Positions 1 through 64,000 of a stretch of 64,000 nt of DNA are shown here, one piece after another. Position 1 is the stretch's first letter. Every line of letters starts with the position of its first letter. This stretch comes from Halobacterium sp. CBA1132 (GTDB lineage Archaea > Halobacteriota > Halobacteria > Halobacteriales > Halobacteriaceae). The position numbers and the translations under genes are program-made. The stretch lies in contig NZ_BCMZ01000001.1 of NCBI RefSeq assembly GCF_001485535.1, forward strand, positions 1,178,001 to 1,242,000, given 5' to 3'. The notes below the pieces were generated by a model. It worked only from the letters and a program-made list of their open reading frames with translations. It was not told where the DNA came from and did not search any database.

Positions 1-30
1 TTAAACCCCCGGACTGCCTACGGGAGCGTA

Positions 31-1014
31 ATGGGTAACGCGGACCTCCGGCAGCTCGCGGTCATCGAGGAGGTCCCCTTCGACGAACTGGAGGGGGACG
101 TGGTGGCCGTGGACGCGCACAACTGGCTGTACAAGTACCTCACGACGACGGTCCAGTGGACCAGCGAGGACATCTACACCACCAGCGACGGCGTCGAGGT
201 GGCGAACCTCGTCGGCATCGTGCAGGGACTCCCGAAGTTCTTCGAGCACGACCTCACGCCGATTTTCGTCTGGGACGGCGGCGTCACGGAACTCAAAGAC
301 GAGGAGGTCGAGGCGCGCCGCGAGCAGCGCGAGCGCTACGAGGAGCAACTGGAGGAAGCGAAAGAAGCGGGCGAGGCGATCGAGGCGGCGCGCCTCGAAG
401 CCCGCACGCAGCGACTCACGGAGACCATCCACGAGACATCCCGGGAACTACTGGACCTACTGGACGTGCCCCAAGTCGAGGCGCCCGCGGAGGGCGAGGC
501 GCAGGCCGCGCACATGGCGCGCGTCGACGACGACGTCGACTACGCGGGCAGCGACGACTACGACTGCCTGCTGCTCGGCGCGCCCGTGACGCTGCGCCAA
601 CTCACCAGCAAGGGCGCGCCCGAGCGCATGGACTTTGAGGCGACGCTCGACGAGCACGACCTCACGTGGGAGCAACTCGTCGACGTCGGCATCCTCTGTG
701 GCACCGACTTCAATCCCGGTATCGACGGCTTCGGGCCGAAGACCGCGCTGAAAGCCATCCGCGAACACGGCGACCTCTGGAGCGTCCTCGACGCCGAGGG
801 CGAGCACGTCGAGTACGCCGACCGCATCCGCGAACTGTTCTTGAACCCCGACGTCACGGACGACTACGACCTCGAGTTGGACCCGTCGCCGGACATCGAC
901 GCCGCCCGCGAGTACGCCGTCGACGAGTGGGGCGTCGACGCGGCGGAACTCGAACGCGGGTTCGACCGCATCGAGGAGAGCGTCGTCCAGACCGGCCTCG
1001 ACCAGTGGACGTGA
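31..1014 (+). CDS. fen: Flap endonuclease 1 (FEN-1)
   Basis: Structure-specific 5'-flap endonuclease/exonuclease that trims Okazaki fragments and acts in repair. The 327-residue length is normal for archaeal FEN-1. Visible family features are the N-terminal acidic site [12 protein letters not shown] (Asp28), the IFVWDGG motif near residue 80, the central acidic run in [10 protein letters not shown] and GSDDYDCLL, and the DNA-binding helix-hairpin-helix [18 protein letters not shown]. The C-terminus ends QTGLDQWT, which fits a minimal PCNA-interacting box (QxxLxxW). The ATG is preceded closely by the window edge, so any upstream operon partner is not visible. BolA follows after about 45 bp on the same strand. 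Confidence 0.96.
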
Positions 1015-1060
1015 CGCCGGGACCCACGGGCTTTTCTCGCCGGCTCACCGAATGAAGGGT

Positions 1061-1318
1061 ATGGACCTGACGTTCGCGGACATCGAAGCCATCATCGAGG
1101 ACGAGATTCCGGACGCCGAGGCGACGATCTCGCGGATGCGCGGCGAAACCGACGACGACCACCTCGCCGCGACGGTCGTCTCCCCCGCCTTCGAGGGCGA
1201 GCGCCTCGTCCAGCAACACCAACTCGTCTACGACGCGCTGGACGAACACATGACCGAGGAGATTCACGCGCTGGAGCTGTCGACGTACACGCCCGAGGAG
1301 TACGAAGCGCAGAACTGA
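1061..1318 (+). CDS. BolA family protein
   Basis: Small BolA-fold protein, in other organisms linked to Fe-S/glutaredoxin biology and stress regulation. The 85-residue product carries the characteristic core VVSPAFEGERLVQQHQLVY followed by HALELSTYTPEEY. The conserved His in QQHQLVY matches the family. I chose the ATG at 1061 because a T-rich TATA-like stretch lies about 30 bp upstream, as expected for a leaderless haloarchaeal mRNA. An in-frame ATG at 1052 is possible. It lies downstream of FEN-1 and converges on the sugar ABC operon. The cellular role in haloarchaea is not established. Confidence 0.9.
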   Translation: MDLTFADIEAIIEDEIPDAEATISRMRGETDDDHLAATVVSPAFEGERLVQQHQLVYDALDEHMTEEIHALELSTYTPEEYEAQN

Positions 1319-1395
1319 ACCGGCTCTTCGGACAGAAAACGAGCGGTTTGGTGCCGTGGCGGGACGACGCCACCAGCGGTCGCTGACTCCGCGAC

Positions 1396-2535
1396 CTACT
1401 GGTCGAGGAGGACGCCGTCGGCTTCGGCGTCGCGGTTGTGCAGCGCTTCGCCGGAGTCGTCGTCGAAGACGTGCACCGTCGACTCGGGGAGGCGCGCGGT
1501 GACCGACTCGCCGGCGGACAGCGGCGTGGTCGCTTCCACGACCGCCGTGAACGTCGTGTCGGTGTCGTCGGCGTCGAACTGGAGGTAGACGTTGTTCTCG
1601 TTGCCCAGCGGTTCGACGACGTCGACGGTCGCCGCGAAGTCGTTGTCGCCGGTAGCTTCGGGGACGATTTCGATGTCCTCGGGGCGGATGCCGAGCGTGA
1701 CGTCGGTCTCGCCGTCGAGGTCCGCGAGCGTCGCCTCGGAGAGCGAGTACTCGAACTGGTCGGTGACGAGCGTGCTGTCCTCGACGTGGGCGTCGAAGAA
1801 GTTCATCGACGGGTCGCCGATGAAGCCCGCGACGAACTCGTTTGCGGGCTCGTGGTAGGCTTCCAGCGGCGTCGCGACCTGCTGGAGGCGGCCGTCGTTG
1901 AGGATGGCGATTCGGTCGCCCATGGTCATCGCTTCGGTCTGGTCGTGGGTGACGTAGACCGTCGTCACGCCGAGTTCCTCCTGGATGCGCTGGAGTTCCG
2001 TGCGCATCGACGACCGGAGCTTCGCGTCCAGATTCGAGAGCGGTTCGTCCATCAGGAACACTTCGGGGTCGCGGACGATGGCGCGGCCGAGCGCCACGCG
2101 CTGCTGTTGGCCGCCCGAGAGCTCGTTGGGTTTGCGGTCCAACAGCTCCGGGATGTCCATCGTGTCGGCGGCGTCCTCGACGCGCTCGCCGATTTCGGTG
2201 TCGCCCATGCTCGTGGACTCTTCGAGCCCGAAGCTCATGTTCTGCCGGACGGTCATGTGGGGGTACAGCGCGTACGACTGGAACACCATCGCGATGTTCC
2301 GGTCGGCGGGCGCGCGGTCGTTGATGACCGTGCCGTCGAGGCGGATTTCGCCCTCGCTGACCGACTCCAAGCCGGCAATCATGCGCAGCGTGGTGGACTT
2401 CCCACAGCCCGAAGGGCCGACGAGGACGAGGAACTCCCCGTCTTCGATGTCGATGCTCGCGTCGTCGACGGCGACGATGCGGTCGCCGTCGTCGTCGAAG
2501 TACTTCGTTACGCCGTCGAGTACGAGTTCAGCCAT
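1396..2535 (-). CDS. Sugar ABC transporter ATP-binding protein (CUT1/MalK-UgpC type)
   Basis: Energises the adjacent two permeases on the cytoplasmic face of the membrane. The 379-residue protein has all ATPase motifs in order: Walker A GPSGCGKST near residue 40, Q-loop MVFQSYALYPHMTVR, signature LSGGQQQR, Walker B VFLMDEPLSNLDAK and H-loop YVTHDQTEAMTM. The C-terminal 130 residues form the MalK-type regulatory OB-fold region (GIRPEDIEI). It is the last gene of a four-gene minus-strand operon, 18 bp after the second permease. A close, truncated relative lies at 42897-43904. The substrate is inferred to be a sugar; which one cannot be read from the sequence. Confidence 0.95.
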   Translation of the reverse strand: MAELVLDGVTKYFDDDGDRIVAVDDASIDIEDGEFLVLVGPSGCGKSTTLRMIAGLESVSEGEIRLDGTVINDRAPADRNIAMVFQSYALYPHMTVRQNMSFGLEESTSMGDTEIGERVEDAADTMDIPELLDRKPNELSGGQQQRVALGRAIVRDPEVFLMDEPLSNLDAKLRSSMRTELQRIQEELGVTTVYVTHDQTEAMTMGDRIAILNDGRLQQVATPLEAYHEPANEFVAGFIGDPSMNFFDAHVEDSTLVTDQFEYSLSEATLADLDGETDVTLGIRPEDIEIVPEATGDNDFAATVDVVEPLGNENNVYLQFDADDTDTTFTAVVEATTPLSAGESVTARLPESTVHVFDDDSGEALHNRDAEADGVLLDQ

Positions 2536-2553
2536 TGATAATCCTCCGTGAGG

Positions 2554-3414
2554 TCATGTTGCGACACCCTTGGCGAACTGGTCGCCGAAGATGACGTAAA
2601 CGATTATGGTCGGCAGCGCCGCGATGAACGCCCCCGCCATCTTCACCGCGAACCCGACGTCGGTCAGGCTCGACCCGAGGTTCGTCAGGCCGACGGTGAC
2701 GGGTGCCCCTTCGCCGGGGCCCATGATGACGAGCGCGAACAGCAGGTCGTTCCAGACCTGCGTGAACTGGTAGATGAGCGTGACCGCGAACATCGGCACC
2801 GACAGCGGCAGGATGATGCGCCGGTAGATGGTGTACGCGGTGGCGCCGTCGAGGCGCGCGGCCTCGACCATCTCCGTGGAGACGTCCCGGTAGTACGTCC
2901 GGAACAGCAGCGTACAGATGGGGACGCCGTAGGCGGCGTGGGAGATGATGAGCGCGAGCAGGTCGCCGTGGTACGCCGCGAGCAGCGGGAGCTCCCAGAG
3001 CGGCCACAGGATTTCGTCCAGCGGCATGTACACCGACCAGAACTTCGAGAGCGGGATGAGCACTGCCTGGTACGGGATGAAGATGCCCGCGAGGAACAGC
3101 GCGAAGATGCCGACCTGTCCCCGCCAGTTCAGGGTTGTCAGGCCGTACGCGGCCATGCTCCCGAGCAGCGCCGACAGCACAGTCGCCGGGACGGCCAGCA
3201 GCATGCTGTTGACGAGGCCGTCCTTGAGCGCGTTGAACGCCGTCGTCCACTCGGACAGTGTGAATCCGCTCGGTGTCGGCGGCAGGAACGGCGCCGAGGC
3301 CAGCGCGTCGGATTTCAGCGACGTCACGAGCCCGATTTCCAGCGGCGCGAGGTAGAACACCACGAGCGCGACGAGGACGGCGTAGAGGCCGATTCGTCGG
3401 GGGTCGCGGCTCAT
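2554..3414 (-). CDS. Sugar ABC transporter permease (MalG/UgpE type)
   Basis: Inner-membrane permease of a CUT1 sugar importer. The 286-residue protein has about six hydrophobic segments, beginning near residue 10 (LYAVLVALVVFYLAP). It carries the EAA coupling loop EAARLDGATAYTIYRRIILP near residues 190-210, which docks on the ATPase. Its start overlaps the stop of the upstream permease by 4 bp, so the two are translationally coupled. Length and gene order match the second permease of MalFGK-like systems. Confidence 0.94.
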   Translation of the reverse strand: MSRDPRRIGLYAVLVALVVFYLAPLEIGLVTSLKSDALASAPFLPPTPSGFTLSEWTTAFNALKDGLVNSMLLAVPATVLSALLGSMAAYGLTTLNWRGQVGIFALFLAGIFIPYQAVLIPLSKFWSVYMPLDEILWPLWELPLLAAYHGDLLALIISHAAYGVPICTLLFRTYYRDVSTEMVEAARLDGATAYTIYRRIILPLSVPMFAVTLIYQFTQVWNDLLFALVIMGPGEGAPVTVGLTNLGSSLTDVGFAVKMAGAFIAALPTIIVYVIFGDQFAKGVAT

Positions 3415-4436
3415 AGTTCACCCCGCCGGTACTGGTAGGTCAGGTACGGTGCGATGACGGCGAGTGCGAGCAGGAACAACATGATGGCGATGGCGGCGGC
3501 GTACGAACGCTGGCCCGCGGAGAACGCCTGTCGGACCATCAGGGTCGCGAGGATGTCCGTCCCTTTCGGCGGGTAGTACCCGCCCGTCAGCGAGTAGAGG
3601 AAGTCGAAGGCTTTCAGCGCGAACACCACCAGCACGACGGCCGCGCTGATTGTCGCGCCCTTCAACTGCGGGACGATGACCCGCCAGTACATCTTCAGCG
3701 TGCTCGCGCCGTCGACGCGCGCGGCCTCGTAGTGCTCGTCGGGGATGGCTCGCAGCCCCGCGAGGTAGACGACCATCGCGTAGCCGGAGAACTGCCAGAT
3801 GAGCGCGAACACGACCGCGCCGAGCGCGAGCTGGGGGTTCGACAGCCAGTCGTAGGTACCGAGTCCGAGCGCGCCGGTCACGAGGTTCACCACTCCGTTT
3901 TCGATGTTGTACATCCACAGCCAGAACTGGGCCGTGACGACGAACGAGAGGCTGAACGGCAGCAGGTAGACCGTCCGGAACGTGTTCTCGTAGCGGACCT
4001 TCCGGTCGACGAGAATCGCGACCAGCAGGCCGACGACCAGACAGGCGGCGGTGAACGCGACCAGCAACACGAACGTGTTCTGGGTCGCCTGAATGAACGT
4101 CGGGTCGCCGAACGCCCGGGCGTACTGTTCGAGGTCGAGATGACCGTAGTTCGGTTCGTTGAAGCTCTGGACGTTCACCAGCGAGAGCGCGAAGTTCCAG
4201 CCGATGGCGCCGTAGACGAAAAAGCCCATCAGGAGGAACGGCGGCAGCCAGAACGGCAGCGAGCCGAGGAAGTCGCGGCTCGCCGGCAGCGAGAAGCCGC
4301 CGCTATCGTCGGCGTCGCCGGCCTCGGAGGCCGTGGCGGTGCCGCCGTCCGTGCGGAGGTCGTCGCCGGTGGTGGCGGTGCTGTCCGTGTCTACACCGCC
4401 GAGTGTCCGTAGTGCTTTGCGCATTCGTTCGAGCAT
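3411..4436 (-). CDS. Sugar ABC transporter permease (MalF/UgpA type)
   Basis: First permease of the CUT1-type importer. The 341-residue protein has a poorly conserved acidic cytoplasmic N-terminus of about 70 residues, then about six membrane segments starting near FWLPPFLLMGFFVYG. The EAA loop EAARVDGASTLKMYWRVIVP lies near residues 235-255. It starts 24 bp after the stop of the solute-binding protein gene and overlaps the next permease by 4 bp. The two permeases form the transmembrane heterodimer. Confidence 0.94.
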   Translation of the reverse strand: MLERMRKALRTLGGVDTDSTATTGDDLRTDGGTATASEAGDADDSGGFSLPASRDFLGSLPFWLPPFLLMGFFVYGAIGWNFALSLVNVQSFNEPNYGHLDLEQYARAFGDPTFIQATQNTFVLLVAFTAACLVVGLLVAILVDRKVRYENTFRTVYLLPFSLSFVVTAQFWLWMYNIENGVVNLVTGALGLGTYDWLSNPQLALGAVVFALIWQFSGYAMVVYLAGLRAIPDEHYEAARVDGASTLKMYWRVIVPQLKGATISAAVVLVVFALKAFDFLYSLTGGYYPPKGTDILATLMVRQAFSAGQRSYAAAIAIMLFLLALAVIAPYLTYQYRRGEL

Positions 4437-4460
4437 TCGAATAATGGGGGGTGGAGACGC

Positions 4461-5747
4461 TTAGAACGCGTCGATGTACGCCTGAGCGGTCTTCTCGGCG
4501 GCGCTCTGGGACGGGGAACTGAAGTTGCTCACCGTCGCCTGCTTGAGGCTGTTGAGGACCTCCGGCGACGTCGCGAGACCGTGGGCGATGGAGTACGGCT
4601 GCGCGTCGGAGTTGCTGAACTCCTCCATCTGACTCGTCTGGAACGGGCCGAACTCCTCGGTGGAGACGTCGGCGCGCGGCGGGATGGAGCCCTTGTTCGT
4701 GTTGAAGCGAATCTGTGCGTCCTTCGTCCCGCAGTAGGTCAGCCACTGCTTGGTGCCTTCGGGGTTCGGGGCGCCGCTGGGGAACACCCAGCTGTCCATG
4801 TTGAGCGAGTAGAGGCCTTCGGTACCGGGGAACGCGACGTGACCCCAGTCGCTCTCGAACTCGAAGTCCTCTTGGGAGATGTACATCTGGGCGGCCCAGT
4901 CGCCGTTGTCGAAGAAGGCGGCTTCGCCGTCGATGATGTACTGGTTGGCCTCCTGGAAGCCGATGGTGCCGGCGTCGGAGTTGAAGTACTCGCTGAGTTC
5001 GGCGACCGTTTCGAGCGAGGACTGGACCTTGTCGATGTCGCCTTCGCCGTTGGTGAACGCCTCGTAGGCGTCGTGGCCGTGCTCGCCGAGGAAGACGCAC
5101 GCCCACAGTTCGAGGGTCGTCCACGGGTTCGACATCGCGTGCGCGAACCCGATGGCGTCAGTCTCCTCTTCGACCGTCGCGGCCGCCTCCACGAGGTCCA
5201 CGGGCGTCTCGAGGGACGCCGGGTCGATGCCGGCGTCCTCGAGGACGTTGGCGTTGTAGAACAGGTTGTTGATGCGGTGGATGTTCGTCGGCACGCAGAC
5301 GTACGAGCCGCCGACCTGAGCCGCCTCTCGGGGGCCTTCGAGGTAGGCCTCCTTCATGTTGTTCTGCGACCAGACGTCCTCCTCGATGTCGCCGAGCAGG
5401 TCCGAGTCAGTGAACTGCACGAGGTTCTGACCCGGCCACTCGGCCCACGAGCTCGGCGGGTTGGAGTTGCCGAGGCGGGTGTTGATGCGGGCGTTGAGCG
5501 TCGTGTTGCCGCTGCCGCCGATGGCGTTGGCGTTGACGTCGACGTCCGGATTCGCCTCCTCGAAGCCCGAGAGGAGCGCGTCGAAGGCGGCCTGCCCGTC
5601 GCCGCCGCTCCAGCCGTGGAGTAGTTCGACTTCTTCGCTGCCGCTGCCTCCGCCACCGCCGAGACAGCCAGCCATCGTGAGCGCGGCGCCGGCTGCGCCA
5701 GCGCCTTGCAGGTACCGTCGTCGTGTAAGGTTGGTATCGGAACTCAT
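4461..5747 (-). CDS. Extracellular sugar-binding lipoprotein of ABC transporter
   Basis: Captures substrate outside the cell and delivers it to the permeases. The 428-residue precursor begins with a twin-arginine signal (LTRRRYLQGAG) ending in a lipobox MAGC near residue 28, so it should be exported folded by Tat and lipid-anchored. A Gly/Ser linker follows. The mature part resembles family-1 solute-binding proteins (LLHGWSGGDGQAAF; GEAAFFDNGDWA), and its overall look is closest to glucose/mannose-type binders. It is the first gene of the four-gene operon, with a TATA-like element upstream at about 5805-5814. Substrate identity is inference. Confidence 0.92.
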   Translation of the reverse strand: MSSDTNLTRRRYLQGAGAAGAALTMAGCLGGGGGSGSEEVELLHGWSGGDGQAAFDALLSGFEEANPDVDVNANAIGGSGNTTLNARINTRLGNSNPPSSWAEWPGQNLVQFTDSDLLGDIEEDVWSQNNMKEAYLEGPREAAQVGGSYVCVPTNIHRINNLFYNANVLEDAGIDPASLETPVDLVEAAATVEEETDAIGFAHAMSNPWTTLELWACVFLGEHGHDAYEAFTNGEGDIDKVQSSLETVAELSEYFNSDAGTIGFQEANQYIIDGEAAFFDNGDWAAQMYISQEDFEFESDWGHVAFPGTEGLYSLNMDSWVFPSGAPNPEGTKQWLTYCGTKDAQIRFNTNKGSIPPRADVSTEEFGPFQTSQMEEFSNSDAQPYSIAHGLATSPEVLNSLKQATVSNFSSPSQSAAEKTAQAYIDAF

Positions 5748-5804
5748 GGTAACCGTGTGTGAAACCTACACGAGCCATTCGTAGCGCTCCACTTAATTGT
5801 TGCT

Positions 5805-5814
5805 AATATTTAAT
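5805..5814 (-). promoter_or_regulatory. TATA-like promoter element of the sugar ABC operon
   Basis: Read on the minus strand, this is ATTAAATATT. It lies 58-67 nt before the ATG of the binding-protein gene, which would give a leader of about 30 nt. It is the most AT-rich stretch in the intergenic region, and no other strong candidate lies closer to the start. Confidence 0.5.
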
Positions 5815-5887
5815 CCAAAACCGAGTAAGGATGACTGTACGGACTGACAAGTGCGGATGAGAGTGGCTCTACGGCCCGATTATGGCC

Positions 5888-5949
5888 ATTTCGGGTATGT
5901 AACGAACGTTATTTCGGGTCGTGGAGTCGCGGACTAATCACACCCGAAA
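5888..5949. promoter_or_regulatory. Repeated ATTTCGGGT element between sugar ABC operon and fumarase
   Basis: ATTTCGGGT occurs at 5888-5896 and again at 5911-5919, 23 bp apart. The inverted form ACCCGAAA lies at 5942-5949, and TAACG-AA-CGTTA at 5900-5911 sits between the first two copies. The set lies in the 357-bp divergent region 5748-6104 and may bind a regulator of the ABC operon or of fumC. Spacing of about two helical turns supports a protein-binding array, but no known motif is matched. Confidence 0.35.
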
Positions 5950-6104
5950 CCACGTACGGCGTCGCCCTATCCACGGAAGTGATACGAATCACGCAAACGA
6001 GTCTTCGGGGGATTCGTCGCTCCCAGCGGACTGGCCCGCGTCGGGACGCGGTGGCCGGAACCGATTCGGTGGGTTTTACGCGACGGCACTTCGTCCCTCC
6101 GCGT

Positions 6105-7514
6105 ATGGGTGACGACTACCGAACCGAACGCGACAGTCTCGGCGAAATCCAGGTGCCGGCGGACGCCTACTGGGGCGCACAGACCCAGCGCGCCGTCGAG
6201 AACTTCCCCATCTCGGACGCGACGTTCGGGCGGCGCTTCGTGCGCGCGCTCGGCGTCGTCAAGAAAGCCGCCGCGCAGGCGAACAACGACCTCGGCCTGC
6301 TCGACGACGAGAAGGCCGACGCCATCGTCGAGGCCGCCGACGAAGTCATCGCGGGCGAACACGACGACCAGTTCCCCGTCGACGTCTTCCAGACCGGGAG
6401 CGGGACGTCCTCGAACATGAACGCCAACGAGGTCATCGCGAACCGCGCCGCCGAGATTCTCGGCGAGGAAGTGGGCGCGCGCGTCGTCCACCCCAACGAC
6501 CACGTCAACTACGGCCAGTCCAGCAACGACGTCATCCCGACGGCGATGCACGTCGCCGCCCTCGAAGCCGTCGAGAAGGACGTCGAACCCGCGCTGGAGA
6601 CGCTGCGTGACGCCCTCGACGAGAAGGCCGAGGAGTTCGACGGTGTGGTGAAGACCGGCCGCACGCACCTGCAGGACGCCACGCCCGTGCGCCTCGGGCA
6701 GGAGTTCGGCGGCTACCGCACGCAGGTCGAGAAGGGCATCGAGCGCGTGCGCGACGTGAAGGCCCACCTCTCGGAGCTCGCGCTCGGCGGCACCGCCGTC
6801 GGCACCGGTCTCAACACCCACCCCGACTTCCCGGAGAAGGCCGCCGCGTACATCTCCGAGGAGACCGGCGTCTCCTTCCGCGAGGCCGACGACCACTTCG
6901 AGGCGCAGGCCGCCCACGACGCGATGAACGAGGCCCACGGCGCGCTCCGCACGGTCGCTGGCTCGCTGAACAAGATTGCCAACGACCTCCGCCTGCTCGC
7001 GTCCGGCCCGCGCAACGGCCTCGGTGAAATCGAGCAGCCCGAGAACCAGCCCGGCTCCTCCATCATGCCCGGGAAGATCAACCCCGTCGTCGCGGAAGCC
7101 GTCAATCAGGTCCACAAGCAGGTCGTCGGCAACGACGCCGCCGTGAACGCGGGCGCCGTCGAGGGGCAACTCGACCTCAACCTCTACAAGCCCGTGCTCG
7201 CGCACAACTTCCTCGAATCAGCGGACATCATCTCGAACGCGAGCGTCGCGTTCGCGGAGAAGTTCGTCGCGAAACTCGAAGCCAACGAGGCGTACTGCGA
7301 GGAGCAAGTCGAGCGCTCGATGGCGCTGGCGACCGCGCTCAACCCCGCTATCGGCTACGACAAGGCCAGCGAGGTCGCGAAGGCCGCGCTCAAGGAAGGC
7401 AAGTCCGTCAAGGAAGTAGTCGTCGAGAAGGGCTACCTCACCGAGGCCGAGGCCGAGGACGCCCTCGACCCCGAGAAGATGACCCACCGCGGCATCCTCT
7501 CGGGCGACGACTGA
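6105..7514 (+). CDS. fumC: Fumarate hydratase class II
   Basis: Interconverts fumarate and L-malate in the citric acid cycle. The 469-residue protein has the fumarase/aspartase signature GSSIMPGKINP near residue 320, the substrate-binding segment SGTSSNMNANEVIANRA, and the block containing GRTHLQDATPVRLGQEF. The open frame runs back to 5979, but homology begins at the ATG at 6105 (MGDDYRTERDSLG). A TATA-like GGGTTTTACG lies about 30 bp upstream, so the start at 6105 is preferred. It is monocistronic or leads into the membrane-protein pair 66 bp downstream. Confidence 0.96.
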   Translation: MGDDYRTERDSLGEIQVPADAYWGAQTQRAVENFPISDATFGRRFVRALGVVKKAAAQANNDLGLLDDEKADAIVEAADEVIAGEHDDQFPVDVFQTGSGTSSNMNANEVIANRAAEILGEEVGARVVHPNDHVNYGQSSNDVIPTAMHVAALEAVEKDVEPALETLRDALDEKAEEFDGVVKTGRTHLQDATPVRLGQEFGGYRTQVEKGIERVRDVKAHLSELALGGTAVGTGLNTHPDFPEKAAAYISEETGVSFREADDHFEAQAAHDAMNEAHGALRTVAGSLNKIANDLRLLASGPRNGLGEIEQPENQPGSSIMPGKINPVVAEAVNQVHKQVVGNDAAVNAGAVEGQLDLNLYKPVLAHNFLESADIISNASVAFAEKFVAKLEANEAYCEEQVERSMALATALNPAIGYDKASEVAKAALKEGKSVKEVVVEKGYLTEAEAEDALDPEKMTHRGILSGDD

Positions 7515-7580
7515 CGGCGCCGCCTCGCTCGCGGAGACGCCCCGCCCACCTTCTTGTACCCGCGTTTCGATGACCGACGC

Positions 7581-8066
7581 ATGGAACGACTCGACTCCCG
7601 CGTGCGCTTCATCTGGCTCTTTCGCGTGTTCGTCGGTTCTCTCGTCACCGGCGTAGTCGCCGGCGTCGTCGCGGCCGTCGTCGACCGCGTCGCCGTCTCG
7701 CCCGTGCTCGTCGGCGGTGGCCTGTTCGCCGCGCTCTTCGGGCTCGGCGCCGTCCACACCGTCCTCCGGTACCGAGCGTGGCACTTCGAGGTGCGCGAGG
7801 ACACGCTCTACATCGAGCGCGGCGTGCTCGTGAACGTCCGCACTGTCGTCCCGTACGTGCGCGTCCAGCACGTCGACGCGCGCCGCGGCCCAATCGAGCG
7901 CGCGGTCGGCCTGAGCAGCGTGGTCGTCTACACTGCCGGGTCGCGCGGCGCCGACGTCTCGATTCCGGGGCTGGTCGCCGCGCGCGCCGACGACGTCCAA
8001 GAGACGCTGCGTCGCCTCGCAATCGAGAGCGAGCCCGAGACCGGCGACGCCGGGGATGCGGTGTGA
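7581..8066 (+). CDS. Membrane PH-domain protein (YdbS-like, bPH2)
   Basis: A 161-residue membrane protein. Two hydrophobic helices (residues about 12-60) are followed by one bacterial-type PH domain (FEVREDTLYIERGVLVNVRT, then VPYVRVQHVDA and SSVVVYTAGS). This domain was formerly called DUF304 and is found in YdbS/YdbT pairs. The ATG at 7581 is preferred over an upstream in-frame ATG because family similarity begins at MERLDSRVRF. Its stop overlaps the GTG start of the next gene by 4 bp, so the two are cotranslated and probably act together at the membrane. The exact function is unknown; bacterial relatives have been linked to envelope stress and bacteriocin resistance. Confidence 0.85.
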   Translation: MERLDSRVRFIWLFRVFVGSLVTGVVAGVVAAVVDRVAVSPVLVGGGLFAALFGLGAVHTVLRYRAWHFEVREDTLYIERGVLVNVRTVVPYVRVQHVDARRGPIERAVGLSSVVVYTAGSRGADVSIPGLVAARADDVQETLRRLAIESEPETGDAGDAV

Positions 8067-9523
8067 AACTCCACCCGCTGTCGATTCCCGTCCGCGTCGT
8101 CTCGCGCGCCGTCGGCGTCGTGTGGGCGTTCGTCTTCGCGGGGTTCGCGCTCGCGGGCGGCGACCCGGTGTTGCTCAGCGGCGTCGTCGTGCTCGCCCTC
8201 GTCGTGCTCGCCGCGCTCGGTGGGTACGAGGTGGCGTACTACCGCCGCTTCGAGTACGAACTCACCGAGGACACGCTCGACATCGATTCGGGCGTGTTCT
8301 CGCGGCGCGAGCGCGAAATTCCGCTGCGCCGCGTGCAGAACGTCGACGTCACGCGGTCGTTCGTCGCGCGCCTGCTCGGCCTCGCCGAAGTCGACGTCGA
8401 GACCGCGGGCGGCGGCGGCACGGAGGCGAACCTGCGGTTCGTCGGCCGCGAGGAGGCCGACCGCCTGCAGGAGGCCATCCGGGAGAAGCGCGCCGCGCTC
8501 CAGCGCGAGGGCGCCGAGTCCGAGGAGGCGGACGCCGAAGACGCCGCGGCGGTCGACGGCGAGACACTGTTCGAGTTGTCGGACCGCGACCTCCTGCTGT
8601 ACGGCGCGCTCTCGTTCGACCCGCGGCTAGCGTCGGGTGTGGTCGCGCTCGCGACGTTCCTCGCGCCCACGTTCGGCGACCGCATCTCGCTGTCCGGGCT
8701 CGGCATCGCCGCCATCGTCGGGTTCGCCGTCGTCGCTGCGCTCGCGCTGTGGGCGGCGTCGACGGTCGCGCGCGTCGTCCAGTTCTACGGCTTCCGGCTG
8801 CGCCGCGTCGGCGACGACCTGCGATACGAGCGCGGCCTGCTGTCGCGTCGCGACGGCACCATCCCGCTGTCGAAACTCCAGACGGTCGCCGTCGAGGAGA
8901 ACGTCCTGATGCGGCGGTACGGCTTCGCGTCGCTGGCCGTCGAGACTGCGGGCTACGCGCCCGGCAGCCAGCCCAGCGGCGGCTCGGAGGCCGCTATCCC
9001 CATCGCGCCCCGCGAGGACGTGCTCTCGCTCGCGCGCACGCTCGAACCGTTCCACGACTTCGAGGTCCAGCGCCCGCCCGAGCGCGCTCGGAAGCGCTAC
9101 GTCCGCCGGTACCTGCTCGCGGGCCTCGCAGTGGTCGCGGGCGGATTCCTCGTCGACCAGTTCTTCACCAGCGTGCCGTGGTACGCCGCCAGCGTGTTGC
9201 TCGTGCTGGCGTGGCCCGCTGCGCGGCTCACGCACCGCCACCGCGGCTACGAGCGCGGCCCCGACCACGTTGTCACGCAGTCCGGGTTCTGGAACCGGAG
9301 CACGCGCGTCGTCCCCTACCGCCGCATCCAGACGGTCATCCGACGGCAGACCGTCTTCCAGCAGCGCTGGCGGCTCGCGACCGTCGTCTTCGACACTGCG
9401 GGGTCGCGCTCGATATCCGCGGGCGACGCGGCGGCGCTGGACCGCGACGAGGACGAAGCCGACAGCATCGCGGTCGACGTCCGGGACCGCGTCCTCGACG
9501 TCATCTACCAGCGCGGAGAGTAG
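8063..9523 (+). CDS. Multi-PH-domain membrane protein (YdbT-like)
   Basis: A 486-residue partner of the preceding protein, starting with GTG at 8063 within the GTGA overlap. It has three repeats of a hydrophobic helical hairpin plus a bPH2 domain. Each repeat carries a strand pair like FEYELTEDTLDIDSGVFSRR, then a basic/hydrophobic IPLRRVQNVDV-type segment (IPLSKLQTVAV; VPYRRIQTVIR), then VETAG or FDTAG. The longer open frame back to 7778 is an artefact, since it would be antisense-like Arg/Pro-rich sequence inside the upstream gene. It matches the three-domain architecture of YdbT. Function is unknown. Confidence 0.86.
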   Translation: MKLHPLSIPVRVVSRAVGVVWAFVFAGFALAGGDPVLLSGVVVLALVVLAALGGYEVAYYRRFEYELTEDTLDIDSGVFSRREREIPLRRVQNVDVTRSFVARLLGLAEVDVETAGGGGTEANLRFVGREEADRLQEAIREKRAALQREGAESEEADAEDAAAVDGETLFELSDRDLLLYGALSFDPRLASGVVALATFLAPTFGDRISLSGLGIAAIVGFAVVAALALWAASTVARVVQFYGFRLRRVGDDLRYERGLLSRRDGTIPLSKLQTVAVEENVLMRRYGFASLAVETAGYAPGSQPSGGSEAAIPIAPREDVLSLARTLEPFHDFEVQRPPERARKRYVRRYLLAGLAVVAGGFLVDQFFTSVPWYAASVLLVLAWPAARLTHRHRGYERGPDHVVTQSGFWNRSTRVVPYRRIQTVIRRQTVFQQRWRLATVVFDTAGSRSISAGDAAALDRDEDEADSIAVDVRDRVLDVIYQRGE

Positions 9524-9607
9524 TCTGTCGACACCGCGGCGCACCGACTCTGTCCGCCCGTGAAAATGGACCCACCGCTTATGGACGCCCCTGCCAACTG
9601 ATTCCGT

Positions 9608-10102
9608 ATGCCCTCCATCGACCGACGCGCGTTCCTCGCAGCGGCCGGCACGACCGCGCTCGGCGGCCTCGCCGGGTGTTCGTGGCGACAGTCGAGTGAG
9701 ACACCAGCGGGAACGCTCACGTTCGAGAACCGGGACGACCTCCCGCACTCCATCACGATGCGCGTTACGGACGTCGGAACGGCGCCCGCCGACGAAGACC
9801 CCTACAGCGTCACGGGAGAGGCGGCCGTTCGCCCGGAGCAACGCACGCTGTCGGCGTCCGTGACACTCGACCCCGGCGAGAGCGTGTCCTACGAGTCCGT
9901 GTTCACGGAGCGCGTCTGGTACGCGGTTCGGTTCACCGTGGACGGCCAGCCGGTGGCCAGCGAGACTTCGGGCCGCGTCGCGTACACGCCGTTCGAGGAC
10001 GAGGACACCCCCGGGCGGGCGCTGGAGGGCGTCGTCGGTGGCGGCGGCGAGTTCTCGTGGTCGATTCACTACACGGACAACACGGGCCCGTTCGAGCGCT
10101 GA
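9608..10102 (+). CDS. Tat-exported lipoprotein, uncharacterised
   Basis: A 164-residue protein with a twin-arginine-like signal (IDRRAFLAAAG) and lipobox LAGC near residue 24. The mature part is a beta-rich domain of about 135 residues (TLTFENRDDLPHSITMRV, then VTLDPGESVSYESVF), similar in style to small haloarchaeal surface proteins with an immunoglobulin-like fold. No catalytic motif is visible. It stands between the PH-domain pair and gatE on the same strand with separate promoter regions, so context does not reveal a role. Confidence 0.8.
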   Translation: MPSIDRRAFLAAAGTTALGGLAGCSWRQSSETPAGTLTFENRDDLPHSITMRVTDVGTAPADEDPYSVTGEAAVRPEQRTLSASVTLDPGESVSYESVFTERVWYAVRFTVDGQPVASETSGRVAYTPFEDEDTPGRALEGVVGGGGEFSWSIHYTDNTGPFER

Positions 10103-10167
10103 GGAACCGCGCGGTCGCGCGGCCGGACTGAACGGTTTTTTATCGTTCGCCCGCACACGAACTGGTA

Positions 10168-12036
10168 ATGACCGAGTTCGACTACGACGAGCTGGGACTC
10201 GTCGCCGGGCTGGAAATCCACCAGCAACTGGACACGGCGACGAAGCTGTTCTGCGAGTGCCCGACGGAGCTCCGCGAGCCCGAGGAGGCCGAGCGGACGT
10301 TCACGCGCTACCTCCACCCGACGCGCTCCGAGTTGGGCGAAATCGACGAGGCCGCCTTAGAGGAGAGCAAGGTCGAGCGGGAGTTCGAGTACCTCGCGTA
10401 CGACACGACGTGTCTCGTCGAGGAGGACGACGAGCCGCCCCACCGCCTCGACGAGGAGGCGATGGACGCGGCGCTGGAAATCACGCAACTGCTGGACATG
10501 GACCCGGTCGACCGCGCGCACGTGATGCGGAAGGTCGTCATCGACGGGTCGAACACGTCCGGGTTCCAGCGCTCGACGCTGGTGGCCCACGACGGCGAAA
10601 TCGAGACCAGCGAGGGCAGCGTCGGCATCGAGGACTTGATGCTCGAAGAGGAGTCCGCCCAGCGCGTCGAGGAGCGCGAGGGCGGCGTGCAGTTCTCGCT
10701 GGACCGGCTGGGCATCCCGCTCGTCGAGATCGGGACGAAGCCGGACATCTCGACGCCCGAGCAGGCACTCGAGGCGGCCGAGCGCATCGGGATGTTGCTG
10801 CGCTCGACGGGGAAAGTGAAACGCGGCCTCGGGACGATTCGGCAGGACGTCAACGTCTCCATCGCGGACGGCGCGCGTGTGGAGATGAAAGGCGTCCAGA
10901 GCCTCGACGACATCGACGACCTCGTGCGCGAGGAGGTCCGGCGGCAGGTCGAACTCGTGGACATCGCCGAGGAACTACAAGAGCGCGACGCGAGCGTCGG
11001 CGACACGCAGGACGTGACCGACGTGTTCGCGGACACGGGCTCTGGCGTCATTAGGGGGGCGTTAGACGCCGACGGCGTGGTCCACGCGGTGCCGCTGTAC
11101 GGCTTTGACGGTCTCGTCGGCCGCGAACTGCAGGAGGACCGCCGGCTCGGCACGGAGTTCAGCGACCACGCGAAGCGCCACGGCGCGGGCGGCATCTTCC
11201 ACACGGACGAACTGCCCGCGTACGGCGTCACCGAGGAGGAAGTCGCCGCGCTCCGGGAGGCGGTCGGCGCGGGCGACGAGGACGCGGTCGCAATCGTCGC
11301 GGACGACCCCGAAGTCGCGGTCGGCGCCATCGACGCCGTCGCGGAGCGGGCGGAGACGGCCATCGAGGGCGTTCCCGAGGAGACGCGGGGCGCGAACGAC
11401 GACGGCACCTCCGAGTACTTGCGGCCGCTACCGGGCGCGGCGCGGATGTACCCCGAGACGGACGTGCCGCCCGTCGACCCCGACCCGACGCAGGTCGAGA
11501 CTCCCGAACTCCTGACGGAGAAGGTCCAGCGCTACCAGGACGACTACGACCTCGACGCGGGGCTGGCCGAGCAGGTGGCGTACGGGCGGCGGTGGCCGCT
11601 GTTCGAGGAAGTCGTGGACGCGGGCGTGGACGCCACGCTCGCCGCGCAGACGCTGGAATCGACGGTGACGGAAATCCGGCGGAACGACGTGCCCGTCGAG
11701 AATCTCGCGGACGACCACTTCCGCGGCGTGCTCGACCTCGTGGCCGAGGGCGAACTCGCGCAGGAGGGAGTCCCGGAACTGCTCGCGGCGCTCGCCGAGC
11801 AGCCCGACCGGGAGGCCGCCGAACTCGCGGAGGAACTCGGCCTCGGGTCCGCGGCGGAGGACGAGGTCCGGGAGGCAGTCGTGGAGGTCGTCGAGCGGAA
11901 CAGCGAGCAGGTCGAAGCGGAGGGAATGGGCGCGTTCTCCGGCCTGATGGGCGAGTGCATGGGCGCACTGCGCGGGAAGGCCGACGGCGACCTCGTCAGC
12001 GAGGTGCTGCGCGAGGAGATTCAGCAGCGCGCCTGA
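10168..12036 (+). CDS. gatE: Glutamyl-tRNA(Gln) amidotransferase subunit E
   Basis: Kinase/amidotransferase subunit of the archaeal GatDE complex, which converts Glu-tRNA(Gln) to Gln-tRNA(Gln). The 622-residue length is typical. It starts GLVAGLEIHQQLDT with the metal-binding FCECP motif, carries the GatB/E core (RKVVIDGSNTSGFQRST; GTIRQDVNVS), an AspRS-like insertion in the middle (VVHAVPLYGFDGLVGRE) and a C-terminal YqeY-like tail (SGLMGECMGALRGKADG). A TATA-like T-run lies at about 10136-10144. GatD is not in the window. Confidence 0.96.
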   Translation: MTEFDYDELGLVAGLEIHQQLDTATKLFCECPTELREPEEAERTFTRYLHPTRSELGEIDEAALEESKVEREFEYLAYDTTCLVEEDDEPPHRLDEEAMDAALEITQLLDMDPVDRAHVMRKVVIDGSNTSGFQRSTLVAHDGEIETSEGSVGIEDLMLEEESAQRVEEREGGVQFSLDRLGIPLVEIGTKPDISTPEQALEAAERIGMLLRSTGKVKRGLGTIRQDVNVSIADGARVEMKGVQSLDDIDDLVREEVRRQVELVDIAEELQERDASVGDTQDVTDVFADTGSGVIRGALDADGVVHAVPLYGFDGLVGRELQEDRRLGTEFSDHAKRHGAGGIFHTDELPAYGVTEEEVAALREAVGAGDEDAVAIVADDPEVAVGAIDAVAERAETAIEGVPEETRGANDDGTSEYLRPLPGAARMYPETDVPPVDPDPTQVETPELLTEKVQRYQDDYDLDAGLAEQVAYGRRWPLFEEVVDAGVDATLAAQTLESTVTEIRRNDVPVENLADDHFRGVLDLVAEGELAQEGVPELLAALAEQPDREAAELAEELGLGSAAEDEVREAVVEVVERNSEQVEAEGMGAFSGLMGECMGALRGKADGDLVSEVLREEIQQRA

Positions 12037-12522
12037 CTACTCGTCGGCCAGTTCTTCGAGCAGCGTCTCCAGTTCGTAGCTCTGGAGCGGGCGCTGGGTG
12101 TCTTTCTGCCGGGCGATGACGAACGTGGAGTTCGTGCGGTCGACTTCCGGGATGGCTTCGAAGTCGGAGATGAGGCGTTCGACATCGTCGGAGTGTGGGA
12201 GGCGTGCGAGCACCATGAAGTCGGTCTCGCCCATCGTGAAGAACGTCTGCGTGACGCCTTCGACACCGCTGATTTTCTCGCCGACCTCCTCGTAGCTCCC
12301 CTCGTAGGACGTGAGGACTTCGAGGACGACGGTGACGCCGAGGCCGAGTTCGTCGAGGTCGAGGTCGTAGAGGTCGTTCTCGACGACGCCCTCCTCGCGG
12401 AGGTTGTTGAGGCGGTAGTGAATCGTGGACACGGGGATGTCGGTCTCCTCGTGGAGTTCCTCGGGGCTGCCGGTGCCGAGGTCCGAGATTGCTTTCAGGA
12501 GGCGGAGGTCGCGTTCGTCCAT
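12037..12522 (-). CDS. Lrp/AsnC family transcriptional regulator
   Basis: A 161-residue regulator with an N-terminal winged helix-turn-helix (RLLKAISDLGTGS, then IPVSTIHYRLNNLREEG as the recognition region). The C-terminal RAM/AsnC ligand-binding domain (VTVVLEVLTSYEGSYEEVG; TFFTMGETDFMVLARL) binds amino acids in this family. I chose the ATG at 12522 rather than 12534 because GCTTATCC at about 12547-12554 lies 28 nt upstream of 12522, as expected for a leaderless transcript. It is convergent with and abuts gatE, and its promoter is divergent from that of the EamA transporter, which may be a target. Confidence 0.92.
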   Translation of the reverse strand: MDERDLRLLKAISDLGTGSPEELHEETDIPVSTIHYRLNNLREEGVVENDLYDLDLDELGLGVTVVLEVLTSYEGSYEEVGEKISGVEGVTQTFFTMGETDFMVLARLPHSDDVERLISDFEAIPEVDRTNSTFVIARQKDTQRPLQSYELETLLEELADE

Positions 12523-12659
12523 GCCTGACGGCATCGATAGGGGCGAGGATAAGCCTGTGGGAGTCGGCTACAACGGCCCCGGGTGAGTTTTGGCAGCGAT
12601 ACTAATGAACGACCGTTATATTGCTCTGTGAACTACCAACGAAGCCTTCTTTGAAGAAA

Positions 12660-12676
12660 ACTCTAATATATCTCCG
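12660..12676 (+). promoter_or_regulatory. TATA-like promoter of the EamA transporter gene
   Basis: CTCTAATATATCTCC includes TAATATAT, centred 24-25 bp before the ATG at 12692. That is typical of a leaderless haloarchaeal promoter. It shares the 169-bp divergent region with the Lrp-family gene. Confidence 0.55.
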
Positions 12677-12691
12677 GCTGTTTGTAGAAAT

Positions 12692-13624
12692 ATGAGCTAC
12701 CGACGTCCCCGGTTGGGCGTCTCCCCCGCGGCCGTGATGTTCCTCGCGCTCGCCGCCATCTGGGGGACTTCGTTCCCAGCCATCGAAATCGGACTGCACA
12801 CCGTCCCACCGCTGTCGTTCGCCGCCATGAGGTACAGCGCGGCCGGCCTCATCATCCTCGGCTACGCAGCCTACGCCACCGACCGCTGGCTGCCCCGCGG
12901 CACCGAAGAGTGGCTCTCGGTCAGCATCGCCGGCCTCCTCGTCATCGCCGTCTACCACGGCCTCCTCTACCTCGGCGAACTCCGCGTGTCGGGCGCCGTC
13001 GCCGCCATCGTCGTCAGCCTCTCGCCCGTACTCACCGCGGGGATGGCCGCTATCCTCCTCGACAGCGACGTCGACCTCGTCGAAGCCATCGGCCTGCTCG
13101 CCGGGTTCGGCGGCGTCGTCATCGTCGCCTCGCCCGGCGGCGGTGGCACCGACCTGTTCGGCGTCGCGCTCGTGTTCGGCGGCGCCGTCGCGTTCGCGCT
13201 CGGCGCAGTTCTCGCGCGCCCGCTGTCGACGGACCTCCCCGTCGAAACGATGGAAGCGTGGGCGATGCTGCTCGGCTCCGGCGTCCTCTGGGTCGGCGCG
13301 GGCGCCCGCGGCGAATCGCTCACCGGCGTCGAGTGGACGCTCCCCGCGCTCGCCAGCCTCGCGTACCTCACGCTGGTCGCGGGCTGCATCGGCTTCCTGC
13401 TGTACTTCGAGTTGCTGGACCGCATCGGCGCCGCCGAGCTCCACCTCGTCGGCTACCTCGAACCCGTCGTCGCCGCACTGATGGCGTGGGCGCTGCTCGG
13501 GCAGGTCGTCGACTCGCAAGCGCTGGCCGGCTTCGCAGCCATCTTCGTCGGGTTCGCGCTGCTCGAACGCGACGTCATCTTCGAGGCCGCAGTCACCACC
13601 GCCGACGCCGTCCGTTCCCACTAG
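12692..13624 (+). CDS. EamA/DMT-family transporter
   Basis: A 310-residue integral membrane protein with ten predicted hydrophobic segments arranged as two five-helix EamA repeats. The first starts near AVMFLALAAIWGTSFPAIEIG, which carries the WGTSF motif. The second starts near GVALVFGGAVAFALGAVLARP. The family exports amino acids, metabolites or drugs. The divergent Lrp/AsnC gene suggests an amino-acid-related substrate, but that is inference only. Confidence 0.9.
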   Translation: MSYRRPRLGVSPAAVMFLALAAIWGTSFPAIEIGLHTVPPLSFAAMRYSAAGLIILGYAAYATDRWLPRGTEEWLSVSIAGLLVIAVYHGLLYLGELRVSGAVAAIVVSLSPVLTAGMAAILLDSDVDLVEAIGLLAGFGGVVIVASPGGGGTDLFGVALVFGGAVAFALGAVLARPLSTDLPVETMEAWAMLLGSGVLWVGAGARGESLTGVEWTLPALASLAYLTLVAGCIGFLLYFELLDRIGAAELHLVGYLEPVVAALMAWALLGQVVDSQALAGFAAIFVGFALLERDVIFEAAVTTADAVRSH

Positions 13625-13673
13625 CTGGCCGCGTCCCCAACAGCTAACGCGGTACCTGTCGAAGCCTTCTGAC

Positions 13674-14126
13674 GTGACCGTCTACTTCGAAGACCTCGAC
13701 GAGGGTGACGTTCTCGAATTCGGCACCTACGACGTCACCGCGGAGGAAATCGTGGAGTTCGCCGAACGCTACGACCCCCAGTGGTTCCACACGCAACCCG
13801 AGCGCGCCCGCGAGGAGTCGCACTTCGGCGACCTCGCGGCGTCCGGGTGGCACACGTGTTCGATGGCGATGCGACTCGTCGTCGACGGCCACTTCAGCGG
13901 CGCCGCCGCGCTCGGTGCGCTCGGCATCGAGAAACTGCGCTGGCCGAACCCGACCGTCCCCGGCGACTCGCTGTCCGTCACCGTCGAGATTCTGGAGGCG
14001 CGGCGCTCGGAGAGCGACCCCGGTCGCGGGCTTGTCACGCTCGACCAGACCGTGACGAATCAGGACGGCGAGGTCAAACTGGAGATGCGACCGACCGTGA
14101 TGTACGCGTGCCGGAACACCGAGTGA
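13674..14126 (+). CDS. MaoC-like (hot-dog fold) dehydratase
   Basis: A 150-residue hot-dog fold protein of the MaoC/R-hydratase type, which hydrates or dehydrates acyl-CoA thioesters. The N-terminus VYFEDLDEGDVLEFGTYDVT and the segment RYDPQWFHTQPERAR are characteristic. The catalytic Asp/His pair corresponds to the DPQWFH region, and GWHTCSMAMRL forms the central helix. The start is GTG at 13674; no in-frame ATG fits as well. It stands alone between EamA and a convergent transducer gene, so the pathway is not visible. Confidence 0.88.
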   Translation: MTVYFEDLDEGDVLEFGTYDVTAEEIVEFAERYDPQWFHTQPERAREESHFGDLAASGWHTCSMAMRLVVDGHFSGAAALGALGIEKLRWPNPTVPGDSLSVTVEILEARRSESDPGRGLVTLDQTVTNQDGEVKLEMRPTVMYACRNTE

Positions 14127-14204
14127 CTGGCCGAACACCTGAGAATAGGAACAATAGGTAGAATAGTTCGGTGGGGAAACGCGGGCTGTCGCGCCCGCGT
14201 TCCA

Positions 14205-16115
14205 TCAGTTCCCGGACTGAGCGCCGCCGACCTCGAAGGACGCCAGCAGCGACTGGAGCCGCTCGGCCCGCTCGCTGAGCGACGCGGCGCTGTCGCTCAC
14301 CCGCGACATCGACGCCGCCTGCTCGGCGGCCGCGTTGGCCGCGTCGTCGGTCTCCGCGGCGGTCGCGCGACTGATGTCCGCGACCTCCTCGACCATCGAC
14401 ACCGCCTCCTCGGTGCTCGCGGCTTGGTCGTCAGTCGTCTCGCTGATCTCCTGAATCCCGGTGTCGGTCTCCTCGGCGTTCTCCGCCACTTGCTCGAACG
14501 CGTCGGCGGCGTCCTTGACGGCCTCGATGCCCTCCGCCATCGACTCCTCGGCGGCCTGCGCGTCCTCGACAGCAGACGCCGTCTGGGACTGGGTCGCCTC
14601 GATGCGCGCCTCGATGTCGTTCGCGGACTCCCGAGTCTCCTCGGCCAACTGCTTGACCTCGTTGGCGACCACCGCGAACCCGTCGCCGCGCCCGCCACCG
14701 CTCCCGCTGCCGGCGCGGGCCGCCTCGATGTTCGCGTTCAACGCGAGCATGTTCGTCTGGTCGGCGACGTCGGCGATGAGGTCGACGATGTCCCCGATTT
14801 CGGCCATCTGCTCGTCGAGCGCCTCGACGTTCTCGACGGTCGACGCAACCGCCTCTTGGGCCGTCCGCGACTCCTCGATTGCCCGTTCGGCGGTCTCCTC
14901 GCCCTCCTCGGCGATTCTGGCGGTCTCGTGGGAGCGGTCGGCGACAGTCTCCGCGGACGCCGCGACCTCCTCGACGGTCGCGGACAGGTTCGTCATCTCC
15001 CCGGAGACGGTTTCGAGCATCTCGCGTTGCTCGTTGGCGCCGTCGGAAATCTCGCGAATCGACTCGGTGGTCTTCTCGCTGGCGTCCTCGGCGTTGCTGG
15101 CCTCGACAGCCGCGTCCTCGCTGGCGGTCGTGACGGCGTCCGCGAACGACTGAATCTCACGCATCGCCGACTCCGTCTCGTCCATCATCTCGTTGAACGC
15201 CACCGCAATCTGGGCCATCGCGTCACTGTCGCTGTCGGCGTCCAAGCGCACTCCGAGGTCCCCGTCAGCGGCCCGCCGCATCACCGCGGTGTACGCGTCG
15301 GCGTCGGCCTCCAGTTCGGCGTACAACTCTTGGACCTCCGTCTTGCGGGCCTCGGCGGCCGTTTTCGCTTCCTCGGCTTCGGCGCGCGCGGCCTCCAGTT
15401 CCGCTTGCTTGGCCTCCAAGTCCTCGACTTCCTCGGTCTTCACGCGCGCCTCCGCGAGCTGCTCGCGGGCCTGCTCGCGGGAGCGCTCGGTCGACTGCCA
15501 GTGGGACAGCAGCGCGCCCGCCAGCACCAACACGAACGCCGCGTGGATGAACGACCACGCCCACGGGTTGTTGATGCCCGCGGCGTGGTTGTAGACGCGG
15601 CTCGGGTCTATCATCCCGAAGTAGCCGTGTTGGATGCCGACGTACGCGATGCCGAGCGCGAACGGCACCCAGTCCTCGTAGACGGCGACGACCGCCATCA
15701 CGATGAAGAAGTGGAAGTGCGCCTCGATGTACCCGCCCGAGAAGTGCACGAGGAACGCCGACGTCGTCGCCAGCCCCATCGTCGCGAGCGCGGTTCGCGT
15801 CCGCCGCCCGAGCCGCGGAACCGCCGAGAGCACGCCGAGCGTGACGACGACGCCAACTTCGAGGAGCACCGTGGTCAACGGGATTTCGGGAATCACCGCG
15901 CCCGTCACCGACTCCGTGCCCTCGTACGTACCGAGCAATAGAAGCAACGGCACGTGCGCCGCCAAGAACACGAGGACGTTCCGGTGGCGGCTCCGCCACG
16001 TCTCGTCGGGAATCGTGTCGCCGCTGGGCGTGTACTTCACCACGTCGCGGACCGCTCGCCGCCAGTTCCCCAACAGCCCGCTGCCCGCGCTCGCCCCGGT
16101 AGTCGCCTCTGACAT
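14205..16115 (-). CDS. Methyl-accepting chemotaxis transducer with six-helix sensor (HtrVIII-like)
   Basis: A 636-residue signal transducer. Residues about 45-215 hold roughly six hydrophobic segments with a His-rich stretch, [15 protein letters not shown] then [13 protein letters not shown]-like coiled linker follows ([18 protein letters not shown]). The cytoplasmic methyl-accepting domain has the hairpin tip around [18 protein letters not shown] and [19 protein letters not shown]. The arrangement resembles the aerotaxis transducer HtrVIII of Halobacterium, whose membrane part is His-rich. The sensory input here is inferred, not shown. [10 protein letters not shown] insertion interrupts the tip region. 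It should signal to CheW/CheA encoded elsewhere. Confidence 0.9.
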
Positions 16116-16231
16116 ACACCCACCGACTCGAAACTACGTGAAAAGCCCTCACACGGCAGTATCACGTCGTATAACTAGAGGTGGCGGCCCTCCGACACGT
16201 CCGGCCCCGCGGTCGGCGGTCCCGCCGACCG

Positions 16232-16948
16232 CTACTCCATCTGGTTCTCTGCGCGCCGCATGAGTCCGAGCACCGTATTGATTTCGCGGCCGGTCGGGTG
16301 GGTACGGCCGACCATCCGGCGGAGCATCCGCATCGCCTTGTCGCGTTTCTCCTCGGGGTAGTCGATCTCCGCGAGGAACGCCTCGGCGTGGTCGTAGAAG
16401 CGCTCGATGGCCTCCTCCTCGGCGCGGTGGCGCTCGACGTCCGGCAACTGCGTCTCGTTCATCGCGAGGTCGCGGAGTTCGTACAGCGCGACGGTGGCGG
16501 CCTGCCCGAGGTTCATCACGGGGTAGTCGCTGGCCGCGGGAATCGACGCCACCTCGTCGATGTCCGCGAGTTCGTCGTTGGTGAGGCCAACGCGCTCGCG
16601 GCCGAACACCAGCGCGGTGTCGGCTTCGACGTCCGCGAGGCTGTCGGAGAGTTCTGCAGGCGTGCGGAACGGGAAGCGCACGTGCTTGGTGGCGTCCTCG
16701 TTCGTGATGGCGGTGAAGCCGACGGTGTGGAACTCCGACGTGAGTTCCTCGAAGGAGAGTTCGCGGGCGTTCGGGAGTACGTCCTCGCGGGCCTGCCCAG
16801 CGAAGCCGTACGCTTCCGAGTCCCGGCCGAGGTACGGCGGATCGACGAGCAGCAACTCCTCGAACCCGAAGTTCTTCATCGCGCGGGCGATGGTGCCGAC
16901 GTTCCCCGACGTCTTCGCGTCCACGATGGCGACGGCTGGCTTACTCAT
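16232..16948 (-). CDS. trmJ: SPOUT RNA 2'-O-methyltransferase (TrmJ-like)
   Basis: Likely methylates the 2'-OH of C32 in the tRNA anticodon loop. The 238-residue protein has the three SPOUT/SpoU motifs: SGNVGTIARAMKNFGF near the N-terminus, ALVFGRERVGLTNDEL, and VMNLGQAATVALYELR with the trefoil-knot SAM pocket. A helical C-terminal extension with REINTVLGLMRR is typical of TrmJ. The true start is the ATG at 16948, which overlaps the upstream gene's TAA region by 8 bp; the longer frame to 16996 would run through that gene. The two genes are therefore coupled. Confidence 0.9.
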   Translation of the reverse strand: MSKPAVAIVDAKTSGNVGTIARAMKNFGFEELLLVDPPYLGRDSEAYGFAGQAREDVLPNARELSFEELTSEFHTVGFTAITNEDATKHVRFPFRTPAELSDSLADVEADTALVFGRERVGLTNDELADIDEVASIPAASDYPVMNLGQAATVALYELRDLAMNETQLPDVERHRAEEEAIERFYDHAEAFLAEIDYPEEKRDKAMRMLRRMVGRTHPTGREINTVLGLMRRAENQME

Positions 16949-17498
16949 CGCTTCTCGGGTAGTCGGCGTCCAAATCGAGGTCGAGTTCGTCGGCACCCTC
17001 CATCTCGGGGCGGAGGTTGATGCCGGCCTGCTCGTCCTCGGGCAACTCGACGTTGTGAATCTCGGGGTCCGGGATGTCCGGGTCCGGCGTGTCCTCGGGG
17101 TCGGTGGCGACGTGCTCGGGACCGTCGTACCACTCCGGCGCGCGCTCGCCGTCCGCGAACCACTCCCGGAACGCCTCCTGGAGCGCGTCCGTGCCGCGGT
17201 ACTGCTCGCCGCCGTCCTCGAGGAACCAGTAGTAGAAGTCGACCTCGTGTTCGGCGCACAAAAGCACTTCCGCGCGCGGTTCGCCGTAGACGGCGGCGGG
17301 CGTGTTGCGCGCCGTGTCGTCGTCGCCGTGGCGGAGATAGCAGGCGTCGCACGGGCGGTCCATCAACGACGTGAGCCGGCGCAGGCGCTGGCTGGCGTCG
17401 TCGGGCATCTCGTCGAAGTCACGGTAGTCGCCGTCTTCGTCGAAGACTTCGTCCTCGTCGAAGCGCCACCCCCGGAAGCCGATGCTCACCTTGCTCAT
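16941..17498 (-). CDS. Uncharacterised haloarchaeal protein with Cys/His motif
   Basis: A 185-residue acidic protein that I do not recognise by name. Residues 1-40 begin MSKVSIGFRGWRFDEDEVF. A possible metal site is formed by CDACYLRHG near residue 50 and LLCAEH near residue 80. The C-terminal third is Asp/Glu/Pro-rich (DPEDTPDPDIPDPEI) and probably disordered. It overlaps trmJ by 8 bp, so it is cotranslated with a tRNA methylase, which hints at an RNA-related role without proving one. Its start is divergent from folP. Confidence 0.75.
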   Translation of the reverse strand: MSKVSIGFRGWRFDEDEVFDEDGDYRDFDEMPDDASQRLRRLTSLMDRPCDACYLRHGDDDTARNTPAAVYGEPRAEVLLCAEHEVDFYYWFLEDGGEQYRGTDALQEAFREWFADGERAPEWYDGPEHVATDPEDTPDPDIPDPEIHNVELPEDEQAGINLRPEMEGADELDLDLDADYPRSDE

Positions 17499-17611
17499 TG
17501 GCGCCGAGTAGGCGGCCGACGTACAAAAGTCGCGTGAAGGCGCTCGCGCGGGAGGCGGCCGCGAACCCCGGAACCGATTCGCCTTTGGGGGACGCGACCC
17601 GCCTTCGAGGC

Positions 17612-18724
17612 ATGCAGACGGTCGACGCCGCCGGCCTCCCGATTGGAGACGACCACCCGCCCCGCATCATGGGCGTGTTGAACGTCTCGAAGGAATCGCC
17701 GTACGACCCCAGCGTCTTCGACGACCCGGACGACGCGGCCGCGTACGTCGACGAGGAACTCGTCGGCGAGGGCGCGGACATCGTCGACGTCGGCCTCGAA
17801 TCCGCGAACAAGAAGTTCGACGTGCTCTCCGCCGAGCAGGAACTGGAGCGCCTCGATACCGCCGTCGAGACCATCCAGCGCGTCGAGGGCGACGCCGTGT
17901 TCTCCATCGAGACGCGGTACGCGGCGGTCGCCGACGAGGCGCTCTCGCGGGGCTTCGACATGGTCAACGACATCTGCGGGTTCGCCGACCCCGAGATGCC
18001 CGCGGTCTGTGAGGCCCACGACGCGGCGGTCGTGAAGATGGCGAGTCCGCCGGACCTCGAACGACCCGGCGCAATCGAGGAAGTTGATGATATCTACGAC
18101 GCGCTCACGCTGAACGGTTTCACGGACAAGACCATCGTCGACCCCGCGTTCGGCGGGTGGAGCGAAGCCAAGACCATCGATGACGACCGGGAGACGTTCG
18201 ACCGCCTGCGGGAGTTCCGCGGGCACGGCTACCCGATTCTGGTCTCCATTAACCGGAAGAACTTCCTCCGAGAGGTCGCCGGCCGCTCCACCGAGGAGGC
18301 GCTGCCCGTGTCGCTGGCGGCGACGTCGATGGCCGTCGAGCGCGGCGCACACGTAATTCGAACCCATGACGTCGCGGAGACGCGAGACGCCGCGCTCGTC
18401 GGCGACGAGTTCCGCCGCGACCGCTACGACGCCGCTCGCGTCGAAGAACTGGACGTGACGACGGTCGCCGAGGCCGAACGCCACGTCGCGCGCTTCGACG
18501 GGGACTTCGATGCGGCCGACGACGCGGTGGCTCGCGCGTACGAAGTGCAGGGACTCGACGACGACGACCGGGCGACGCTCACCGACGCGGGCGTCGCTGT
18601 TACAGGCGGGGATCCGTCGTTCGTCGCCGGCCCGCTGAGCGTCCTCCGAGCGGCCGGCGAGCGCCTTGAATCCCGTGAGGGCGCGCTGGGGGAGCTCGCG
18701 GCAGCGTGGACGAGCCACGCGTAA
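17612..18724 (+). CDS. folP: Dihydropteroate synthase
   Basis: Condenses a pterin pyrophosphate with p-aminobenzoate or a related arylamine in folate/methanopterin synthesis. The 370-residue TIM-barrel protein has the first signature PRIMGVLNVSKESPYDPS and the second ADIVDVGLESANKKFDVLS, with MVNDICGFADPEM and HVIRTHDVAETRDA as the later pterin-pocket and anion-site blocks. About 100 extra C-terminal residues follow the barrel. The frame opens at 17498, but similarity begins at the ATG at 17612. mptE, which makes the pterin pyrophosphate substrate, lies just downstream, so the pair forms consecutive pathway steps. Confidence 0.9.
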   Translation: MQTVDAAGLPIGDDHPPRIMGVLNVSKESPYDPSVFDDPDDAAAYVDEELVGEGADIVDVGLESANKKFDVLSAEQELERLDTAVETIQRVEGDAVFSIETRYAAVADEALSRGFDMVNDICGFADPEMPAVCEAHDAAVVKMASPPDLERPGAIEEVDDIYDALTLNGFTDKTIVDPAFGGWSEAKTIDDDRETFDRLREFRGHGYPILVSINRKNFLREVAGRSTEEALPVSLAATSMAVERGAHVIRTHDVAETRDAALVGDEFRRDRYDAARVEELDVTTVAEAERHVARFDGDFDAADDAVARAYEVQGLDDDDRATLTDAGVAVTGGDPSFVAGPLSVLRAAGERLESREGALGELAAAWTSHA

Positions 18725-18750
18725 CGGGAAAGCTTATACCCGCGGCGCCA

Positions 18751-18824
18751 AAATCCCGGGTTGGAAGCCGGACCCCCGCTGGGTAGGGGTACTTCGCGGG
18801 GCGTCTCGGCTCGAACCAGGAATT
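18751..18824 (+). ncRNA. Candidate structured RNA between folP and mptE
   Basis: The segment folds into one long hairpin. The outer helix pairs AAT(52-54)/ATT(122-124), CC(56-57)/GG(119-120) and GGTT(59-62)/AACC(114-117), numbers being 18700 plus the value. AGCCG at 18766-18770 then pairs with CGGCT at 18807-18811, and CCCCGC at 18774-18779 with GCGGGG at 18796-18801 around a 16-nt loop. A TATA-like CTTATA at 18733-18738 would start transcription near 18758-18762, and a T-rich stretch follows at 18824-18836. It could be a small RNA, a folP terminator or an mptE 5' leader. The structure is seen; the function is not known. Confidence 0.5.
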
Positions 18825-18855
18825 CTTTCATTTATTCGACCACGTAGCCATAGCC

Positions 18856-19533
18856 ATGGAGTTCGCCGATTGGGCGCCGGTTTACGAGGACGTACTCGCC
18901 GATTTCGGGTTCGATAGGGCCGCTGACGAGCGAGCGCGGGACGCGCTCGCCGAGCGCGTCGAGCCGTTCGACCTGCCGCGGTTGGACTGCACCGGACAGC
19001 GGGTCGCAGTCGCGGGCGGCGCCGCGTCACTGGCCGACGAGACCACACTCGCGGCCGACGCGGATGTCGTGTTCGCGGCGTCGACGGCCGTGGACGTGCT
19101 TGCCGACGCGGGCGTCGACGTCGACCTGATGGTGACTGACCTCGACAAGAACCCCGGAACTGCGCGCCGACTCACCGAGGCCGGGACGCCCGTCGCGGCG
19201 CACGCTCACGGCGACAACGTCTCCGCCGTCCGCGAGCAGATACCGACGTTCGACCTCGCGCACGTCCTCGGGACGACGCAGGCCGAGCCAGTCGGTCCCG
19301 TGGTCAACTTCGGCGGGTTCACCGACGGCGACCGGGCGGCGTTCCTCGCAGACCACCTCGGCGCCGCCGAACTGTGCTTCCCCGGGTGGGACTTTGACGA
19401 CTCTTCAGTCGGCGACCAGAAGGCGCAGAAACTGGCGTGGGCCGAACGCCTCCTCCACTGGCTCGAACGCCGCCGCGGCGACCGCTTCGGCGTGCTCGAC
19501 GGCCGACGCGACAGTGTTGACGCGCTACCGTGA
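18856..19533 (+). CDS. mptE: 6-hydroxymethylpterin diphosphokinase MptE
   Basis: Transfers pyrophosphate from ATP to 6-hydroxymethyl-7,8-dihydropterin, giving the substrate of dihydropteroate synthase. The 225-residue protein matches the archaeal DUF115/MptE family: start MEFADWAPVYEDVLADFGFD, RVAVAGGAASLAD, VDLMVTDLDKNP (Asp-rich metal/ATP site), HAHGDN and VVNFGGFTDGDRA, ending with GWDFDD. It follows folP by 131 bp, with a separate TATA-like TTCATTTATT about 25 bp before the ATG. It converges on a lipoprotein gene and abuts it without spacing. Confidence 0.93.
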   Translation: MEFADWAPVYEDVLADFGFDRAADERARDALAERVEPFDLPRLDCTGQRVAVAGGAASLADETTLAADADVVFAASTAVDVLADAGVDVDLMVTDLDKNPGTARRLTEAGTPVAAHAHGDNVSAVREQIPTFDLAHVLGTTQAEPVGPVVNFGGFTDGDRAAFLADHLGAAELCFPGWDFDDSSVGDQKAQKLAWAERLLHWLERRRGDRFGVLDGRRDSVDALP

Positions 19534-19896
19534 CTACCCGCCGACGGTGACGGTGGCGTCGTTGTCGATGCCGACGGAGACCGTGTCGTCGTCGCTGGTG
19601 AACTCGTAGGACTGCTCGGTCGTCTCGCCGTCGACGGTGACGGCGACGGTGTACTCGCCGCTCCCTTCGAACGCCGGCAGTTCCGCGTCAGTTTCGGCGT
19701 CGACGGTCGAGGCCTCGGTGTACACCGCGTCCCCATCGTTCAGCACTTCCACAGTCACTTCGTGGCTCGTCTCGTCGTTGTTGACGACGAGCACGTTCGT
19801 CGTCGACGGACCCCCGAAGACGGCGCTACAGCCCGCTGTCGCCGCGAGGACGGCGACGAGGGCGACGGCTACGACCTGTTTGCTTCGACTCTGCAT
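19534..19896 (-). CDS. Small secreted lipoprotein, uncharacterised
   Basis: A 120-residue precursor: MQSRSKQVVAVALVAVL forms a Sec-type signal, followed by the lipobox TAGC near residue 23. The mature part is a small beta-sandwich-like domain with acidic, Thr-rich strands (SHEVTVEVLNDGDAVY; EYTVAVTVDGETTEQSYEF). A longer open frame to 20598 exists, but its extra part is antisense to the oxidoreductase and rejected. The stop abuts the mptE stop. Function is unknown. Confidence 0.75.
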   Translation of the reverse strand: MQSRSKQVVAVALVAVLAATAGCSAVFGGPSTTNVLVVNNDETSHEVTVEVLNDGDAVYTEASTVDAETDAELPAFEGSGEYTVAVTVDGETTEQSYEFTSDDDTVSVGIDNDATVTVGG

Positions 19897-19972
19897 ACGT
19901 AGTCGTGGCTGACGGCACGTAAAGAAGGCCGGATAGCTCAAAGAGCGTTCGTAGTCTCCCCGACCGTGGGTT

Positions 19973-20974
19973 TCACTCCGGCGCGACGGCCGCCATCGTC
20001 TCGTCGATGACTCCGGGGTCGGCGGCGCGCGGGAACGAGACGGCGATGGCGTCGATGCCGTCGACGGCCGCGAACTCCGCGACGCGCTCGCGGACGGTCT
20101 CGGGCGTGCCGGCCGCCGCCAGCGAGTCCAGCAGGTCGTCAGTGACGCTCCCGACGGCGCGCTCGTGTTCGTCGTTCTGCCACGCCTCGTAGATGGTCTC
20201 GGCGGCGTCCTCGTGGCCCTGTCGGGCGAGGGCGTCCCGATAGAATGTCCCCATACCGCCGACGTAGAACGCGAGGTGCTGACGCGCGAGGTCGCGGGCG
20301 CGCTCGCCGTCGTCGAGGGCACAGCACGGCAGCACGAACGTCGCCTGCACGTCCTCGACGTCGCGGTCGCCGAGGTCCGCGCCGCGCTGGAGGTCTTCGT
20401 AGCGCTCGCGGAACCCGTCCCGGGTGAACATGAGCGCGTGCCAGCCGTCCGCGAACCGGCCCGCGAGTTCGACGGCCTTCGGCCCCATCCCGGTGACGTC
20501 GACCTCGGGCGCTGGCTCCGGTGGGCCTTGGCGCAGCCGGAAGCCTCGCGTCTGGATAATGTCGCCGTCGTAGTCGACCTGCTCGCCCGACAGCACACGC
20601 CGGACGACGTCGACGTACTCGCGGGTCCGCTTCAGAGGGTTCCCGAAGTCCTCGCCGTGCCAGCCCTCCACGACGGCGGGGCCGCTCGGACCGAGGCCGA
20701 GGCGGAACCGGCCCTCGGAGTGCTCCTGTAGCGTGGCGGCGGTCTGCCCGAGGAGCGCGGGACTCCGAGAGTACGTGTTCACGATGCTGGTGCCGACGCC
20801 GATGGTGTCGGTGCGGTCAGCGAGCGCGGACAGCGTAGTGACGGCGTCCCGCCCCCACGTCTCCGGGAACCACGCGCGGTCGTAGCCCAGTTCCTCGGCG
20901 CGCACTCCGATGTCGACGACGTCCGACAGCGAGTCCTGTGCGGCGACCGGCAGGTGGACGGTGCGGCGAGTCAC
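19973..20974 (-). CDS. LLM-class F420-dependent oxidoreductase (Mer-like)
   Basis: A 333-residue TIM-barrel protein of the bacterial-luciferase-like superfamily that uses coenzyme F420 in archaea. It resembles methylenetetrahydromethanopterin reductase (EELGYDRAWFPETWGRDAV; IGVGTSIVNTYSRSPALLGQ; GLGPSGPAVVEGWHG; GMGPKAVELAGRFADGW). I prefer the GTG at 20974 over the ATG at 21001 because the TATA-like ATTTAT lies at the latter position. Its placement near folP and mptE supports a role with C1-carrying pterins, but the substrate is not determined by the sequence. Confidence 0.87.
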   Translation of the reverse strand: MTRRTVHLPVAAQDSLSDVVDIGVRAEELGYDRAWFPETWGRDAVTTLSALADRTDTIGVGTSIVNTYSRSPALLGQTAATLQEHSEGRFRLGLGPSGPAVVEGWHGEDFGNPLKRTREYVDVVRRVLSGEQVDYDGDIIQTRGFRLRQGPPEPAPEVDVTGMGPKAVELAGRFADGWHALMFTRDGFRERYEDLQRGADLGDRDVEDVQATFVLPCCALDDGERARDLARQHLAFYVGGMGTFYRDALARQGHEDAAETIYEAWQNDEHERAVGSVTDDLLDSLAAAGTPETVRERVAEFAAVDGIDAIAVSFPRAADPGVIDETMAAVAPE

Positions 20975-21044
20975 GCCTCCGAGTTCCGCGCCGCACCGCA
21001 TAAATCTGTGTCAACTCGTGGCAACCCGCGGTGGGTTGGCCGCC

Positions 21045-22601
21045 TCACTCCTCGACGAGTTCGAACTTCTGGACTTTTCCGGTGGTCGTGCGCGGGAGTT
21101 CGTCCACGAACTCGATGACGCGGGGGTGTTTGTACTCCGCGAGGCGCTCCAAGCAGAACTGCTGGAGTTCGTCGGCGGTCACGTCGGCGTCGGGCGCCTT
21201 CACGACGAACGCCTTCACCGTCTCGCCGCGGCGCTCGTCCGGGATGCCGACGACGGCGGCGTCAGCGACCGCGTCGTGCTCGAAGAGGAGTTCCTCGATT
21301 TCGCGGGGGTAGACGTTGTAGCCCGCGGTATTAATCATGTGCTTCTTGCGGTCTGCGATGTAGAAGTAGCCGTCCTCGTCCTGGTAGCCGAGGTCGCCCG
21401 TGTGGAACCACCGCTTCCCGTCTGCCTCGGTGAACGCTTCCTCGTTGGCCTCGGGCAGCCCCGAGTACCCCTTCATCACGTTCGGGCCGGCGACGACCAA
21501 CTCGCCCGTGATGTCGTCCATGTCGACGTCGTCCTCGTCGACCGGGCCCTCCTCGACCGGCGGAACGTCCTCGAAGTCCTCGGTGACGATTCGGGCGTCG
21601 ATGCCCTCCAGGGGCTTCCCGATGGAGCCAACGCGACGGCCCACGTCGTGGGTGTTGAAGTGGGTCACCGGGCTGGTCTCCGTGAGGCCGTACCCCTCGT
21701 AGATTTCCACGTCGTACAGCTCCTCGAAGCGCCGCAGCACCTCCACGGGGAGCCCGGAGCCGCCGGACGTGCACTGGCGCAGGCTGGAGAGGTCGAACTC
21801 CTCGGCGTTCGGCTGATTGATGGCGTCGTTGTACATCGCGGGAACGGCGTCGAACAGCGTCAGCTCCGCGTCCTCGATGAGCGACAGCGCCTGCTGGGCG
21901 TCCCACGACGGCAGCGGGTAGAACGACGCCCCGGAGAACAGGGCGGCGTTCATCGCCACCGTCATCCCGTAGATGTGGAACAGCGGGAGCACGCCAATCT
22001 TGCTGTCCGAGGGCTTGACGCCGCCCGCGACGATGTCCTGGGACTGCTTGGCGTTCGACGCGAGGTTGTAGTGGGTGAGCTGGACGCCCTTTGGCTGGCC
22101 GGTCGTCCCCGACGTGTACGGCTGCACGGCGAGGTCGTCGTCCGCGCGGTCGGCGACGCTGTCGTCGCCGTCGGTGAGGAACTCCCGGAACGGCGTGCCC
22201 GTGTCGGCGCCCTCGCCGACGGTGACGACGCGCTCGACGTTCGTGTCGTCGCGCACCTGCTCGACGAACGGCACGACGTCGGCGAGCGCGACGACGGTCT
22301 CGGCACCGGAGTCCGAGAGCAGGTGGCGGATTTCGCGGCTCTTGTACTGAGGATTCATCGGGACGACCGCACACCCCGCGCGGAGCGCGCCGTGGAAGGC
22401 GACGACGAACTGCGGGAGGTTCGGCAGGTAGATGCCGACGACGTCGCCCGCTTCGACACCCTCCTCGCGGAGCGCGGCGGCGAACTGACCGGTCTGCGCC
22501 CAGAACTCCCCGTAGGATAGCTCGGTGTCCTCGTAGGCGATGGCGAGCCGGTCGGGCTGCTCCTCGACGATGTCCTCGATGTGTCGAACCAGATTCGTCA
22601 T
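21045..22601 (-). CDS. Long-chain acyl-CoA synthetase (AMP-forming)
   Basis: Activates fatty or other carboxylic acids to acyl-CoA via an acyl-adenylate. The 518-residue protein has the AMP-binding motif YTSGTTGQPKGVQLTH near residue 155, the A4/A5 region GYGLTETSPVTHFN, the hinge GDLGYQDEDGYFYIADRKK and the C-terminal catalytic Lys in RTTTGKVQKFEL. It is a stand-alone gene divergent from a PaaI-type thioesterase; the two could activate and release acyl groups in the same pathway. The exact acyl specificity is not predictable. Confidence 0.92.
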   Translation of the reverse strand: MTNLVRHIEDIVEEQPDRLAIAYEDTELSYGEFWAQTGQFAAALREEGVEAGDVVGIYLPNLPQFVVAFHGALRAGCAVVPMNPQYKSREIRHLLSDSGAETVVALADVVPFVEQVRDDTNVERVVTVGEGADTGTPFREFLTDGDDSVADRADDDLAVQPYTSGTTGQPKGVQLTHYNLASNAKQSQDIVAGGVKPSDSKIGVLPLFHIYGMTVAMNAALFSGASFYPLPSWDAQQALSLIEDAELTLFDAVPAMYNDAINQPNAEEFDLSSLRQCTSGGSGLPVEVLRRFEELYDVEIYEGYGLTETSPVTHFNTHDVGRRVGSIGKPLEGIDARIVTEDFEDVPPVEEGPVDEDDVDMDDITGELVVAGPNVMKGYSGLPEANEEAFTEADGKRWFHTGDLGYQDEDGYFYIADRKKHMINTAGYNVYPREIEELLFEHDAVADAAVVGIPDERRGETVKAFVVKAPDADVTADELQQFCLERLAEYKHPRVIEFVDELPRTTTGKVQKFELVEE

Positions 22602-22700
22602 TGCTACCGTCCCGAACGGGATATATCAGGAAAAACATTCGCAAACCCGAAGCGCGTTCGACTCGGTGGGCTTTTGGCCGCCGCCCGTCGATTCGACGCC

Positions 22701-23150
22701 ATGACAGCGTTCGACGCCGAGGACGTGCAGGCGTTCATCCAATCGTACGTCGACGAACACGGTTTCCTCTCGTTTCTGGACCTCCAAGTGGAGGACGTCG
22801 ACGACGGCGAGATGACGCTGCGCATCCCCTACGACGAGAAACTCACCAACCACGGCGCCGGGGAGGGGAACGTCCACGGCGGCATCGCCGCGACCATCAT
22901 CGACACCGCGGGCGGGCTCGCCGTCCGCACGACCCTCGACGAACCCGTCACTGCGGGCGTCGCCACCATCGACTTGAACGTCTCGTACCTCCGGCCCGCC
23001 CGCGGCGACCTCGTCGCCGAAGCGGACGTGATTCGCGTCGGCTCCACGGTCGGCGTCGCCGAAGTCACGGTCACCTGCGAGGACGACGAGGGGGAGCGCG
23101 TGGAGGTCGCGGTCGGCCGCGGCTCGTTCCGCGTGTTCCGGGACGCCTAG
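22701..23150 (+). CDS. PaaI-family hot-dog thioesterase
   Basis: Hydrolyses acyl- or aryl-CoA thioesters. The 149-residue single hot-dog domain contains the family motif HGGIAATIIDTAGGLAV, with the catalytic Asp in IDTA, and the strand VATIDLNVSYLRPARGDLVAEA. The ATG at 22701 is chosen because the frame upstream (from 22581) covers the acyl-CoA synthetase promoter and lacks similarity. It is divergent from the acyl-CoA synthetase gene with about 100 bp between the starts. Confidence 0.9.
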   Translation: MTAFDAEDVQAFIQSYVDEHGFLSFLDLQVEDVDDGEMTLRIPYDEKLTNHGAGEGNVHGGIAATIIDTAGGLAVRTTLDEPVTAGVATIDLNVSYLRPARGDLVAEADVIRVGSTVGVAEVTVTCEDDEGERVEVAVGRGSFRVFRDA

Positions 23151-23173
23151 CGGCTTCGACGACCCGACCGCAG

Positions 23174-23833
23174 TCAGAGTTCCGACGTTCGTACGATGAG
23201 GACGCCGGCACCGGCCACGAAGCTCACGAGGTACCCCGCGGCGAGCGCGACGGCGGACGGCGGGTGGACGAACAGGAGGACCCAGTAACCGACGAGCGGA
23301 CAGACGCTGAGCGCGTACAGCAACCGGAAGCCGCGAGACCCCTTCGTGACGTCCAGCGTCCCGTCTTGGGACCGCAACGTCCACGCGGCCACGAAGGAAC
23401 CGCCACCGAACACCGCGCCGACGACGCTGCCCGCGACGGTGGCCCTCGAAATCAAGTCACTGGCGAGGGCGCCGTCGGTCACGACGCCGAGGAACGACGC
23501 GAGCCACCAGAACGAGGCGAATAGGGCGCTCCCGACGGGGACGAACAAGACGAGTAGGACGACACGAAGGGTCGTCGTGAGTTGGACGTCGCCACTCTGG
23601 ACTCCGTCGAGCAGGTCCCAGTACCAGTCCCAGACCCATCCGGAAGCCCAGTAGACGCCGGCGCCACCGAGCACGGCCGCGACGCCGAGCGCGGTCGTGG
23701 TCGCGTCACCAGAGAGCACGCCTAGAACGGCCAGAATAGCGCCCAACGGCGCCAAGAGCGCGCCACAGAGCCGCAACAGCCTCCGCGACAGTCTCTCAGG
23801 GTCCACGCCGGAATATGTCAACGCACGCGTCAA
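23174..23833 (-). CDS. Uncharacterised membrane protein
   Basis: A 219-residue protein with six hydrophobic segments: near residues 22-42, 47-65, 88-115, 125-145, 170-188 and 192-212. A Trp-rich YWASGWVWDWYWDLLDGV loop follows segment two. No known catalytic or transport motif is visible, and I do not recognise the family. A GTG start nine codons in (VDPERLSRRL) is an alternative. It is convergent with the thioesterase gene and divergent from the photolyase. Confidence 0.7.
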   Translation of the reverse strand: MTRALTYSGVDPERLSRRLLRLCGALLAPLGAILAVLGVLSGDATTTALGVAAVLGGAGVYWASGWVWDWYWDLLDGVQSGDVQLTTTLRVVLLVLFVPVGSALFASFWWLASFLGVVTDGALASDLISRATVAGSVVGAVFGGGSFVAAWTLRSQDGTLDVTKGSRGFRLLYALSVCPLVGYWVLLFVHPPSAVALAAGYLVSFVAGAGVLIVRTSEL

Positions 23834-23922
23834 AGGAGTTCCGAAATTTAGGTGGGTCGGGACCGACGCGGCTCGGCGTCGAGACCCCTACTTTGAGGGA
23901 GCGCGACGCCGAAACTCGGGTC

Positions 23923-25320
23923 ATGCAGCTGTTCTGGCACCGCCGGGACCTCCGCACGGCCGACAACCGCGGGCTCGCCGCGGCCGCCGACGCGGGCGAG
24001 GTCGTCCCGGTGTTCTGTTTCGACGACGAGATTCTCGCGCACGCCAGTCCGCCGCGCGTGGCGTTCATGCTGGACGCGCTGGCGGCGCTCCGCGAGCGCT
24101 ACCGCGACCTCGGCGGCGACCTCGTGGTTCGGCGCGGCGACCCGTCGGCGGTGCTGCCCGACCTCGCCGACGAGTACGGAGCGGAGCGCGTGGTCTGGAA
24201 CCACGACTACTCGGGGCTCGCGAGAGAGCGCGACGAAGCCGTTCGCGCGGCGCTCGACGATGCGGGCGTCGCCCACGAGCAGCACCACGACGCGGTCTTC
24301 CACGCGCCCGGCGAGATTCGCACGAACGCCGGCGACCCGTACTCCGTCTACACGTACTTCTGGAAGAAGTGGCGGGACCGCGAGAAGCCTGCTCCGTTCC
24401 CCGAGCCCGCGGAAGGCGACCTCGCTGACGTGTCCGGGGAGGCGTTGCCGACGCTCGCCGACCTCGGATTCGAGGAGCCGGACGCGACGCTGCCTGACGC
24501 GGGCACGGACGCCGCTCGGGAGCGCCTCGCGGACTTCTGCGAGGACGACATCTTCCGCTACGAGGACGCCCGCGACTACCCCGCGGACGGCGCTACGTCC
24601 CGGCTCTCACAGGACCTCAAGTTCGGGACAATCGGCGTCCGCGAGGTGTACGACCGCACCGAAGCGGCGATGGAGCGAGCGGACGGAGAGGCGGAGCGCG
24701 AGAGCGTCGAGGAGTACCAAGGGCAGTTGGCGTGGCGGGAGTTCTACGCGCAGGTGCTGTACTTCAACCCTGACGTGGTCTCGCAGAACTACAAGGACTA
24801 CGAGCAGCCAATCGAGTGGCGCGACGACGACGAGGAACTGCGGGCGTGGAAGCGCGGGGAAACCGGCTACCCGATTGTGGATGCTGGGATGCGCCAGCTA
24901 CGCGAGGAGGCGTACATGCACAACCGCGTCCGGATGATCGTCGCGTCGTTCCTCACGAAGGACCTCCTGCAGGACTGGCGCGCGGGCTACGACCACTTCC
25001 GCGAGCGCCTCGTCGACCACGACACGGCCAACGACAACGGCGGCTGGCAGTGGGCGGGTTCGACGGGCACGGACGCCCAGCCGTACTTCCGCGTATTCAA
25101 TCCGACAACGCAGGGCGAACGATACGACCCGGACGCCGAGTACATCACCGAGTACGTCCCCGAGTTGCGGGGCGTACCCGCGGAGAAGATTCACGCGTGG
25201 CCGGAGCTGGACGACGAGGAGCGCGCGTCGCTGGCGCCCGACTACCCCGACCCGATTGTGGACCACAGCGAGCGCCGCGAGGAAGCGATTTCGATGTTCG
25301 AGCGGGCGCGCGGCGACTAG
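23923..25320 (+). CDS. phr: Deoxyribodipyrimidine photolyase (class I CPD)
   Basis: Blue-light-driven repair of cyclobutane pyrimidine dimers. The 465-residue protein has the N-terminal alpha/beta domain (LFWHRRDLRTADNRGLAAA) and the FAD-binding C-terminal domain. Key FAD and dimer-binding segments are visible: GATSRLSQDLKFGT, WREFYAQVL, GYPIVDAGMRQL, and the class signature WQWAGSTGTDAQPYFRVFNP near residue 385. The frame opens at 23815, but similarity begins at the ATG at 23923. It overlaps the convergent MFS gene by 4 bp. Confidence 0.95.
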   Translation: MQLFWHRRDLRTADNRGLAAAADAGEVVPVFCFDDEILAHASPPRVAFMLDALAALRERYRDLGGDLVVRRGDPSAVLPDLADEYGAERVVWNHDYSGLARERDEAVRAALDDAGVAHEQHHDAVFHAPGEIRTNAGDPYSVYTYFWKKWRDREKPAPFPEPAEGDLADVSGEALPTLADLGFEEPDATLPDAGTDAARERLADFCEDDIFRYEDARDYPADGATSRLSQDLKFGTIGVREVYDRTEAAMERADGEAERESVEEYQGQLAWREFYAQVLYFNPDVVSQNYKDYEQPIEWRDDDEELRAWKRGETGYPIVDAGMRQLREEAYMHNRVRMIVASFLTKDLLQDWRAGYDHFRERLVDHDTANDNGGWQWAGSTGTDAQPYFRVFNPTTQGERYDPDAEYITEYVPELRGVPAEKIHAWPELDDEERASLAPDYPDPIVDHSERREEAISMFERARGD

Positions 25321-26483
25321 GCCCGTCGCGCGACCTGCGTCCAGACGACGACGGCGCCGACGGCGGTGACCGCGGCAGCGAGCGTCCACGCGAGGTCGTA
25401 GCCGAAGCCGTCGACGACGAGTCCGAACAGCGGCGGCGCGGCGATGCCGCCGAGGTTCAGCATCGTCTGGCCGCCCGCGGTGGCCGCGCCCACTTCGTCG
25501 TCGTCGACGATCGCGGTCATCGTGGCGTAGTAGACGCCGGGGAATCCGAGGATGAACAGCCCCAGCAGCGCGAACGCGACGGCGGACGTCCACGGTGTCT
25601 CCGCGACAGTGACGCCGAGGAAGCAGACCGCCGCGAGGACGGCTTGTACGGTCAACACGAGCGCGGGGCCGCGGGCCGGCGCGCCGCCCATTCGGTCCGA
25701 GAGCGCGCCGCCGACGAGCCGGCCGACGCTCCCCGAGACCTGTACGCCCGCGAGGACGGCGCCCGCGAAGCCGGCGGCGACGGCGACGGACTCCGTCATG
25801 TGCAGGACGACGTAGCCAGTCGTCGTGAACACCGTAGCGCCGAGGAAGAGGCCGGCGACGACGAGGCCGCGATACGCGGGATCGTCGAGGAGCCCGCGCA
25901 CGTCGGGCATCGAGAGGGTGCCGGAGCCGGTGGTGCCCTCGTAGCCGGCGGCGAACGCCGCGGCGACGACGACGGCGGCGCCGGCGACCACGAGGAAGCC
26001 GCCGCGCCAGCCGAACCGAGTGGCGGCGACGCCGGTGACGAGGAGCGCGCCGGCGCCGGACCCGGCGGTGACGCCGACCTGTTTGACGTTCATCGCGAGG
26101 TTCCGGCTGTTCCGTGGGGAGACGGCGACGATGGCGCGGTTGGTGGCGGGCATCGCGGTGGCGTACGCGAACCCGAGGACGACGAGCGCGGCGAGCAACA
26201 GCGGGAACGTCGGCGCGTACGCGACGCCGACGCAGCCGACGGCCACTCCGAGCAGTCCCGCAATCATCACGGGCCGTTCGCCGTATCCGTCGACGGCCGC
26301 GCCCGTGCCGAACAACAGAACCGTGTAGCCGAGCATGATGGCGGTGACGACGGTGCCCGTGAGCGCGCGGGAGAGTCCGAAGTCCTCGCGCACGAACGCC
26401 GTCGACGCGAAGATGGCGTAGAAGGCGAGACTCGCGGTGAACTGCCACCCCGTCACGAGGCCGACGCCGCGCCACGAACGCAT
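25317..26483 (-). CDS. Major facilitator superfamily transporter
   Basis: A 388-residue membrane protein with about twelve hydrophobic helices. It has the MFS loop 2-3 signature in degenerate form (GTGAAVDGYGERPVMIAG) and a second half starting near GLLDDPAYRGLVVAGLFLG, with the repeat loop GGALSDRMGGAPARG. I prefer the ATG at 26483 (MRSWRGVGLV) because it begins just before the first helix and has a GGAGG stretch about 15 bp upstream. The substrate is unknown; the architecture resembles oxalate/formate-antiporter-like or nitrate-porter-like families. Confidence 0.85.
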   Translation of the reverse strand: MRSWRGVGLVTGWQFTASLAFYAIFASTAFVREDFGLSRALTGTVVTAIMLGYTVLLFGTGAAVDGYGERPVMIAGLLGVAVGCVGVAYAPTFPLLLAALVVLGFAYATAMPATNRAIVAVSPRNSRNLAMNVKQVGVTAGSGAGALLVTGVAATRFGWRGGFLVVAGAAVVVAAAFAAGYEGTTGSGTLSMPDVRGLLDDPAYRGLVVAGLFLGATVFTTTGYVVLHMTESVAVAAGFAGAVLAGVQVSGSVGRLVGGALSDRMGGAPARGPALVLTVQAVLAAVCFLGVTVAETPWTSAVAFALLGLFILGFPGVYYATMTAIVDDDEVGAATAGGQTMLNLGGIAAPPLFGLVVDGFGYDLAWTLAAAVTAVGAVVVWTQVARRA

Positions 26484-26633
26484 GCGCGTTCGTCGGACCT
26501 CCTGACGTATGTGATTGACCATCCGAACCGCGTGCAAGCGGCGCCACTCGCCCGTTTCCGTGGGGCGTGCTAGCACGAACGCCACAAACGTTTAACACGA
26601 ACCGCTACGATAATCCTCCCGGGTGATTGCACC

Positions 26634-27236
26634 ATGAGTGACTACGAACTTCCACCGCTTCCGTACGACTACGACGCTCTCGAACCGCACATCAGCGAGC
26701 AGGTGCTGACGTGGCATCACGACACGCACCATCAGGGCTACGTCAACGGCTGGAACTCCGCCGAGGAGACCCTCGCGGAGAACCGCGAGGAGGGTGACTT
26801 CTCGTCGTCGGCTGGCGCCATCGGTAACGTCACGCACAACGGCTCCGGCCACATCCTCCACTCCACGTTCTGGAACAACATGAGTCCGAACGGCGGCGGC
26901 GAACCCGCCGGCGCGCTCGCCGCGCGCATCGAGGAGGACTTCGGTTCCTACGAAGCGTGGAAGGGCGAATTCGAGGCCGCGGCCTCCGCAGCGGGTGGCT
27001 GGGCGCTGCTGGTCTACGACAGCCACTCCGAGCAGCTCCGTAACGTCGTCGTCGACAAACACGACAAGGGCGCGCTCTGGGGCTCGCACCCCATCCTCGC
27101 GCTCGACGTCTGGGAGCACTCCTACTACTACGACTACGGCCCCGCTCGCGGCGACTTCGTCGACAACTTCTTCGACGTCGTCGACTGGGACGACGTCGCG
27201 GACCGCTACGAGGACGTCGTCGCGCGCTTCGAGTAA
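26634..27236 (+). CDS. sod: Superoxide dismutase (Mn/Fe type)
   Basis: Disproportionates superoxide to oxygen and hydrogen peroxide in the cytoplasm. The 200-residue protein shows all metal ligands: the His in LTWHHDTHHQGYVNGWN, the His in GSGHILHSTFWNNM, and Asp/His in LDVWEHSYYYDYGPARG. The latter resembles the DxWEHAYY signature of Mn/Fe SOD. It matches halobacterial Mn-SOD in length and sequence style. It is a single gene with its own promoter, near the photolyase. Confidence 0.96.
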   Translation: MSDYELPPLPYDYDALEPHISEQVLTWHHDTHHQGYVNGWNSAEETLAENREEGDFSSSAGAIGNVTHNGSGHILHSTFWNNMSPNGGGEPAGALAARIEEDFGSYEAWKGEFEAAASAAGGWALLVYDSHSEQLRNVVVDKHDKGALWGSHPILALDVWEHSYYYDYGPARGDFVDNFFDVVDWDDVADRYEDVVARFE

Positions 27237-27265
27237 CGTCGCACATCCGCCGCTTTTCTTTCGCG

Positions 27266-27721
27266 CTACGCGCCGTCAGGAGCCGCGGGACCGAGCGCGT
27301 CGACGCCGTAGTCGTCGGCGACGTCGTGGACGGCGTCGGTGAGCGCGCCGAAGTCGTAGTTGGTGCCGTCCGAGTCCACGCCGACCACGACCCCGACTCG
27401 GCTGTCGTCGTCGGTGACGAACGTCCGGAACAGCTCCCACGTGTCGAAGCCGCGGTGCGTGTACCGGAGCTCCGAGTAGTGGAGGCGGTTGTACGTCTCT
27501 CGCGTGACGAAGCCGTAGCGTTCGTTGTCGAGGTGGCGTTCCACGTCGATGTCCTCGACGTGTTCGGCGACATCCTCGCGGAGGTACAGCGACTGCTGGG
27601 TGTCTTCGTCGAGCACCCAGACGTCGCGGAGGTTGTCGCCGAGCGCGCCGCGGAGGGCGTCGACAAGTGCCGCCTTCCCGTCGTCGAGTGCCGACTGATG
27701 CTGCGTGTCGTGTGTTGTCAT
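27266..27721 (-). CDS. Uncharacterised haloarchaeal protein (DUF7522-like)
   Basis: A 151-residue acidic protein, beginning MTTHDTQHQSALDDGK at the preferred ATG 27721; an upstream ATG at 27772 lies before the likely promoter. It contains LRDVWVLDEDTQQSLYLREDVAEHV, RETYNRLHYSELRYTHRGF and DSRVGVVVGVDSDGTNYDF. Haloarchaeal proteins of this pattern are common, and I believe they are filed as DUF7522, though I cannot verify it here. No catalytic motif or membrane segment is seen. It is divergent from the next small gene. Confidence 0.75.
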   Translation of the reverse strand: MTTHDTQHQSALDDGKAALVDALRGALGDNLRDVWVLDEDTQQSLYLREDVAEHVEDIDVERHLDNERYGFVTRETYNRLHYSELRYTHRGFDTWELFRTFVTDDDSRVGVVVGVDSDGTNYDFGALTDAVHDVADDYGVDALGPAAPDGA

Positions 27722-27824
27722 GCGGACCGCTCGTCCGTGGTTGTGACGGACGCTCGGATAAGCGTTCCCCAAGCTGGGGCGCCAGCACCGAGGACTTTTT
27801 CGTCGCGGCGCACGACCGGCGAGT

Positions 27825-28097
27825 ATGCCCGTTCCGAAAACTGACTTCGACGCGCTCCACCCGTGTGACTTCTACACGCCCGCGGAGCTACTCGACGCCG
27901 ACAAGATGTACACCGTCTACGAAATCGCGCGGCTCCTCCAGGACTTGGAGGCCGACGCGGAACTGGACCCGAACACGGAGAACGTCCTCCTCGACTGGGC
28001 GATTCCGTGGATTATGCGCCACAGCGACGACCTCGCCGTCGCGGAGCCCCGCGGGGACGACGAGCCCGGGTACTACGGCGTCAAGACGGACGACTAG
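27825..28097 (+). CDS. Small conserved haloarchaeal protein (DUF5827-like)
   Basis: A 90-residue acidic protein, MPVPKTDFDALHPCDFYTP then LDADKMYTVYEIARLLQD and VLLDWAIPWIMRHSDDL. The pattern is that of a conserved single-domain helical haloarchaeal protein, which I believe is DUF5827. A TATA-like ACTTTTT lies about 28 bp before the ATG. It overlaps the convergent metallo-hydrolase gene by 4 bp. Function is unknown. Confidence 0.75.
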   Translation: MPVPKTDFDALHPCDFYTPAELLDADKMYTVYEIARLLQDLEADAELDPNTENVLLDWAIPWIMRHSDDLAVAEPRGDDEPGYYGVKTDD

Positions 28098-28672
28098 CGC
28101 TGCCGGGCGGCCCGCGCCGCCGACTCGATATTCTGGACTGCGCCGGTCGTGACGCTGGGACCGTGGCCCGCGTGCATCACGTCCAAGTCAGCGTCGAGCG
28201 CATCGAGCACGCGGTCGATGCTGCGGAGGAGTGTGTCGCGGTCGCCGCCCTCCAAGTCGGTGCGGCCGAACGCGCCGTTCGCGAACACGAGGTCAGCCGC
28301 GAACAGCACGCTCGCCTCCCGCGAGTAGAACACCAAGTGGTGGGGTTCGTGGCCGGGCGTGTGCAGCGCCTCGTACTCGTGGTCGCCGATAGTGACCGTG
28401 TCGCCGTCCGCGAGTTCGTGGTCGACGCCATCGTCGCTCGCGTCGAACCCCCACACGTCGACGCCGAACGCGTCCTTCACGTCGTCGAGGTTGCCGACGT
28501 GGTCGGGGTGGGGGTGGGTCACCAGCACCGCGTCGAGGTCGTCGACGTGCTCGCGGACGGCGCTGGTTATGTCGAAGTTCGCGCCCGGGTCGACGAGCAC
28601 TGTGCGGTCGCCCTCCACGAGGAAGGCGTTGCTCGTGAACGCGTCGACGCTGGAAGCGAGATTCGTGACCAT
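28094..28672 (-). CDS. Metallo-beta-lactamase-fold hydrolase
   Basis: A 192-residue MBL-fold protein, probably a zinc-dependent hydrolase of glyoxalase-II type. The zinc motif HPHPDHVGNL (HxHxDH) lies near residue 55, the next ligand His in LHTPGHEPHH near residue 100, and the Asp in VLFAADLVFANG near residue 125. The final His in MHAGHGPSV is also present. It is short and lacks the glyoxalase II substrate domain. The substrate is unknown. Confidence 0.88.
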   Translation of the reverse strand: MVTNLASSVDAFTSNAFLVEGDRTVLVDPGANFDITSAVREHVDDLDAVLVTHPHPDHVGNLDDVKDAFGVDVWGFDASDDGVDHELADGDTVTIGDHEYEALHTPGHEPHHLVFYSREASVLFAADLVFANGAFGRTDLEGGDRDTLLRSIDRVLDALDADLDVMHAGHGPSVTTGAVQNIESAARAARQR

Positions 28673-28722
28673 ACCCCGGCTACGCCGTCGGACACTTAGG
28701 GGTTACCGGGACGCGGATGCCG

Positions 28723-29061
28723 TCAGCGCGGCGCGCCGACGAGAACGAGTTCGGAGTAGTGGTCGCGGTTGCGAATCTGTCGGGCCTCCTCGGCGTCGAT
28801 GCGGATGGCTTCGCGTTCGTCCAGCGAGACGGTGGCGTCCCCGAACTCGACGTCGACGCCGCCCTCGACGACGTAGTAGACTTCCTCTTGGCCGGAGTCG
28901 CGGTGGTCGTGTTCCATCCCCTCGGCGTTCGGCTCCATCGTGAACACCGTGAACGCCACCTCGTCGGTGTCGAGGGCGTCTTTCATGCGGAACATCTCGG
29001 CCTGAGCGTCGTCCGGAAGCGGCGTTTCGGCGTCGTTCAACGTCGCCTTCTGGTAGGGCAT
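28723..29061 (-). CDS. Cupin-domain protein
   Basis: A 112-residue single-domain cupin. The metal-binding cupin motif 1 is visible as EHDHRDSGQEEVYYVVEGG, with His-His-Glu spacing, and motif 2 (VSLDEREAIRIDAEEARQIRN) has weak metal ligands. It begins MPYQKATLNDAETPLP at 29061; the open frame to 29214 covers the thyX promoter. Such proteins are often isomerases or sensors; here the function is unknown. Confidence 0.85.
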   Translation of the reverse strand: MPYQKATLNDAETPLPDDAQAEMFRMKDALDTDEVAFTVFTMEPNAEGMEHDHRDSGQEEVYYVVEGGVDVEFGDATVSLDEREAIRIDAEEARQIRNRDHYSELVLVGAPR

Positions 29062-29149
29062 ACGAGAGGGTTCGGCGCACTCGTCCTTCTGGTTAGTGGC
29101 CGTTTCCTTCGGAGCGCTTTTGTCCGCGGCGCGAGCATCCACGCCCAGT

Positions 29150-29893
29150 ATGCAAGTCCGTCTTCTCGACGCGACCGACGACCCCGAGGAACTCGTCTGC
29201 CGGGGCGCGCGCAACGACTACATGAGCGGCTGGGTGGCCGAACAGGACTTCGAGGAAGTGATGGACGGCGTCGAGGGCGACGACGTCGAAGCGCAGAAGG
29301 CGAACTTCCTCGCGAAGCTCCTCCAGCGCGGACACTACGGTCCCTTCGAGCACCCGAGCGCGACGTTCGCCATCGAGGGGATGAGCCGGTCGTGCATGGC
29401 GCAACTCACGCGCCACCGCCACGCGAGCTTCGACGTGCAGTCGATGCGGTACGTCGCCTTCGACGAGGTCGACCCCGCCGCCGTCGAGGACGGCGAGATG
29501 GTGGTGACGCCGCCGTCGGCGACGGATCCGGACTGGGTGGGCCGCAACCAGAAGAACGCGGATGTCGACGCGGAGACCGTCGAGAAGCGCGAGGAACTCT
29601 TCCAGCAGTCGGTCCGGCAGTCCGTCGAGGACTACCAGGAACTGCTGGACCTCGGGATGCCGCCGGAGGACGCGCGGTTCGTCCTCCCCATCGGCACGGA
29701 AGTGAACGTCGTCGTCACGCTGAACCCGCGGTCGCTGATGCACATCGCGGACATGCGCGCGGCGGCCGACGCCCAGTGGGAGATTCGAGACCTCACCGAG
29801 CAACTGCTGGACATCGCCGCGGAGTGGTGCCCGCACACCTTCGACTACTACGAGTCGGAGATGAAGCACCGAAAGAACCGCCTCGCGCCCTAA
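29150..29893 (+). CDS. thyX: FAD-dependent thymidylate synthase
   Basis: Makes dTMP from dUMP using methylenetetrahydrofolate and FAD/NADPH. The 247-residue protein contains the diagnostic ThyX motif RHRHASFDVQS (RHR-x7-S) near residue 85, plus RFVLPIGTEVNVVVTLNPRS and the substrate-binding FHEN-like region. The ATG at 29150 is chosen since similarity starts at MQVRLLDATDDPEELV. Use of ThyX means folate is recycled without net dihydrofolate production, in keeping with the folP/mptE genes in this window. Confidence 0.96.
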   Translation: MQVRLLDATDDPEELVCRGARNDYMSGWVAEQDFEEVMDGVEGDDVEAQKANFLAKLLQRGHYGPFEHPSATFAIEGMSRSCMAQLTRHRHASFDVQSMRYVAFDEVDPAAVEDGEMVVTPPSATDPDWVGRNQKNADVDAETVEKREELFQQSVRQSVEDYQELLDLGMPPEDARFVLPIGTEVNVVVTLNPRSLMHIADMRAAADAQWEIRDLTEQLLDIAAEWCPHTFDYYESEMKHRKNRLAP

Positions 29894-29911
29894 AACGTCG
29901 GGACGCGAGCG

Positions 29912-32611
29912 TCAGTCGTCACCACGGAACCGCTGAACGACGCCCGCGGTGAACGCGACGGCCGCCGCGGCCGCGCCGAACCCGGGGACGCTGCCGCCCG
30001 ACGACCCGCTCTCTGTCTCGGTGTCGCTGTTGGACTGCGTGGTGGTCGCGGTGGACTGCTGGACGGACTCCTTGACTTGGACGCGCTCGGTCGCGCGAAC
30101 GTCACGCGAGGACGCCGCGACGGAGACCTCGTACTCGCCGTAGTCGACGGCCCAGTCGTCGGCGTCCTCGTCCCAGTACCGGAACGCCTCGCGGTCGACG
30201 TCGACGGTGACGGTCTCCGTCTCGCCCGCGGCAACGTCCGTCTTCGCGAAGCCCGCGAGTTCCTTCGGCGGTCGCTCGACGCTCGAATCGACCGCACCGA
30301 CGTACACTTGGACGGCTTCCGCGCCGTCGCGGTCGCCAGTGTTCGTCACGTCGACGCTCACCGTCACGCCGTCCTCGGGCGTCGTCGCGGCCCGCGAGAC
30401 CGAGGCGTTCTCGTACTCGAAGTCGGTGTAGCTGAGGCCGTGGCCGAACGGGAACAGCGGGTCGATGTCGGCTTCGTCGAAGTGCCGGTAGCCCACGAAC
30501 ACGCCCTCGTCGTAGTAGACGTTGCCGTCGACGCCCGGGTAGCCGCGTCCCTCCTCCGGAAGCGGGTTGATCTCCTGTGGGAGGTAGTCCTCGTAGTTCT
30601 GCGCGAACGTCACGGGCGTCTTTCCGGAGGGGTTGGCGTTCCCGAACAGGAGGTCGGCGACCGCGTGGCCGCCCTCCTGACCCGGGTACCACGCCTGCAT
30701 GATGGCGGGGACGTCGCCGACCCACGGCATGGCGACCGGCGCTTCCGTATTCAGCACCAGCGCCGTGTTCGCGTTCGCGTTCGCGACGGCACTGATTGCG
30801 CTCTCTTGGTCGCCCGGGAGTCCGTACTTGTAGCGGTCGTCGCCGTAGTTCGTGTACGTGCGCCCGAGGAACACGACGGCGTCGTGGTTCTCCGCGGCCT
30901 GAACCGCGGCGTCCATACTGGACGGCGGATTCCACCGGAGCCGAGCCGGCGAGCCGCCAGCGACCTCCACGCGGACATCGTAGCTCGTTCCGGCTTCGAG
31001 GTCGACGCTGGAGCGCTCGGGGTTCGGCGGGAAGAAGGCGAACGTGAACGCCTCGTTGTAGCCGACAAGTTCGTCGTCGACGTAGACGTGCGCCTGCCCG
31101 CGGGTGGTGAGTTCCAGTCCGTACGTGCCGCTCTCCTCGGGCGTGACTGTCCCCTCAAGCACCACGCCGCCGGCCTCCTCGGGGAAACTCGACAGGTCGA
31201 TTGTCTCGGTGGTCCCGGTCTCGACCGGGCTCCCTTCGAGGTCCTCGTTGCCGTAGTAAGTGTATTCGAACTCGTCGTCGGCCGAGACGACTTCGAGGTT
31301 GTCGGTCGCGGCCGTCTCGACCGTGACACTGTCGTCGGTCGCTGCTTCGATGCCGTCAGCAAGCGAGACGTCGCCCGTCGATTCGACCTCGTCGCTGCCA
31401 CCAGCGCTCTGCTTGAACTGGCTCGCGTCCGGGCCGACGACAGCGACCGAACTGACGCCGTCGACGAACGGGAGAACGCCCTCGTTCTTCAACAGGACTG
31501 ACGCGTTTTCGGCAATCGTCCGCGCTGTCTGCGTGTGTTCGTCGGCCCCAATTACCGACGTATCTCCGACGCCCTCACGGCTCCCGTCGAGGGCTCCGAT
31601 TTCGTCTTGCGCCTGCAGTCCGCGACGGACCATCTCGTCGACGACCGCCTCGTCCAGATTGTCGTTTTCGACCGCCGCGGCGAGCCCGTCACCGAAGTAG
31701 TTCGCACTCGGCATCTCGATGTCGAGCCCGCTGACGGCGGCGTCGACCGTGCTGTGCGTGCCGCCCCAGTCCGAGACGACGAACCCGTCGAAGCCCCACT
31801 CGTCTTTCAGTATCTCCCGGAGGAGCGTGCGGTGCTGGCTGGCGTACGTTCCGTTGATTCGGTTGTACGCCGCCATTACTGCTCCCGCGCCGCCCTCCTG
31901 AACCGCCTTTTTGAACGCCGGGAGGTACAGTTCGCGGAGCGGTCGCTCGTCGACACTGACGTTCTGCTCGGCGATGGAGAACGAGTCGGCGACGTCGCCC
32001 GTGGCTCGCGTCTGGTTGTACGCCGTGAAGTGCTTCGCCGTCGCGACGACGCCCTCGTCCTGAACGCCGCTGACGTACGGCGTGACCATCTCGCCGGCCA
32101 GCAGCGGGTCTTCGCCGTACGTCTCACCGGCCCGACTGTGGAACGGGACCCGGAAGAGGTCCATCGACGGCGCCAACAGTACCGAGACGTGCGCGGCTTT
32201 CAGTTCCCGCGCCATCGCGGCTCCCTGCTCGGCCGTCAGCGACGGATCGAACGTCGAGGCCGCAGCAATCGGATGCGGGAAGTCCGTGGTCGGCTGCCCG
32301 ACTGACGCGCCAGTCGGCCCGTCAGCCATGTGCAGCGGCGGGACGTCGAGGCGCTCGATACCGGCGACAGACCCGGCGATACTCCAGTCTCCCTCGGGCG
32401 GACTGCCGCTTCCGTACGTCCGTTGCACCTTCTCGTCGAGGGTCATCTCGGCGACGACGTCCTCGATGTCGCGGCCGCCGTCCTGCGCGCCGGCGATGTC
32501 GGCCTCCGTGAGCAGCGGCACCGCAGCGGCGGTCCCGCCGGCGGCCTTCAGGAACGTTCGTCGCGTCGCGTCCGTGGCGTGTTCACCGTTATCGTGTGTG
32601 TCGTCTGCCAT
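29912..32611 (-). CDS. Secreted GH3 beta-glucosidase with PA14 insert and PGF-CTERM anchor
   Basis: Hydrolyses beta-glucosides at the cell surface. The 899-residue precursor starts with a Tat signal (TRRTFLKAAGG). The GH3 N-domain carries the catalytic nucleophile in GFVVSDWGGTHS near residue 285. The GH3 C-domain follows, interrupted by a PA14-like carbohydrate-binding module at about residues 455-580 (EESGTYGLELTTRGQAHVYV). A fibronectin-III-like domain (PPKELAGFAKTDVAAGET) comes next. The tail is a Thr/Ser linker and GGSVPGFGAAAAAVAF plus basic residues, a PGF-CTERM-like sorting signal for archaeosortase. Divergent from a TrmB-like regulator; the TATA-like box at 32634-32644 suggests a leaderless mRNA. 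Confidence 0.93.
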   Translation of the reverse strand: MADDTHDNGEHATDATRRTFLKAAGGTAAAVPLLTEADIAGAQDGGRDIEDVVAEMTLDEKVQRTYGSGSPPEGDWSIAGSVAGIERLDVPPLHMADGPTGASVGQPTTDFPHPIAAASTFDPSLTAEQGAAMARELKAAHVSVLLAPSMDLFRVPFHSRAGETYGEDPLLAGEMVTPYVSGVQDEGVVATAKHFTAYNQTRATGDVADSFSIAEQNVSVDERPLRELYLPAFKKAVQEGGAGAVMAAYNRINGTYASQHRTLLREILKDEWGFDGFVVSDWGGTHSTVDAAVSGLDIEMPSANYFGDGLAAAVENDNLDEAVVDEMVRRGLQAQDEIGALDGSREGVGDTSVIGADEHTQTARTIAENASVLLKNEGVLPFVDGVSSVAVVGPDASQFKQSAGGSDEVESTGDVSLADGIEAATDDSVTVETAATDNLEVVSADDEFEYTYYGNEDLEGSPVETGTTETIDLSSFPEEAGGVVLEGTVTPEESGTYGLELTTRGQAHVYVDDELVGYNEAFTFAFFPPNPERSSVDLEAGTSYDVRVEVAGGSPARLRWNPPSSMDAAVQAAENHDAVVFLGRTYTNYGDDRYKYGLPGDQESAISAVANANANTALVLNTEAPVAMPWVGDVPAIMQAWYPGQEGGHAVADLLFGNANPSGKTPVTFAQNYEDYLPQEINPLPEEGRGYPGVDGNVYYDEGVFVGYRHFDEADIDPLFPFGHGLSYTDFEYENASVSRAATTPEDGVTVSVDVTNTGDRDGAEAVQVYVGAVDSSVERPPKELAGFAKTDVAAGETETVTVDVDREAFRYWDEDADDWAVDYGEYEVSVAASSRDVRATERVQVKESVQQSTATTTQSNSDTETESGSSGGSVPGFGAAAAAVAFTAGVVQRFRGDD

Positions 32612-32633
32612 CCAATCGAGAACTTACACGGAA

Positions 32634-32684
32634 TTTAATAAATGTTCGTCCAATTATCTCGATTATTACTGGAAATATCTTTCC
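32634..32684. promoter_or_regulatory. bgl promoter and inverted repeat GGAAA-N4-TTTCC
   Basis: Read on the minus strand, TTTATTAAAT at 32634-32643 lies 23-32 nt before the glucosidase ATG and looks like its TATA box. GGAAATATCTTTCC at 32671-32684 is a perfect 5-bp inverted repeat with a 4-bp spacer, placed between the divergent glucosidase and regulator genes. It is a candidate operator for the adjacent TrmB-like regulator. Confidence 0.4.
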
Positions 32685-32809
32685 ACTAGTAGCGAAACGT
32701 TTCCTCACGACAAATGAATGTCAGAAACTGTGGTGTTACGAGCGGCAGTGCGACCGAGACGCTGCCGCACTCCGTGCCTTCTTGAGTCGCGACGCCATCC
32801 ACAGTCCCA

Positions 32810-33871
32810 ATGACCGACGACCAGCGTCTCGTCTCGAGGCTCCAGCAGTTCAGCTTCTCCGAGAAAGAAGCCAGCGTCTACCTCGCGGCCATCGAACGCG
32901 GGCGCGGCACACCCAGCGACATCGCCGCCGACGCCGACGTCTCCACCAGCTACGTCTACGACGTCTGCGACACCCTCGAACGGCAGGGACTGGTCACCGT
33001 CGACGACCACCAAACCCCAACCCAGATTCGCGCCAACCCGCCCTCCGAGACGCTCGAAGAACGCGTCCACACGATGACAGAGACCATGCACGAACTCGAC
33101 GACCACTACCAGCGCCCAGACGACGACTTCGACACGCTCGAACTCGTCCGCTCGCGCCAAACCCTCCTCCGCCGCGTCCGGTCGCTCGTCGACGCCGCCG
33201 ACGACGAAGTGTTCGTCACACTCCCCGCCGACGTCTTCGACGAACTCGCAGACGTCTTCCGGGACGCCGTCGAACGCGGCTGTCTCGTCCTCGTCGCCGT
33301 CAGCGGCACCGACGACGCCACCCTCGACGCCCACTACGGCGACGCCGCCACCGTCGTCAAATCCTGGTCCAGAGACGAATCGATGTACCTCTGCATCGAC
33401 CAGCAACGCGGCGTCATCGCCCCAGCCACCCTCCTCGGCTGGGACCACGGCGACGCTAACGCCGTCGCGTTCCGGAACTACTCCACCGCCGTCGCCATCG
33501 AGAGCGCCTTCCTCGGCACCATCTGGGCGGCCTCCGAGACACTCTCGGTCCGCCGCCCTGCCGCGCTCCCCCACGACTACGGCGACAACTTCCGCCACGC
33601 CCTGTACGACGCCACCCTCCACCGCCGCGCCGGCCACACCGTCGCCGCCACGCTGTCGGTCCGCCCGACCGAAACCACCGACGACCCACACACGATTACC
33701 GGGACAATCACCGACACCACACAGGGACTGGTCGACCCCGCGTCCAACGACTTCGGCATGGAGAACACCCTCTACGTCGACACCGGCGAACAGACCGTCA
33801 GCGTCGGCGCCGTCGGCGCGTTCCTCGAAGACTACGAAGCCACCAACGTCGTGTTACGCGACGGCGACTGA
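32810..33871 (+). CDS. TrmB-family sugar-responsive transcriptional regulator
   Basis: A 353-residue regulator. The N-terminal winged helix (LQQFSFSEKEASVYLAAI; ADVSTSYVYDVCDTLERQGL) matches TrmB. A linker helix (TETMHELDDHYQRPDDDF) is followed by a PLD-like domain and the C-terminal TrmB ligand-binding region (ALYDATLHRRAGHTVAATLS; TLYVDTGEQTVSVGAVGAF). TrmB proteins bind sugars and control sugar uptake and catabolic genes. Its divergent placement beside the GH3 glucosidase suggests it regulates that gene, possibly also the distant sugar ABC operon. Confidence 0.9.
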   Translation: MTDDQRLVSRLQQFSFSEKEASVYLAAIERGRGTPSDIAADADVSTSYVYDVCDTLERQGLVTVDDHQTPTQIRANPPSETLEERVHTMTETMHELDDHYQRPDDDFDTLELVRSRQTLLRRVRSLVDAADDEVFVTLPADVFDELADVFRDAVERGCLVLVAVSGTDDATLDAHYGDAATVVKSWSRDESMYLCIDQQRGVIAPATLLGWDHGDANAVAFRNYSTAVAIESAFLGTIWAASETLSVRRPAALPHDYGDNFRHALYDATLHRRAGHTVAATLSVRPTETTDDPHTITGTITDTTQGLVDPASNDFGMENTLYVDTGEQTVSVGAVGAFLEDYEATNVVLRDGD

Positions 33872-34087
33872 ACGCGAACACAGCCCACAACTCTCGCCGA
33901 CGACAGTCCCTGCCCGCTGCAACCGCTCCCCGACCCACTCGAAGCCACCGACAGCGAGTCAGCCTGACGCTCCACGAGTCGCTCCGCCGGCCGCTAGCTG
34001 CCCCGGGGTTACGTGTGTGTCACTCTCTCAGCGCGGTCCCGAGACGAAACCGTTATTTGTACCTCGCGGCTACGAAGGAGTGGACGC

Positions 34088-34162
34088 GCTCCGTTGGTGT
34101 AGTCCGGCCAATCATCTTGCCCTCTCACGGCAAGGACTAGGGTTCAAATCCCTGACGGAGCA
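34088..34162 (+). tRNA. tRNA-Glu (anticodon CUC)
   Basis: A full cloverleaf of 75 nt. The acceptor stem GCTCCGT/ACGGAGC occupies 34088-34094 and 34155-34161, with discriminator A at 34162. The anticodon stem TTGCC/GGCAA encloses loop CTCTCAC, which reads anticodon CTC at its middle. The T arm has stem TAGGG/CCCTG around TTCAAAT. There is no encoded CCA. An AT-rich promoter element (CGTTATTTG) lies at 34051-34059. The gene marks the left edge of an accessory-looking region, as tRNA genes often do. Confidence 0.97.
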
Positions 34163-34201
34163 TTCCAACCTCTTTCCGTCCAGTAGTTTCGCTCGTAGCG
34201 T

Positions 34202-34239
34202 AGGGTGAACCGTTCGGAGTTGTAGCGAGTGCTCACCCT
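34202..34239. promoter_or_regulatory. Inverted repeat upstream of helicase gene
   Basis: AGGGTGA at 34202-34208 and TCACCCT at 34233-34239 form a perfect 7-bp inverted repeat with a 24-bp spacer. It lies just before the TATA-like CATAAATAT (34255-34263) of the helicase gene, so it could be an operator or the tail of a tRNA-linked element. Confidence 0.3.
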
Positions 34240-34274
34240 CGAATTGTCGACAGTGCATAAATATCGTTTAATGG

Positions 34275-37178
34275 ATGGGTGGTGGAACGGAGCGTGTGCG
34301 AGGAATTACATCGTTCATCCGGAATTTGTTCGGTTCGGATTCGTCCACGAAGCCGGTGGAAGATCCGGATGCGATACTCGAAGGCACCGACAGTCGCGCG
34401 GGCGTCATCGACATCCGCGATGATCTCATCGAGTGGCGGGCCCAGTACGCGCAGGACTTCACTGACTTTCTGACCGTCCAGGAAGCAATCCAGCGGTACG
34501 ACGAAGCGACGACCGCAATCGACCGCTTGGAACCCCTCCTCGAGCAGCCAGACGCGTACGACGATGCTGTGGTAGATGCAGCCCAGACCCTCGTGCAGGA
34601 CCTCTCGTCGGTAACTACGTTCATCGAGCAACGTGACGACTACAACGACGAGTGGGTGGACGAAATGGTGGCCGCCCACGGTCCGGAGTTGAACTCCTAC
34701 TTCGAGAACCCGGACCACGAGCATACAGACCAGCAGTTCCGGGCGATTTTCTCGAACGACAATTACAACCGGGTCAACGCGGCAGCGGGGACCGGAAAGA
34801 CGACGACGTTCGGCCGCCGCGTTCGCTTCATTCTCTCCGAGTACGACGACGTCAGCGCGAGTGACCTGTTGGCGTTCACATTCACCCGCAACGGCCGGGA
34901 CGAAATGGAAGCAGAACTGGAGGAGACGTTCGGGATTTCGGGAGTCGACATCCGGACAATCAACTCGTACTCGAAAGCGGTCGCAGAGGACCAGTACTCG
35001 GACCTCGAATTCGTCATCGGGGAAGCGAAGCAGACGGAAATCGCCTCGATCTGGCGCGATATCGAATCGGACCCCGATAACGAAGCAGCGTACGAGCGAT
35101 TCCTCGATGCGTGGAAGGACGAACGGTACGACCCGAACGACATCGATGTCGTCAACAGCAAGGTGGAGTCGCTCCGAGAGAAGTCCTCGGTCACGATTCA
35201 GGGCGAAGAACTCGCTACCGCGAGCGACGAATACCCCGAAGCAGCAATCGCTCACCAGGTGATTTCGCGGTATCTCACTGCTCGAACGCTCGAGTACGAC
35301 TTCGAGACCCACGTCACGTGGGCGACATCGCCGTCTGGCGGGTACACCCTCGACTTCGAACTGCTCAACGACGACACCGGTGACGAGATTTACGTCGAAT
35401 ACTGCGTCTCCGACGAGACGAGGGACGACCGGCCACGCTATCGGAACAGCAGCAACGAGAAGCCGGAGACCGTTCGCCGCCTTTTCACCGCGAACCCCGA
35501 GCAGGAGTACGATCCGTCGGGAAAGACAGGCATCGTCCTGAACGGGAACGATCTGCTCGAGCAACCAAGCGACGAGTTCGACTGGGACGACAGTCGCGCA
35601 GTCAGTTCGTTCGAAGCGGCCGTCGAGGCCGAATTCGAGACCCAACTCAAGGACGCCGGCGTGGACGTCTCCGACCCGCTCGAAGGCCAGGCGCTGACCG
35701 ACTACGTCTACGACCGAATGGTCCTCTACCACGAAATCGTCGACAAAGTCGGCGACTACATCAACCAAGCACGGGTTCGCGAGTGGGACCCAGAACAGGC
35801 ACGGCAGAACGCAGCGTCGTATCTCGAAGCACAGGGCGACGACGTCGAAGCGGGCGTCCCCGAGTTCGTCGAACTGAGCGATACTGCGTATCGAGCGTTC
35901 ACGACGGTCTTCGACAACCGAACCAAGACCGACTTCCACGGCTCGGTCGTCCTTACTCGGGACTTGCTCGTCGAAGGCGAAGTGGACGAGGAGTACCGCT
36001 ATCCGTACGTCTTCGTCGACGAGATGCAAGACCTGAACCAAGTCCAGTTCGGCGTCGTCAAACACCTCGCCGAACAACTCCCTGATGTCAGAGTGTTCGG
36101 TGTCGGCGACGACTGGCAGAGCATCTTCGGCTTCCAGGGCGCCCGACCCGACCTCTTCATCAATTTCGGCGACGAACTCGGCGCCGACGAATTCGACTCC
36201 GCTGCGGCGGACCCGGTCGAGGTGTTCAGGGACGACAACCCACTCCTCTCCTCGTACGAGGCGTTCGCGGACACACGCTTAGAGGACAACTATCGCTGTC
36301 CCCAGACAGTTGTCACCGCCAGCAACGCGGTGATCGAGAACAACGAAGTCCGGACCGAGAAGCGCCCATCCGGACTGCCCGGCGGAGACCCCATTTCGGT
36401 CCACCACCTCGGGTGTGACACCTTCCCCAATAGACTCAACCGGTCGATGATACAGAAGGTGAAGTCGCTAATCGAGGCGTCCCCGCATGCGTCCAGCGAG
36501 ACACAGGTCCTCCTCCGACAGAAGGAGGGTGACGCCTCGTTCTACTACCGGCTGAAAGACGAGATTCCCGGCGAAGTCGACATCCGAACAGCACACGACG
36601 CGAAGGGGTCGCAAGCCGAGCACGTGGTCATCCCGAAGGTTATCCAGAGCGGTGGCTATCCGAGTGTCAAGGGAGACAAGTGGGTCGATCCGGTCGACCA
36701 ACCCCCGGAGATCTACGACGACTACGACGTCTCGTATCAGTTGGAGGAAGAGCGTCGGCTCTTCTACGTCGCACTCACGCGCGCGAAATCCCAACTGGAC
36801 GTCCTCACCGTGCAGGGGGCAGAGTCAGTGTTCGTCGAGGAGTTACCAGACGCCGAGAGCGAGCACTTCCACCCCCTGTCCAGCAACGACCTCCGAGAGA
36901 TACAGAGCGACGGGGCGACCCGCCGAACGGTGACTGGAGCCGTCGACAGAGCCAACGACAGCTACGCGACACTGGTGTGGAACGACGACGAGTACATCTC
37001 CGTGAACCTCTTCGACGCAACAGACGAGCAAAAACAGCTGCTCGGACGGCTCGCCGACGAAGACCAGCCTGTTACCATAGAGAACTGCCGTATCACATCA
37101 CCCACGAAGCAGGGGACGGAGTACAGTCGCCTCCAATTGGAGGTCGACGAAACTGTCACCGTGCAGTCCTCGGAGTGA
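34275..37178 (+). CDS. UvrD/helicase IV-like DNA helicase with possible PD-(D/E)XK insert
   Basis: A 967-residue SF1A 3'-5' DNA helicase. Walker A is AAAGTGKTTTFGRR near residue 173, motif II is YVFVDEMQDLNQVQ near residue 580, motif III VGDDWQSIFGF, motif IV LEDNYRCPQTV and motif VI EEERRLFYVALTRAKSQL near residue 835. Between motifs Ia and II lies a long insert with YTLDFELL and EIYVEYCVSD, reminiscent of the PD-(D/E)XK-like domain in helicase IV relatives. The N-terminal 150 residues are helical and of unknown role. Base use is less GC-rich than in flanking housekeeping genes. ATG 34275 or GTG 34296 are possible starts. It sits 112 bp after tRNA-Glu, followed by an orphan gene. Confidence 0.85.
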   Translation: MGGGTERVRGITSFIRNLFGSDSSTKPVEDPDAILEGTDSRAGVIDIRDDLIEWRAQYAQDFTDFLTVQEAIQRYDEATTAIDRLEPLLEQPDAYDDAVVDAAQTLVQDLSSVTTFIEQRDDYNDEWVDEMVAAHGPELNSYFENPDHEHTDQQFRAIFSNDNYNRVNAAAGTGKTTTFGRRVRFILSEYDDVSASDLLAFTFTRNGRDEMEAELEETFGISGVDIRTINSYSKAVAEDQYSDLEFVIGEAKQTEIASIWRDIESDPDNEAAYERFLDAWKDERYDPNDIDVVNSKVESLREKSSVTIQGEELATASDEYPEAAIAHQVISRYLTARTLEYDFETHVTWATSPSGGYTLDFELLNDDTGDEIYVEYCVSDETRDDRPRYRNSSNEKPETVRRLFTANPEQEYDPSGKTGIVLNGNDLLEQPSDEFDWDDSRAVSSFEAAVEAEFETQLKDAGVDVSDPLEGQALTDYVYDRMVLYHEIVDKVGDYINQARVREWDPEQARQNAASYLEAQGDDVEAGVPEFVELSDTAYRAFTTVFDNRTKTDFHGSVVLTRDLLVEGEVDEEYRYPYVFVDEMQDLNQVQFGVVKHLAEQLPDVRVFGVGDDWQSIFGFQGARPDLFINFGDELGADEFDSAAADPVEVFRDDNPLLSSYEAFADTRLEDNYRCPQTVVTASNAVIENNEVRTEKRPSGLPGGDPISVHHLGCDTFPNRLNRSMIQKVKSLIEASPHASSETQVLLRQKEGDASFYYRLKDEIPGEVDIRTAHDAKGSQAEHVVIPKVIQSGGYPSVKGDKWVDPVDQPPEIYDDYDVSYQLEEERRLFYVALTRAKSQLDVLTVQGAESVFVEELPDAESEHFHPLSSNDLREIQSDGATRRTVTGAVDRANDSYATLVWNDDEYISVNLFDATDEQKQLLGRLADEDQPVTIENCRITSPTKQGTEYSRLQLEVDETVTVQSSE

Positions 37179-37353
37179 TACTGGCGAACCCGATGCTTCA
37201 ATCGCCCACAGCGGTGAGTGCCTGTTCCCGAACTCCGCCGGAAAGTCACTAGCGTTCGCCAGACGCGCCACTCAGATTTCGCATCTGCACGTGTTGCAGG
37301 CCAGTAGTATCAATACCGCGTGCTTCATACACACCTCTGATTAACGATACGAC

Positions 37354-38169
37354 ATGACAGATACTTCGAATCGGCTGCAGACTGGTTCGGACATCCTACG
37401 CAACCAGGCAGTGCGAATTCCGCTGCCGGACGTGGAGACGGAGCGCACTTGCTACGAGAATATGCAGCGCATCGCGGCCGCTGGCGAGCGGAAAATCGAC
37501 CTATTGGCTGACCCGGATGTTCCCGTCACCGAGGTGTACGAGGACGAACTCGAGGATATGCAGCGAAGCTTCGAACACCGCTTACAACAGCTCGTTGGCG
37601 AGGACTACTACGACGTCGCAACCGCGTACCTCGACGGCGAGCGCGAGGACTGGATTGGCGCGCTTGCAGCGTACTACTTAGAGTGTTATTATCGCCTACA
37701 AGAACGATACACGGTCGACGACCAAATTTTCGTGCTGGTGATTCTTCGATACCCCGGGTGTTTCACCGTGAACCTGAGTTTCCTCACTGGAGATGTCAGC
37801 GCTGACGCAGTTCGCTACGAATCCGCGAAACACGGAGCAACAGGCCTCGATGACGAGAACCGAGAACAGTACTACGCGGACTGCCAGTACTCCCAGAAAA
37901 CCGCCGCTGACTACCTCAGAGAACACATCGGCTGCATCGACGACGCGTTCCCCGACCCGGATACCACCGCGTTCGAGCAGCGCCGCTACGGCGGGTTCGT
38001 GCACATCACCGGCCGCAAAGGCTCGACGTTCGTGGAGATTCTCGAATCCTTCACCCCGGACCCGGACCGATTTGACGACGACTCCCCAAAACCTGGTCTC
38101 GTTCCGGCCGGCCCGGAGTTCGAACGAGTGAAACACCAGTTCTTCGACAACGCGGAGGTCGTCATCTGA
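37354..38169 (+). CDS. Uncharacterised protein next to the helicase
   Basis: A 271-residue acidic soluble protein that I do not recognise. The N-terminal half is helical (ERTCYENMQRIAAAGERKID; LEDMQRSFEHRLQQLVGEDY). The middle has hydrophobic strands (DDQIFVLVILRYPGCFTVNL). The C-terminal half has YGGFVHITGRKGSTFVEILE. No catalytic motif, signal or membrane segment is clear. It follows the helicase by 175 bp on the same strand and precedes an insertion-sequence remnant, so it belongs to the tRNA-linked accessory region. A defence or DNA-repair partner role is only a guess. Confidence 0.65.
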   Translation: MTDTSNRLQTGSDILRNQAVRIPLPDVETERTCYENMQRIAAAGERKIDLLADPDVPVTEVYEDELEDMQRSFEHRLQQLVGEDYYDVATAYLDGEREDWIGALAAYYLECYYRLQERYTVDDQIFVLVILRYPGCFTVNLSFLTGDVSADAVRYESAKHGATGLDDENREQYYADCQYSQKTAADYLREHIGCIDDAFPDPDTTAFEQRRYGGFVHITGRKGSTFVEILESFTPDPDRFDDDSPKPGLVPAGPEFERVKHQFFDNAEVVI

Positions 38170-38214
38170 AACCGGTCTCTGAATCACCGGCGGTACCTCC
38201 GTATTACGGGTGAA

Positions 38215-38483
38215 CGGCTCTGTTGAAATCCTCGAAGCGTTACAGGTTCGACCGATAGTCTGACCGGATGGAGGCCCGCCCAAAGTCGCGGTTACTCCGG
38301 TTCGTGGAACAAGCATACCACTTGGCTCAACGCGCGGTCGCCCGCTACTCCTCGAAGTTCTCGAAACGACGGTACTCACTTCACCAGCACATCGTCTTGC
38401 TCTGCCCCAAGGTGCAGAAGAATACGACATACCGGACGCTCCTCGATGAACTCATCGAGATCTGGCGATTTCTGCCCGTGTAA
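38215..38483 (+). mobile_element. IS5-type insertion sequence remnant (truncated transposase)
   Basis: A 71-codon frame from ATG 38268 encodes the N-terminal part of a haloarchaeal IS5-group transposase (MEARPKSRLLRFVEQAYHLA; SKRRYSLHQHIVLLCPKV; YRTLLDELIE). The normal protein then continues for roughly another 200 residues, but here it breaks after DELIE and ends at a stop within six codons. GGCTCTGTTGAAATCC at about 38216-38231 resembles the left terminal inverted repeat of this group; no matching right end is found in the next 150 bp. The element is therefore inactive. Confidence 0.75.
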
Positions 38484-38607
38484 GCTAGGCGAAACATCTC
38501 TCTCCTGGGAGACGCAGTAGCGTGAAAACACGCTTTTCTACCTGTCAAATCGGAATTCCGAGTGGTGGCATAGTTCTTTGAGCGTGGACAGTTATTCTGT
38601 TAGTACA

Positions 38608-39477
38608 ATGTTCGACAGTATTCTCGTTCCGACAGACGGGAGTGAGTGTGCCGAGGTTGCCATCGGATACGCGGAGGACTTGGCAGAGCGGTACGAGGCG
38701 ACCGTTCACGTCCTGTGCGTGGTTGATTCTCGCAGCCTCGATACCGACACCCGACTGGAACAGGTCCAGGAGGAAAGTACAGAGATCGTGACAGCCGTCC
38801 ACGATAGGCTCGCTGGAGCGGATATCCCAGTTGAAGACGCTGTTCGAACTGGAGTTCCCCACCAGGAAATTTTAGACTACGCCACCCAACAGGACACTGA
38901 TTTGGTCGCCATGGGAACGCACGGTCGGACTGGTGTCGAACGGTTCCTTCTGGGCAGCGTCACTGAGAAAGTCGTTCGACAATCCGAGGTCCCAGTGTTG
39001 ACTGTCCGCGCGGAGAACGACGAGACAGTCACCTACCCGTACTCCGATATCCTCATCCCGACTGACGGGAGCGAACAAGCTGCTGGCGCAATCGACGTCG
39101 GAGTCGACATCACTAGCACGTACCAGGCCCGCCTTCACGCCGTATCGGTCATCAATTCCACGTCTTTCGGGGTTGATGTCCGGTCTGCAGACATCTTCGA
39201 GGTACTCGACGAAGCCGCACAGACGGCCGTCGAGACGGTCGCGAACGAAGCCACCGAGGCTTCCGTCTCGGCGCTCGAAACAGCCGTCAAGTACGGGAAT
39301 CCGTACCGCGAGATTCGCTCATACATCGACGAGCATGATATTGATTTGGTCGTGATGGGAACGCACGGTCGAAGCGGGCTGGAGCGATATCTACTCGGTA
39401 GTGTCACTGAAAAGATCGTGCGAACGTCCCCCGTCCCGGTCCTGACAGTTCGGTCGACAGACTCCGCCCCGGATTAG
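38608..39477 (+). CDS. Universal stress protein, tandem UspA domains
   Basis: A 289-residue cytoplasmic protein with two UspA domains, each binding ATP. Domain one begins DSILVPTDGSECAEVAI and ends with GTHGRTGVERFLLGSVTEKV; domain two begins DILIPTDGSEQAAGAI and ends GTHGRSGLERYLLGSVTEKI. The G-x2-G-x9-G(S/T) ATP motif is present in both. The ATG at 38608 fits the family start; an upstream TTG at 38578 adds ten unlikely residues. It lies between an IS remnant and a broken PPOX gene. Confidence 0.93.
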   Translation: MFDSILVPTDGSECAEVAIGYAEDLAERYEATVHVLCVVDSRSLDTDTRLEQVQEESTEIVTAVHDRLAGADIPVEDAVRTGVPHQEILDYATQQDTDLVAMGTHGRTGVERFLLGSVTEKVVRQSEVPVLTVRAENDETVTYPYSDILIPTDGSEQAAGAIDVGVDITSTYQARLHAVSVINSTSFGVDVRSADIFEVLDEAAQTAVETVANEATEASVSALETAVKYGNPYREIRSYIDEHDIDLVVMGTHGRSGLERYLLGSVTEKIVRTSPVPVLTVRSTDSAPD

Positions 39478-39515
39478 GGCAGGTACGTATCTAACTGTCT
39501 ATCGCACTACCTATC

Positions 39516-39620
39516 ATGAGTGGCTCAAATCCGACAGCGATGGACGCTGAGGAGCGCGATGCGTTCCTCGGCAACGGTGGCACCGGCACCATCTCGTTCC
39601 CCAGTCCGAACGGCGAATAA
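39516..39620 (+). pseudogene. Truncated pyridoxamine-5'-phosphate oxidase-family (PPOX) gene
   Basis: A 34-codon frame begins MSGSNPTAMDAEERDAFLGN and continues GGTGTISFPSPNGE then stop. This looks like the N-terminus of haloarchaeal FMN-binding PPOX-family proteins of about 150 residues, in which similarity would continue after TISF. Here the rest is missing, and the next 120 bp contain no continuation. It is best read as a gene fragment left by deletion. It could still make a short peptide. Confidence 0.5.
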
Positions 39621-39743
39621 AACCAGTTCAGTAGTCATTCGAGCTGAATCCCGGTCACTCCGCTCGAAGGTTTTAGTACGTGGAACGAGCGTCATTAGTA
39701 TGGACAGCCCTCAATCGAACCGCAGCACGCTTCGGGATGATCG

Positions 39744-41075
39744 ATGGTAGATCTCGCGCTTTCGGCGGCACAACTGCTTCTCGCACTCTTCCTCGTGGTG
39801 TTGAACGGCTTCTTCGTCGCTTCTGAGTTCGCGTTCGTCCGAATTCGGGGGACAACGGTCGACCAACTCGCCGCGGAGGGGCGGCCCGGCTCGGGGACGC
39901 TCCAGGAGGTGATGACGGACCTCGACAACTACCTCGCCACGACGCAACTCGGCATCACCATCGCCTCACTCGGACTCGGGTGGGTCGGTGAACCGGCAGT
40001 CGCAGCACTCCTCGAACCGGTTCTGGCGCCGATTCTCCCGGCGAGTCTCATCCATCTTGTCGCGTTCGCAATCGGGTTCGGTATCATCACGTTCCTCCAC
40101 GTCGTCTTCGGTGAGCTCGCGCCGAAGACGCTCGCAATCGCCCAAACCGAACGCCTCTCGCTGTTCCTCGCCCCGCCGATGAAGCTCTTCTACTACCTGC
40201 TCTACCCGGGGATTGTCGTCTTCAACGGGGCGGCCAACGCGTTCACGCGGTCGCTTGGCGTGCCGCCCGCATCCGAATCGGAGGAGATACTCGGCGAGCG
40301 GGAACTGCTTCGAGTGCTCACCCAGTCCGGCGAAGGCGGGGATATTGATTCGGCAGAAGTCACGATGATCAAACGCGTCTTCGACCTCGACGACATCATC
40401 GTGCGGGAGGTCATGGTCCCGCGACCAGACGTCGTGAGCGTGCCGGCAGACACGCCACTCGCCGAACTCCATTCGACTGTTCTGGACACCGGCCACACAC
40501 GCTATCCGGTCATCGACGCCGACGACGGCGACCAAGTCGTCGGATACGTCGACGTCAAAGACGTCCTGCAGGCGGAGGTAGGCGACGGCGACGCTGAGAC
40601 TGTCGAAGACCTTGCCCGCGATATTATCGTCGTTCCGGAGACGATGACCGTTCGAGACCTCTTGGTTCAGTTCAGAGAGGACCGCCAGCAGATGGCCGCA
40701 GTCATCGACGAGTGGGGAGCGTTCGAGGGGATTGCGACGGTCGAAGACGTCGTTGAAGCGCTCGTCGGCGACCTCCGAGACGAGTTCGACCGTGACGAGC
40801 GCGAACCGTCGATACGCCCGCACGACGACGAAGGGTACGACATCGACGGGGGCGTTCAACTGTCGAAACTCAACGAGATTCTGCCTGGAGACTTCGAGAG
40901 CGAGGAGGTCGAAACGATTGGTGGCCTGGTTCTCGAACAACTCAACCGCGCACCAGAACCCGGCGACAGCGTCGAACTCGCCGGACACGTCGTCGAGGTC
41001 ACTGGGGTCGAGGGAACCCGAATCTCGACGGTGTGGGTTCGTGACCGAGACAGCGACGACCCTGCGGAGGAGTAG
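39744..41075 (+). CDS. CNNM/CorC-HlyC family membrane protein with CBS pair
   Basis: A 443-residue protein of the hemolysin C/CNNM type, linked to Mg2+/Co2+ transport. The DUF21 membrane domain (residues about 1-195; LLALFLVVLNGFFVASEFAF, FGELAPKTLAIAQTERLSLF) is followed by a CBS-domain pair (VREVMVPRPDVVSVPADTPL; DIIVVPETMTVRDLLVQF) and the C-terminal CorC/HlyC domain (GVQLSKLNEILPGDFES; GDSVELAGHVVEVTGVEG). The architecture and length are complete. Whether it transports Mg2+ or exports other ions is not settled for the family. Confidence 0.93.
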   Translation: MVDLALSAAQLLLALFLVVLNGFFVASEFAFVRIRGTTVDQLAAEGRPGSGTLQEVMTDLDNYLATTQLGITIASLGLGWVGEPAVAALLEPVLAPILPASLIHLVAFAIGFGIITFLHVVFGELAPKTLAIAQTERLSLFLAPPMKLFYYLLYPGIVVFNGAANAFTRSLGVPPASESEEILGERELLRVLTQSGEGGDIDSAEVTMIKRVFDLDDIIVREVMVPRPDVVSVPADTPLAELHSTVLDTGHTRYPVIDADDGDQVVGYVDVKDVLQAEVGDGDAETVEDLARDIIVVPETMTVRDLLVQFREDRQQMAAVIDEWGAFEGIATVEDVVEALVGDLRDEFDRDEREPSIRPHDDEGYDIDGGVQLSKLNEILPGDFESEEVETIGGLVLEQLNRAPEPGDSVELAGHVVEVTGVEGTRISTVWVRDRDSDDPAEE

Positions 41076-41115
41076 GCGCGCGTCTGCGACGCAGCGGGGT
41101 TCGTGAGCTGCGCCG

Positions 41116-41433
41116 TCAGGTCTCGCGCCACTTGTGGCCGCACTCGACGCAGGTGAACAGCCGCACCTCGTAGGAGCCGCCGGGCTTTGGCATCATCTCG
41201 GAGTACGCCCGGTCGCTGTCGCAGTCGTCGGCCGGACAGGGCTCCGCCATGGTCTCGGTAGCGTCTTGGGTCGCATCGGCCACGTCAGGTGCCCCGTCGT
41301 CCTGTTGTTCGTCCTGGGTCGCCATCGCCGCTTCCGCCTGCGAGTCCCGCGGCTCTTCGGCCCCACAGGAGCGACACACCCACGTGTCGCCCTCCGTGTG
41401 CATTATCGACCCACACCCGTCACAGAACTGCAT
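41116..41433 (-). CDS. TFS/RPB9-like zinc-ribbon protein lacking the acidic hairpin
   Basis: A 105-residue protein with two zinc ribbons joined by an acidic linker, as in archaeal transcription factor S. The N-ribbon is FCDGCGSIMH and CRSCG; the C-ribbon is CPADDC then FTCVECGHKWRE. True TFS carries an Asp-Glu pair at the tip of the C-ribbon hairpin that stimulates RNA cleavage; here that loop reads MPKPGGSYEVRLF. The factor may therefore bind RNA polymerase without cleavage stimulation. The first Cys pair of the C-ribbon is widened to C-x4-C. Start ATG 41433 is chosen by family similarity. It converges on the CNNM gene. Confidence 0.85.
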   Translation of the reverse strand: MQFCDGCGSIMHTEGDTWVCRSCGAEEPRDSQAEAAMATQDEQQDDGAPDVADATQDATETMAEPCPADDCDSDRAYSEMMPKPGGSYEVRLFTCVECGHKWRET

Positions 41434-41499
41434 ATTGAGTGCGAGTACTCGGTTTTCGAATATATGTGTTAACACTCGATGCGTAACTGAAACTGCTAG

Positions 41500-41682
41500 A
41501 ACTCCCGACGTCCAACTCCCCAATTGGACTCGTCAGCGAAGCGGTCCACTGCGCGTTCGACGTTCCAGTATCGGCTCGACCGGGCGGAAGCGTGGCTGGC
41601 ACAGCAGTTCGCCGCCGATTCACTGGATGTCTACCTCGACGTGTCTCTCGACCCTGCGACCTGGAGTTCGTCCGGTGAGTAA
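41500..41682 (+). pseudogene. Possible 3' remnant of a regulator gene
   Basis: An open frame after a TAG at 41497 encodes RSTFQYRLDRAEAWLAQQFA then a short acidic tail to TAA at 41680-41682. The segment looks coding in third positions and like the C-terminal helix of a helix-turn-helix regulator, but there is no start codon or upstream partner. It lies in the 309-bp gap between the zinc-ribbon gene and the UlaG-like gene. It may be a decayed gene end, and I am not sure of the family. Confidence 0.3.
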
Positions 41683-41742
41683 CACCGAGTTGGAATGTGA
41701 CAAGGTAAACCCTACCCCGAGGGGCGACGTAGGTAGCCTCGT

Positions 41743-42474
41743 ATGTCAACGACTGGTGCCAGCGTGCAGTTGATTCGCAACGCCACGGTTCTCGTGGATG
41801 TCGGCGACACGACGTTCCTCGTCGACCCGATGCTCGCGTCGCAGGGCGCGAATCCGCCCGTTCCGAACTCGCCGAACGACCGGAGGAACCCACTCGTCCC
41901 GCTGCCCGACATCGACCTCGACTACGACGCCGTGGTCGTCACACATCGCCACCCCGACCACTGGGGCGAGGCGGCCAGCGCGGAACTGGACGTGGACGTC
42001 CCGCTGTTCTGTCAGCCTGCGGAAGCAGACGAGTTCACTGACGAGGGCTTCACTGACGTCCGCCCTGTGGACGACGAGGCGGCGTTCGAGGGTGTCACCA
42101 TCCATCGGACGCCGGGTCAGCACGGGCACGGGGACCTCGCCGAGGAGATGGGGCCAGTCTCGGGGTTCGTCTTCGAGGGCGACGAGACCGTGTACGTCGC
42201 CGGCGACACCATCTGGTACGACCCGGTCGCGGAGACACTCGACGCGTTCGAGCCCGACGTGGTCGTTCTCAACGGCGGCGAAGCCCAGTTCGAGCAGGGC
42301 GAACCGATTACGATGGGCGTCGCGGACGTCAACGCTGTCCGCGACGCCACTTCCGGCGAGGTCGTCGTCGTCCACATGGAAGCAATCAACCACTGCTTGC
42401 TGTCGCGTGAAGACCTGCGAGCGGAGACGACGAACGTTCACGTCCCCGAGGACGGCGAACACGTCGACTTCTAA
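41743..42474 (+). CDS. MBL-fold metal-dependent hydrolase (UlaG-like)
   Basis: A 243-residue metallo-beta-lactamase-fold protein. The N-terminus ASVQLIRNATVLVDVGDTTFL leads to the zinc motif THRHPDHWGEA near residue 70, then TPGQHGHGD near residue 130, VYVAGDTIWYDP with the bridging Asp, and HMEAINHCLLS at the C-terminus. This matches the L-ascorbate-6-phosphate lactonase (UlaG)-like group, whose archaeal members have undefined substrates. It lies in the accessory region near sugar genes, which may hint at a sugar ester or lactone substrate. Confidence 0.88.
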   Translation: MSTTGASVQLIRNATVLVDVGDTTFLVDPMLASQGANPPVPNSPNDRRNPLVPLPDIDLDYDAVVVTHRHPDHWGEAASAELDVDVPLFCQPAEADEFTDEGFTDVRPVDDEAAFEGVTIHRTPGQHGHGDLAEEMGPVSGFVFEGDETVYVAGDTIWYDPVAETLDAFEPDVVVLNGGEAQFEQGEPITMGVADVNAVRDATSGEVVVVHMEAINHCLLSREDLRAETTNVHVPEDGEHVDF

Positions 42475-42599
42475 CGGGAATATCGATCCACAGTGGTTTC
42501 GCACTCTGCTCGATTCCGAGTGGTATCTCGGTCGGCATCGTCTGGATGACAACGCCGAGCGGCGTAACCAATCGAGCAGCTACAACCACCTGATTTCCT

Positions 42600-42860
42600 A
42601 GCTAATCCAGCGCGGAATCGCCGACAGAACTAACTATTAACTCTAAATGGCTATTTCAAATACTAACCAGATAGCAAATAGTTCCAGGAAAAATATTCCG
42701 ACAGAATAAGGTTGGATGAATAATTTAAAGGCATGATTAGATTAGATATAAGTGGAAATAAAGGATTAAGTCATTCAATCGTGTTCTTCTTGGGTTTCTC
42801 GCCAATTCTACTATCTGTTATACTAACATTCTATTTTTCTGGTTGGTATGGCAAAGAGAG
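42600..42860. other. AT-rich block with possible small membrane ORF
   Basis: This stretch is strikingly AT-rich compared with everything around it. It holds an open frame from ATG 42733 whose first 44 codons encode a single hydrophobic helix (SIVFFLGFSPILLSVILTFY), then runs without a stop into GC-rich DNA antisense to the ATPase remnant. The composition change at about 42860 looks like a junction. It may be foreign DNA or a fragment of a mobile element or virus. No transposase is visible. Confidence 0.45.
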
Positions 42861-42896
42861 GCTGCCGACTGCCACTTCCGGAGCGGCCGTGGGAGT

Positions 42897-43904
42897 TCAG
42901 TCGAGCAGGTCTTGGCGAACTGTGCTGTCGGCGTCGTCGGCCGCGAAAGAACTCCGATTCTTGAGCGCCGCTCCGGTCTGCTCGTCGAAGAGGTGAACGG
43001 CGTCCTCCGGGAAGCCGACCTGAACGGTGTCGCCGCGGCTGACGTTCGGCACGCCGTCGGTCGTCGCGACGAACTCCGTCGGCGACGATTCGCCGTCGAA
43101 CTGGAGATGGACGATGTTCACTTCACCCGTTGGCTCGACGACCGAGACCTCGGCCTCGAACTGCTGGCCGCGCCACTCTGAGTCGGCGACGTGGATATCC
43201 TCCGGACGGATGCCGAATACGACGCCGTCGTCGGCGTCGAGGGCCGCGAGCGTCGCCTCGGAGAGCGCGTACTCGAACGAGTCGGTCACGACGCGCCCGT
43301 CCCGGAGGTCGCCCTCGAAGAAGTTCATCGACGGCTCACCGAGGAAGCCCGCGACGAAGCGGTTCGCGGGCGCGTGGTAGCATTCGAGGGGCGTGCCGAC
43401 CTGCTGGAGTTCGCCTTGGTCGAGGACGGCGATTCGGTCGCCCATCGTCATTGCCTCCGTCTGGTCGTGTGTGACGTACACCGTCGTCACGCCCAACTGC
43501 GTCTGGAGGTGCTGGAGTTCCGTGCGCATCTGCGCGCGCAGTTTCGCGTCCAGATTCGAGAGCGGTTCGTCCATCAGGAACACGTCCGGGTCACGGACGA
43601 TGGCGCGGCCGAGCGCCACGCGCTGCTGTTGGCCGCCCGAGAGTTCGCCGGGCTTGCGGCCGAGTAGGTCTTCGATACCCATCATCTCGGCCGTCTCCTC
43701 GACAGTCGCGGCGATCTCGTCGGACGGCGTGTCCGTCGACTGAGCGAGCCCGAAGCTCATGTTCTCTCGGACGGACTTGTGCGGGTACAGTGCGTACGAC
43801 TGGAACACCATCGCGATGTCGCGCTCTTGGGCCGACATGTCGTTGATTCGTCGGCCGTCGATGCGGATGTCGCCGTCGGTGACATCCTCGAAGCCCGCAA
43901 TCAT
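42897..43904 (-). pseudogene. Sugar ABC transporter ATPase truncated before Walker A
   Basis: A 335-codon open frame closely resembling the intact ATPase at 1396-2535. It has the Q-loop MVFQSYALYPHKSVR, signature LSGGQQQR, Walker B DVFLMDEPLSNLDAK, H-loop YVTHDQTEAMTM and the regulatory OB region GIRPEDIHV. It starts abruptly at TLRMIAGFEDV, so the first 50 or so residues, including Walker A (GPSGCGKST), are missing. Upstream DNA is the start of a different gene. The product could not bind ATP normally, so this is a pseudogene by deletion although the remaining frame is intact. Confidence 0.85.
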
Positions 43905-43912
43905 CCGCAGCG

Positions 43913-43957
43913 TGTTCGTCTGTCGATACCGTCGTCGTGACTATCGTTATCGACCAT
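43913..43957 (-). pseudogene. 15-codon remnant of a Tat-signal protein fused to the ATPase remnant
   Basis: ATG 43957 begins the peptide MVDNDSHDDGIDRRT, the typical start of a haloarchaeal twin-arginine precursor; the TATA-like ATTTTATATAG lies about 30 nt upstream. After Thr15 the sequence switches to the ATPase codons for LRMIAG in another frame and stops. In the intact operon of this window the first gene is also a Tat-exported binding protein and the last is the ATPase. A deletion of the genes in between, with both ends preserved here, explains this. Confidence 0.55.
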
Positions 43958-43966
43958 GCAGGTTCG

Positions 43967-44077
43967 ACCACACCCCTACATCTATATAAAATCCCAGGGT
44001 GTGGTAGCCGTTTACACCCTCTGGGTGGGTGTCCTAGCCTCGCTACCACGGAGATTACTTTCCGGTACTAACGGAAA
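43967..44077. promoter_or_regulatory. Orphan promoter with inverted repeats
   Basis: A strong TATA-like CTATATAAAAT at 43982-43992 is flanked by a perfect 9-bp inverted repeat, ACCACACCC (43967-43975) and GGGTGTGGT (43997-44005). Further half-sites ACACCC (44014-44019) and GGGTGT (44027-44032) follow. TTTCCG-N7-CGGAAA lies at 44059-44077. The set looks like the regulated promoter of the deleted operon. The rest of 44078-44500 contains no gene I can support. Confidence 0.5.
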
Positions 44078-44500
44078 TTTACGTGTGGGAAGGATACAAC
44101 TGGAAGACCGGTCCCGCGGGCAATCACCGCGAATTTCAGCGGATCTCGAGTGTTCGAACTGCTCACCCCAATTCGTTCGTCGCCGCAACTCCCTGGGGCG
44201 AAGCGAGACGCTTCCCCCGACAGAATGGGATGAATTTCAGTATCGAGGTATCGCGGATAACTGGCCTGTACGTGGGTGTTCCGGCAGTTTCCCGCTGTCG
44301 AATTTGTTCCGGGAGTACCGGACTGGGGATGTACTCAGCACGGCGATAGCCCCAGAATACCGCCTACATTACAAACGTACTGGTGTAAGGATAGTCGCGG
44401 AATGGGTCCGGTAATGGCGGAAGAAAACTACCTGGATACGGCGCTGTGGATGGCTTCCCGAAGCGCACCCTGCACGTTGAGGACCAACATTTGTTAGTGA

Positions 44501-45256
44501 GTGGTGTCCGACGATGCCAACGTGTCCCAAGTTAGATTCCGCGATCCCGCAGGCAGCGTCAGAGAGGGAACCTGGACCGAGGACGGCATCGAATTCGGTG
44601 GCCGCGTCTACAGTCCCTCGACAGTCGACGTGTTGGCTCCGACCGAACCCTCGAAGATTGTCTGCGTCGGTCTCAACTACGCCGACCACGCCGAAGAAGA
44701 GGGAATGGACGTTCCGGACCGCCCGCTACTCTTCCTGAAGCCGCCGAACACGGTTTCGAGCCACGGCGACACGATCACGCTCCCGGCGGGCAAAGACACC
44801 ATCGAGCACGAAGTCGAACTCGGCATCGTCATCGGCGAGCAAGCCCGGAACGTCGACGAATCGGACGCGATGGACGTGGTGGCGGGCTACACGTGCGCGA
44901 ACGACGTGTCCAACCGCGACGACCAGTACGAGGAACAGAACTGGGTGCGCGGGAAGGCCTTCGACAACTCGTGCCCGCTCGGCCCCGTTGTCGCCGACAC
45001 CGACGACGTACCCGAGGACGCGGACGTCGAACTGCGCGTGAACGGCGAGACCCGCCAGTCCTCGTCCATCGAGGAGTTCATCTTCTCCGTCCCCGAAATC
45101 GTCGCCGAAATCACCCAGTACGTGACCCTCGAACCCGGCGACGTGGTCTTGACTGGAACGCCGGCAGGCGTCGGCCCGCTCGGTGACGGCGACCACGTCG
45201 AGGTCGAAATCGAGGGTGTCGGCGTGCTCGAACACGGCGTCGAGCGAGTGGACTGA
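44501..45256 (+). CDS. Fumarylacetoacetate hydrolase-family enzyme
   Basis: A 251-residue FAH-fold enzyme that cleaves C-C bonds in diketo acids. The metal-binding Glu pair lies in TIEHEVELGIVIGEQA, the Asp ligand in YTCANDVSNRD, and the core motif is KIVCVGLNYADHAEEEG; LTGTPAGVGPLGDGD is near the end. The start is GTG at 44501, and no in-frame ATG precedes the domain. Beside an aldehyde dehydrogenase, an SDR and a Gfo/Idh/MocA enzyme, it fits 2,4-diketo-3-deoxy sugar-acid hydrolysis, as in the diketo-hydrolase route for L-rhamnose described in Haloferax. The substrate is inferred. Confidence 0.88.
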   Translation: MVSDDANVSQVRFRDPAGSVREGTWTEDGIEFGGRVYSPSTVDVLAPTEPSKIVCVGLNYADHAEEEGMDVPDRPLLFLKPPNTVSSHGDTITLPAGKDTIEHEVELGIVIGEQARNVDESDAMDVVAGYTCANDVSNRDDQYEEQNWVRGKAFDNSCPLGPVVADTDDVPEDADVELRVNGETRQSSSIEEFIFSVPEIVAEITQYVTLEPGDVVLTGTPAGVGPLGDGDHVEVEIEGVGVLEHGVERVD

Positions 45257-45365
45257 GCGACGCCCGCCAGCGCAGGTCAGGCGCGGCGCCGCCGTCGCCA
45301 CCCATGCTGCGAATACTGCCGGTATCAAAATCCCCGTCCGTGTGAACAGTGAACCGTTTAGTCGT

Positions 45366-46808
45366 ATGACGGATACAAGCTCGAACTACGTCGACGGGGA
45401 GTGGGTCTCGGCGTCGACCGGCGAGACAGTCGACGTGACGAACCCCGCAAAGCCCTCGGAAGTCGTCGCGCGATACCAACAGTCCGGCACCGAGGACGCC
45501 AACGAAGCCGCCGAAGCCGCAGCGGCCGCCGAGGACGAGTGGGCGAACACACCCGGTCCGGAGCGCGGACGCATCCTCCGACAGGCCGGCAGCATCCTCG
45601 CCGACCGCAAGGACGAACTTACCGACCAACTCGTCGCCGAAGAGGGGAAAGCGCGCCCCGAAGCAGCGGGCGAGGTACAGCGAGCCATCGACATCTTCCA
45701 CTACTTCGCGGGGAAGGCGTCCGACCTCGGCGGCACGATGAAAGCCTCCAGCAGCCCCGACACCACACTCTACACGCGCAAGGAGCCGGTCGGTGTCGCA
45801 GCCCTCATCACGCCGTGGAACTACCCGATTGCGATTCCGGCGTGGAAACTCGCACCCGCGCTCGCCGCGGGCAATACGGTCGTCCTCAAGCCCGCCAGTG
45901 TCGCACCGGGTCCGGCCGTCGCGCTCGCAGAGGCGCTCGACGAGGCGGGCCTGCCCGACGGCGTGCTGAACGTCGTCACCGGTCCGGGTAGTTCGGTCGC
46001 GAGCACGTTCGTCGAACACGAGGAAGTCGACGCGGTGTCGTTCACGGGGAGCAGTCAGGTGGGGGAGATGGTGTACGACCAAGCGACCGACCAAGGCAAG
46101 CGCGCACAGACGGAGATGGGCGGGAAGAACCCCACGCTCGTTGCCGACTCAGCAGACCCCGAGGAAGCCGCCGAAATCGTTGCGAACGGCGGATTCGGCA
46201 CTACGGGACAGTCGTGTACGGCGTGCTCCCGAGCAATCGTTCACGAGGACGTCTACGACGAGTTCGTCGACGCGCTCGTCGCGGAGGCCGAGTCCATCGA
46301 CATCGGCCCCGGAATGGACCACGAGATGGGACCGCAGGTCAGCCAGAGCGAACTGGACTCCACGCTCGAATACATCGACATCGCCCGGGACGAGGGAGCT
46401 ACCCTAGCGACTGGCGGTGACACGCCGGACGGACTTGGTGACGGCTACTTCGTCGAGCCAACTGTCTTCTCGGATGTCGACAACGACATGCGCATCGCCC
46501 AAGAGGAAGTCTTCGGCCCGGTTGTCGCCGTCATCAAGGTCTCCGACTTCGACGAGGGACTAGAGGTGGCTAACGACGTCGAATACGGCCTCTCCGCCAG
46601 CGTGGTCACCGACGACCACACGGAAGCCAATCGCTTCCTCGACGAGGCCGAAGCCGGCGTCGTCAAAGTCAACGAGAAGACGACTGGTCTCGAACTCCAC
46701 GTGCCCTTCGGCGGCTTCAAGCGCTCCTCTTCGGAGACGTGGCGCGAACAGGGCGACGAAGGACTGGAGTTCTACACTATCGAGAAAACCGTCTACGACA
46801 ACTACTGA
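45366..46808 (+). CDS. Aldehyde dehydrogenase (NAD(P)+-dependent)
   Basis: A 480-residue ALDH superfamily enzyme. The Rossmann segment is LITPWNYPIAIPAWKLAPAL, the general-base Glu lies in EMGGKNPTLVADS near residue 250, and the catalytic Cys in FGTTGQSCTACSRAIV near residue 285. The C-terminus has EEVFGPVVAVIK and PFGGFKRSS. It resembles the alpha-ketoglutarate-semialdehyde/lactaldehyde-type enzymes in haloarchaeal pentose and deoxysugar pathways. The ATG at 45366 is used because the extension to 45183 is antisense-like to the FAH gene. It follows the FAH gene by 109 bp. Confidence 0.92.
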   Translation: MTDTSSNYVDGEWVSASTGETVDVTNPAKPSEVVARYQQSGTEDANEAAEAAAAAEDEWANTPGPERGRILRQAGSILADRKDELTDQLVAEEGKARPEAAGEVQRAIDIFHYFAGKASDLGGTMKASSSPDTTLYTRKEPVGVAALITPWNYPIAIPAWKLAPALAAGNTVVLKPASVAPGPAVALAEALDEAGLPDGVLNVVTGPGSSVASTFVEHEEVDAVSFTGSSQVGEMVYDQATDQGKRAQTEMGGKNPTLVADSADPEEAAEIVANGGFGTTGQSCTACSRAIVHEDVYDEFVDALVAEAESIDIGPGMDHEMGPQVSQSELDSTLEYIDIARDEGATLATGGDTPDGLGDGYFVEPTVFSDVDNDMRIAQEEVFGPVVAVIKVSDFDEGLEVANDVEYGLSASVVTDDHTEANRFLDEAEAGVVKVNEKTTGLELHVPFGGFKRSSSETWREQGDEGLEFYTIEKTVYDNY

Positions 46809-46921
46809 ACGCGCAGCGAGCGCGGCTTCCGAGACCGCGCGCATTCGACAATCGCGGACGGGCCGTCTCGACGGAGTGGGTGTCGCCGGACGCGTTCCGT
46901 GGCTGACTTCGGGGGAGTCGG

Positions 46922-47698
46922 CTACCGGTTGTCGTGTTTCCAGCTGTCGATTGGGACCTGTCCGCCGTCGACGCGCAGTTCGTGGCCGTTGACGTAGTCG
47001 CTGGCCGGCGACGAGAGGAACATCACGGCGTCGGCTATCTCCTCGGGTTGTGCGAACCTGTCCAGTGGGTTCGAGTCCAGAATCTGTTCGACAGTCTCGT
47101 CGGTGAACCCGTCAGTCATTCTTGTGTCGACCCAGCCCGGCGCGACCGCGTTCACGCGGATACCCTCACGGCCGAGTTCCAGCGCGAGGCTCTTCGTCAA
47201 CCCGAGCAGGCTGAACTTCCCGACGTCGTACTCCGGGGACATCCCGACGGCGTTCTTCGTGTGTATCGACGTGATGTTGACGATTTTTCCGTAGCCCTGG
47301 TCGACCATGTTGTCGACGACGGCTTCCGTGCAGTTGATTGCGCCCCAGAGGTGGGTGTCGAGGTTGAGTTCGAAGCGACTGTCGTCGTCCCGCGTCAGGA
47401 ACGGGCCGGTCGTCCCGACGCCGGCGTTGTTCACGAGAATGTCTATCCCGCCGAGTTCTTCGGTGGCGTCTGCGACCATCGACTCCACGGCGTCTTTCTC
47501 GGAGACGTCCGCCGCGTACGCGACGGCCTCCCCGCCCGCCTCCCGAATCGACGCCGCCGTCGTCTCGGCCGGTTCCAGGTCGAGGTCGTTGACGACGACT
47601 GTCGCGCCGTTGGCCGCCAGTTCTGCTGCAATCGCCGCACCGTTACCGCGCCCGGCGCCCGTAACGAGCGCGACGCGGTCGCTGCTGTCGAGTTCCAT
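46922..47698 (-). CDS. Short-chain dehydrogenase/reductase (SDR)
   Basis: A 258-residue classical SDR. The cofactor motif TGAGRGNGAAIA is at the N-terminus, NNAGVG near residue 90, Ser in NITSIHTKNAVG and the catalytic YxxxK as SPEYDVGK near residue 155. VNAVAPGWVDTRM is present too. Such enzymes oxidise sugars or deoxy sugar acids. Its position between the aldehyde dehydrogenase and the Gfo/Idh gene supports a sugar-acid pathway role. It is convergent with the dehydrogenase, downstream of the Gfo/Idh/MocA gene with a 108-bp gap. Confidence 0.92.
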   Translation of the reverse strand: MELDSSDRVALVTGAGRGNGAAIAAELAANGATVVVNDLDLEPAETTAASIREAGGEAVAYAADVSEKDAVESMVADATEELGGIDILVNNAGVGTTGPFLTRDDDSRFELNLDTHLWGAINCTEAVVDNMVDQGYGKIVNITSIHTKNAVGMSPEYDVGKFSLLGLTKSLALELGREGIRVNAVAPGWVDTRMTDGFTDETVEQILDSNPLDRFAQPEEIADAVMFLSSPASDYVNGHELRVDGGQVPIDSWKHDNR

Positions 47699-47806
47699 GC
47701 TACGTGTGCGGATTGGTGACTGTCCACTTGAATCTACGTGTCGGCGAAACGCAGTCCCCCGCCGAACGGTGAGCGACGGTGGATCGTCGTGCGCTCAGTC
47801 CGTCGT

Positions 47807-48877
47807 CTACTCCAGCGTAATCGTAGCGCCCGTTTCCGCGGATTCGTGGAGCGCTTCGAGCACGCGCATGTCGTAGAGGCCGTGGTCGCCGTCCGCGTAC
47901 ACGGGTTCCCCGGAGAGCACGCGGTCAGCGAAGTAGTCGAACTCCTCGGTCATCTCGTTGACGTCGTCGGCGACCATCGAGAACGAGTGGTCGTCCGTCT
48001 CGACGGTGAGTTCGCACTCCATGTGGAACGCCGGCGACAGCGTGAGTTGGCCGTCCGTCCCCGTAATCGTCAACTCCGTGTCCTCGTACGCGTTCTGCGT
48101 CGCCGTGAACGCCGCGTGTACGCCGTCGTCGTAGACCGCCGTTGCCGTGGAACGCTCGTCCGGAACGTCCGCGAACGCGTCGTGTGTGGACGCCATCTGC
48201 GCTTGCACGGAGACGGGATCCGACCCGAGGATGAACCGTGTCGTGTTGATTGGGTAGATGCCGAGGTCCATCATCGACGTGCCGTACCCGCTCGCGCCGG
48301 GGTCGAGGCGCCACTGGTCGGGGTCGTCGATGATGGAGAGCAACTGCTGGGAGTTGTTCCCGTACACCTGTACGGGGTCGCCGATGACGCCATCGTCGAC
48401 GAGGTCACGGGCACGTCGGACCGCTGGCTCCGTGTGCATCCGGTAGGCGACCATCAGCGGAATGCCCGCGTCGTCGGCTACCTCGGCCATCTGCTCGGCG
48501 CGCTCGATGTCGGCTTCCATGGGCTTCTCGCAGAGCACTGCCTTCCCGAGTTCCGCTGCAGTCTCGACGTACTCCAAGTGGTAGGCGTTCGGTGTCGCGA
48601 CGTAGACGGCGTCGTACTCGTCGGCGCACTCGCCGTCGTGGTAGTCGTCGCCGGAAATCGCGTGCGGCACGTCGGCCTCGTCGGCGAACCGCTGCGCTTT
48701 CTCCCGGGAGCGACTGACGAGCACGCTCACTTCACAGAGTTCCGTGTCGCGGATTGCGGGGATGGCCTCGTCGACCGTCCACCACCCGAGGCCGACGAGC
48801 GCGAGTCGAACCGTTCCGTCAGTCGCCGATTGCCAGTCGCGGTCCGTGAACGAGTCGACAGCTTGTGGGAAGTCCAT
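47807..48877 (-). CDS. Gfo/Idh/MocA-family oxidoreductase
   Basis: A 356-residue NAD(P)-dependent sugar dehydrogenase-like protein. The N-terminal Rossmann domain begins VRLALVGLGWWTVDEAIPAI, with a slightly altered glycine motif. The family EKP motif is seen in AVLCEKPMEADIERA near residue 125, and the C-domain (DPGASGYGTSMMDLGIYPI) is normal, with the catalytic His replaced or shifted into GYGTSMMDLG. In haloarchaea, members include D-xylose dehydrogenase. It is likely cotranscribed with the SDR gene. The substrate is not determined. Confidence 0.88.
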   Translation of the reverse strand: MDFPQAVDSFTDRDWQSATDGTVRLALVGLGWWTVDEAIPAIRDTELCEVSVLVSRSREKAQRFADEADVPHAISGDDYHDGECADEYDAVYVATPNAYHLEYVETAAELGKAVLCEKPMEADIERAEQMAEVADDAGIPLMVAYRMHTEPAVRRARDLVDDGVIGDPVQVYGNNSQQLLSIIDDPDQWRLDPGASGYGTSMMDLGIYPINTTRFILGSDPVSVQAQMASTHDAFADVPDERSTATAVYDDGVHAAFTATQNAYEDTELTITGTDGQLTLSPAFHMECELTVETDDHSFSMVADDVNEMTEEFDYFADRVLSGEPVYADGDHGLYDMRVLEALHESAETGATITLE

Positions 48878-48976
48878 ACACCGTACTCCGCGGACTCGTC
48901 AAATAAAGGGTTGTGTCTCGGCGCCGCTCGCGGACCGTCGCGTCACGCGGTAACTTCTCGTTTCTCGCGTTGGTCG

Positions 48977-49138
48977 ATGAGGCTGTTCTCCCCGTCGGAC
49001 TTCCGGAACAGGTGGACGACGCCAATCCTCCCCTCGCCGAACGGCGAGCAGCTCCTCGAAATGACGTCGGTCGCGATGAATTCGACGCTGACCCGGATTC
49101 AGTACGCACAGCGACCGCTAGAACTGGATGACGCCTGA
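48977..49138 (+). CDS. Short ORF or gene remnant, unknown
   Basis: A 53-codon frame beginning MRLFSPSDFRNRWTTP and ending AQRPLELDDA. It is GC-rich in third positions like real genes here and lies alone in the 309-bp gap between the Gfo/Idh gene and the M24-like gene. There is no recognisable domain and no clear promoter. It may be a small protein, a 3' gene remnant or chance. The remainder of the gap shows nothing. Confidence 0.3.
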   Translation: MRLFSPSDFRNRWTTPILPSPNGEQLLEMTSVAMNSTLTRIQYAQRPLELDDA

Positions 49139-49187
49139 GCGCGGGCGAGATGCCGAGGTTTTAGTTGCCGGCGTGCGCGGGTGAGTT

Positions 49188-50303
49188 ATGGCCGACGCGA
49201 CTGCGCGGAAGCTCGAACGAATCGAGGACGCCCTCGGCGAGGAAGGGCTCGACGAACTCTGGTTCTGCCGCCCGGCGAACTACGCGTGGCTGACCGGCGG
49301 GGACCCAGTGATTGACGCGACCAGCGACATCGGCGTCGGCGCGGTCGGCGTCGGACAGGACGGCGTGCGCGTGGTGGCGCCGAACAACGAGCGCCAGCGC
49401 CTCCTCGACGAGGAACTCCCCGCGTTCGATGCCGCGGGCGTCGTCCCGGAAGTGACGGAGTACGAGTGGCACGAGGCGTCACTCCGAGAAGCAGTGGCGA
49501 CCAACCACCGCGGCACGGCTGCCGCCGACGTCGACATCCCCGGTCTGCGCGAGTTCGACCCCGTGAGTGTGCGAGCGCCGATGCCTACCGCGGAACGACA
49601 GGGGTACCGTGAGGCCTGCGAGGAGACGACTGCGGCTGTCGAGGAAGTCGCACGAGGGCTGACTGCCGAGACGACGGAGCGAGCGGCGGCAGGCGCGCTC
49701 GCGGAGGCGCTCCTCGAACGCGGGTTCCGAGCGCCGGTCGTCCTCGTCGGCGGCGGTGAGCGCTCCCAGCGCTACCGCCACTACACGCCACGCGACGACC
49801 CGCTCGGGGAGTTCGCGCACTTGACGGTGGTCGCGGAGCGCGGCGGCCACGACGTCGCGGTGACGCGGACGGTGACGTTCGACCCGCCGTCGTGGCTCCG
49901 GGAGCGCCACGACGCCGCCTGCCGTGTAGCGGCCACCGCCGTCGCCGCGACGCGGGAAGCGGGTTCGACGGACGGGACAGCCGGCGACGTCTTCGACGCG
50001 ATTTCGGACGCGTACGAAGCAGTGGGCTTCGAGGGCGAGTGGCAGGCCCACCATCAGGGCGGCGCTATCGGGTACGCGACCCGCGAGTGGGTCGCGACCC
50101 CGGACGCCGAGGACGTCGTCGCGGTGCCGATGCCGTTCGCGTGGAACCCGACTGTGCAGGGCGCGAAGTGCGAGGACACGGTGTTCGTCACGGAGGACGA
50201 TACGGACGTGGTGACGACGACTGGCGACTGGCCGACGACGACCTACGAGGCGGTCGGCTACGACGAGTCCATCGCGTTCCACGACCCGCTTGCGGTCCAA
50301 TAG
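49188..50303 (+). CDS. M24 (creatinase/Xaa-Pro peptidase-fold) protein with degenerate metal site
   Basis: A 371-residue pita-bread-fold protein. The N-terminal domain begins RKLERIEDALGEEGLDELWF, and the C-terminal catalytic-type domain carries ATREAGSTDGTAGDVFDA and WQAHHQGGAIGYATREW. Of the five usual ligands, the His in HHQGG and the last Glu in KCEDTVFVTED are present. The two Asp of the VDFG/SDxTRT strands read VVAERGG and VAVTRTV, and the Glu of the IEPG motif reads AWNPT. It therefore resembles non-metal creatinase-like or inactive relatives. Function is unknown; its location next to sugar genes may be incidental. Confidence 0.8.
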   Translation: MADATARKLERIEDALGEEGLDELWFCRPANYAWLTGGDPVIDATSDIGVGAVGVGQDGVRVVAPNNERQRLLDEELPAFDAAGVVPEVTEYEWHEASLREAVATNHRGTAAADVDIPGLREFDPVSVRAPMPTAERQGYREACEETTAAVEEVARGLTAETTERAAAGALAEALLERGFRAPVVLVGGGERSQRYRHYTPRDDPLGEFAHLTVVAERGGHDVAVTRTVTFDPPSWLRERHDAACRVAATAVAATREAGSTDGTAGDVFDAISDAYEAVGFEGEWQAHHQGGAIGYATREWVATPDAEDVVAVPMPFAWNPTVQGAKCEDTVFVTEDDTDVVTTTGDWPTTTYEAVGYDESIAFHDPLAVQ

Positions 50304-50898
50304 ACGAAAATATTATACTTCTGAATCACTCTTCCTATCAGAACTCTTTGTAGCACTCGACAGTTCGGTTGGGAGGCGTCGAGTGAGTGTCGCGGGCACC
50401 GTCGTGTCTCGGCTAGTCGAGACGTCCGTTCGGCCGCTATCAGCTACCGAGCAAGGAATCGTCGGAGCGACGTATACTCGACCAGCGTGGCTTCCTCGCC
50501 GGGATTTCGACGGAACAGCGAGTGGGCGTGTGTCGACCGTGGTGCAGACTGGTAAGGGCCGATGCCACTGTCCGAGGAAAAGACGAAACGGAATTTAAGC
50601 GTTTTTACCGAGTTATTGCGGTGTAAGAGACGACGACAGTCGGTATCACTCACTCGTTTCACGGGCGTCGGCTGAGCCATCTCGTATCACTCTCCACGAA
50701 GTGTTTTCCGGGAGCGACAGTAGAGTTGATTGACTCACATCGATGTCCGAAGACACGACGCTATTCTACTTTGTAAACTATTTCTACTTCCAGTAACAGA
50801 CAGTTGTGTGATTGTTTCGGATGGCTGCTGTAGTGGCCTCGGCACGTGCGGGTTCAGGTGGCCGCTGCATCGAGATGGCAGCGGGCGAGCGCGTCGAT
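50304..50898. other. Intergenic region without supported gene
   Basis: About 595 bp in which I can support no gene. It contains a perfect hairpin GTCTCG-N6-CGAGAC at 50406-50423. AT-rich patches at about 50305-50340, 50590-50605 (AATTTAAGCGTTTTTA) and 50760-50790 could be promoters. Open frames here read as low-complexity Arg/Ser sequence and are not convincing. Confidence 0.5.
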
Positions 50899-51072
50899 TC
50901 AATCGCCGAGGAGTGCGTCGTAGCCGTCGTTGTAGCTGAGGTAGTACGAGATGGCTACCAGCACCGCGAGCGTGAAGAACCGGGCAAACACGTCCGGCGG
51001 CGAGAGAATCGACGAGAGCGGCAGCGAGAGGAGGGAACCGACGAGAAAGCGAACGTGTGGGGACCCGAACAT
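50899..51072 (-). CDS. Small two-helix membrane protein
   Basis: A 57-residue protein beginning MFGSPHVRFLVGSLLSLPLS. Two hydrophobic stretches lie at residues about 8-24 and 30-46 (FFTLAVLVAISYYLSY), followed by an acidic tail NDGYDALLGD. TATA-like CTTTTACT lies about 28 bp before the ATG, which fits a leaderless mRNA. It lies just downstream of the Bat-type regulator region, transcribed in the same direction. Function is unknown. Confidence 0.55.
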   Translation of the reverse strand: MFGSPHVRFLVGSLLSLPLSSILSPPDVFARFFTLAVLVAISYYLSYNDGYDALLGD

Positions 51073-51156
51073 ATGCCACCGTAGCCGGGGAGGAGTAAAA
51101 GAGTGAGGACGGAAACGGCCACACCACAGAACGCACTGAACGGCTGTCGCTGGCAC

Positions 51157-51801
51157 TCACGTAGTCTCGACGTGGTGCTCGACGACTGCTGCTTGGGCTT
51201 TCCGGACGAGTTCGCTGGCCGTACTCGTCGAGCAGTCGAGTCGTTCCGCGACGTCAGCAATCGACCCGCTGCGGGGCACTTCGTAGTAGCCGACGTCGAC
51301 GGCGGCGTCCAGCGCGGCGCGCTGGCGGTCGGTGAGTCCCCACGGCGAGCGCAGGCGGTCGAATTCGTGGACGGATTCGATGGTGACGTCGAGGAGCGCG
51401 CTGAGTTCTTCGTGGAACGTGCTGAGCGCCGTCGGTTCGCCGACCGCCTCGAACTGTACCGCGCCGGTGTCCAAGAAGACGACCGGCGGGAGGAACACCA
51501 CGCGCGCCTCGGCAATCGCGTCGAGGAGGGCAGGCGCGAACTCGTAGCGCTGCTGTTGGAGGAACACGTACGTGCCGTCGTCGCTCTCGACGAAGTTGCG
51601 CACGAGCAGCGAGTCGATGGCGTCGACAGCCGTCGCCGTCGCGTCCCGGTCGCCGTCGCACCAGAACAGCGTCGTCGCGTCGGCGGTCGGACTCCACGAG
51701 AGGAGTTCGGCGCGCGTGAGTGCGCTCGCCTCCGTGATTCGCTCGTGGAGCGGGTGGACGAACTCGTCGGGGTACGTCGCGGAGAACTGCGTGCGCTTCA
51801 T
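51157..51801 (-). CDS. Bat-type helix-turn-helix regulator (HTH_10)
   Basis: A 214-residue regulator. The N-terminal 150 residues form a ligand- or partner-binding domain (DGDRDATATAVDAIDSLLV; HEELSALLDVTIESVHEFDR). The C-terminal bacterio-opsin-activator-type HTH contains LTDRQRAALDAAVDVGYYEV and the recognition helix DCSTSTASELVRKAQAAV. The ATG at 51801 is preferred over that at 51834 because similarity begins at MKRTQFSATYPDE. It is divergent to nothing nearby; the target genes are unknown. Confidence 0.9.
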   Translation of the reverse strand: MKRTQFSATYPDEFVHPLHERITEASALTRAELLSWSPTADATTLFWCDGDRDATATAVDAIDSLLVRNFVESDDGTYVFLQQQRYEFAPALLDAIAEARVVFLPPVVFLDTGAVQFEAVGEPTALSTFHEELSALLDVTIESVHEFDRLRSPWGLTDRQRAALDAAVDVGYYEVPRSGSIADVAERLDCSTSTASELVRKAQAAVVEHHVETT

Positions 51802-51861
51802 GCCGCTATTGGGCGTCGTTCGGCGAATCGGCACATCAATACCCGTGGTTCGAGGGCGCGG

Positions 51862-52749
51862 TCACTGCGACGCCGCCAGAATCTCCGGGACGCTGTCGAG
51901 CAGCGTCTGCAGGTGGTCCGCGTTGTCGACGACGCGGAGCGTCGCCCCGTCGAGTTCTGACGCGAAGCGTCTGGCGTCGCCGAGCGGGACGTTCGTGTCG
52001 TCGCTGCCGTGCCACAGGCGAACGTCGCTGGAAACGGATTCGAAGCCGACGCGCCACTCGGTCGCCGTCTGTCGGAGTTCGGCGACGGTTCCCGAGCGGT
52101 GGTCGGCGAGTGCTTCGAGGAAATCCGCGCGCACGACTTCGGCTTCCTCGGCGGTGATACCCGACGGCTCGCCGGTCGTGTACTGCGCGAGGACGAACGA
52201 CGGGTCGCGGCGGCGCGCGAGCCACGTCTGCGCCCGGAGCGCCCCACCGAGCAGTCGCGGCGTTCGCGCCGCCATCCCACTGAGGAGGCGGTGGACTGTG
52301 GGCTGGTCGGCGGTAGCCTTCGGTGGGGTCGCTCCGGAGACGACGTCGACGCGAGTGACTCGCTCCGGGAGCGTCGCCGCGGCGGCGAGTGCGTGTGGCG
52401 CCCCGCCCGAGAACGCGACGAGGTCTGCCTCCTCGGCGCCGGCGTCGTCGAGGACGGCGGTCACGAGCTGTCCGGCGTCCCGAATCGAGTAGTCCGGCCA
52501 CGGGGAGGACTGCCCACAGCCGGGTCTGTCGAAGGCGAGCAGCCGAACGTCGTTCGCTCGTGCGTCGCGCTCGAACAGCGCACCGAGCCGGCGCGACCCC
52601 GGCGTCCCGTGGAAGAACACCACCGGGGTGCCGCTCTCGGCTCCGTACTCCGTGTAGGTGAGGTCGCGGTCCGCGTCCAGTCGTATCGTCCTCGTTCGCT
52701 CACCGTCTCGGTCCTCGCCGCAGTCGGGTGAACGAGTGTGTGCTGCCAT
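51862..52749 (-). CDS. Alpha/beta hydrolase
   Basis: A 295-residue alpha/beta hydrolase-fold protein. The oxyanion-hole motif VVFFHGTPGSRR lies near residue 45, the nucleophile elbow is AFSGGAPHA near residue 110 (the usual first Gly of GxSxG is Ala), the acid Asp lies in LWHGSDDTNVP and the catalytic His in VDNADHLQTLLD. The family includes esterases, haloperoxidases and epoxide hydrolases; which reaction occurs is not predictable. The ATG at 52749 is chosen, 33 bp inside the longest frame. It lies 60 bp downstream of nothing else in the same direction except the regulator. Confidence 0.88.
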   Translation of the reverse strand: MAAHTRSPDCGEDRDGERTRTIRLDADRDLTYTEYGAESGTPVVFFHGTPGSRRLGALFERDARANDVRLLAFDRPGCGQSSPWPDYSIRDAGQLVTAVLDDAGAEEADLVAFSGGAPHALAAAATLPERVTRVDVVSGATPPKATADQPTVHRLLSGMAARTPRLLGGALRAQTWLARRRDPSFVLAQYTTGEPSGITAEEAEVVRADFLEALADHRSGTVAELRQTATEWRVGFESVSSDVRLWHGSDDTNVPLGDARRFASELDGATLRVVDNADHLQTLLDSVPEILAASQ

Positions 52750-52921
52750 TACCCGAAGGTATCCCCCACGGGCGGGAATCAATATTGCCGTACTGAACCG
52801 GTGGTTTATAACTTGGAGCGCCGATGACGCGCTCCGAGGAAGCAGTAGACGGCCGCCCGACGACCTGATTCGACTCCCCGATAGACCGAACCTTCATGCC
52901 AGCAGCCGCGGAACTACGGAT

Positions 52922-53542
52922 ATGTCCCAGCCCTCCCAGTTGGACCCCGCCGCGATGGACTGGCTGACCCTCGACGACGACGAAGAAGTCGTCTGGTCGG
53001 GGAAACCCCACAAGAGCAGTCTCATCCCCGCGCTCGTCGTCGGCATCCCGCTCTCGATAGTGCTGGTCGGCCTGCTCATCATCGCCTCCGCGTACCTCTA
53101 CCGCGAGAACACGCAGTACGTCGTCACTTTGGACGCGCTCTACCGGAAGTCCGGCGTCCTCTCGCGCGACGTCCAACGCATCGACTTCGGGAAAGTCCAG
53201 AACACGTCCTACAGTCAGGGATTCTTCGGCACCCGATTCGGGTACGGGAACGTCGACATCTCCACCGCCGGCGGCTCCGGCGTCGAGATGCAGTTCCAGT
53301 CCGTCCCCGACCCGCGACACGTCCAAGAGGCCATCAACAAGCGCGTGAAAGCCACGCAGGGCGACTCGACGCCCGAGAACGGCGAGACCAAGGCGGACGT
53401 GCTCGACGACATTCTCGAAGAACTCCGCGGCATCCGGACGACACTGGACGCACAGTCGGCGCCCGAGAGCGACGCCACGCGAGCGTCCACCGAGACGGGG
53501 ATGTTCGACGAGGACCCGGATGCGCGCTCTACCGACGAATGA
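52922..53542 (+). CDS. Membrane PH-domain protein (second pair, first member)
   Basis: A 206-residue protein: an acidic N-terminus (SQLDPAAMDWLTLDDDEEVVW), one or two hydrophobic helices near residues 40-62, and a bPH2-type domain (VVTLDALYRKSGVLSRDVQR; GFFGTRFGYGNVDISTAGG). The C-terminal 60 residues are acidic with a coiled segment (LDDILEELRGIRTTL). The ATG at 52922 precedes the first conserved residues. It overlaps the next gene by 4 bp (ATGA), as in the first pair at 7.6-9.5 kb. Function is unknown. Confidence 0.83.
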   Translation: MSQPSQLDPAAMDWLTLDDDEEVVWSGKPHKSSLIPALVVGIPLSIVLVGLLIIASAYLYRENTQYVVTLDALYRKSGVLSRDVQRIDFGKVQNTSYSQGFFGTRFGYGNVDISTAGGSGVEMQFQSVPDPRHVQEAINKRVKATQGDSTPENGETKADVLDDILEELRGIRTTLDAQSAPESDATRASTETGMFDEDPDARSTDE

Positions 53543-54138
53543 ACGGGGAGCGCGGCGAGACCGCGGCCGTCGACCCGGCAATTCCGGTCGGCGACACGGA
53601 GTCAGTCGTGTGGACGGGACGGCCGCGCGTCACCGTCGTGATTCCGGCCGTCGTTGTCGGACTCGTGTTCGCCGCCGTCGGCCTCGCTGGCGCCGCCGCG
53701 AGCGACTCGTGGCTGCCAGTAGTGTTGGTTCCATTCGGAGTACTGGTGCCGGCGTGGCGGTACCTCCGGAACCGCCGCACGCAGTACGTGATTACCGACG
53801 AAGCGCTGTACAAGAAGACGGGCGTGTTCTCGCGGGCGGTGTCACAGGCCTCCCTGCACACCGTCCAGAACAGCGCGTTCTCCCAGTCGCTGACCGGGTC
53901 GGTGTTCGGCTACGGCTCCGTCGAATTCGAGATTGCTGGCGGCGGCGACTTCACGTACCAGCGAATCGGCGACCCGCGGGAGATTCGCGCGCTCGTCGAC
54001 GAAGCGGTCGGCCGCACCGACAGCGTCTCCGGCGGCCGGCGCGCCGAGCAGTCGGTTCCGGGGAGCGTCGAGCAGTGGCGGGCGGTCCGCGAGGAAGTCC
54101 GAGCGCTCCACCGGAGCCTCCGTCGACGCACGAACTAA
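53539..54138 (+). CDS. Membrane PH-domain protein (second pair, second member)
   Basis: A 199-residue partner of the preceding protein. The WTGRPRVTVVIPAVVVGL region starts the first hydrophobic helix, a second helix follows (LPVVLVPFGVLVPAWRY), then one bPH2 domain with YVITDEALYKKTGVFSRAV and SVFGYGSVEFEIAGGGDF. The C-terminus is basic with a helical VEQWRAVREEVRAL. Translational coupling to the upstream gene by ATGA overlap suggests a heteromeric complex. Function is unknown. It converges on the sensor kinase gene. Confidence 0.83.
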   Translation: MNGERGETAAVDPAIPVGDTESVVWTGRPRVTVVIPAVVVGLVFAAVGLAGAAASDSWLPVVLVPFGVLVPAWRYLRNRRTQYVITDEALYKKTGVFSRAVSQASLHTVQNSAFSQSLTGSVFGYGSVEFEIAGGGDFTYQRIGDPREIRALVDEAVGRTDSVSGGRRAEQSVPGSVEQWRAVREEVRALHRSLRRRTN

Positions 54139-54168
54139 CTCGGCGCGAGCGCGGCCGCTTCCGCACAG

Positions 54169-56676
54169 TCAGGTGTCGGATTCGACCTCGGTGATTTCGA
54201 ACCGGGCGCCGCCGTCCGACCCGTCGGTGGCCTCGATGCGCCAGTCGTGGCCGTCCGCGATCTGCTCGACGATGCTCAGACCGAAGCCGGTCCCATCCGG
54301 AGACGCCGAGTAGCCCGCTTCGAAGATGTCCTCGTGGTCGCCGTCGGGCACGCCGGAGCCGTCGTCCTCCACGTAGAACCCGTCGTCGAGGTCGCCGACC
54401 GTGATCGTGACGCCGGTGCCACCGTGTTCGGTGGCGTTCGCGAGGAGGTTCTCCGTGAGCTGTTGGAGGCGGCTCCGATCCGCCAGAACCCGCTGTGAGG
54501 TCTCGACCTGTAGCTCGGCGTCCGCGCTCGCGACGTGGCGCCACGCCTCCTCTGCGAGCGAATCGAGCGCCACTGGCTCCCGGTCGCGTGCCGCTTCGCC
54601 CTGCCGCGCCAGCGTGAGCACGTCCTCGATGAGACGGTCCATCCGACCCAGCGACTCGATTGCCTCCTCGACGTGTTCGCTGTCGCCGTCCGCCCGCGCG
54701 AGTTCCAGTCGCCCCTTCGCCACCGTGAGCGGGTTGCGGAGGTCGTGGCTGACCACGGACGCGAACTGTTCGAGTTGCTCCTCGCGGTGCTTCCGGTCCG
54801 TGATGTCTCGCGCGATGCTCAACGCCGCGCGCTCGCCGCGGTAGGAGACGAGACTCGAGCTGATTTCGACGGGAATCTCTCGCCCGTCGCTGGTCTCGTG
54901 GACGGTCTCGAACACCTGCGTCCCGTGGTCGGGCAGCCGATTGATGAGCGTCATCACCTCGCTCTCCTCGTGGGCCGCGTCGATGTCGGAGGGACTCATC
55001 GACAGGAGTTCGGCCCTCGAATACCCGGTCTCTTCGACGGCAGCGTCGTTGGCAGCGACGAACTCGCCGTCCGTGTCGATGACCCACGCCATGTCGTTCA
55101 TCCCGTTGAACAGCGCCTCGTAGTCCTGTCGCGCCTGCTCTAGCTCCTGTTCTCGCTGCCGCTGCTCGGTGACGTCTTGGACGGCGCCCCGGAGCGACAC
55201 CACCTCGCCGTCCTCGACGGCTGGCATCCCCTGAATGCGGAGCCACCCGACCTCGCCGTCCGGCCGTCGGAACCGCACGGTCACGTCGAACTGCTCTTGC
55301 CGTTCGCGCGCCCGCGAAATCGCGTCCTCGACAAGTTTCCGGTCGTCCTCGTGGTAGACGTCGAGCGCCTCGTCCAGCGGTGGTTCCTCGTCGCGGTCTA
55401 CGCCGAGGATGTCGAAGAGGTGCTCGGTCCAGAACACCGCGGAGGACTCCGCGTCGATCTCCCAGCCGCCGACGTCCGCGATGCGTTCGGCTTGCTCGAG
55501 GAGGTCGTGGGCGCGTTCGAGTTCCGCCTTCCGCGCGTTCTTCCCGGAGATGTCGCGGCCGACGCCCGCGAACCCCAGTTCCGCCCCGTCGTCGTCGACG
55601 AGGCGAGTGATGACGAACTCGTAGGGCTGTCGTTCGCCGGCGTTCGTGAGGAGGTCGGCTTGCACCGTCGCGGTCCCCGTCTCCATCATCTCCTCGATGG
55701 CGTTCCGAATACGGCATCGCTGCTCGTCGGGAACGAACTCGACTGGCTCCATCTCCGCGACGGCGTCGTCGGGATAGCCCGTCACGTTCACGACTTGCTC
55801 GTTCCACCGGCGCATCTGGAAGTCCGTGTCGAAGACGAAGAAGACGTCGTCGAGCGCGTCCAGCGTCTGGTCGACGAACGCGCGCTCCTCGCGGAGTTCG
55901 CGCTCGTGGGTCTTCTGCTCGGTGATGTCCCGGACGAACCCGATGATTCGTTCGACGCCGCCGTCGTCCAGAATCGGCTTGCTGTCGGCGCGAACCCACC
56001 GCTGGTCGTCGTCCGGCCGCTGCACGCGGTACTCGATTTCCACCGCTTCGCCGTCGGAGACGCGCTCCAGCGCCCGCTGCACGTCGGGGCGGTCCGCGGG
56101 GTGAACGCGCTTCAGGAACGCCGTCGCGTCTGCTTCGAGTTCACTCGTCGACAGCCCCCAGATGTCCTCGAACGCGGAGTTGACGAACAGCACCTCGCTC
56201 CAGTCCGCGTCGAACATGTAGAGGATGTCGTCCGTTTTCCCCGCGAGCTGCGTGAGCTTCTCCTCTGTCGCCTCGACCTGCCGCCTGACGCGGGTCTGTT
56301 CGACGGCGTTGACGATGCGATTCGCGAGGACGGCGTACTGGCTGGTGCCGTCCTCCTTCTGGAGGTAGTCGGTGACGCCGGCAGATATCGCTTCGCTTGC
56401 AACGGCTTCGCTGCCCTTCCCCGTGAAGAGAATAAACGGGAGGTTCGGGCGCTGCTCGCGGACGGCTTCGAGGAACTCGATGCCGTTCTTCCCCGGCATG
56501 TCGTGGTCCGAGATGACGCAATCCACTCGATTCTCGCGGAGGTACGAGAGCCCCTCCGACGGACTCGTGGCCGTGTGTACGCTGAATCGATCGTCCCGGC
56601 GCGTGAGAAACTCCCGGGTCATGTCTGCGAACCCCGGCTCGTCATCGACGTGCAGAATCTGGATGCCGGCGGCCAT
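54169..56676 (-). CDS. Receiver-PAS4 sensor histidine kinase
   Basis: An 835-residue cytoplasmic hybrid kinase with no membrane segment. Domains in order are: an N-terminal receiver (ILHVDDEPGFADM; phospho-Asp in CVISDHDMPGKNG; FTGKGSEAVA), about residues 1-125; four PAS domains at about 130-255, 260-380, 385-500 and 505-625 (FVRDITEQ, GVGRDISG, AVQDVTEQ and IARDITDRKH endings); HisKA with the His in VVSHDLRNPLTVAKG near residue 635; and HATPase_c (LLANATEHGGTG; EDDGSGVP; GTGFGLSIVEQIA). The signal may be redox or light, but PAS cofactors cannot be told. No partner output regulator lies adjacent. Confidence 0.93.
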   Translation of the reverse strand: MAAGIQILHVDDEPGFADMTREFLTRRDDRFSVHTATSPSEGLSYLRENRVDCVISDHDMPGKNGIEFLEAVREQRPNLPFILFTGKGSEAVASEAISAGVTDYLQKEDGTSQYAVLANRIVNAVEQTRVRRQVEATEEKLTQLAGKTDDILYMFDADWSEVLFVNSAFEDIWGLSTSELEADATAFLKRVHPADRPDVQRALERVSDGEAVEIEYRVQRPDDDQRWVRADSKPILDDGGVERIIGFVRDITEQKTHERELREERAFVDQTLDALDDVFFVFDTDFQMRRWNEQVVNVTGYPDDAVAEMEPVEFVPDEQRCRIRNAIEEMMETGTATVQADLLTNAGERQPYEFVITRLVDDDGAELGFAGVGRDISGKNARKAELERAHDLLEQAERIADVGGWEIDAESSAVFWTEHLFDILGVDRDEEPPLDEALDVYHEDDRKLVEDAISRARERQEQFDVTVRFRRPDGEVGWLRIQGMPAVEDGEVVSLRGAVQDVTEQRQREQELEQARQDYEALFNGMNDMAWVIDTDGEFVAANDAAVEETGYSRAELLSMSPSDIDAAHEESEVMTLINRLPDHGTQVFETVHETSDGREIPVEISSSLVSYRGERAALSIARDITDRKHREEQLEQFASVVSHDLRNPLTVAKGRLELARADGDSEHVEEAIESLGRMDRLIEDVLTLARQGEAARDREPVALDSLAEEAWRHVASADAELQVETSQRVLADRSRLQQLTENLLANATEHGGTGVTITVGDLDDGFYVEDDGSGVPDGDHEDIFEAGYSASPDGTGFGLSIVEQIADGHDWRIEATDGSDGGARFEITEVESDT

Positions 56677-56853
56677 CGGTCGCTCCTAGTTCCGCGGACA
56701 CGTAAAATTATCCATATTTCGAACTCCCGGCTACTCTCGTCGCCGCTCCAAAACGGCTGTTGAGGTGCGAACGCGGCGCTCGCGTCGGGGAGAACGCACT
56801 CGTACCGGAAGCGATGGACAACGGTTATTTGCGGCGGCCGCGTTCGTGTTAAC

Positions 56854-57348
56854 GTGAGTACTATTTCGCTGGCGGCTGCCCGACGCCACCCCGCACTGAC
56901 GTTCGGCTGTGCGGGCGGCGTGTTCGCGCTCCTGTTCCTCTTCGCCGCGCCCGTCGGGGACTTCCTCGCGGGGCGCGCGTTCAGTCCGCCCTCCGGCCTC
57001 CTGTGGCTGTTCGTCGTCGGCGGACTGCTCGGCGGCGGACTGCTCGCACAGCTACTCTGGGGTCGACTGGGCGGCGCGCGTTCACCCCGACGCGGCGCGG
57101 CAGTCGGCGGACTCGTCGGTCTTCTCGCGCTCCCCGTCCCGTTCTACGTCCTCGAACTGGCCTACCTCGCGGTCCGCGGGAACCCCTTCGAGGGGGAATC
57201 AGGAGCATCGCCGATAGTTCAGGCGCTCACTGACCTCCTGTCGTTTATCTTCGTCCCGCTGTTCCTCGGCGCGTTGGGCGCGCTCGTCACGTTCGGCAGC
57301 ACGGTCGTCGTCGGCGCGCTCGTCGGCTACGTCCTCGCCCGCGACTGA
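56854..57348 (+). CDS. Uncharacterised four-helix membrane protein
   Basis: A 164-residue protein starting with GTG at 56854. Hydrophobic segments lie at residues about 14-36, 46-67, 85-108 and 125-160. There are Gly-rich turns (GGLLGGGLLAQLLWGRL; AAVGGLVGLLALPVP), but no known transport or catalytic motif. A TATA-like ACGGTTATTTG is about 30 bp upstream. The long gap to the next gene (57349-57490) is AT-patched and shows no gene. Confidence 0.7.
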   Translation: MSTISLAAARRHPALTFGCAGGVFALLFLFAAPVGDFLAGRAFSPPSGLLWLFVVGGLLGGGLLAQLLWGRLGGARSPRRGAAVGGLVGLLALPVPFYVLELAYLAVRGNPFEGESGASPIVQALTDLLSFIFVPLFLGALGALVTFGSTVVVGALVGYVLARD

Positions 57349-57490
57349 ACGAGCGCGAACTCGGTCTGCTATTTGTGCTACCCATACAATACTAGGCTGT
57401 CGTTCGCCGGCCGTCGAGGACGCTCAACGTAGCAACTATGAGACGACTACTCGGCGAGAAGGGAGACGACTCATCGTCGGTGCGGCCAGA

Positions 57491-57895
57491 TTAGCTCTCC
57501 GCGGACGGAGCGGGCCCGTCAGCCTGCTCGTACTTCGACTCGAACTCCTGGATGAGTTGCCCCATCTTCGCGTACCAGTCGTTGAGCATCCGCTGCATGT
57601 CGTCGGTAATCTGCCCGGGGTCGTTCGGCGAGTAGACGTGGTAGTAGCCGCCCTGCTCGTAGTTGATTTGCTCCTTCTCGATGAAGCCCGTCTGGAGGAG
57701 GCGCTGGACCGACCGGTACGCCGTCGAGCGCTCCCGGTCGACGGCCGCCGCGAGGTCGTCGACAGTCAGCGGTTCCTCGGCGTCGACCAGCGCTTGGAAG
57801 CACTCCCTGTCGAGTTCCTTGAGGCCGTGGAAACACTCCAGCAGCCCCTCGCACTCCATGTCCTGACGGAGCTGCTCGGACATCGAATCTGGCAT
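57491..57895 (-). CDS. TrmB-like helix-turn-helix regulator of the sulfur cluster
   Basis: A 134-residue DNA-binding protein with a TrmB/MarR-like winged helix: QALVDAEEPLTVDDLAAAV and DRERSTAYRSVQRLLQTGFI, followed by a short wing (QGGYYHVYSPNDPGQI) and a C-terminal dimerisation helix (MLNDWYAKMGQLIQEFESKY). There is no ligand domain. The ATG at 57895 (MPDSMSEQLRQDME) is preferred over upstream starts in the promoter region. It lies next to the sulfur gene cluster on the same strand and is the likely regulator of it. Confidence 0.85.
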   Translation of the reverse strand: MPDSMSEQLRQDMECEGLLECFHGLKELDRECFQALVDAEEPLTVDDLAAAVDRERSTAYRSVQRLLQTGFIEKEQINYEQGGYYHVYSPNDPGQITDDMQRMLNDWYAKMGQLIQEFESKYEQADGPAPSAES

Positions 57896-58002
57896 TGTTG
57901 TCAACGCTACCTTCGGCCTATGGCGATAAAAGACTTGTGCGCGGTTCGTACAACCACACGCATACACGACGCGGATTCGCTGGTCTCAGCCTCGACCACA
58001 GA

Positions 58003-58707
58003 TTACGGTTTCTTGCGGAGGTCCTCGTCGCGGAGTTCGCCTCTCGCGTGCCACGTCCGCGGGCGGAACGCAACCGCGACGGCGGCAGCGAAGGAGGCGA
58101 CCACGGCCCCGACAACGACGATACCGGGAATCATCCCGATAGCGGCCGTCTGGAGCCACACCTCTGTCGAGAACGCGGTGATGCGGATGAACCACGCGAG
58201 GAGGAGCACCGCGAACAGCGGGAGGTAAATCCGCCGGAGGCGGTGCGCAATCGCTTCCTCCGCTGTAATCTTGATGGCGGGACTCCGGTAGTCCGCCGCG
58301 AGTTCGGCTCGCCAGTCCGCGTCGGCGGCGTTCTCACTCGGGTCGAGGCCGACCGACCAGACGTTCTCTTGGAGGGTGCGAACTCGGGAGCGCCAGATGT
58401 CGTAGCCGCGGTACCGGCGCGCCTCCACGACGAGGAAGACGCCCAGCGTCGCCAACCCCACGAGGATGATGTAGTGTGGGTTGTCCGGACTGGAGAACGC
58501 CCACGTGAGGATGGCCGCCATCACGATGACCGCCCAGTTGGTCGTCCGGTCGAGGCGCTCGCGCCAGAGTTTCATCCGGTGGACTTCCCCCCGGTAGAGG
58601 TGGGCCATCGCCGAACTCGGTCCCATGTTCTCGTCGAGCAGTCCGGCGCCGACGTCGCGGCGTTCCGACTCCGACGGATCGGAACGCGTCTCAGTGGTCT
58701 CGGTCAT
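58003..58707 (-). CDS. DUF2270 membrane protein
   Basis: A 234-residue protein of the DUF2270 family. An acidic N-terminus precedes MGPSSAMAHLYRGEVHRMKLW. There are two membrane pairs: residues about 65-100 (WAVIVMAAILTWAFS; YIILVGLATLGVFLVVEARR) and 165-215 (IYLPLFAVLLLAWFIRI; AAIGMIPGIVVVGAVVASF). The family is conserved in halophiles and many bacteria, but its function is unknown. ATG 58707 starts at MTETTETRSDPSE. It lies between the regulator and the transporter genes of the sulfur cluster. Confidence 0.82.
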   Translation of the reverse strand: MTETTETRSDPSESERRDVGAGLLDENMGPSSAMAHLYRGEVHRMKLWRERLDRTTNWAVIVMAAILTWAFSSPDNPHYIILVGLATLGVFLVVEARRYRGYDIWRSRVRTLQENVWSVGLDPSENAADADWRAELAADYRSPAIKITAEEAIAHRLRRIYLPLFAVLLLAWFIRITAFSTEVWLQTAAIGMIPGIVVVGAVVASFAAAVAVAFRPRTWHARGELRDEDLRKKP

Positions 58708-58802
58708 TCGTGAGTGTGGTCCGCGGTCGATGTCTGATTCGATTCGTTCGCATTGTTGCTGTAGGTACGCAGTCAGTCTGTCGTCGTCTCCGTGGTGTCG
58801 CG

Positions 58803-59264
58803 TTAGCTCCGGCTTCGCCAGTACCCCTGTAGGTACGCCCCGAGGAACATCCCGGCGAGCGCCCACAGGATGGCGACGTTCCCGATGCCGAGGCTCGCGT
58901 AGGCGGCGCCCGGACAGATGCCCGAGATCCCCCAGCCGACGCCGAATACGGTGCCGCCGACGAGGACGTTCCTGTCGAGGGACTTCAGTCGGCGCTGGAA
59001 GCTATCGCCGGTCAGCGGCGCGCGACCGAGCAGCCGCGGCGCGAGGAAGTACGCCGCGCCGGTCACAGCGGCGCCGCCGAACATCACGAACACCAGCCCG
59101 AAGTCCTCGAACTGGAGGAAGTCGAGAACGACCTCCGGTCGCGCCATCCGGCTGTACGCCAACCCGAAGCCGAAGATGAGGCCGCCGACCAGAATCAACG
59201 GCGCGAACGCGGGATGGCGCTCGGTTCCCGCTGACTCGTTCCGGGACGCACGCGTCTCGGGCAC
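58803..59264 (-). CDS. YeeE/YedE-type sulfur transporter half (second)
   Basis: A 153-residue membrane protein of the YeeE/YedE sulfur-transport family, but only half-size. About four helices include PLILVGGLIFGFGLAY and VLVGGTVFGVGWGISGICPGAAY, whose Cys motif GICPGA is a hallmark of the family and probably guides thiosulfate or sulfane sulfur. The start is GTG at 59264, overlapping the TAG of the upstream half by one base (TAGTG). The two halves together match one full-length YeeE. Confidence 0.9.
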   Translation of the reverse strand: MPETRASRNESAGTERHPAFAPLILVGGLIFGFGLAYSRMARPEVVLDFLQFEDFGLVFVMFGGAAVTGAAYFLAPRLLGRAPLTGDSFQRRLKSLDRNVLVGGTVFGVGWGISGICPGAAYASLGIGNVAILWALAGMFLGAYLQGYWRSRS

Positions 59265-59755
59265 TACGGGCTCACCCCGAGTGCGGCGACCACTTGCGCG
59301 GTCACGATAGCGACCGAGAGGAACACGAAGACCCCCACGAGGGACGTCTTCGACGCCGAGCCGACGCCGCAGATACCGTGCCCGGACGTACAGCCCTTCC
59401 CGACGCGCGTGCCGACGCCGACGAAGACGCCGCCGACGAGCAGCCGCCACGGCTGCACGTCCGTCGTCCACGCGCCGCCTTGGAAGACGACCGCGTACAC
59501 AGCCGCGCCGAGGACGATACCCAGCGTGAACACGAGCCGCCAGTCCCGCGACGCGACGTAGCGCTGGAACCGCGACTGGTCGGAGACGTACGACAGCGTC
59601 GACTCCAAGAACGTGCTCGCGCCGGCGCTGATGCCGGTGCCGAGGTAGATGACGACGGCGCCGAGGCCGACGAGCAGTCCGCCGATGGCGTAGCGACTGA
59701 CACCGTTCGGGAACAGCTCGGCTGCCAGTTGGACGAGGAGTGGGTCAGTTACCAT
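59264..59755 (-). CDS. YeeE/YedE-type sulfur transporter half (first)
   Basis: A 163-residue membrane protein with about four to five helices (YAIGGLLVGLGAVVIYLGTG; LLVGGVFVGVGTRVGKGCTS). The conserved Cys motif GKGCTSGHGICGVG, near residue 115, is a signature of thiosulfate/sulfane importers such as TsuA. It is the first half of a split transporter, coupled to the second half by overlap. It is 8 bp downstream of the rhodanese/dioxygenase gene, so imported sulfur is probably handed to that enzyme or to TusA. Confidence 0.91.
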   Translation of the reverse strand: MVTDPLLVQLAAELFPNGVSRYAIGGLLVGLGAVVIYLGTGISAGASTFLESTLSYVSDQSRFQRYVASRDWRLVFTLGIVLGAAVYAVVFQGGAWTTDVQPWRLLVGGVFVGVGTRVGKGCTSGHGICGVGSASKTSLVGVFVFLSVAIVTAQVVAALGVSP

Positions 59756-59763
59756 CGGCCGCC

Positions 59764-61005
59764 TCAGTCCCCCGCGAGCGAGTCTTGGCTCGCCGCGCAG
59801 TTGTTCGGGCCGAGTTCGAGCGTGAACGCTTCGTCGTCGCCGACGGCGTTCTGCCCGAGGTTTGTCGCGATGATATCCTCGTAGTTGGCCGGCCGCGGCG
59901 GCATGTCCGAGAGCACGAGGTCGACGAACTCGTCTTCCTCCATCGTGAGTGCGTCCATCTCCGCGACGAGGTCGCCGAGAGTGGCGGTGTACGTGCCGTC
60001 GTCCGCAGGGTCTGCGGTATCACTGAAGTGTGCGCCCCCGATCAGCGTGTCGTCGGGCAGCGTCAGCACGCGCTCCTGCAGGGACTCGTAGAGTGTGCGC
60101 GCGGCGTCGGGTGCGCCGTCGTCGCCCTCCTCCAAATCGGGGCGCGCGACGCTCTCGACGAACAGGCCGTCGCCGGTCGCGAGCAGGCTGTCGCCGACGA
60201 GGTAAGAGGTCATGCCGGTGGTGTGGCCGGGCGTGTAGACGGCCTCGATGGTCGCGTCCCCGACCTCGAAGGTGTCGCCGTCCGCGGCAGTAGTCAGGTC
60301 GTCTGCATACGTGACGCCGCGGTCGACGGCCGCTTCGGGGACGACGCCCTCGACACCTTCCTCGACGAGGTCACGCACGCCCGAGATGTGGTCGGCGTGA
60401 ACGTGCGTGTCCAGCGCGTACTGCAGGTCGACGCCGAGTTCCTCGGCGTCCTGCCGAGCCTGCGAGGCAGGGCTCGCGGAACGGAGTTCCGCGGCGTCCG
60501 CGAGGTAGCGGTCGGTGAACGCGCGCAGCGGGTCGATAATCGCGGCTTCCCCGTCGTCGTAGAGGAGGTAGCCGAGACAGCCCGAGGAGGGGCGCTGGTA
60601 CTGAACGAGCGTGCCGGGGCCGTCGTAGCCGGTGACTTCGACGGCGTCGTAGATGCGCGCCCAGCCGTTCATCCCGTCTCCGACGTGGTGGACGTCGTAC
60701 CCGCGTTCCGCGAGCGTGCCCGCGACGTACTCGCTGGCGCCGCCCTTCGCGCACACGACGGTCACGTCGCGGTCGTCGGGAATGCGGTCGAGGACGTCCT
60801 CGTCGATGTCGTCGTCGAGGAACTGGAAGTACGGGACGTTGATCGAGGTGACGTTCTCGCCGTCGATGTGCCACTCCTCGTAGTCGGATTGCATCCGCGC
60901 GTCGAGGAGCGTGACGTCCTCGTCGGCGTCGATGCGGTCCTTCAGCGATTCCGGCTCGACCGACGCGACTTCGACGTCGGGAGTCGGGAAGTCATCAGCG
61001 TTCAT
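59764..61005 (-). CDS. Rhodanese/persulfide-dioxygenase-like fusion protein
   Basis: A 413-residue protein. The N-terminal rhodanese domain (residues about 15-125; LLDARMQSDYEEWHIDG; active Cys in VVCAKGGASEYVAG) is followed by an MBL-fold dioxygenase-type domain (LDTHVHADHISGVRDLV; YTPGHTTGMTSYLVGD; LLATGDGLFVESVARPD; GAHFSDTAD). The MBL part resembles ETHE1-like persulfide dioxygenases, which oxidise persulfides to sulfite. Fusion with rhodanese suggests sulfane sulfur transfer before oxidation. It is the first gene of the minus-strand sulfur operon, divergent from tusA. Confidence 0.9.
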   Translation of the reverse strand: MNADDFPTPDVEVASVEPESLKDRIDADEDVTLLDARMQSDYEEWHIDGENVTSINVPYFQFLDDDIDEDVLDRIPDDRDVTVVCAKGGASEYVAGTLAERGYDVHHVGDGMNGWARIYDAVEVTGYDGPGTLVQYQRPSSGCLGYLLYDDGEAAIIDPLRAFTDRYLADAAELRSASPASQARQDAEELGVDLQYALDTHVHADHISGVRDLVEEGVEGVVPEAAVDRGVTYADDLTTAADGDTFEVGDATIEAVYTPGHTTGMTSYLVGDSLLATGDGLFVESVARPDLEEGDDGAPDAARTLYESLQERVLTLPDDTLIGGAHFSDTADPADDGTYTATLGDLVAEMDALTMEEDEFVDLVLSDMPPRPANYEDIIATNLGQNAVGDDEAFTLELGPNNCAASQDSLAGD

Positions 61006-61050
61006 GTCGTACAGTCGCTTCTACCGCCCTGATGCACAAAAGGATTTCCA

Positions 61051-61077
61051 TAGTATTTCCTAAACTGAACAATACTA
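61051..61077. promoter_or_regulatory. Inverted repeat TAGTATT-N13-AATACTA
   Basis: A perfect 7-bp inverted repeat with a 13-bp spacer, at 61051-61057 and 61071-61077. It lies 46-72 nt before the rhodanese-fusion ATG in the 248-bp divergent region that also leads to tusA. Its size suits a dimeric winged-helix regulator, and the HTH gene at 57491-57895 is the obvious candidate to bind it. Confidence 0.55.
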
Positions 61078-61253
61078 CTTCGGTGGAAGAGAGATGTATT
61101 TCGGAAAATTAGCTAATATAGTTGATTTAGGGCCTATACCATCCATCACGGACTAGAGAGTAGTTTGTAGTCCATACAAGAACCAACAATCTTTTACTTG
61201 CGACGCGGATATTGTGTGGTAGCTCCAATACAACCCAACGGGGCAGACAAATC

Positions 61254-61499
61254 ATGAGTGCAGAATACGACATCGCGGAGACGCTCGACGTGAAAGGCGC
61301 ATCGTGTCCCATGCCTGTGGTGAAGACGAAGGGGGCAATCGACGACCTCGCTGCCGGCGACGTCCTCGAAGTGCTGGCCACGGATTCCGGCAGTATGAGC
61401 GACATCGACGGCTGGGCATCCGGAACGAGTGGCGTCGAACTCGTCGCCCAAGAGGAAGGCGACGACGTGTACAAACACTACGTGCGCAAGACGGAGTGA
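61254..61499 (+). CDS. tusA: TusA-family sulfur carrier protein
   Basis: An 81-residue TusA-fold protein carrying sulfane sulfur on its Cys. The CPxP motif is seen as GASCPMPVVKTK near residue 18. The rest matches the family (GDVLEVLATDSGSMSDIDGW). It is followed by the DsrE-family gene after 2 bp, so the two are cotranscribed; TusA and DsrE proteins exchange persulfide in other organisms. A TATA-like element (CTTTTACTTG) lies about 60 bp upstream. Confidence 0.93.
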   Translation: MSAEYDIAETLDVKGASCPMPVVKTKGAIDDLAAGDVLEVLATDSGSMSDIDGWASGTSGVELVAQEEGDDVYKHYVRKTE

Positions 61500-61501
61500 C
61501 G

Positions 61502-62074
61502 ATGAGCACGGACACATCCGACGCGTCGACGGACGACGCCCCCTCGCGCGCGGAACTCGCTGCACGCGTCGACGAACTCGAAGACGCGCTCGCCGACGCT
61601 ACCGACGGCGACGACACCGAGAAGATGAGCATCATCTCCACGAAGGGCACCCTCGACATGGCGTACCCGCCGCTCATCCTCGCCAGCACCGCGGCCGCGT
61701 TCGGCTACGACGTGACCGTCTTCCACACGTTCTGGGGGCTGGAGATTCTCCACGAGGAGCGCTCGAAGAACCTCAAGCTCAGTTCCGTCGGCAACCCCAA
61801 CATGCCGGTGCCGAACGCCGTCGCCGCGCTCCCCGGCATGGACCGCGTGACGACGAAGATGATGGAGAAGAAAATCGACGACAACGGCACCGCCTCCATC
61901 GAGGAACTGGTCGAGACCAGCCTCGACATGGGCGTGGAGTTCCAGGCCTGTCAGATGACCATCGACCTGCTGGATTACGACGAAGAGGACTTCTACGACG
62001 GCGTCACCGTCGGTGTCGGCGCGGCGACGGCCCTCCAAGACATGGCCGACGCGGACATCCAACTACTCGTCTGA
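61502..62074 (+). CDS. DsrE-family protein (DsrE2-like, peroxiredoxin-like fold)
   Basis: A 190-residue protein. After an acidic coiled N-terminus (LAARVDELEDALADA) the DsrE domain begins KMSIISTKGTLDMAYPPLIL and contains TVFHTFWGLEILHEERSKNLKL and the Cys in FQACQMTIDLLDYDEEDF near residue 155. The single conserved Cys is the likely persulfide site. It matches DsrE2-type proteins, often encoded with TusA and rhodanese. It is the second gene of the plus-strand sulfur transcript. Confidence 0.91.
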   Translation: MSTDTSDASTDDAPSRAELAARVDELEDALADATDGDDTEKMSIISTKGTLDMAYPPLILASTAAAFGYDVTVFHTFWGLEILHEERSKNLKLSSVGNPNMPVPNAVAALPGMDRVTTKMMEKKIDDNGTASIEELVETSLDMGVEFQACQMTIDLLDYDEEDFYDGVTVGVGAATALQDMADADIQLLV

Positions 62075-62300
62075 CCGAGCGAGCCTCGACGACGTTCGGC
62101 TCCGACACCTCGAATGGGCGGCACGCGGACACCGCTCCGACCGAGCTAGTCTTGCGTTTTCTATACAAGGGAAACGCGTGGGCCGGAGCGTTTCGAGGAC
62201 GGCTACCGAGCGACTATCTCGCCCGCTTGTGGTCGCCACTCGTCGCCAATGTTCCTCCTTACCGAATGGTTCCGGGCAATTTTCGGTCGAAGGAGTTTTG

Positions 62301-62322
62301 TATTCCACGCCCAATATTCCAC
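62301..62322 (+). promoter_or_regulatory. Tandem TATTCCAC repeats before DUF302 gene
   Basis: TATTCCAC at 62301-62308 and 62315-62322, 14 bp apart, lie 8-29 bp before the ATG at 62330 and overlap the expected promoter. The upstream stretch 62075-62300 shows no gene. The repeats may bind a regulator of the DUF302 gene. Confidence 0.35.
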
Positions 62323-62329
62323 ACGAGTT

Positions 62330-62767
62330 ATGCTCCCTATCGACCCCGCAGACATCGACCCCGAGGACTACGGCGAGGCGCAGGCGACGCTGGAGATGGA
62401 CCACGACGAGGCAGTCGAGCACGTGCGCGAGGTGTTCACGGACGCCGGGTTCGGCATCCCCGTGGAGTTCTCGCCCTCGGAGATGCTCAACGAGAAAGTC
62501 GACGCGGACCGCGACCCGTACTACGTGCTCGGCGCGTGCAACCCCGAGTTCGCCGACCGCGCGCTCGACGCGACCGACAACCGACTCGGCGCGCTGATGC
62601 CGTGCAACGTCGTCGTCTGGGAGGAAGCGCCCGGCCAACAGCGCGTCTACCACGTCTCGATTATGCGCATCGCACGCCTCCTCGGTCTCGACACCGACGA
62701 GGACGCCATGACCGACATCATCGCCGAAACCGGCGAACTCGTGGACGAAGCCTTCGAGAACCTCTGA
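62330..62767 (+). CDS. DUF302-family protein
   Basis: A 145-residue protein of the DUF302 (TT1751-like) family. It has MDHDEAVEHVREVFTDAGFG, DPYYVLGACNPEFADRALDA, LMPCNVVVWEEAPGQQRVY and VSIMRIARLL. The Cys in LGACNPEF and MPCNVVV are characteristic and could bind sulfur or metal. Such genes are often near sulfur or heme-related clusters. The ATG at 62330 is chosen since the frame upstream covers the promoter. It overlaps the next gene by one codon (TGATG). Confidence 0.87.
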   Translation: MLPIDPADIDPEDYGEAQATLEMDHDEAVEHVREVFTDAGFGIPVEFSPSEMLNEKVDADRDPYYVLGACNPEFADRALDATDNRLGALMPCNVVVWEEAPGQQRVYHVSIMRIARLLGLDTDEDAMTDIIAETGELVDEAFENL

Positions 62768-63327
62768 TGGGCCACCACACGTTCGACGCGTCCCGCGCCG
62801 ACAAACTCGAAGACGCGGCGCGTCGGTACCGGTTCCTCTCGGCGGAGGAACTGCTCGGTGCGCTGGCGCTCGACCCGAGCGACACAGTCGTCGACCTCGG
62901 GAGCGGCACCGGCTTCTACACTGACGACGTCGCGCCCCACGCTCGAACAGTGTACGCGGTGGACGTGCAGGACGCGATGCGCGACTACTACCGCGAGAAG
63001 GGCGTCCCCGAGAACGTCGAACTCGTGACCAGCGGCGTCGACGAACTGCCCTTCGACACCGGGCGTCTCGACGCGGCGCTGTCCACGATGACCTACCACG
63101 AGTTCGCGAGCGCGGACGCCCACGACGAAATCGCGCGAGTGCTCGGTGACACCGGAACGCTCGTCGTCGCGGACTGGGCGGCCAGCGGCGACGGGGCCGC
63201 TGGCCCGCCACTCGAAGAACGTTTCGCCGCGACGGACGCGGCGGACGCGCTCCGCGACAGCGGGTTCGACGTCGAATCGCTGGCCGTTCGCCCCGAGACG
63301 TTCGTCGTGGTCGCGCACCCGAACTGA
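62767..63327 (+). CDS. Class I SAM-dependent methyltransferase
   Basis: A 186-residue methyltransferase. SAM-binding motif I is VVDLGSGTGFYTDDVAP near residue 45, motif II YAVDVQDAMRDYYREKG and motif IV DAALSTMTYHEFASADAH. It resembles UbiE-like small-molecule methylases. The start ATG overlaps the stop of the DUF302 gene (TGATG), so both are translated together. Its place after the sulfur genes may mean methylation of a sulfur or chalcogen compound, which is inference only. Confidence 0.89.
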   Translation: MGHHTFDASRADKLEDAARRYRFLSAEELLGALALDPSDTVVDLGSGTGFYTDDVAPHARTVYAVDVQDAMRDYYREKGVPENVELVTSGVDELPFDTGRLDAALSTMTYHEFASADAHDEIARVLGDTGTLVVADWAASGDGAAGPPLEERFAATDAADALRDSGFDVESLAVRPETFVVVAHPN

Positions 63328-63386
63328 GCGAGTTCGCCGTCGTGGGGTGCTGTTCATCGACTACGTAGGGCGACCGGTACCCGCCC

Positions 63387-63560
63387 GCTGTTTCCCCGCT
63401 CACGGACGGCCTGCTCTCCTCGAACGCGGGCGGGTTCGTCTCCCGGCACCTCGCCGACACCGGCTACAGCGCCGTCGAACTCACCGGCAACAGCGACAGC
63501 CTCCTCGTCGTCCACGTCCGCGACGACGGCACCGTCCCGAACGCAGCGCAGTCCACCTAA
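63387..63560 (+). pseudogene. Remnant resembling aldehyde:ferredoxin oxidoreductase N-domain
   Basis: A frame without a start encodes SPLTDGLLSSNAGGFVSRHL then ADTGYSAVELTGNSDSLLVV and VHVRDDGTVPNAA, ending at TAA 63558-63560. The SPLTxG, SNAGG, TGYxAVE and GxSDxLLVVHV pattern is that of the N-terminal domain of tungsten-containing AOR proteins. The rest of the roughly 600-residue enzyme is absent on both sides. It is probably the relic of a deleted gene. Confidence 0.45.
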
Positions 63561-64000
63561 CACTCGATAGTGCGACTCACTAGGACGACACGCAACCGGG
63601 AGTGAAACCATACCTATCTTGTCTCTATATTATCTCTGACAATCTAATATACTGCTCTTTCGAGTGCTGTTCTCCACGACGTAACGAGAGCAGTTCGAAC
63701 CACAGTCCAGGTGCGTTCGAGAACACGAATCGCCAGTAGAAGCGCGTAACGGCCCTATTTTGGCACCTCGTTTCTAGCTTCGGTCGTCGAACGCCTCGAA
63801 ACTGCGGCGACCGAACATTCTGAGTTAGTGAGCGGCGGAAAGATATATCAATACGGTTTTCAAGCCGTCTTGCTGAGACAACGCGGTTCTAAGCCGAGTT
63901 CAGAGGGGGACAGCCGCGGACCGCTGCGGCAGACGAGTCGAGGCTCGATACCGGTTGTTCTAAACCGAAATTATCGGTTCGAAAGATAGTATATTGAGAT
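63561..64000. other. Terminal intergenic region, AT-patched
   Basis: I see no gene in the last 440 bp. AT-rich stretches at about 63615-63655 and 63840-63860 (AAAGATATATCAATAC) look promoter-like. CGGTTCTAAGCCG near 63881 and GGTTGTTCTAAACCG near 63954 are similar short elements. They may belong to a gene beyond the window edge. Confidence 0.4.

Follow-up and report, generated by a model that had tools for sequence, protein, structure and literature searches.

A conserved hairpin RNA upstream of mptE in Halobacteriales is predicted to pair with S-layer mRNAs at their 5′ ends

Between a folP-like ORF and mptE in Halobacterium sp. CBA1132 lies a 74-nucleotide segment, at positions 18751–18824 of the 64,000-nucleotide stretch analyzed here (the window). 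What is this element, and is it connected with the pterin pathway to which its neighbors were assigned? The first-pass annotation of the window left three answers side by side: a new small RNA, a riboswitch-like leader sensing a pterin, and an elaborate folP terminator. Judged from the genome comparisons described below, the element is best read as a member of a new conserved family of trans-acting small RNAs (sRNAs), encoded by a separate gene with its own predicted promoter. The hairpin RNA very probably regulates the surface coat, and its pterin-pathway setting looks like stable synteny rather than function.

The hairpin and its predicted promoter

The 74-nucleotide segment was predicted to form one long end-to-end hairpin of −42.2 kcal/mol, versus −29.5 ± 3.0 kcal/mol for dinucleotide shuffles (z = −4.2; 1 of 200 shuffles was as good). 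This agrees with the end-to-end hairpin of the first-pass annotation, and the GC helix, the TATA-like box and the T-rich DNA were all found where it had placed them. Its remark that it had matched the segment to no known RNA family also held: in a search of Rfam 15, the hairpin matched no family even at E = 10, where the sole match was an unrelated chance match inside mptE.

The conserved hairpin (18762–18813, + strand) is composed of UGG, a 2-nt bulge, GCCGG..., a variable middle helix, the apical loop and ...CGGCUCG. The loop, GGGUAGGGGUAC (18781–18792, +), is near-invariant. The predicted promoter is the BRE/TATA-like sequence GGAAAGCTTATAC (18727–18739, +), with the TATA-like box CTTATA at 18733–18738, about 25 nt 5′ of the hairpin; AARCTTATRCC is kept before the hairpin in all families that possess the hairpin. 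The predicted transcript of the small RNA gene covers 18758–18835 (+). It would start about 25 nt past the TATA box and end within the T-rich stretch. This T-rich DNA, present as the first-pass annotation had described it, consists mostly of CATTTATT (18829–18836, +), some 23 nt upstream of the mptE start codon. It looks like the leaderless promoter of mptE and not merely a terminator: it probably serves both as the T-rich end of the RNA and as the TATA box of mptE.

The downstream ORF (18856–19533, +) was named mptE, a 6-hydroxymethylpterin pyrophosphokinase-type gene, in the first-pass annotation, and relatives of it were found in 189 of the 195 genomes. It is the constant downstream neighbor of the hairpin and is outside the mechanism proposed here. 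HVO_2628 was considered as mptE and rejected, as it is something else according to PMC8305020. The folP-like ORF (17498–18724, +), which probably begins near an ATG at about 17613, is an upstream neighbor only.

Distribution and covariation of the hairpin

The DNA could be aligned in 24 of 40 relatives. Among about 100 genomes in which the sequence upstream of mptE was read, one unit recurs: the AARCTTATRCC promoter, about 25–30 nt, the hairpin, T-rich DNA and mptE. The hairpin consensus in the relatives is UGGAAGCCGGAAGGGC..CGGGUAGGGGUACUUG..GCCAUUCCGGCUCA. Since the spacing from the TATA box to the hairpin is nearly constant, the sRNA is predicted to start at the hairpin base. The first-pass annotation had proposed a comparison of related genomes for covariation, and the stem passed it. 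Among 46 diverse sequences, 89.7% of the cells pair, versus 30–46% when the partners are slid, and double changes occur in 15 of the 20 stem pairs, a number reached by none of 500 shuffles.

The covariance model detected the sRNA in 146 of the 195 sampled Halobacteriales genomes, with one strong copy in each. In a phylum sample of 197 genomes, all of the matches listed were in Halobacteriales. At all 17 strong loci newly fetched, mptE lies directly 3′ of the hairpin. Where folP directly abuts mptE, the sRNA is missing at that place, and at two loci (L014 and L015) the hairpin is kept with no folP upstream by tblastn. In the genus g23 (Halorussus), the hairpin ends only 13–15 nt before the mptE ATG (L049, L101, L102, L107–L110 and L112–L114). 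A promoter for mptE alone would not fit into this gap, and mptE of this genus may be co-transcribed with the sRNA, via the sRNA promoter or by read-through. An AGYGAC-type motif recurs just 5′ of the mptE start codon at many loci.

The apical loop is complementary to S-layer mRNA leaders

The 12-mer of the loop is enriched genome-wide, with 4–8 copies in many genomes of the family f17 versus 0–1 for the control (8 versus 1 in G148). It was also found in genomes without an mptE-adjacent copy. Thirty loci with the motif were read: five are of the mptE type, ten are sibling hairpins, seven are leader starts on the opposite strand, and eight are other sites, including coding sequence. A match inside leuS (L201, L207) was set aside as a coding chance.

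The seven opposite-strand loci consist of the promoter CCACAAAGCATTTATAA, about 25 nt, GTACCCCTACCC, and an ORF about 110 nt further on. These ORFs carry a surface-glycoprotein signal peptide: they match TIGR04207 (surface glycoprotein signal peptide) over its cut-off, and they match NF041335 ("ArtA-dependent S-layer glycoprotein") as partial ORFs, below the full-length cut-off. A solved-structure search with the S-layer ORF gave no match. Short-ORF mRNAs that start with GUACCCCUACCCAUG were also considered as the target of the loop; this idea was dropped, since these short ORFs are not conserved and an S-layer gene lies about 110 nt beyond.

Elsewhere in the same genomes, the leaders of S-layer (surface glycoprotein) mRNAs begin with the reverse complement of the loop GGGUAGGGGUAC. 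When further leaders were collected with a DNA pattern of promoter plus motif, 20 of 20 lay 53–130 nt before surface-glycoprotein ORFs. The pattern of promoter plus complement was present in 102 of the 195 genomes, versus a handful of matches with reversed-pattern controls. A scan of named genomes with a loose pattern gave a few non-haloarchaeal matches among those listed, a number expected by chance. The predicted pairing site in the leader is GUACCCCUACCC, located at the predicted 5′ end of the mRNA or only a few bases from it, about 50–130 nt before the S-layer start codon. A second conserved element, approximately AGUACCG, is seen about 20 nt past the pairing site (L187, L193, L197, L198, L204, L205, L227, L236 and others).

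Pairing in the genome of the window: S-layer genes are located at G000:C1:154032, G000:C1:156992 and G000:C3:63537 of this genome (G000). The leader sequence ACACCCCUACCCA is predicted to pair with UGGGUAGGGGU of the hairpin (18780–18790, +) in a duplex of 11 bp and −22.6 kcal/mol. The 5′ end of the leader is mostly unpaired when folded alone. The full-length cofold was −67.9 kcal/mol versus −65.4 kcal/mol for the separate folds, a gain of only 2.5 kcal/mol. Thus, the pairing would need loop opening or the help of a protein, or may proceed loop-first.

Co-evolution of the loop and the leader

The loop and the leader were compared within genomes (90 genomes, 37 genus-by-type combinations), and S-layer genes were also located by protein profile, independently of the loop motif. 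All nine core positions can pair (Watson-Crick or GU) in 89 of the 90 genomes. Over the 37 combinations, Watson-Crick pairs form at 325 of 333 core positions, and with GU included the number rises to 332. When the leaders were shuffled among the combinations, the permutation p was 3e-5; this shuffle ignores the tree, and the four changes fall in four genera.

Compensatory changes were observed in four lineages, two of which have an unchanged sister species within the genus. In g4, the loop GGUAGGAGU of G015, G167 and G172 is accompanied by the leader ACUCCUACC, and G021 of the same genus has the unchanged pair GGUAGGGGU and ACCCCUACC. In g33, G153 has the loop GGUAGGGGC with the leader GCCCCUACC, and its relatives in the genus, G063 and G084, still have the common form. 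The other changed pairs are GGAUAGGGG with CCCCUAUCC in G092 (g41) and GGCAGGGGC with GCCCCUGCC in G182 (g63). In a few genera, the mRNA alone has changed and GU pairs remain; G081 shows full pairing with one GU. One-sided changes left GU pairs in 11 of the 12 departing genomes, a count in which the leader pattern permits only GU-compatible changes at three positions and the profile-found leaders are without such bias. The first position of the pattern is free, yet it is always A or G.

The presence of the RNA and that of its site also go together. Among the genomes assessable through a profile-found S-layer leader, the complement was found in 25 of 27 with the RNA and in 0 of 5 without it (Fisher p = 1e-4, table tallied by hand). 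Two groups without the sRNA, G028, G055, G072, G079 and G086 (f6 g12) and G129, G149 and G194 (f4 g40), also lack an S-layer leader of the usual kind or, in some genomes, any surface-glycoprotein signal-peptide match. Therefore, a joint loss of the sRNA and the leader in these groups is suggested. Exceptions were seen in two genomes. In G157, which has a variant loop, no matching S-layer leader was found, and of the ten CCCCTATCC sites in that genome not one lies before a surface glycoprotein; G013 has the sRNA, and the site is missing at its one profile-found S-layer gene. Taken as a whole, the sequence comparison strongly supports pairing of the loop with the leader through co-evolution.

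Sibling hairpins with the same loop

The ten sibling hairpins (L189, L191, L195, L196, L203, L208, L211–L213 and L215) have the same loop and their own promoters, and are located elsewhere in the genomes. Their promoters are often of the CACAARR..ATTTACC kind, as at S-layer genes (by eye), and TTCTTTCGNCGCC is often found 3′ of them. The genome of the window has one at G000:C1:242360 (L191), and the Halorussus and Haladaptatus relatives have several per genome. They also occur in genomes from which the mptE copy has been lost. Weak covariance-model matches away from mptE (L168, L169 and L170) are different hairpins in which only the loop is common.

Proposed function and alternative explanations

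We propose, with a probability of roughly 0.85, that 18758–18835 is the gene of a trans-acting sRNA whose loop pairs with the 5′ end of the S-layer mRNA and thereby exerts post-transcriptional control. The AARCTTATRCC box at a fixed distance before the hairpin predicts a separate gene, and the RNA finds its complement, with compensatory changes across lineages, in an mRNA from another locus. Transcription from its own promoter would yield the sRNA as one long hairpin with the G-rich apical loop UGGGUAGGGGUAC exposed, and the loop would pair with its complement in the leader. This pairing would control the very abundant S-layer mRNAs after transcription. The site lies at the very 5′ end of the mRNA, a long way from the start codon, so the effect would most likely be on 5′-end stability or leader folding, not on the start codon by direct blocking. 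Protection of the mRNA is slightly favored over destabilization or repression. We infer that the cell makes both RNAs in the predicted form, that the two pair there, and that the pairing has an effect. The sibling hairpins would act on the same site. More tentatively, and with some doubt on our part, their loops might cap the 5′ ends of S-layer mRNAs and protect them from 5′-end decay or steer the leader, in an order-wide, co-evolving system. The conservation of the loop could be partly due to a second role.

The matched changes would also arise if the loop and the leader were a shared DNA operator of one regulator, oriented one way at the RNA locus and the other way at the S-layer promoters and drifting with that regulator. 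We consider this unlikely, because the motif belongs to the loop of an RNA hairpin that covaries and because the one-sided changes leave GU pairs, as is predicted for RNA. In addition, the offset from the promoter differs, being about +25 in the sRNA and about +1 in the S-layer genes.

As for the pterin-sensing leader of the first-pass annotation, a pterin or folate riboswitch ahead of mptE would fit the constant strand and position of the hairpin at the loci checked, as well as the Halorussus loci, where the gene has no room for its own promoter. However, at the loci checked, the one strong copy per genome lies only beside mptE and at no other pterin gene, mptE of the window has a probable TATA box past the hairpin, and the constant promoter spacing places the RNA start at the hairpin. 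No aptamer recurring in the leaders of several pathway genes and no known family in Rfam was found. The near-invariant loop is explained by its complementarity to the S-layer mRNA, and its covariation with the S-layer leaders is not predicted by a pterin sensor; a riboswitch is very improbable. We give hardly any credence to an elaborate folP terminator or to an RNA that guides the modification of rRNA. A GC-rich hairpin followed by T-rich DNA has the appearance of a terminator, but a conserved promoter lies between folP and the hairpin, the loop sequence is conserved, and the hairpin is kept at L014 and L015, where tblastn gave no folP upstream. A guide RNA is opposed by the Rfam search, which gave no guide family, and by the folds, which have neither C/D boxes nor a pseudouridylation pocket.

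Relation to known small RNAs

MicA, RybB and MicF are bacterial sRNAs that control outer-membrane proteins. The trans-acting sRNA proposed here resembles them in that several RNAs would share one target and pair with the 5′ leader of the most abundant surface-protein mRNAs. It is unlike them in being archaeal and in directing its apical loop to the extreme 5′ end, about 50–130 nt from the start codon, so that it would not act by covering the ribosome site. It is also not known to depend on Hfq. The sRNA154 of Methanosarcina mazei is likewise archaeal, trans-acting and dependent on base pairing, and differs in genus, structure and targets. It is a nitrogen-starvation sRNA that stabilizes some mRNAs and inhibits others (PMC6104027).

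In Haloferax volcanii, the conserved intergenic sRNAs H225.2R, hts10 and htsf_359 (PMC3956466, Table 5) and H3.2 (PMC10927574) are known; growth is broadly affected when H225.2R is deleted. They resemble the mptE-upstream sRNA in being intergenic and conserved in haloarchaea, and no target is given for them in PMC3956466 or PMC10927574. The mptE-upstream sRNA may be one of these four. Haloarchaeal sRNAs are described as very poorly conserved and as mostly lacking known targets: 22 of 27 studied are confined to H. volcanii (PMC3956466), and no function was predicted for intergenic ncRNAs (PMC10927574). The present sRNA is retained across a whole order, and its predicted target is read directly from co-evolution. 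As the sRNA is present in several Haloferax species, it provides a testable sRNA-mRNA pair in a tractable species.

The S-layer is usually the main surface protein of the cell. The S-layer gene was the most highly expressed gene in Haloquadratum (PMC5496347), and in vesicles no mRNA is more enriched than fragments of the S-layer mRNA (PMC10927574), an enrichment on which the sRNA may bear. Elsewhere in the window, an ordinary tRNA-Glu (CTC) gene was found at 34088–34162.
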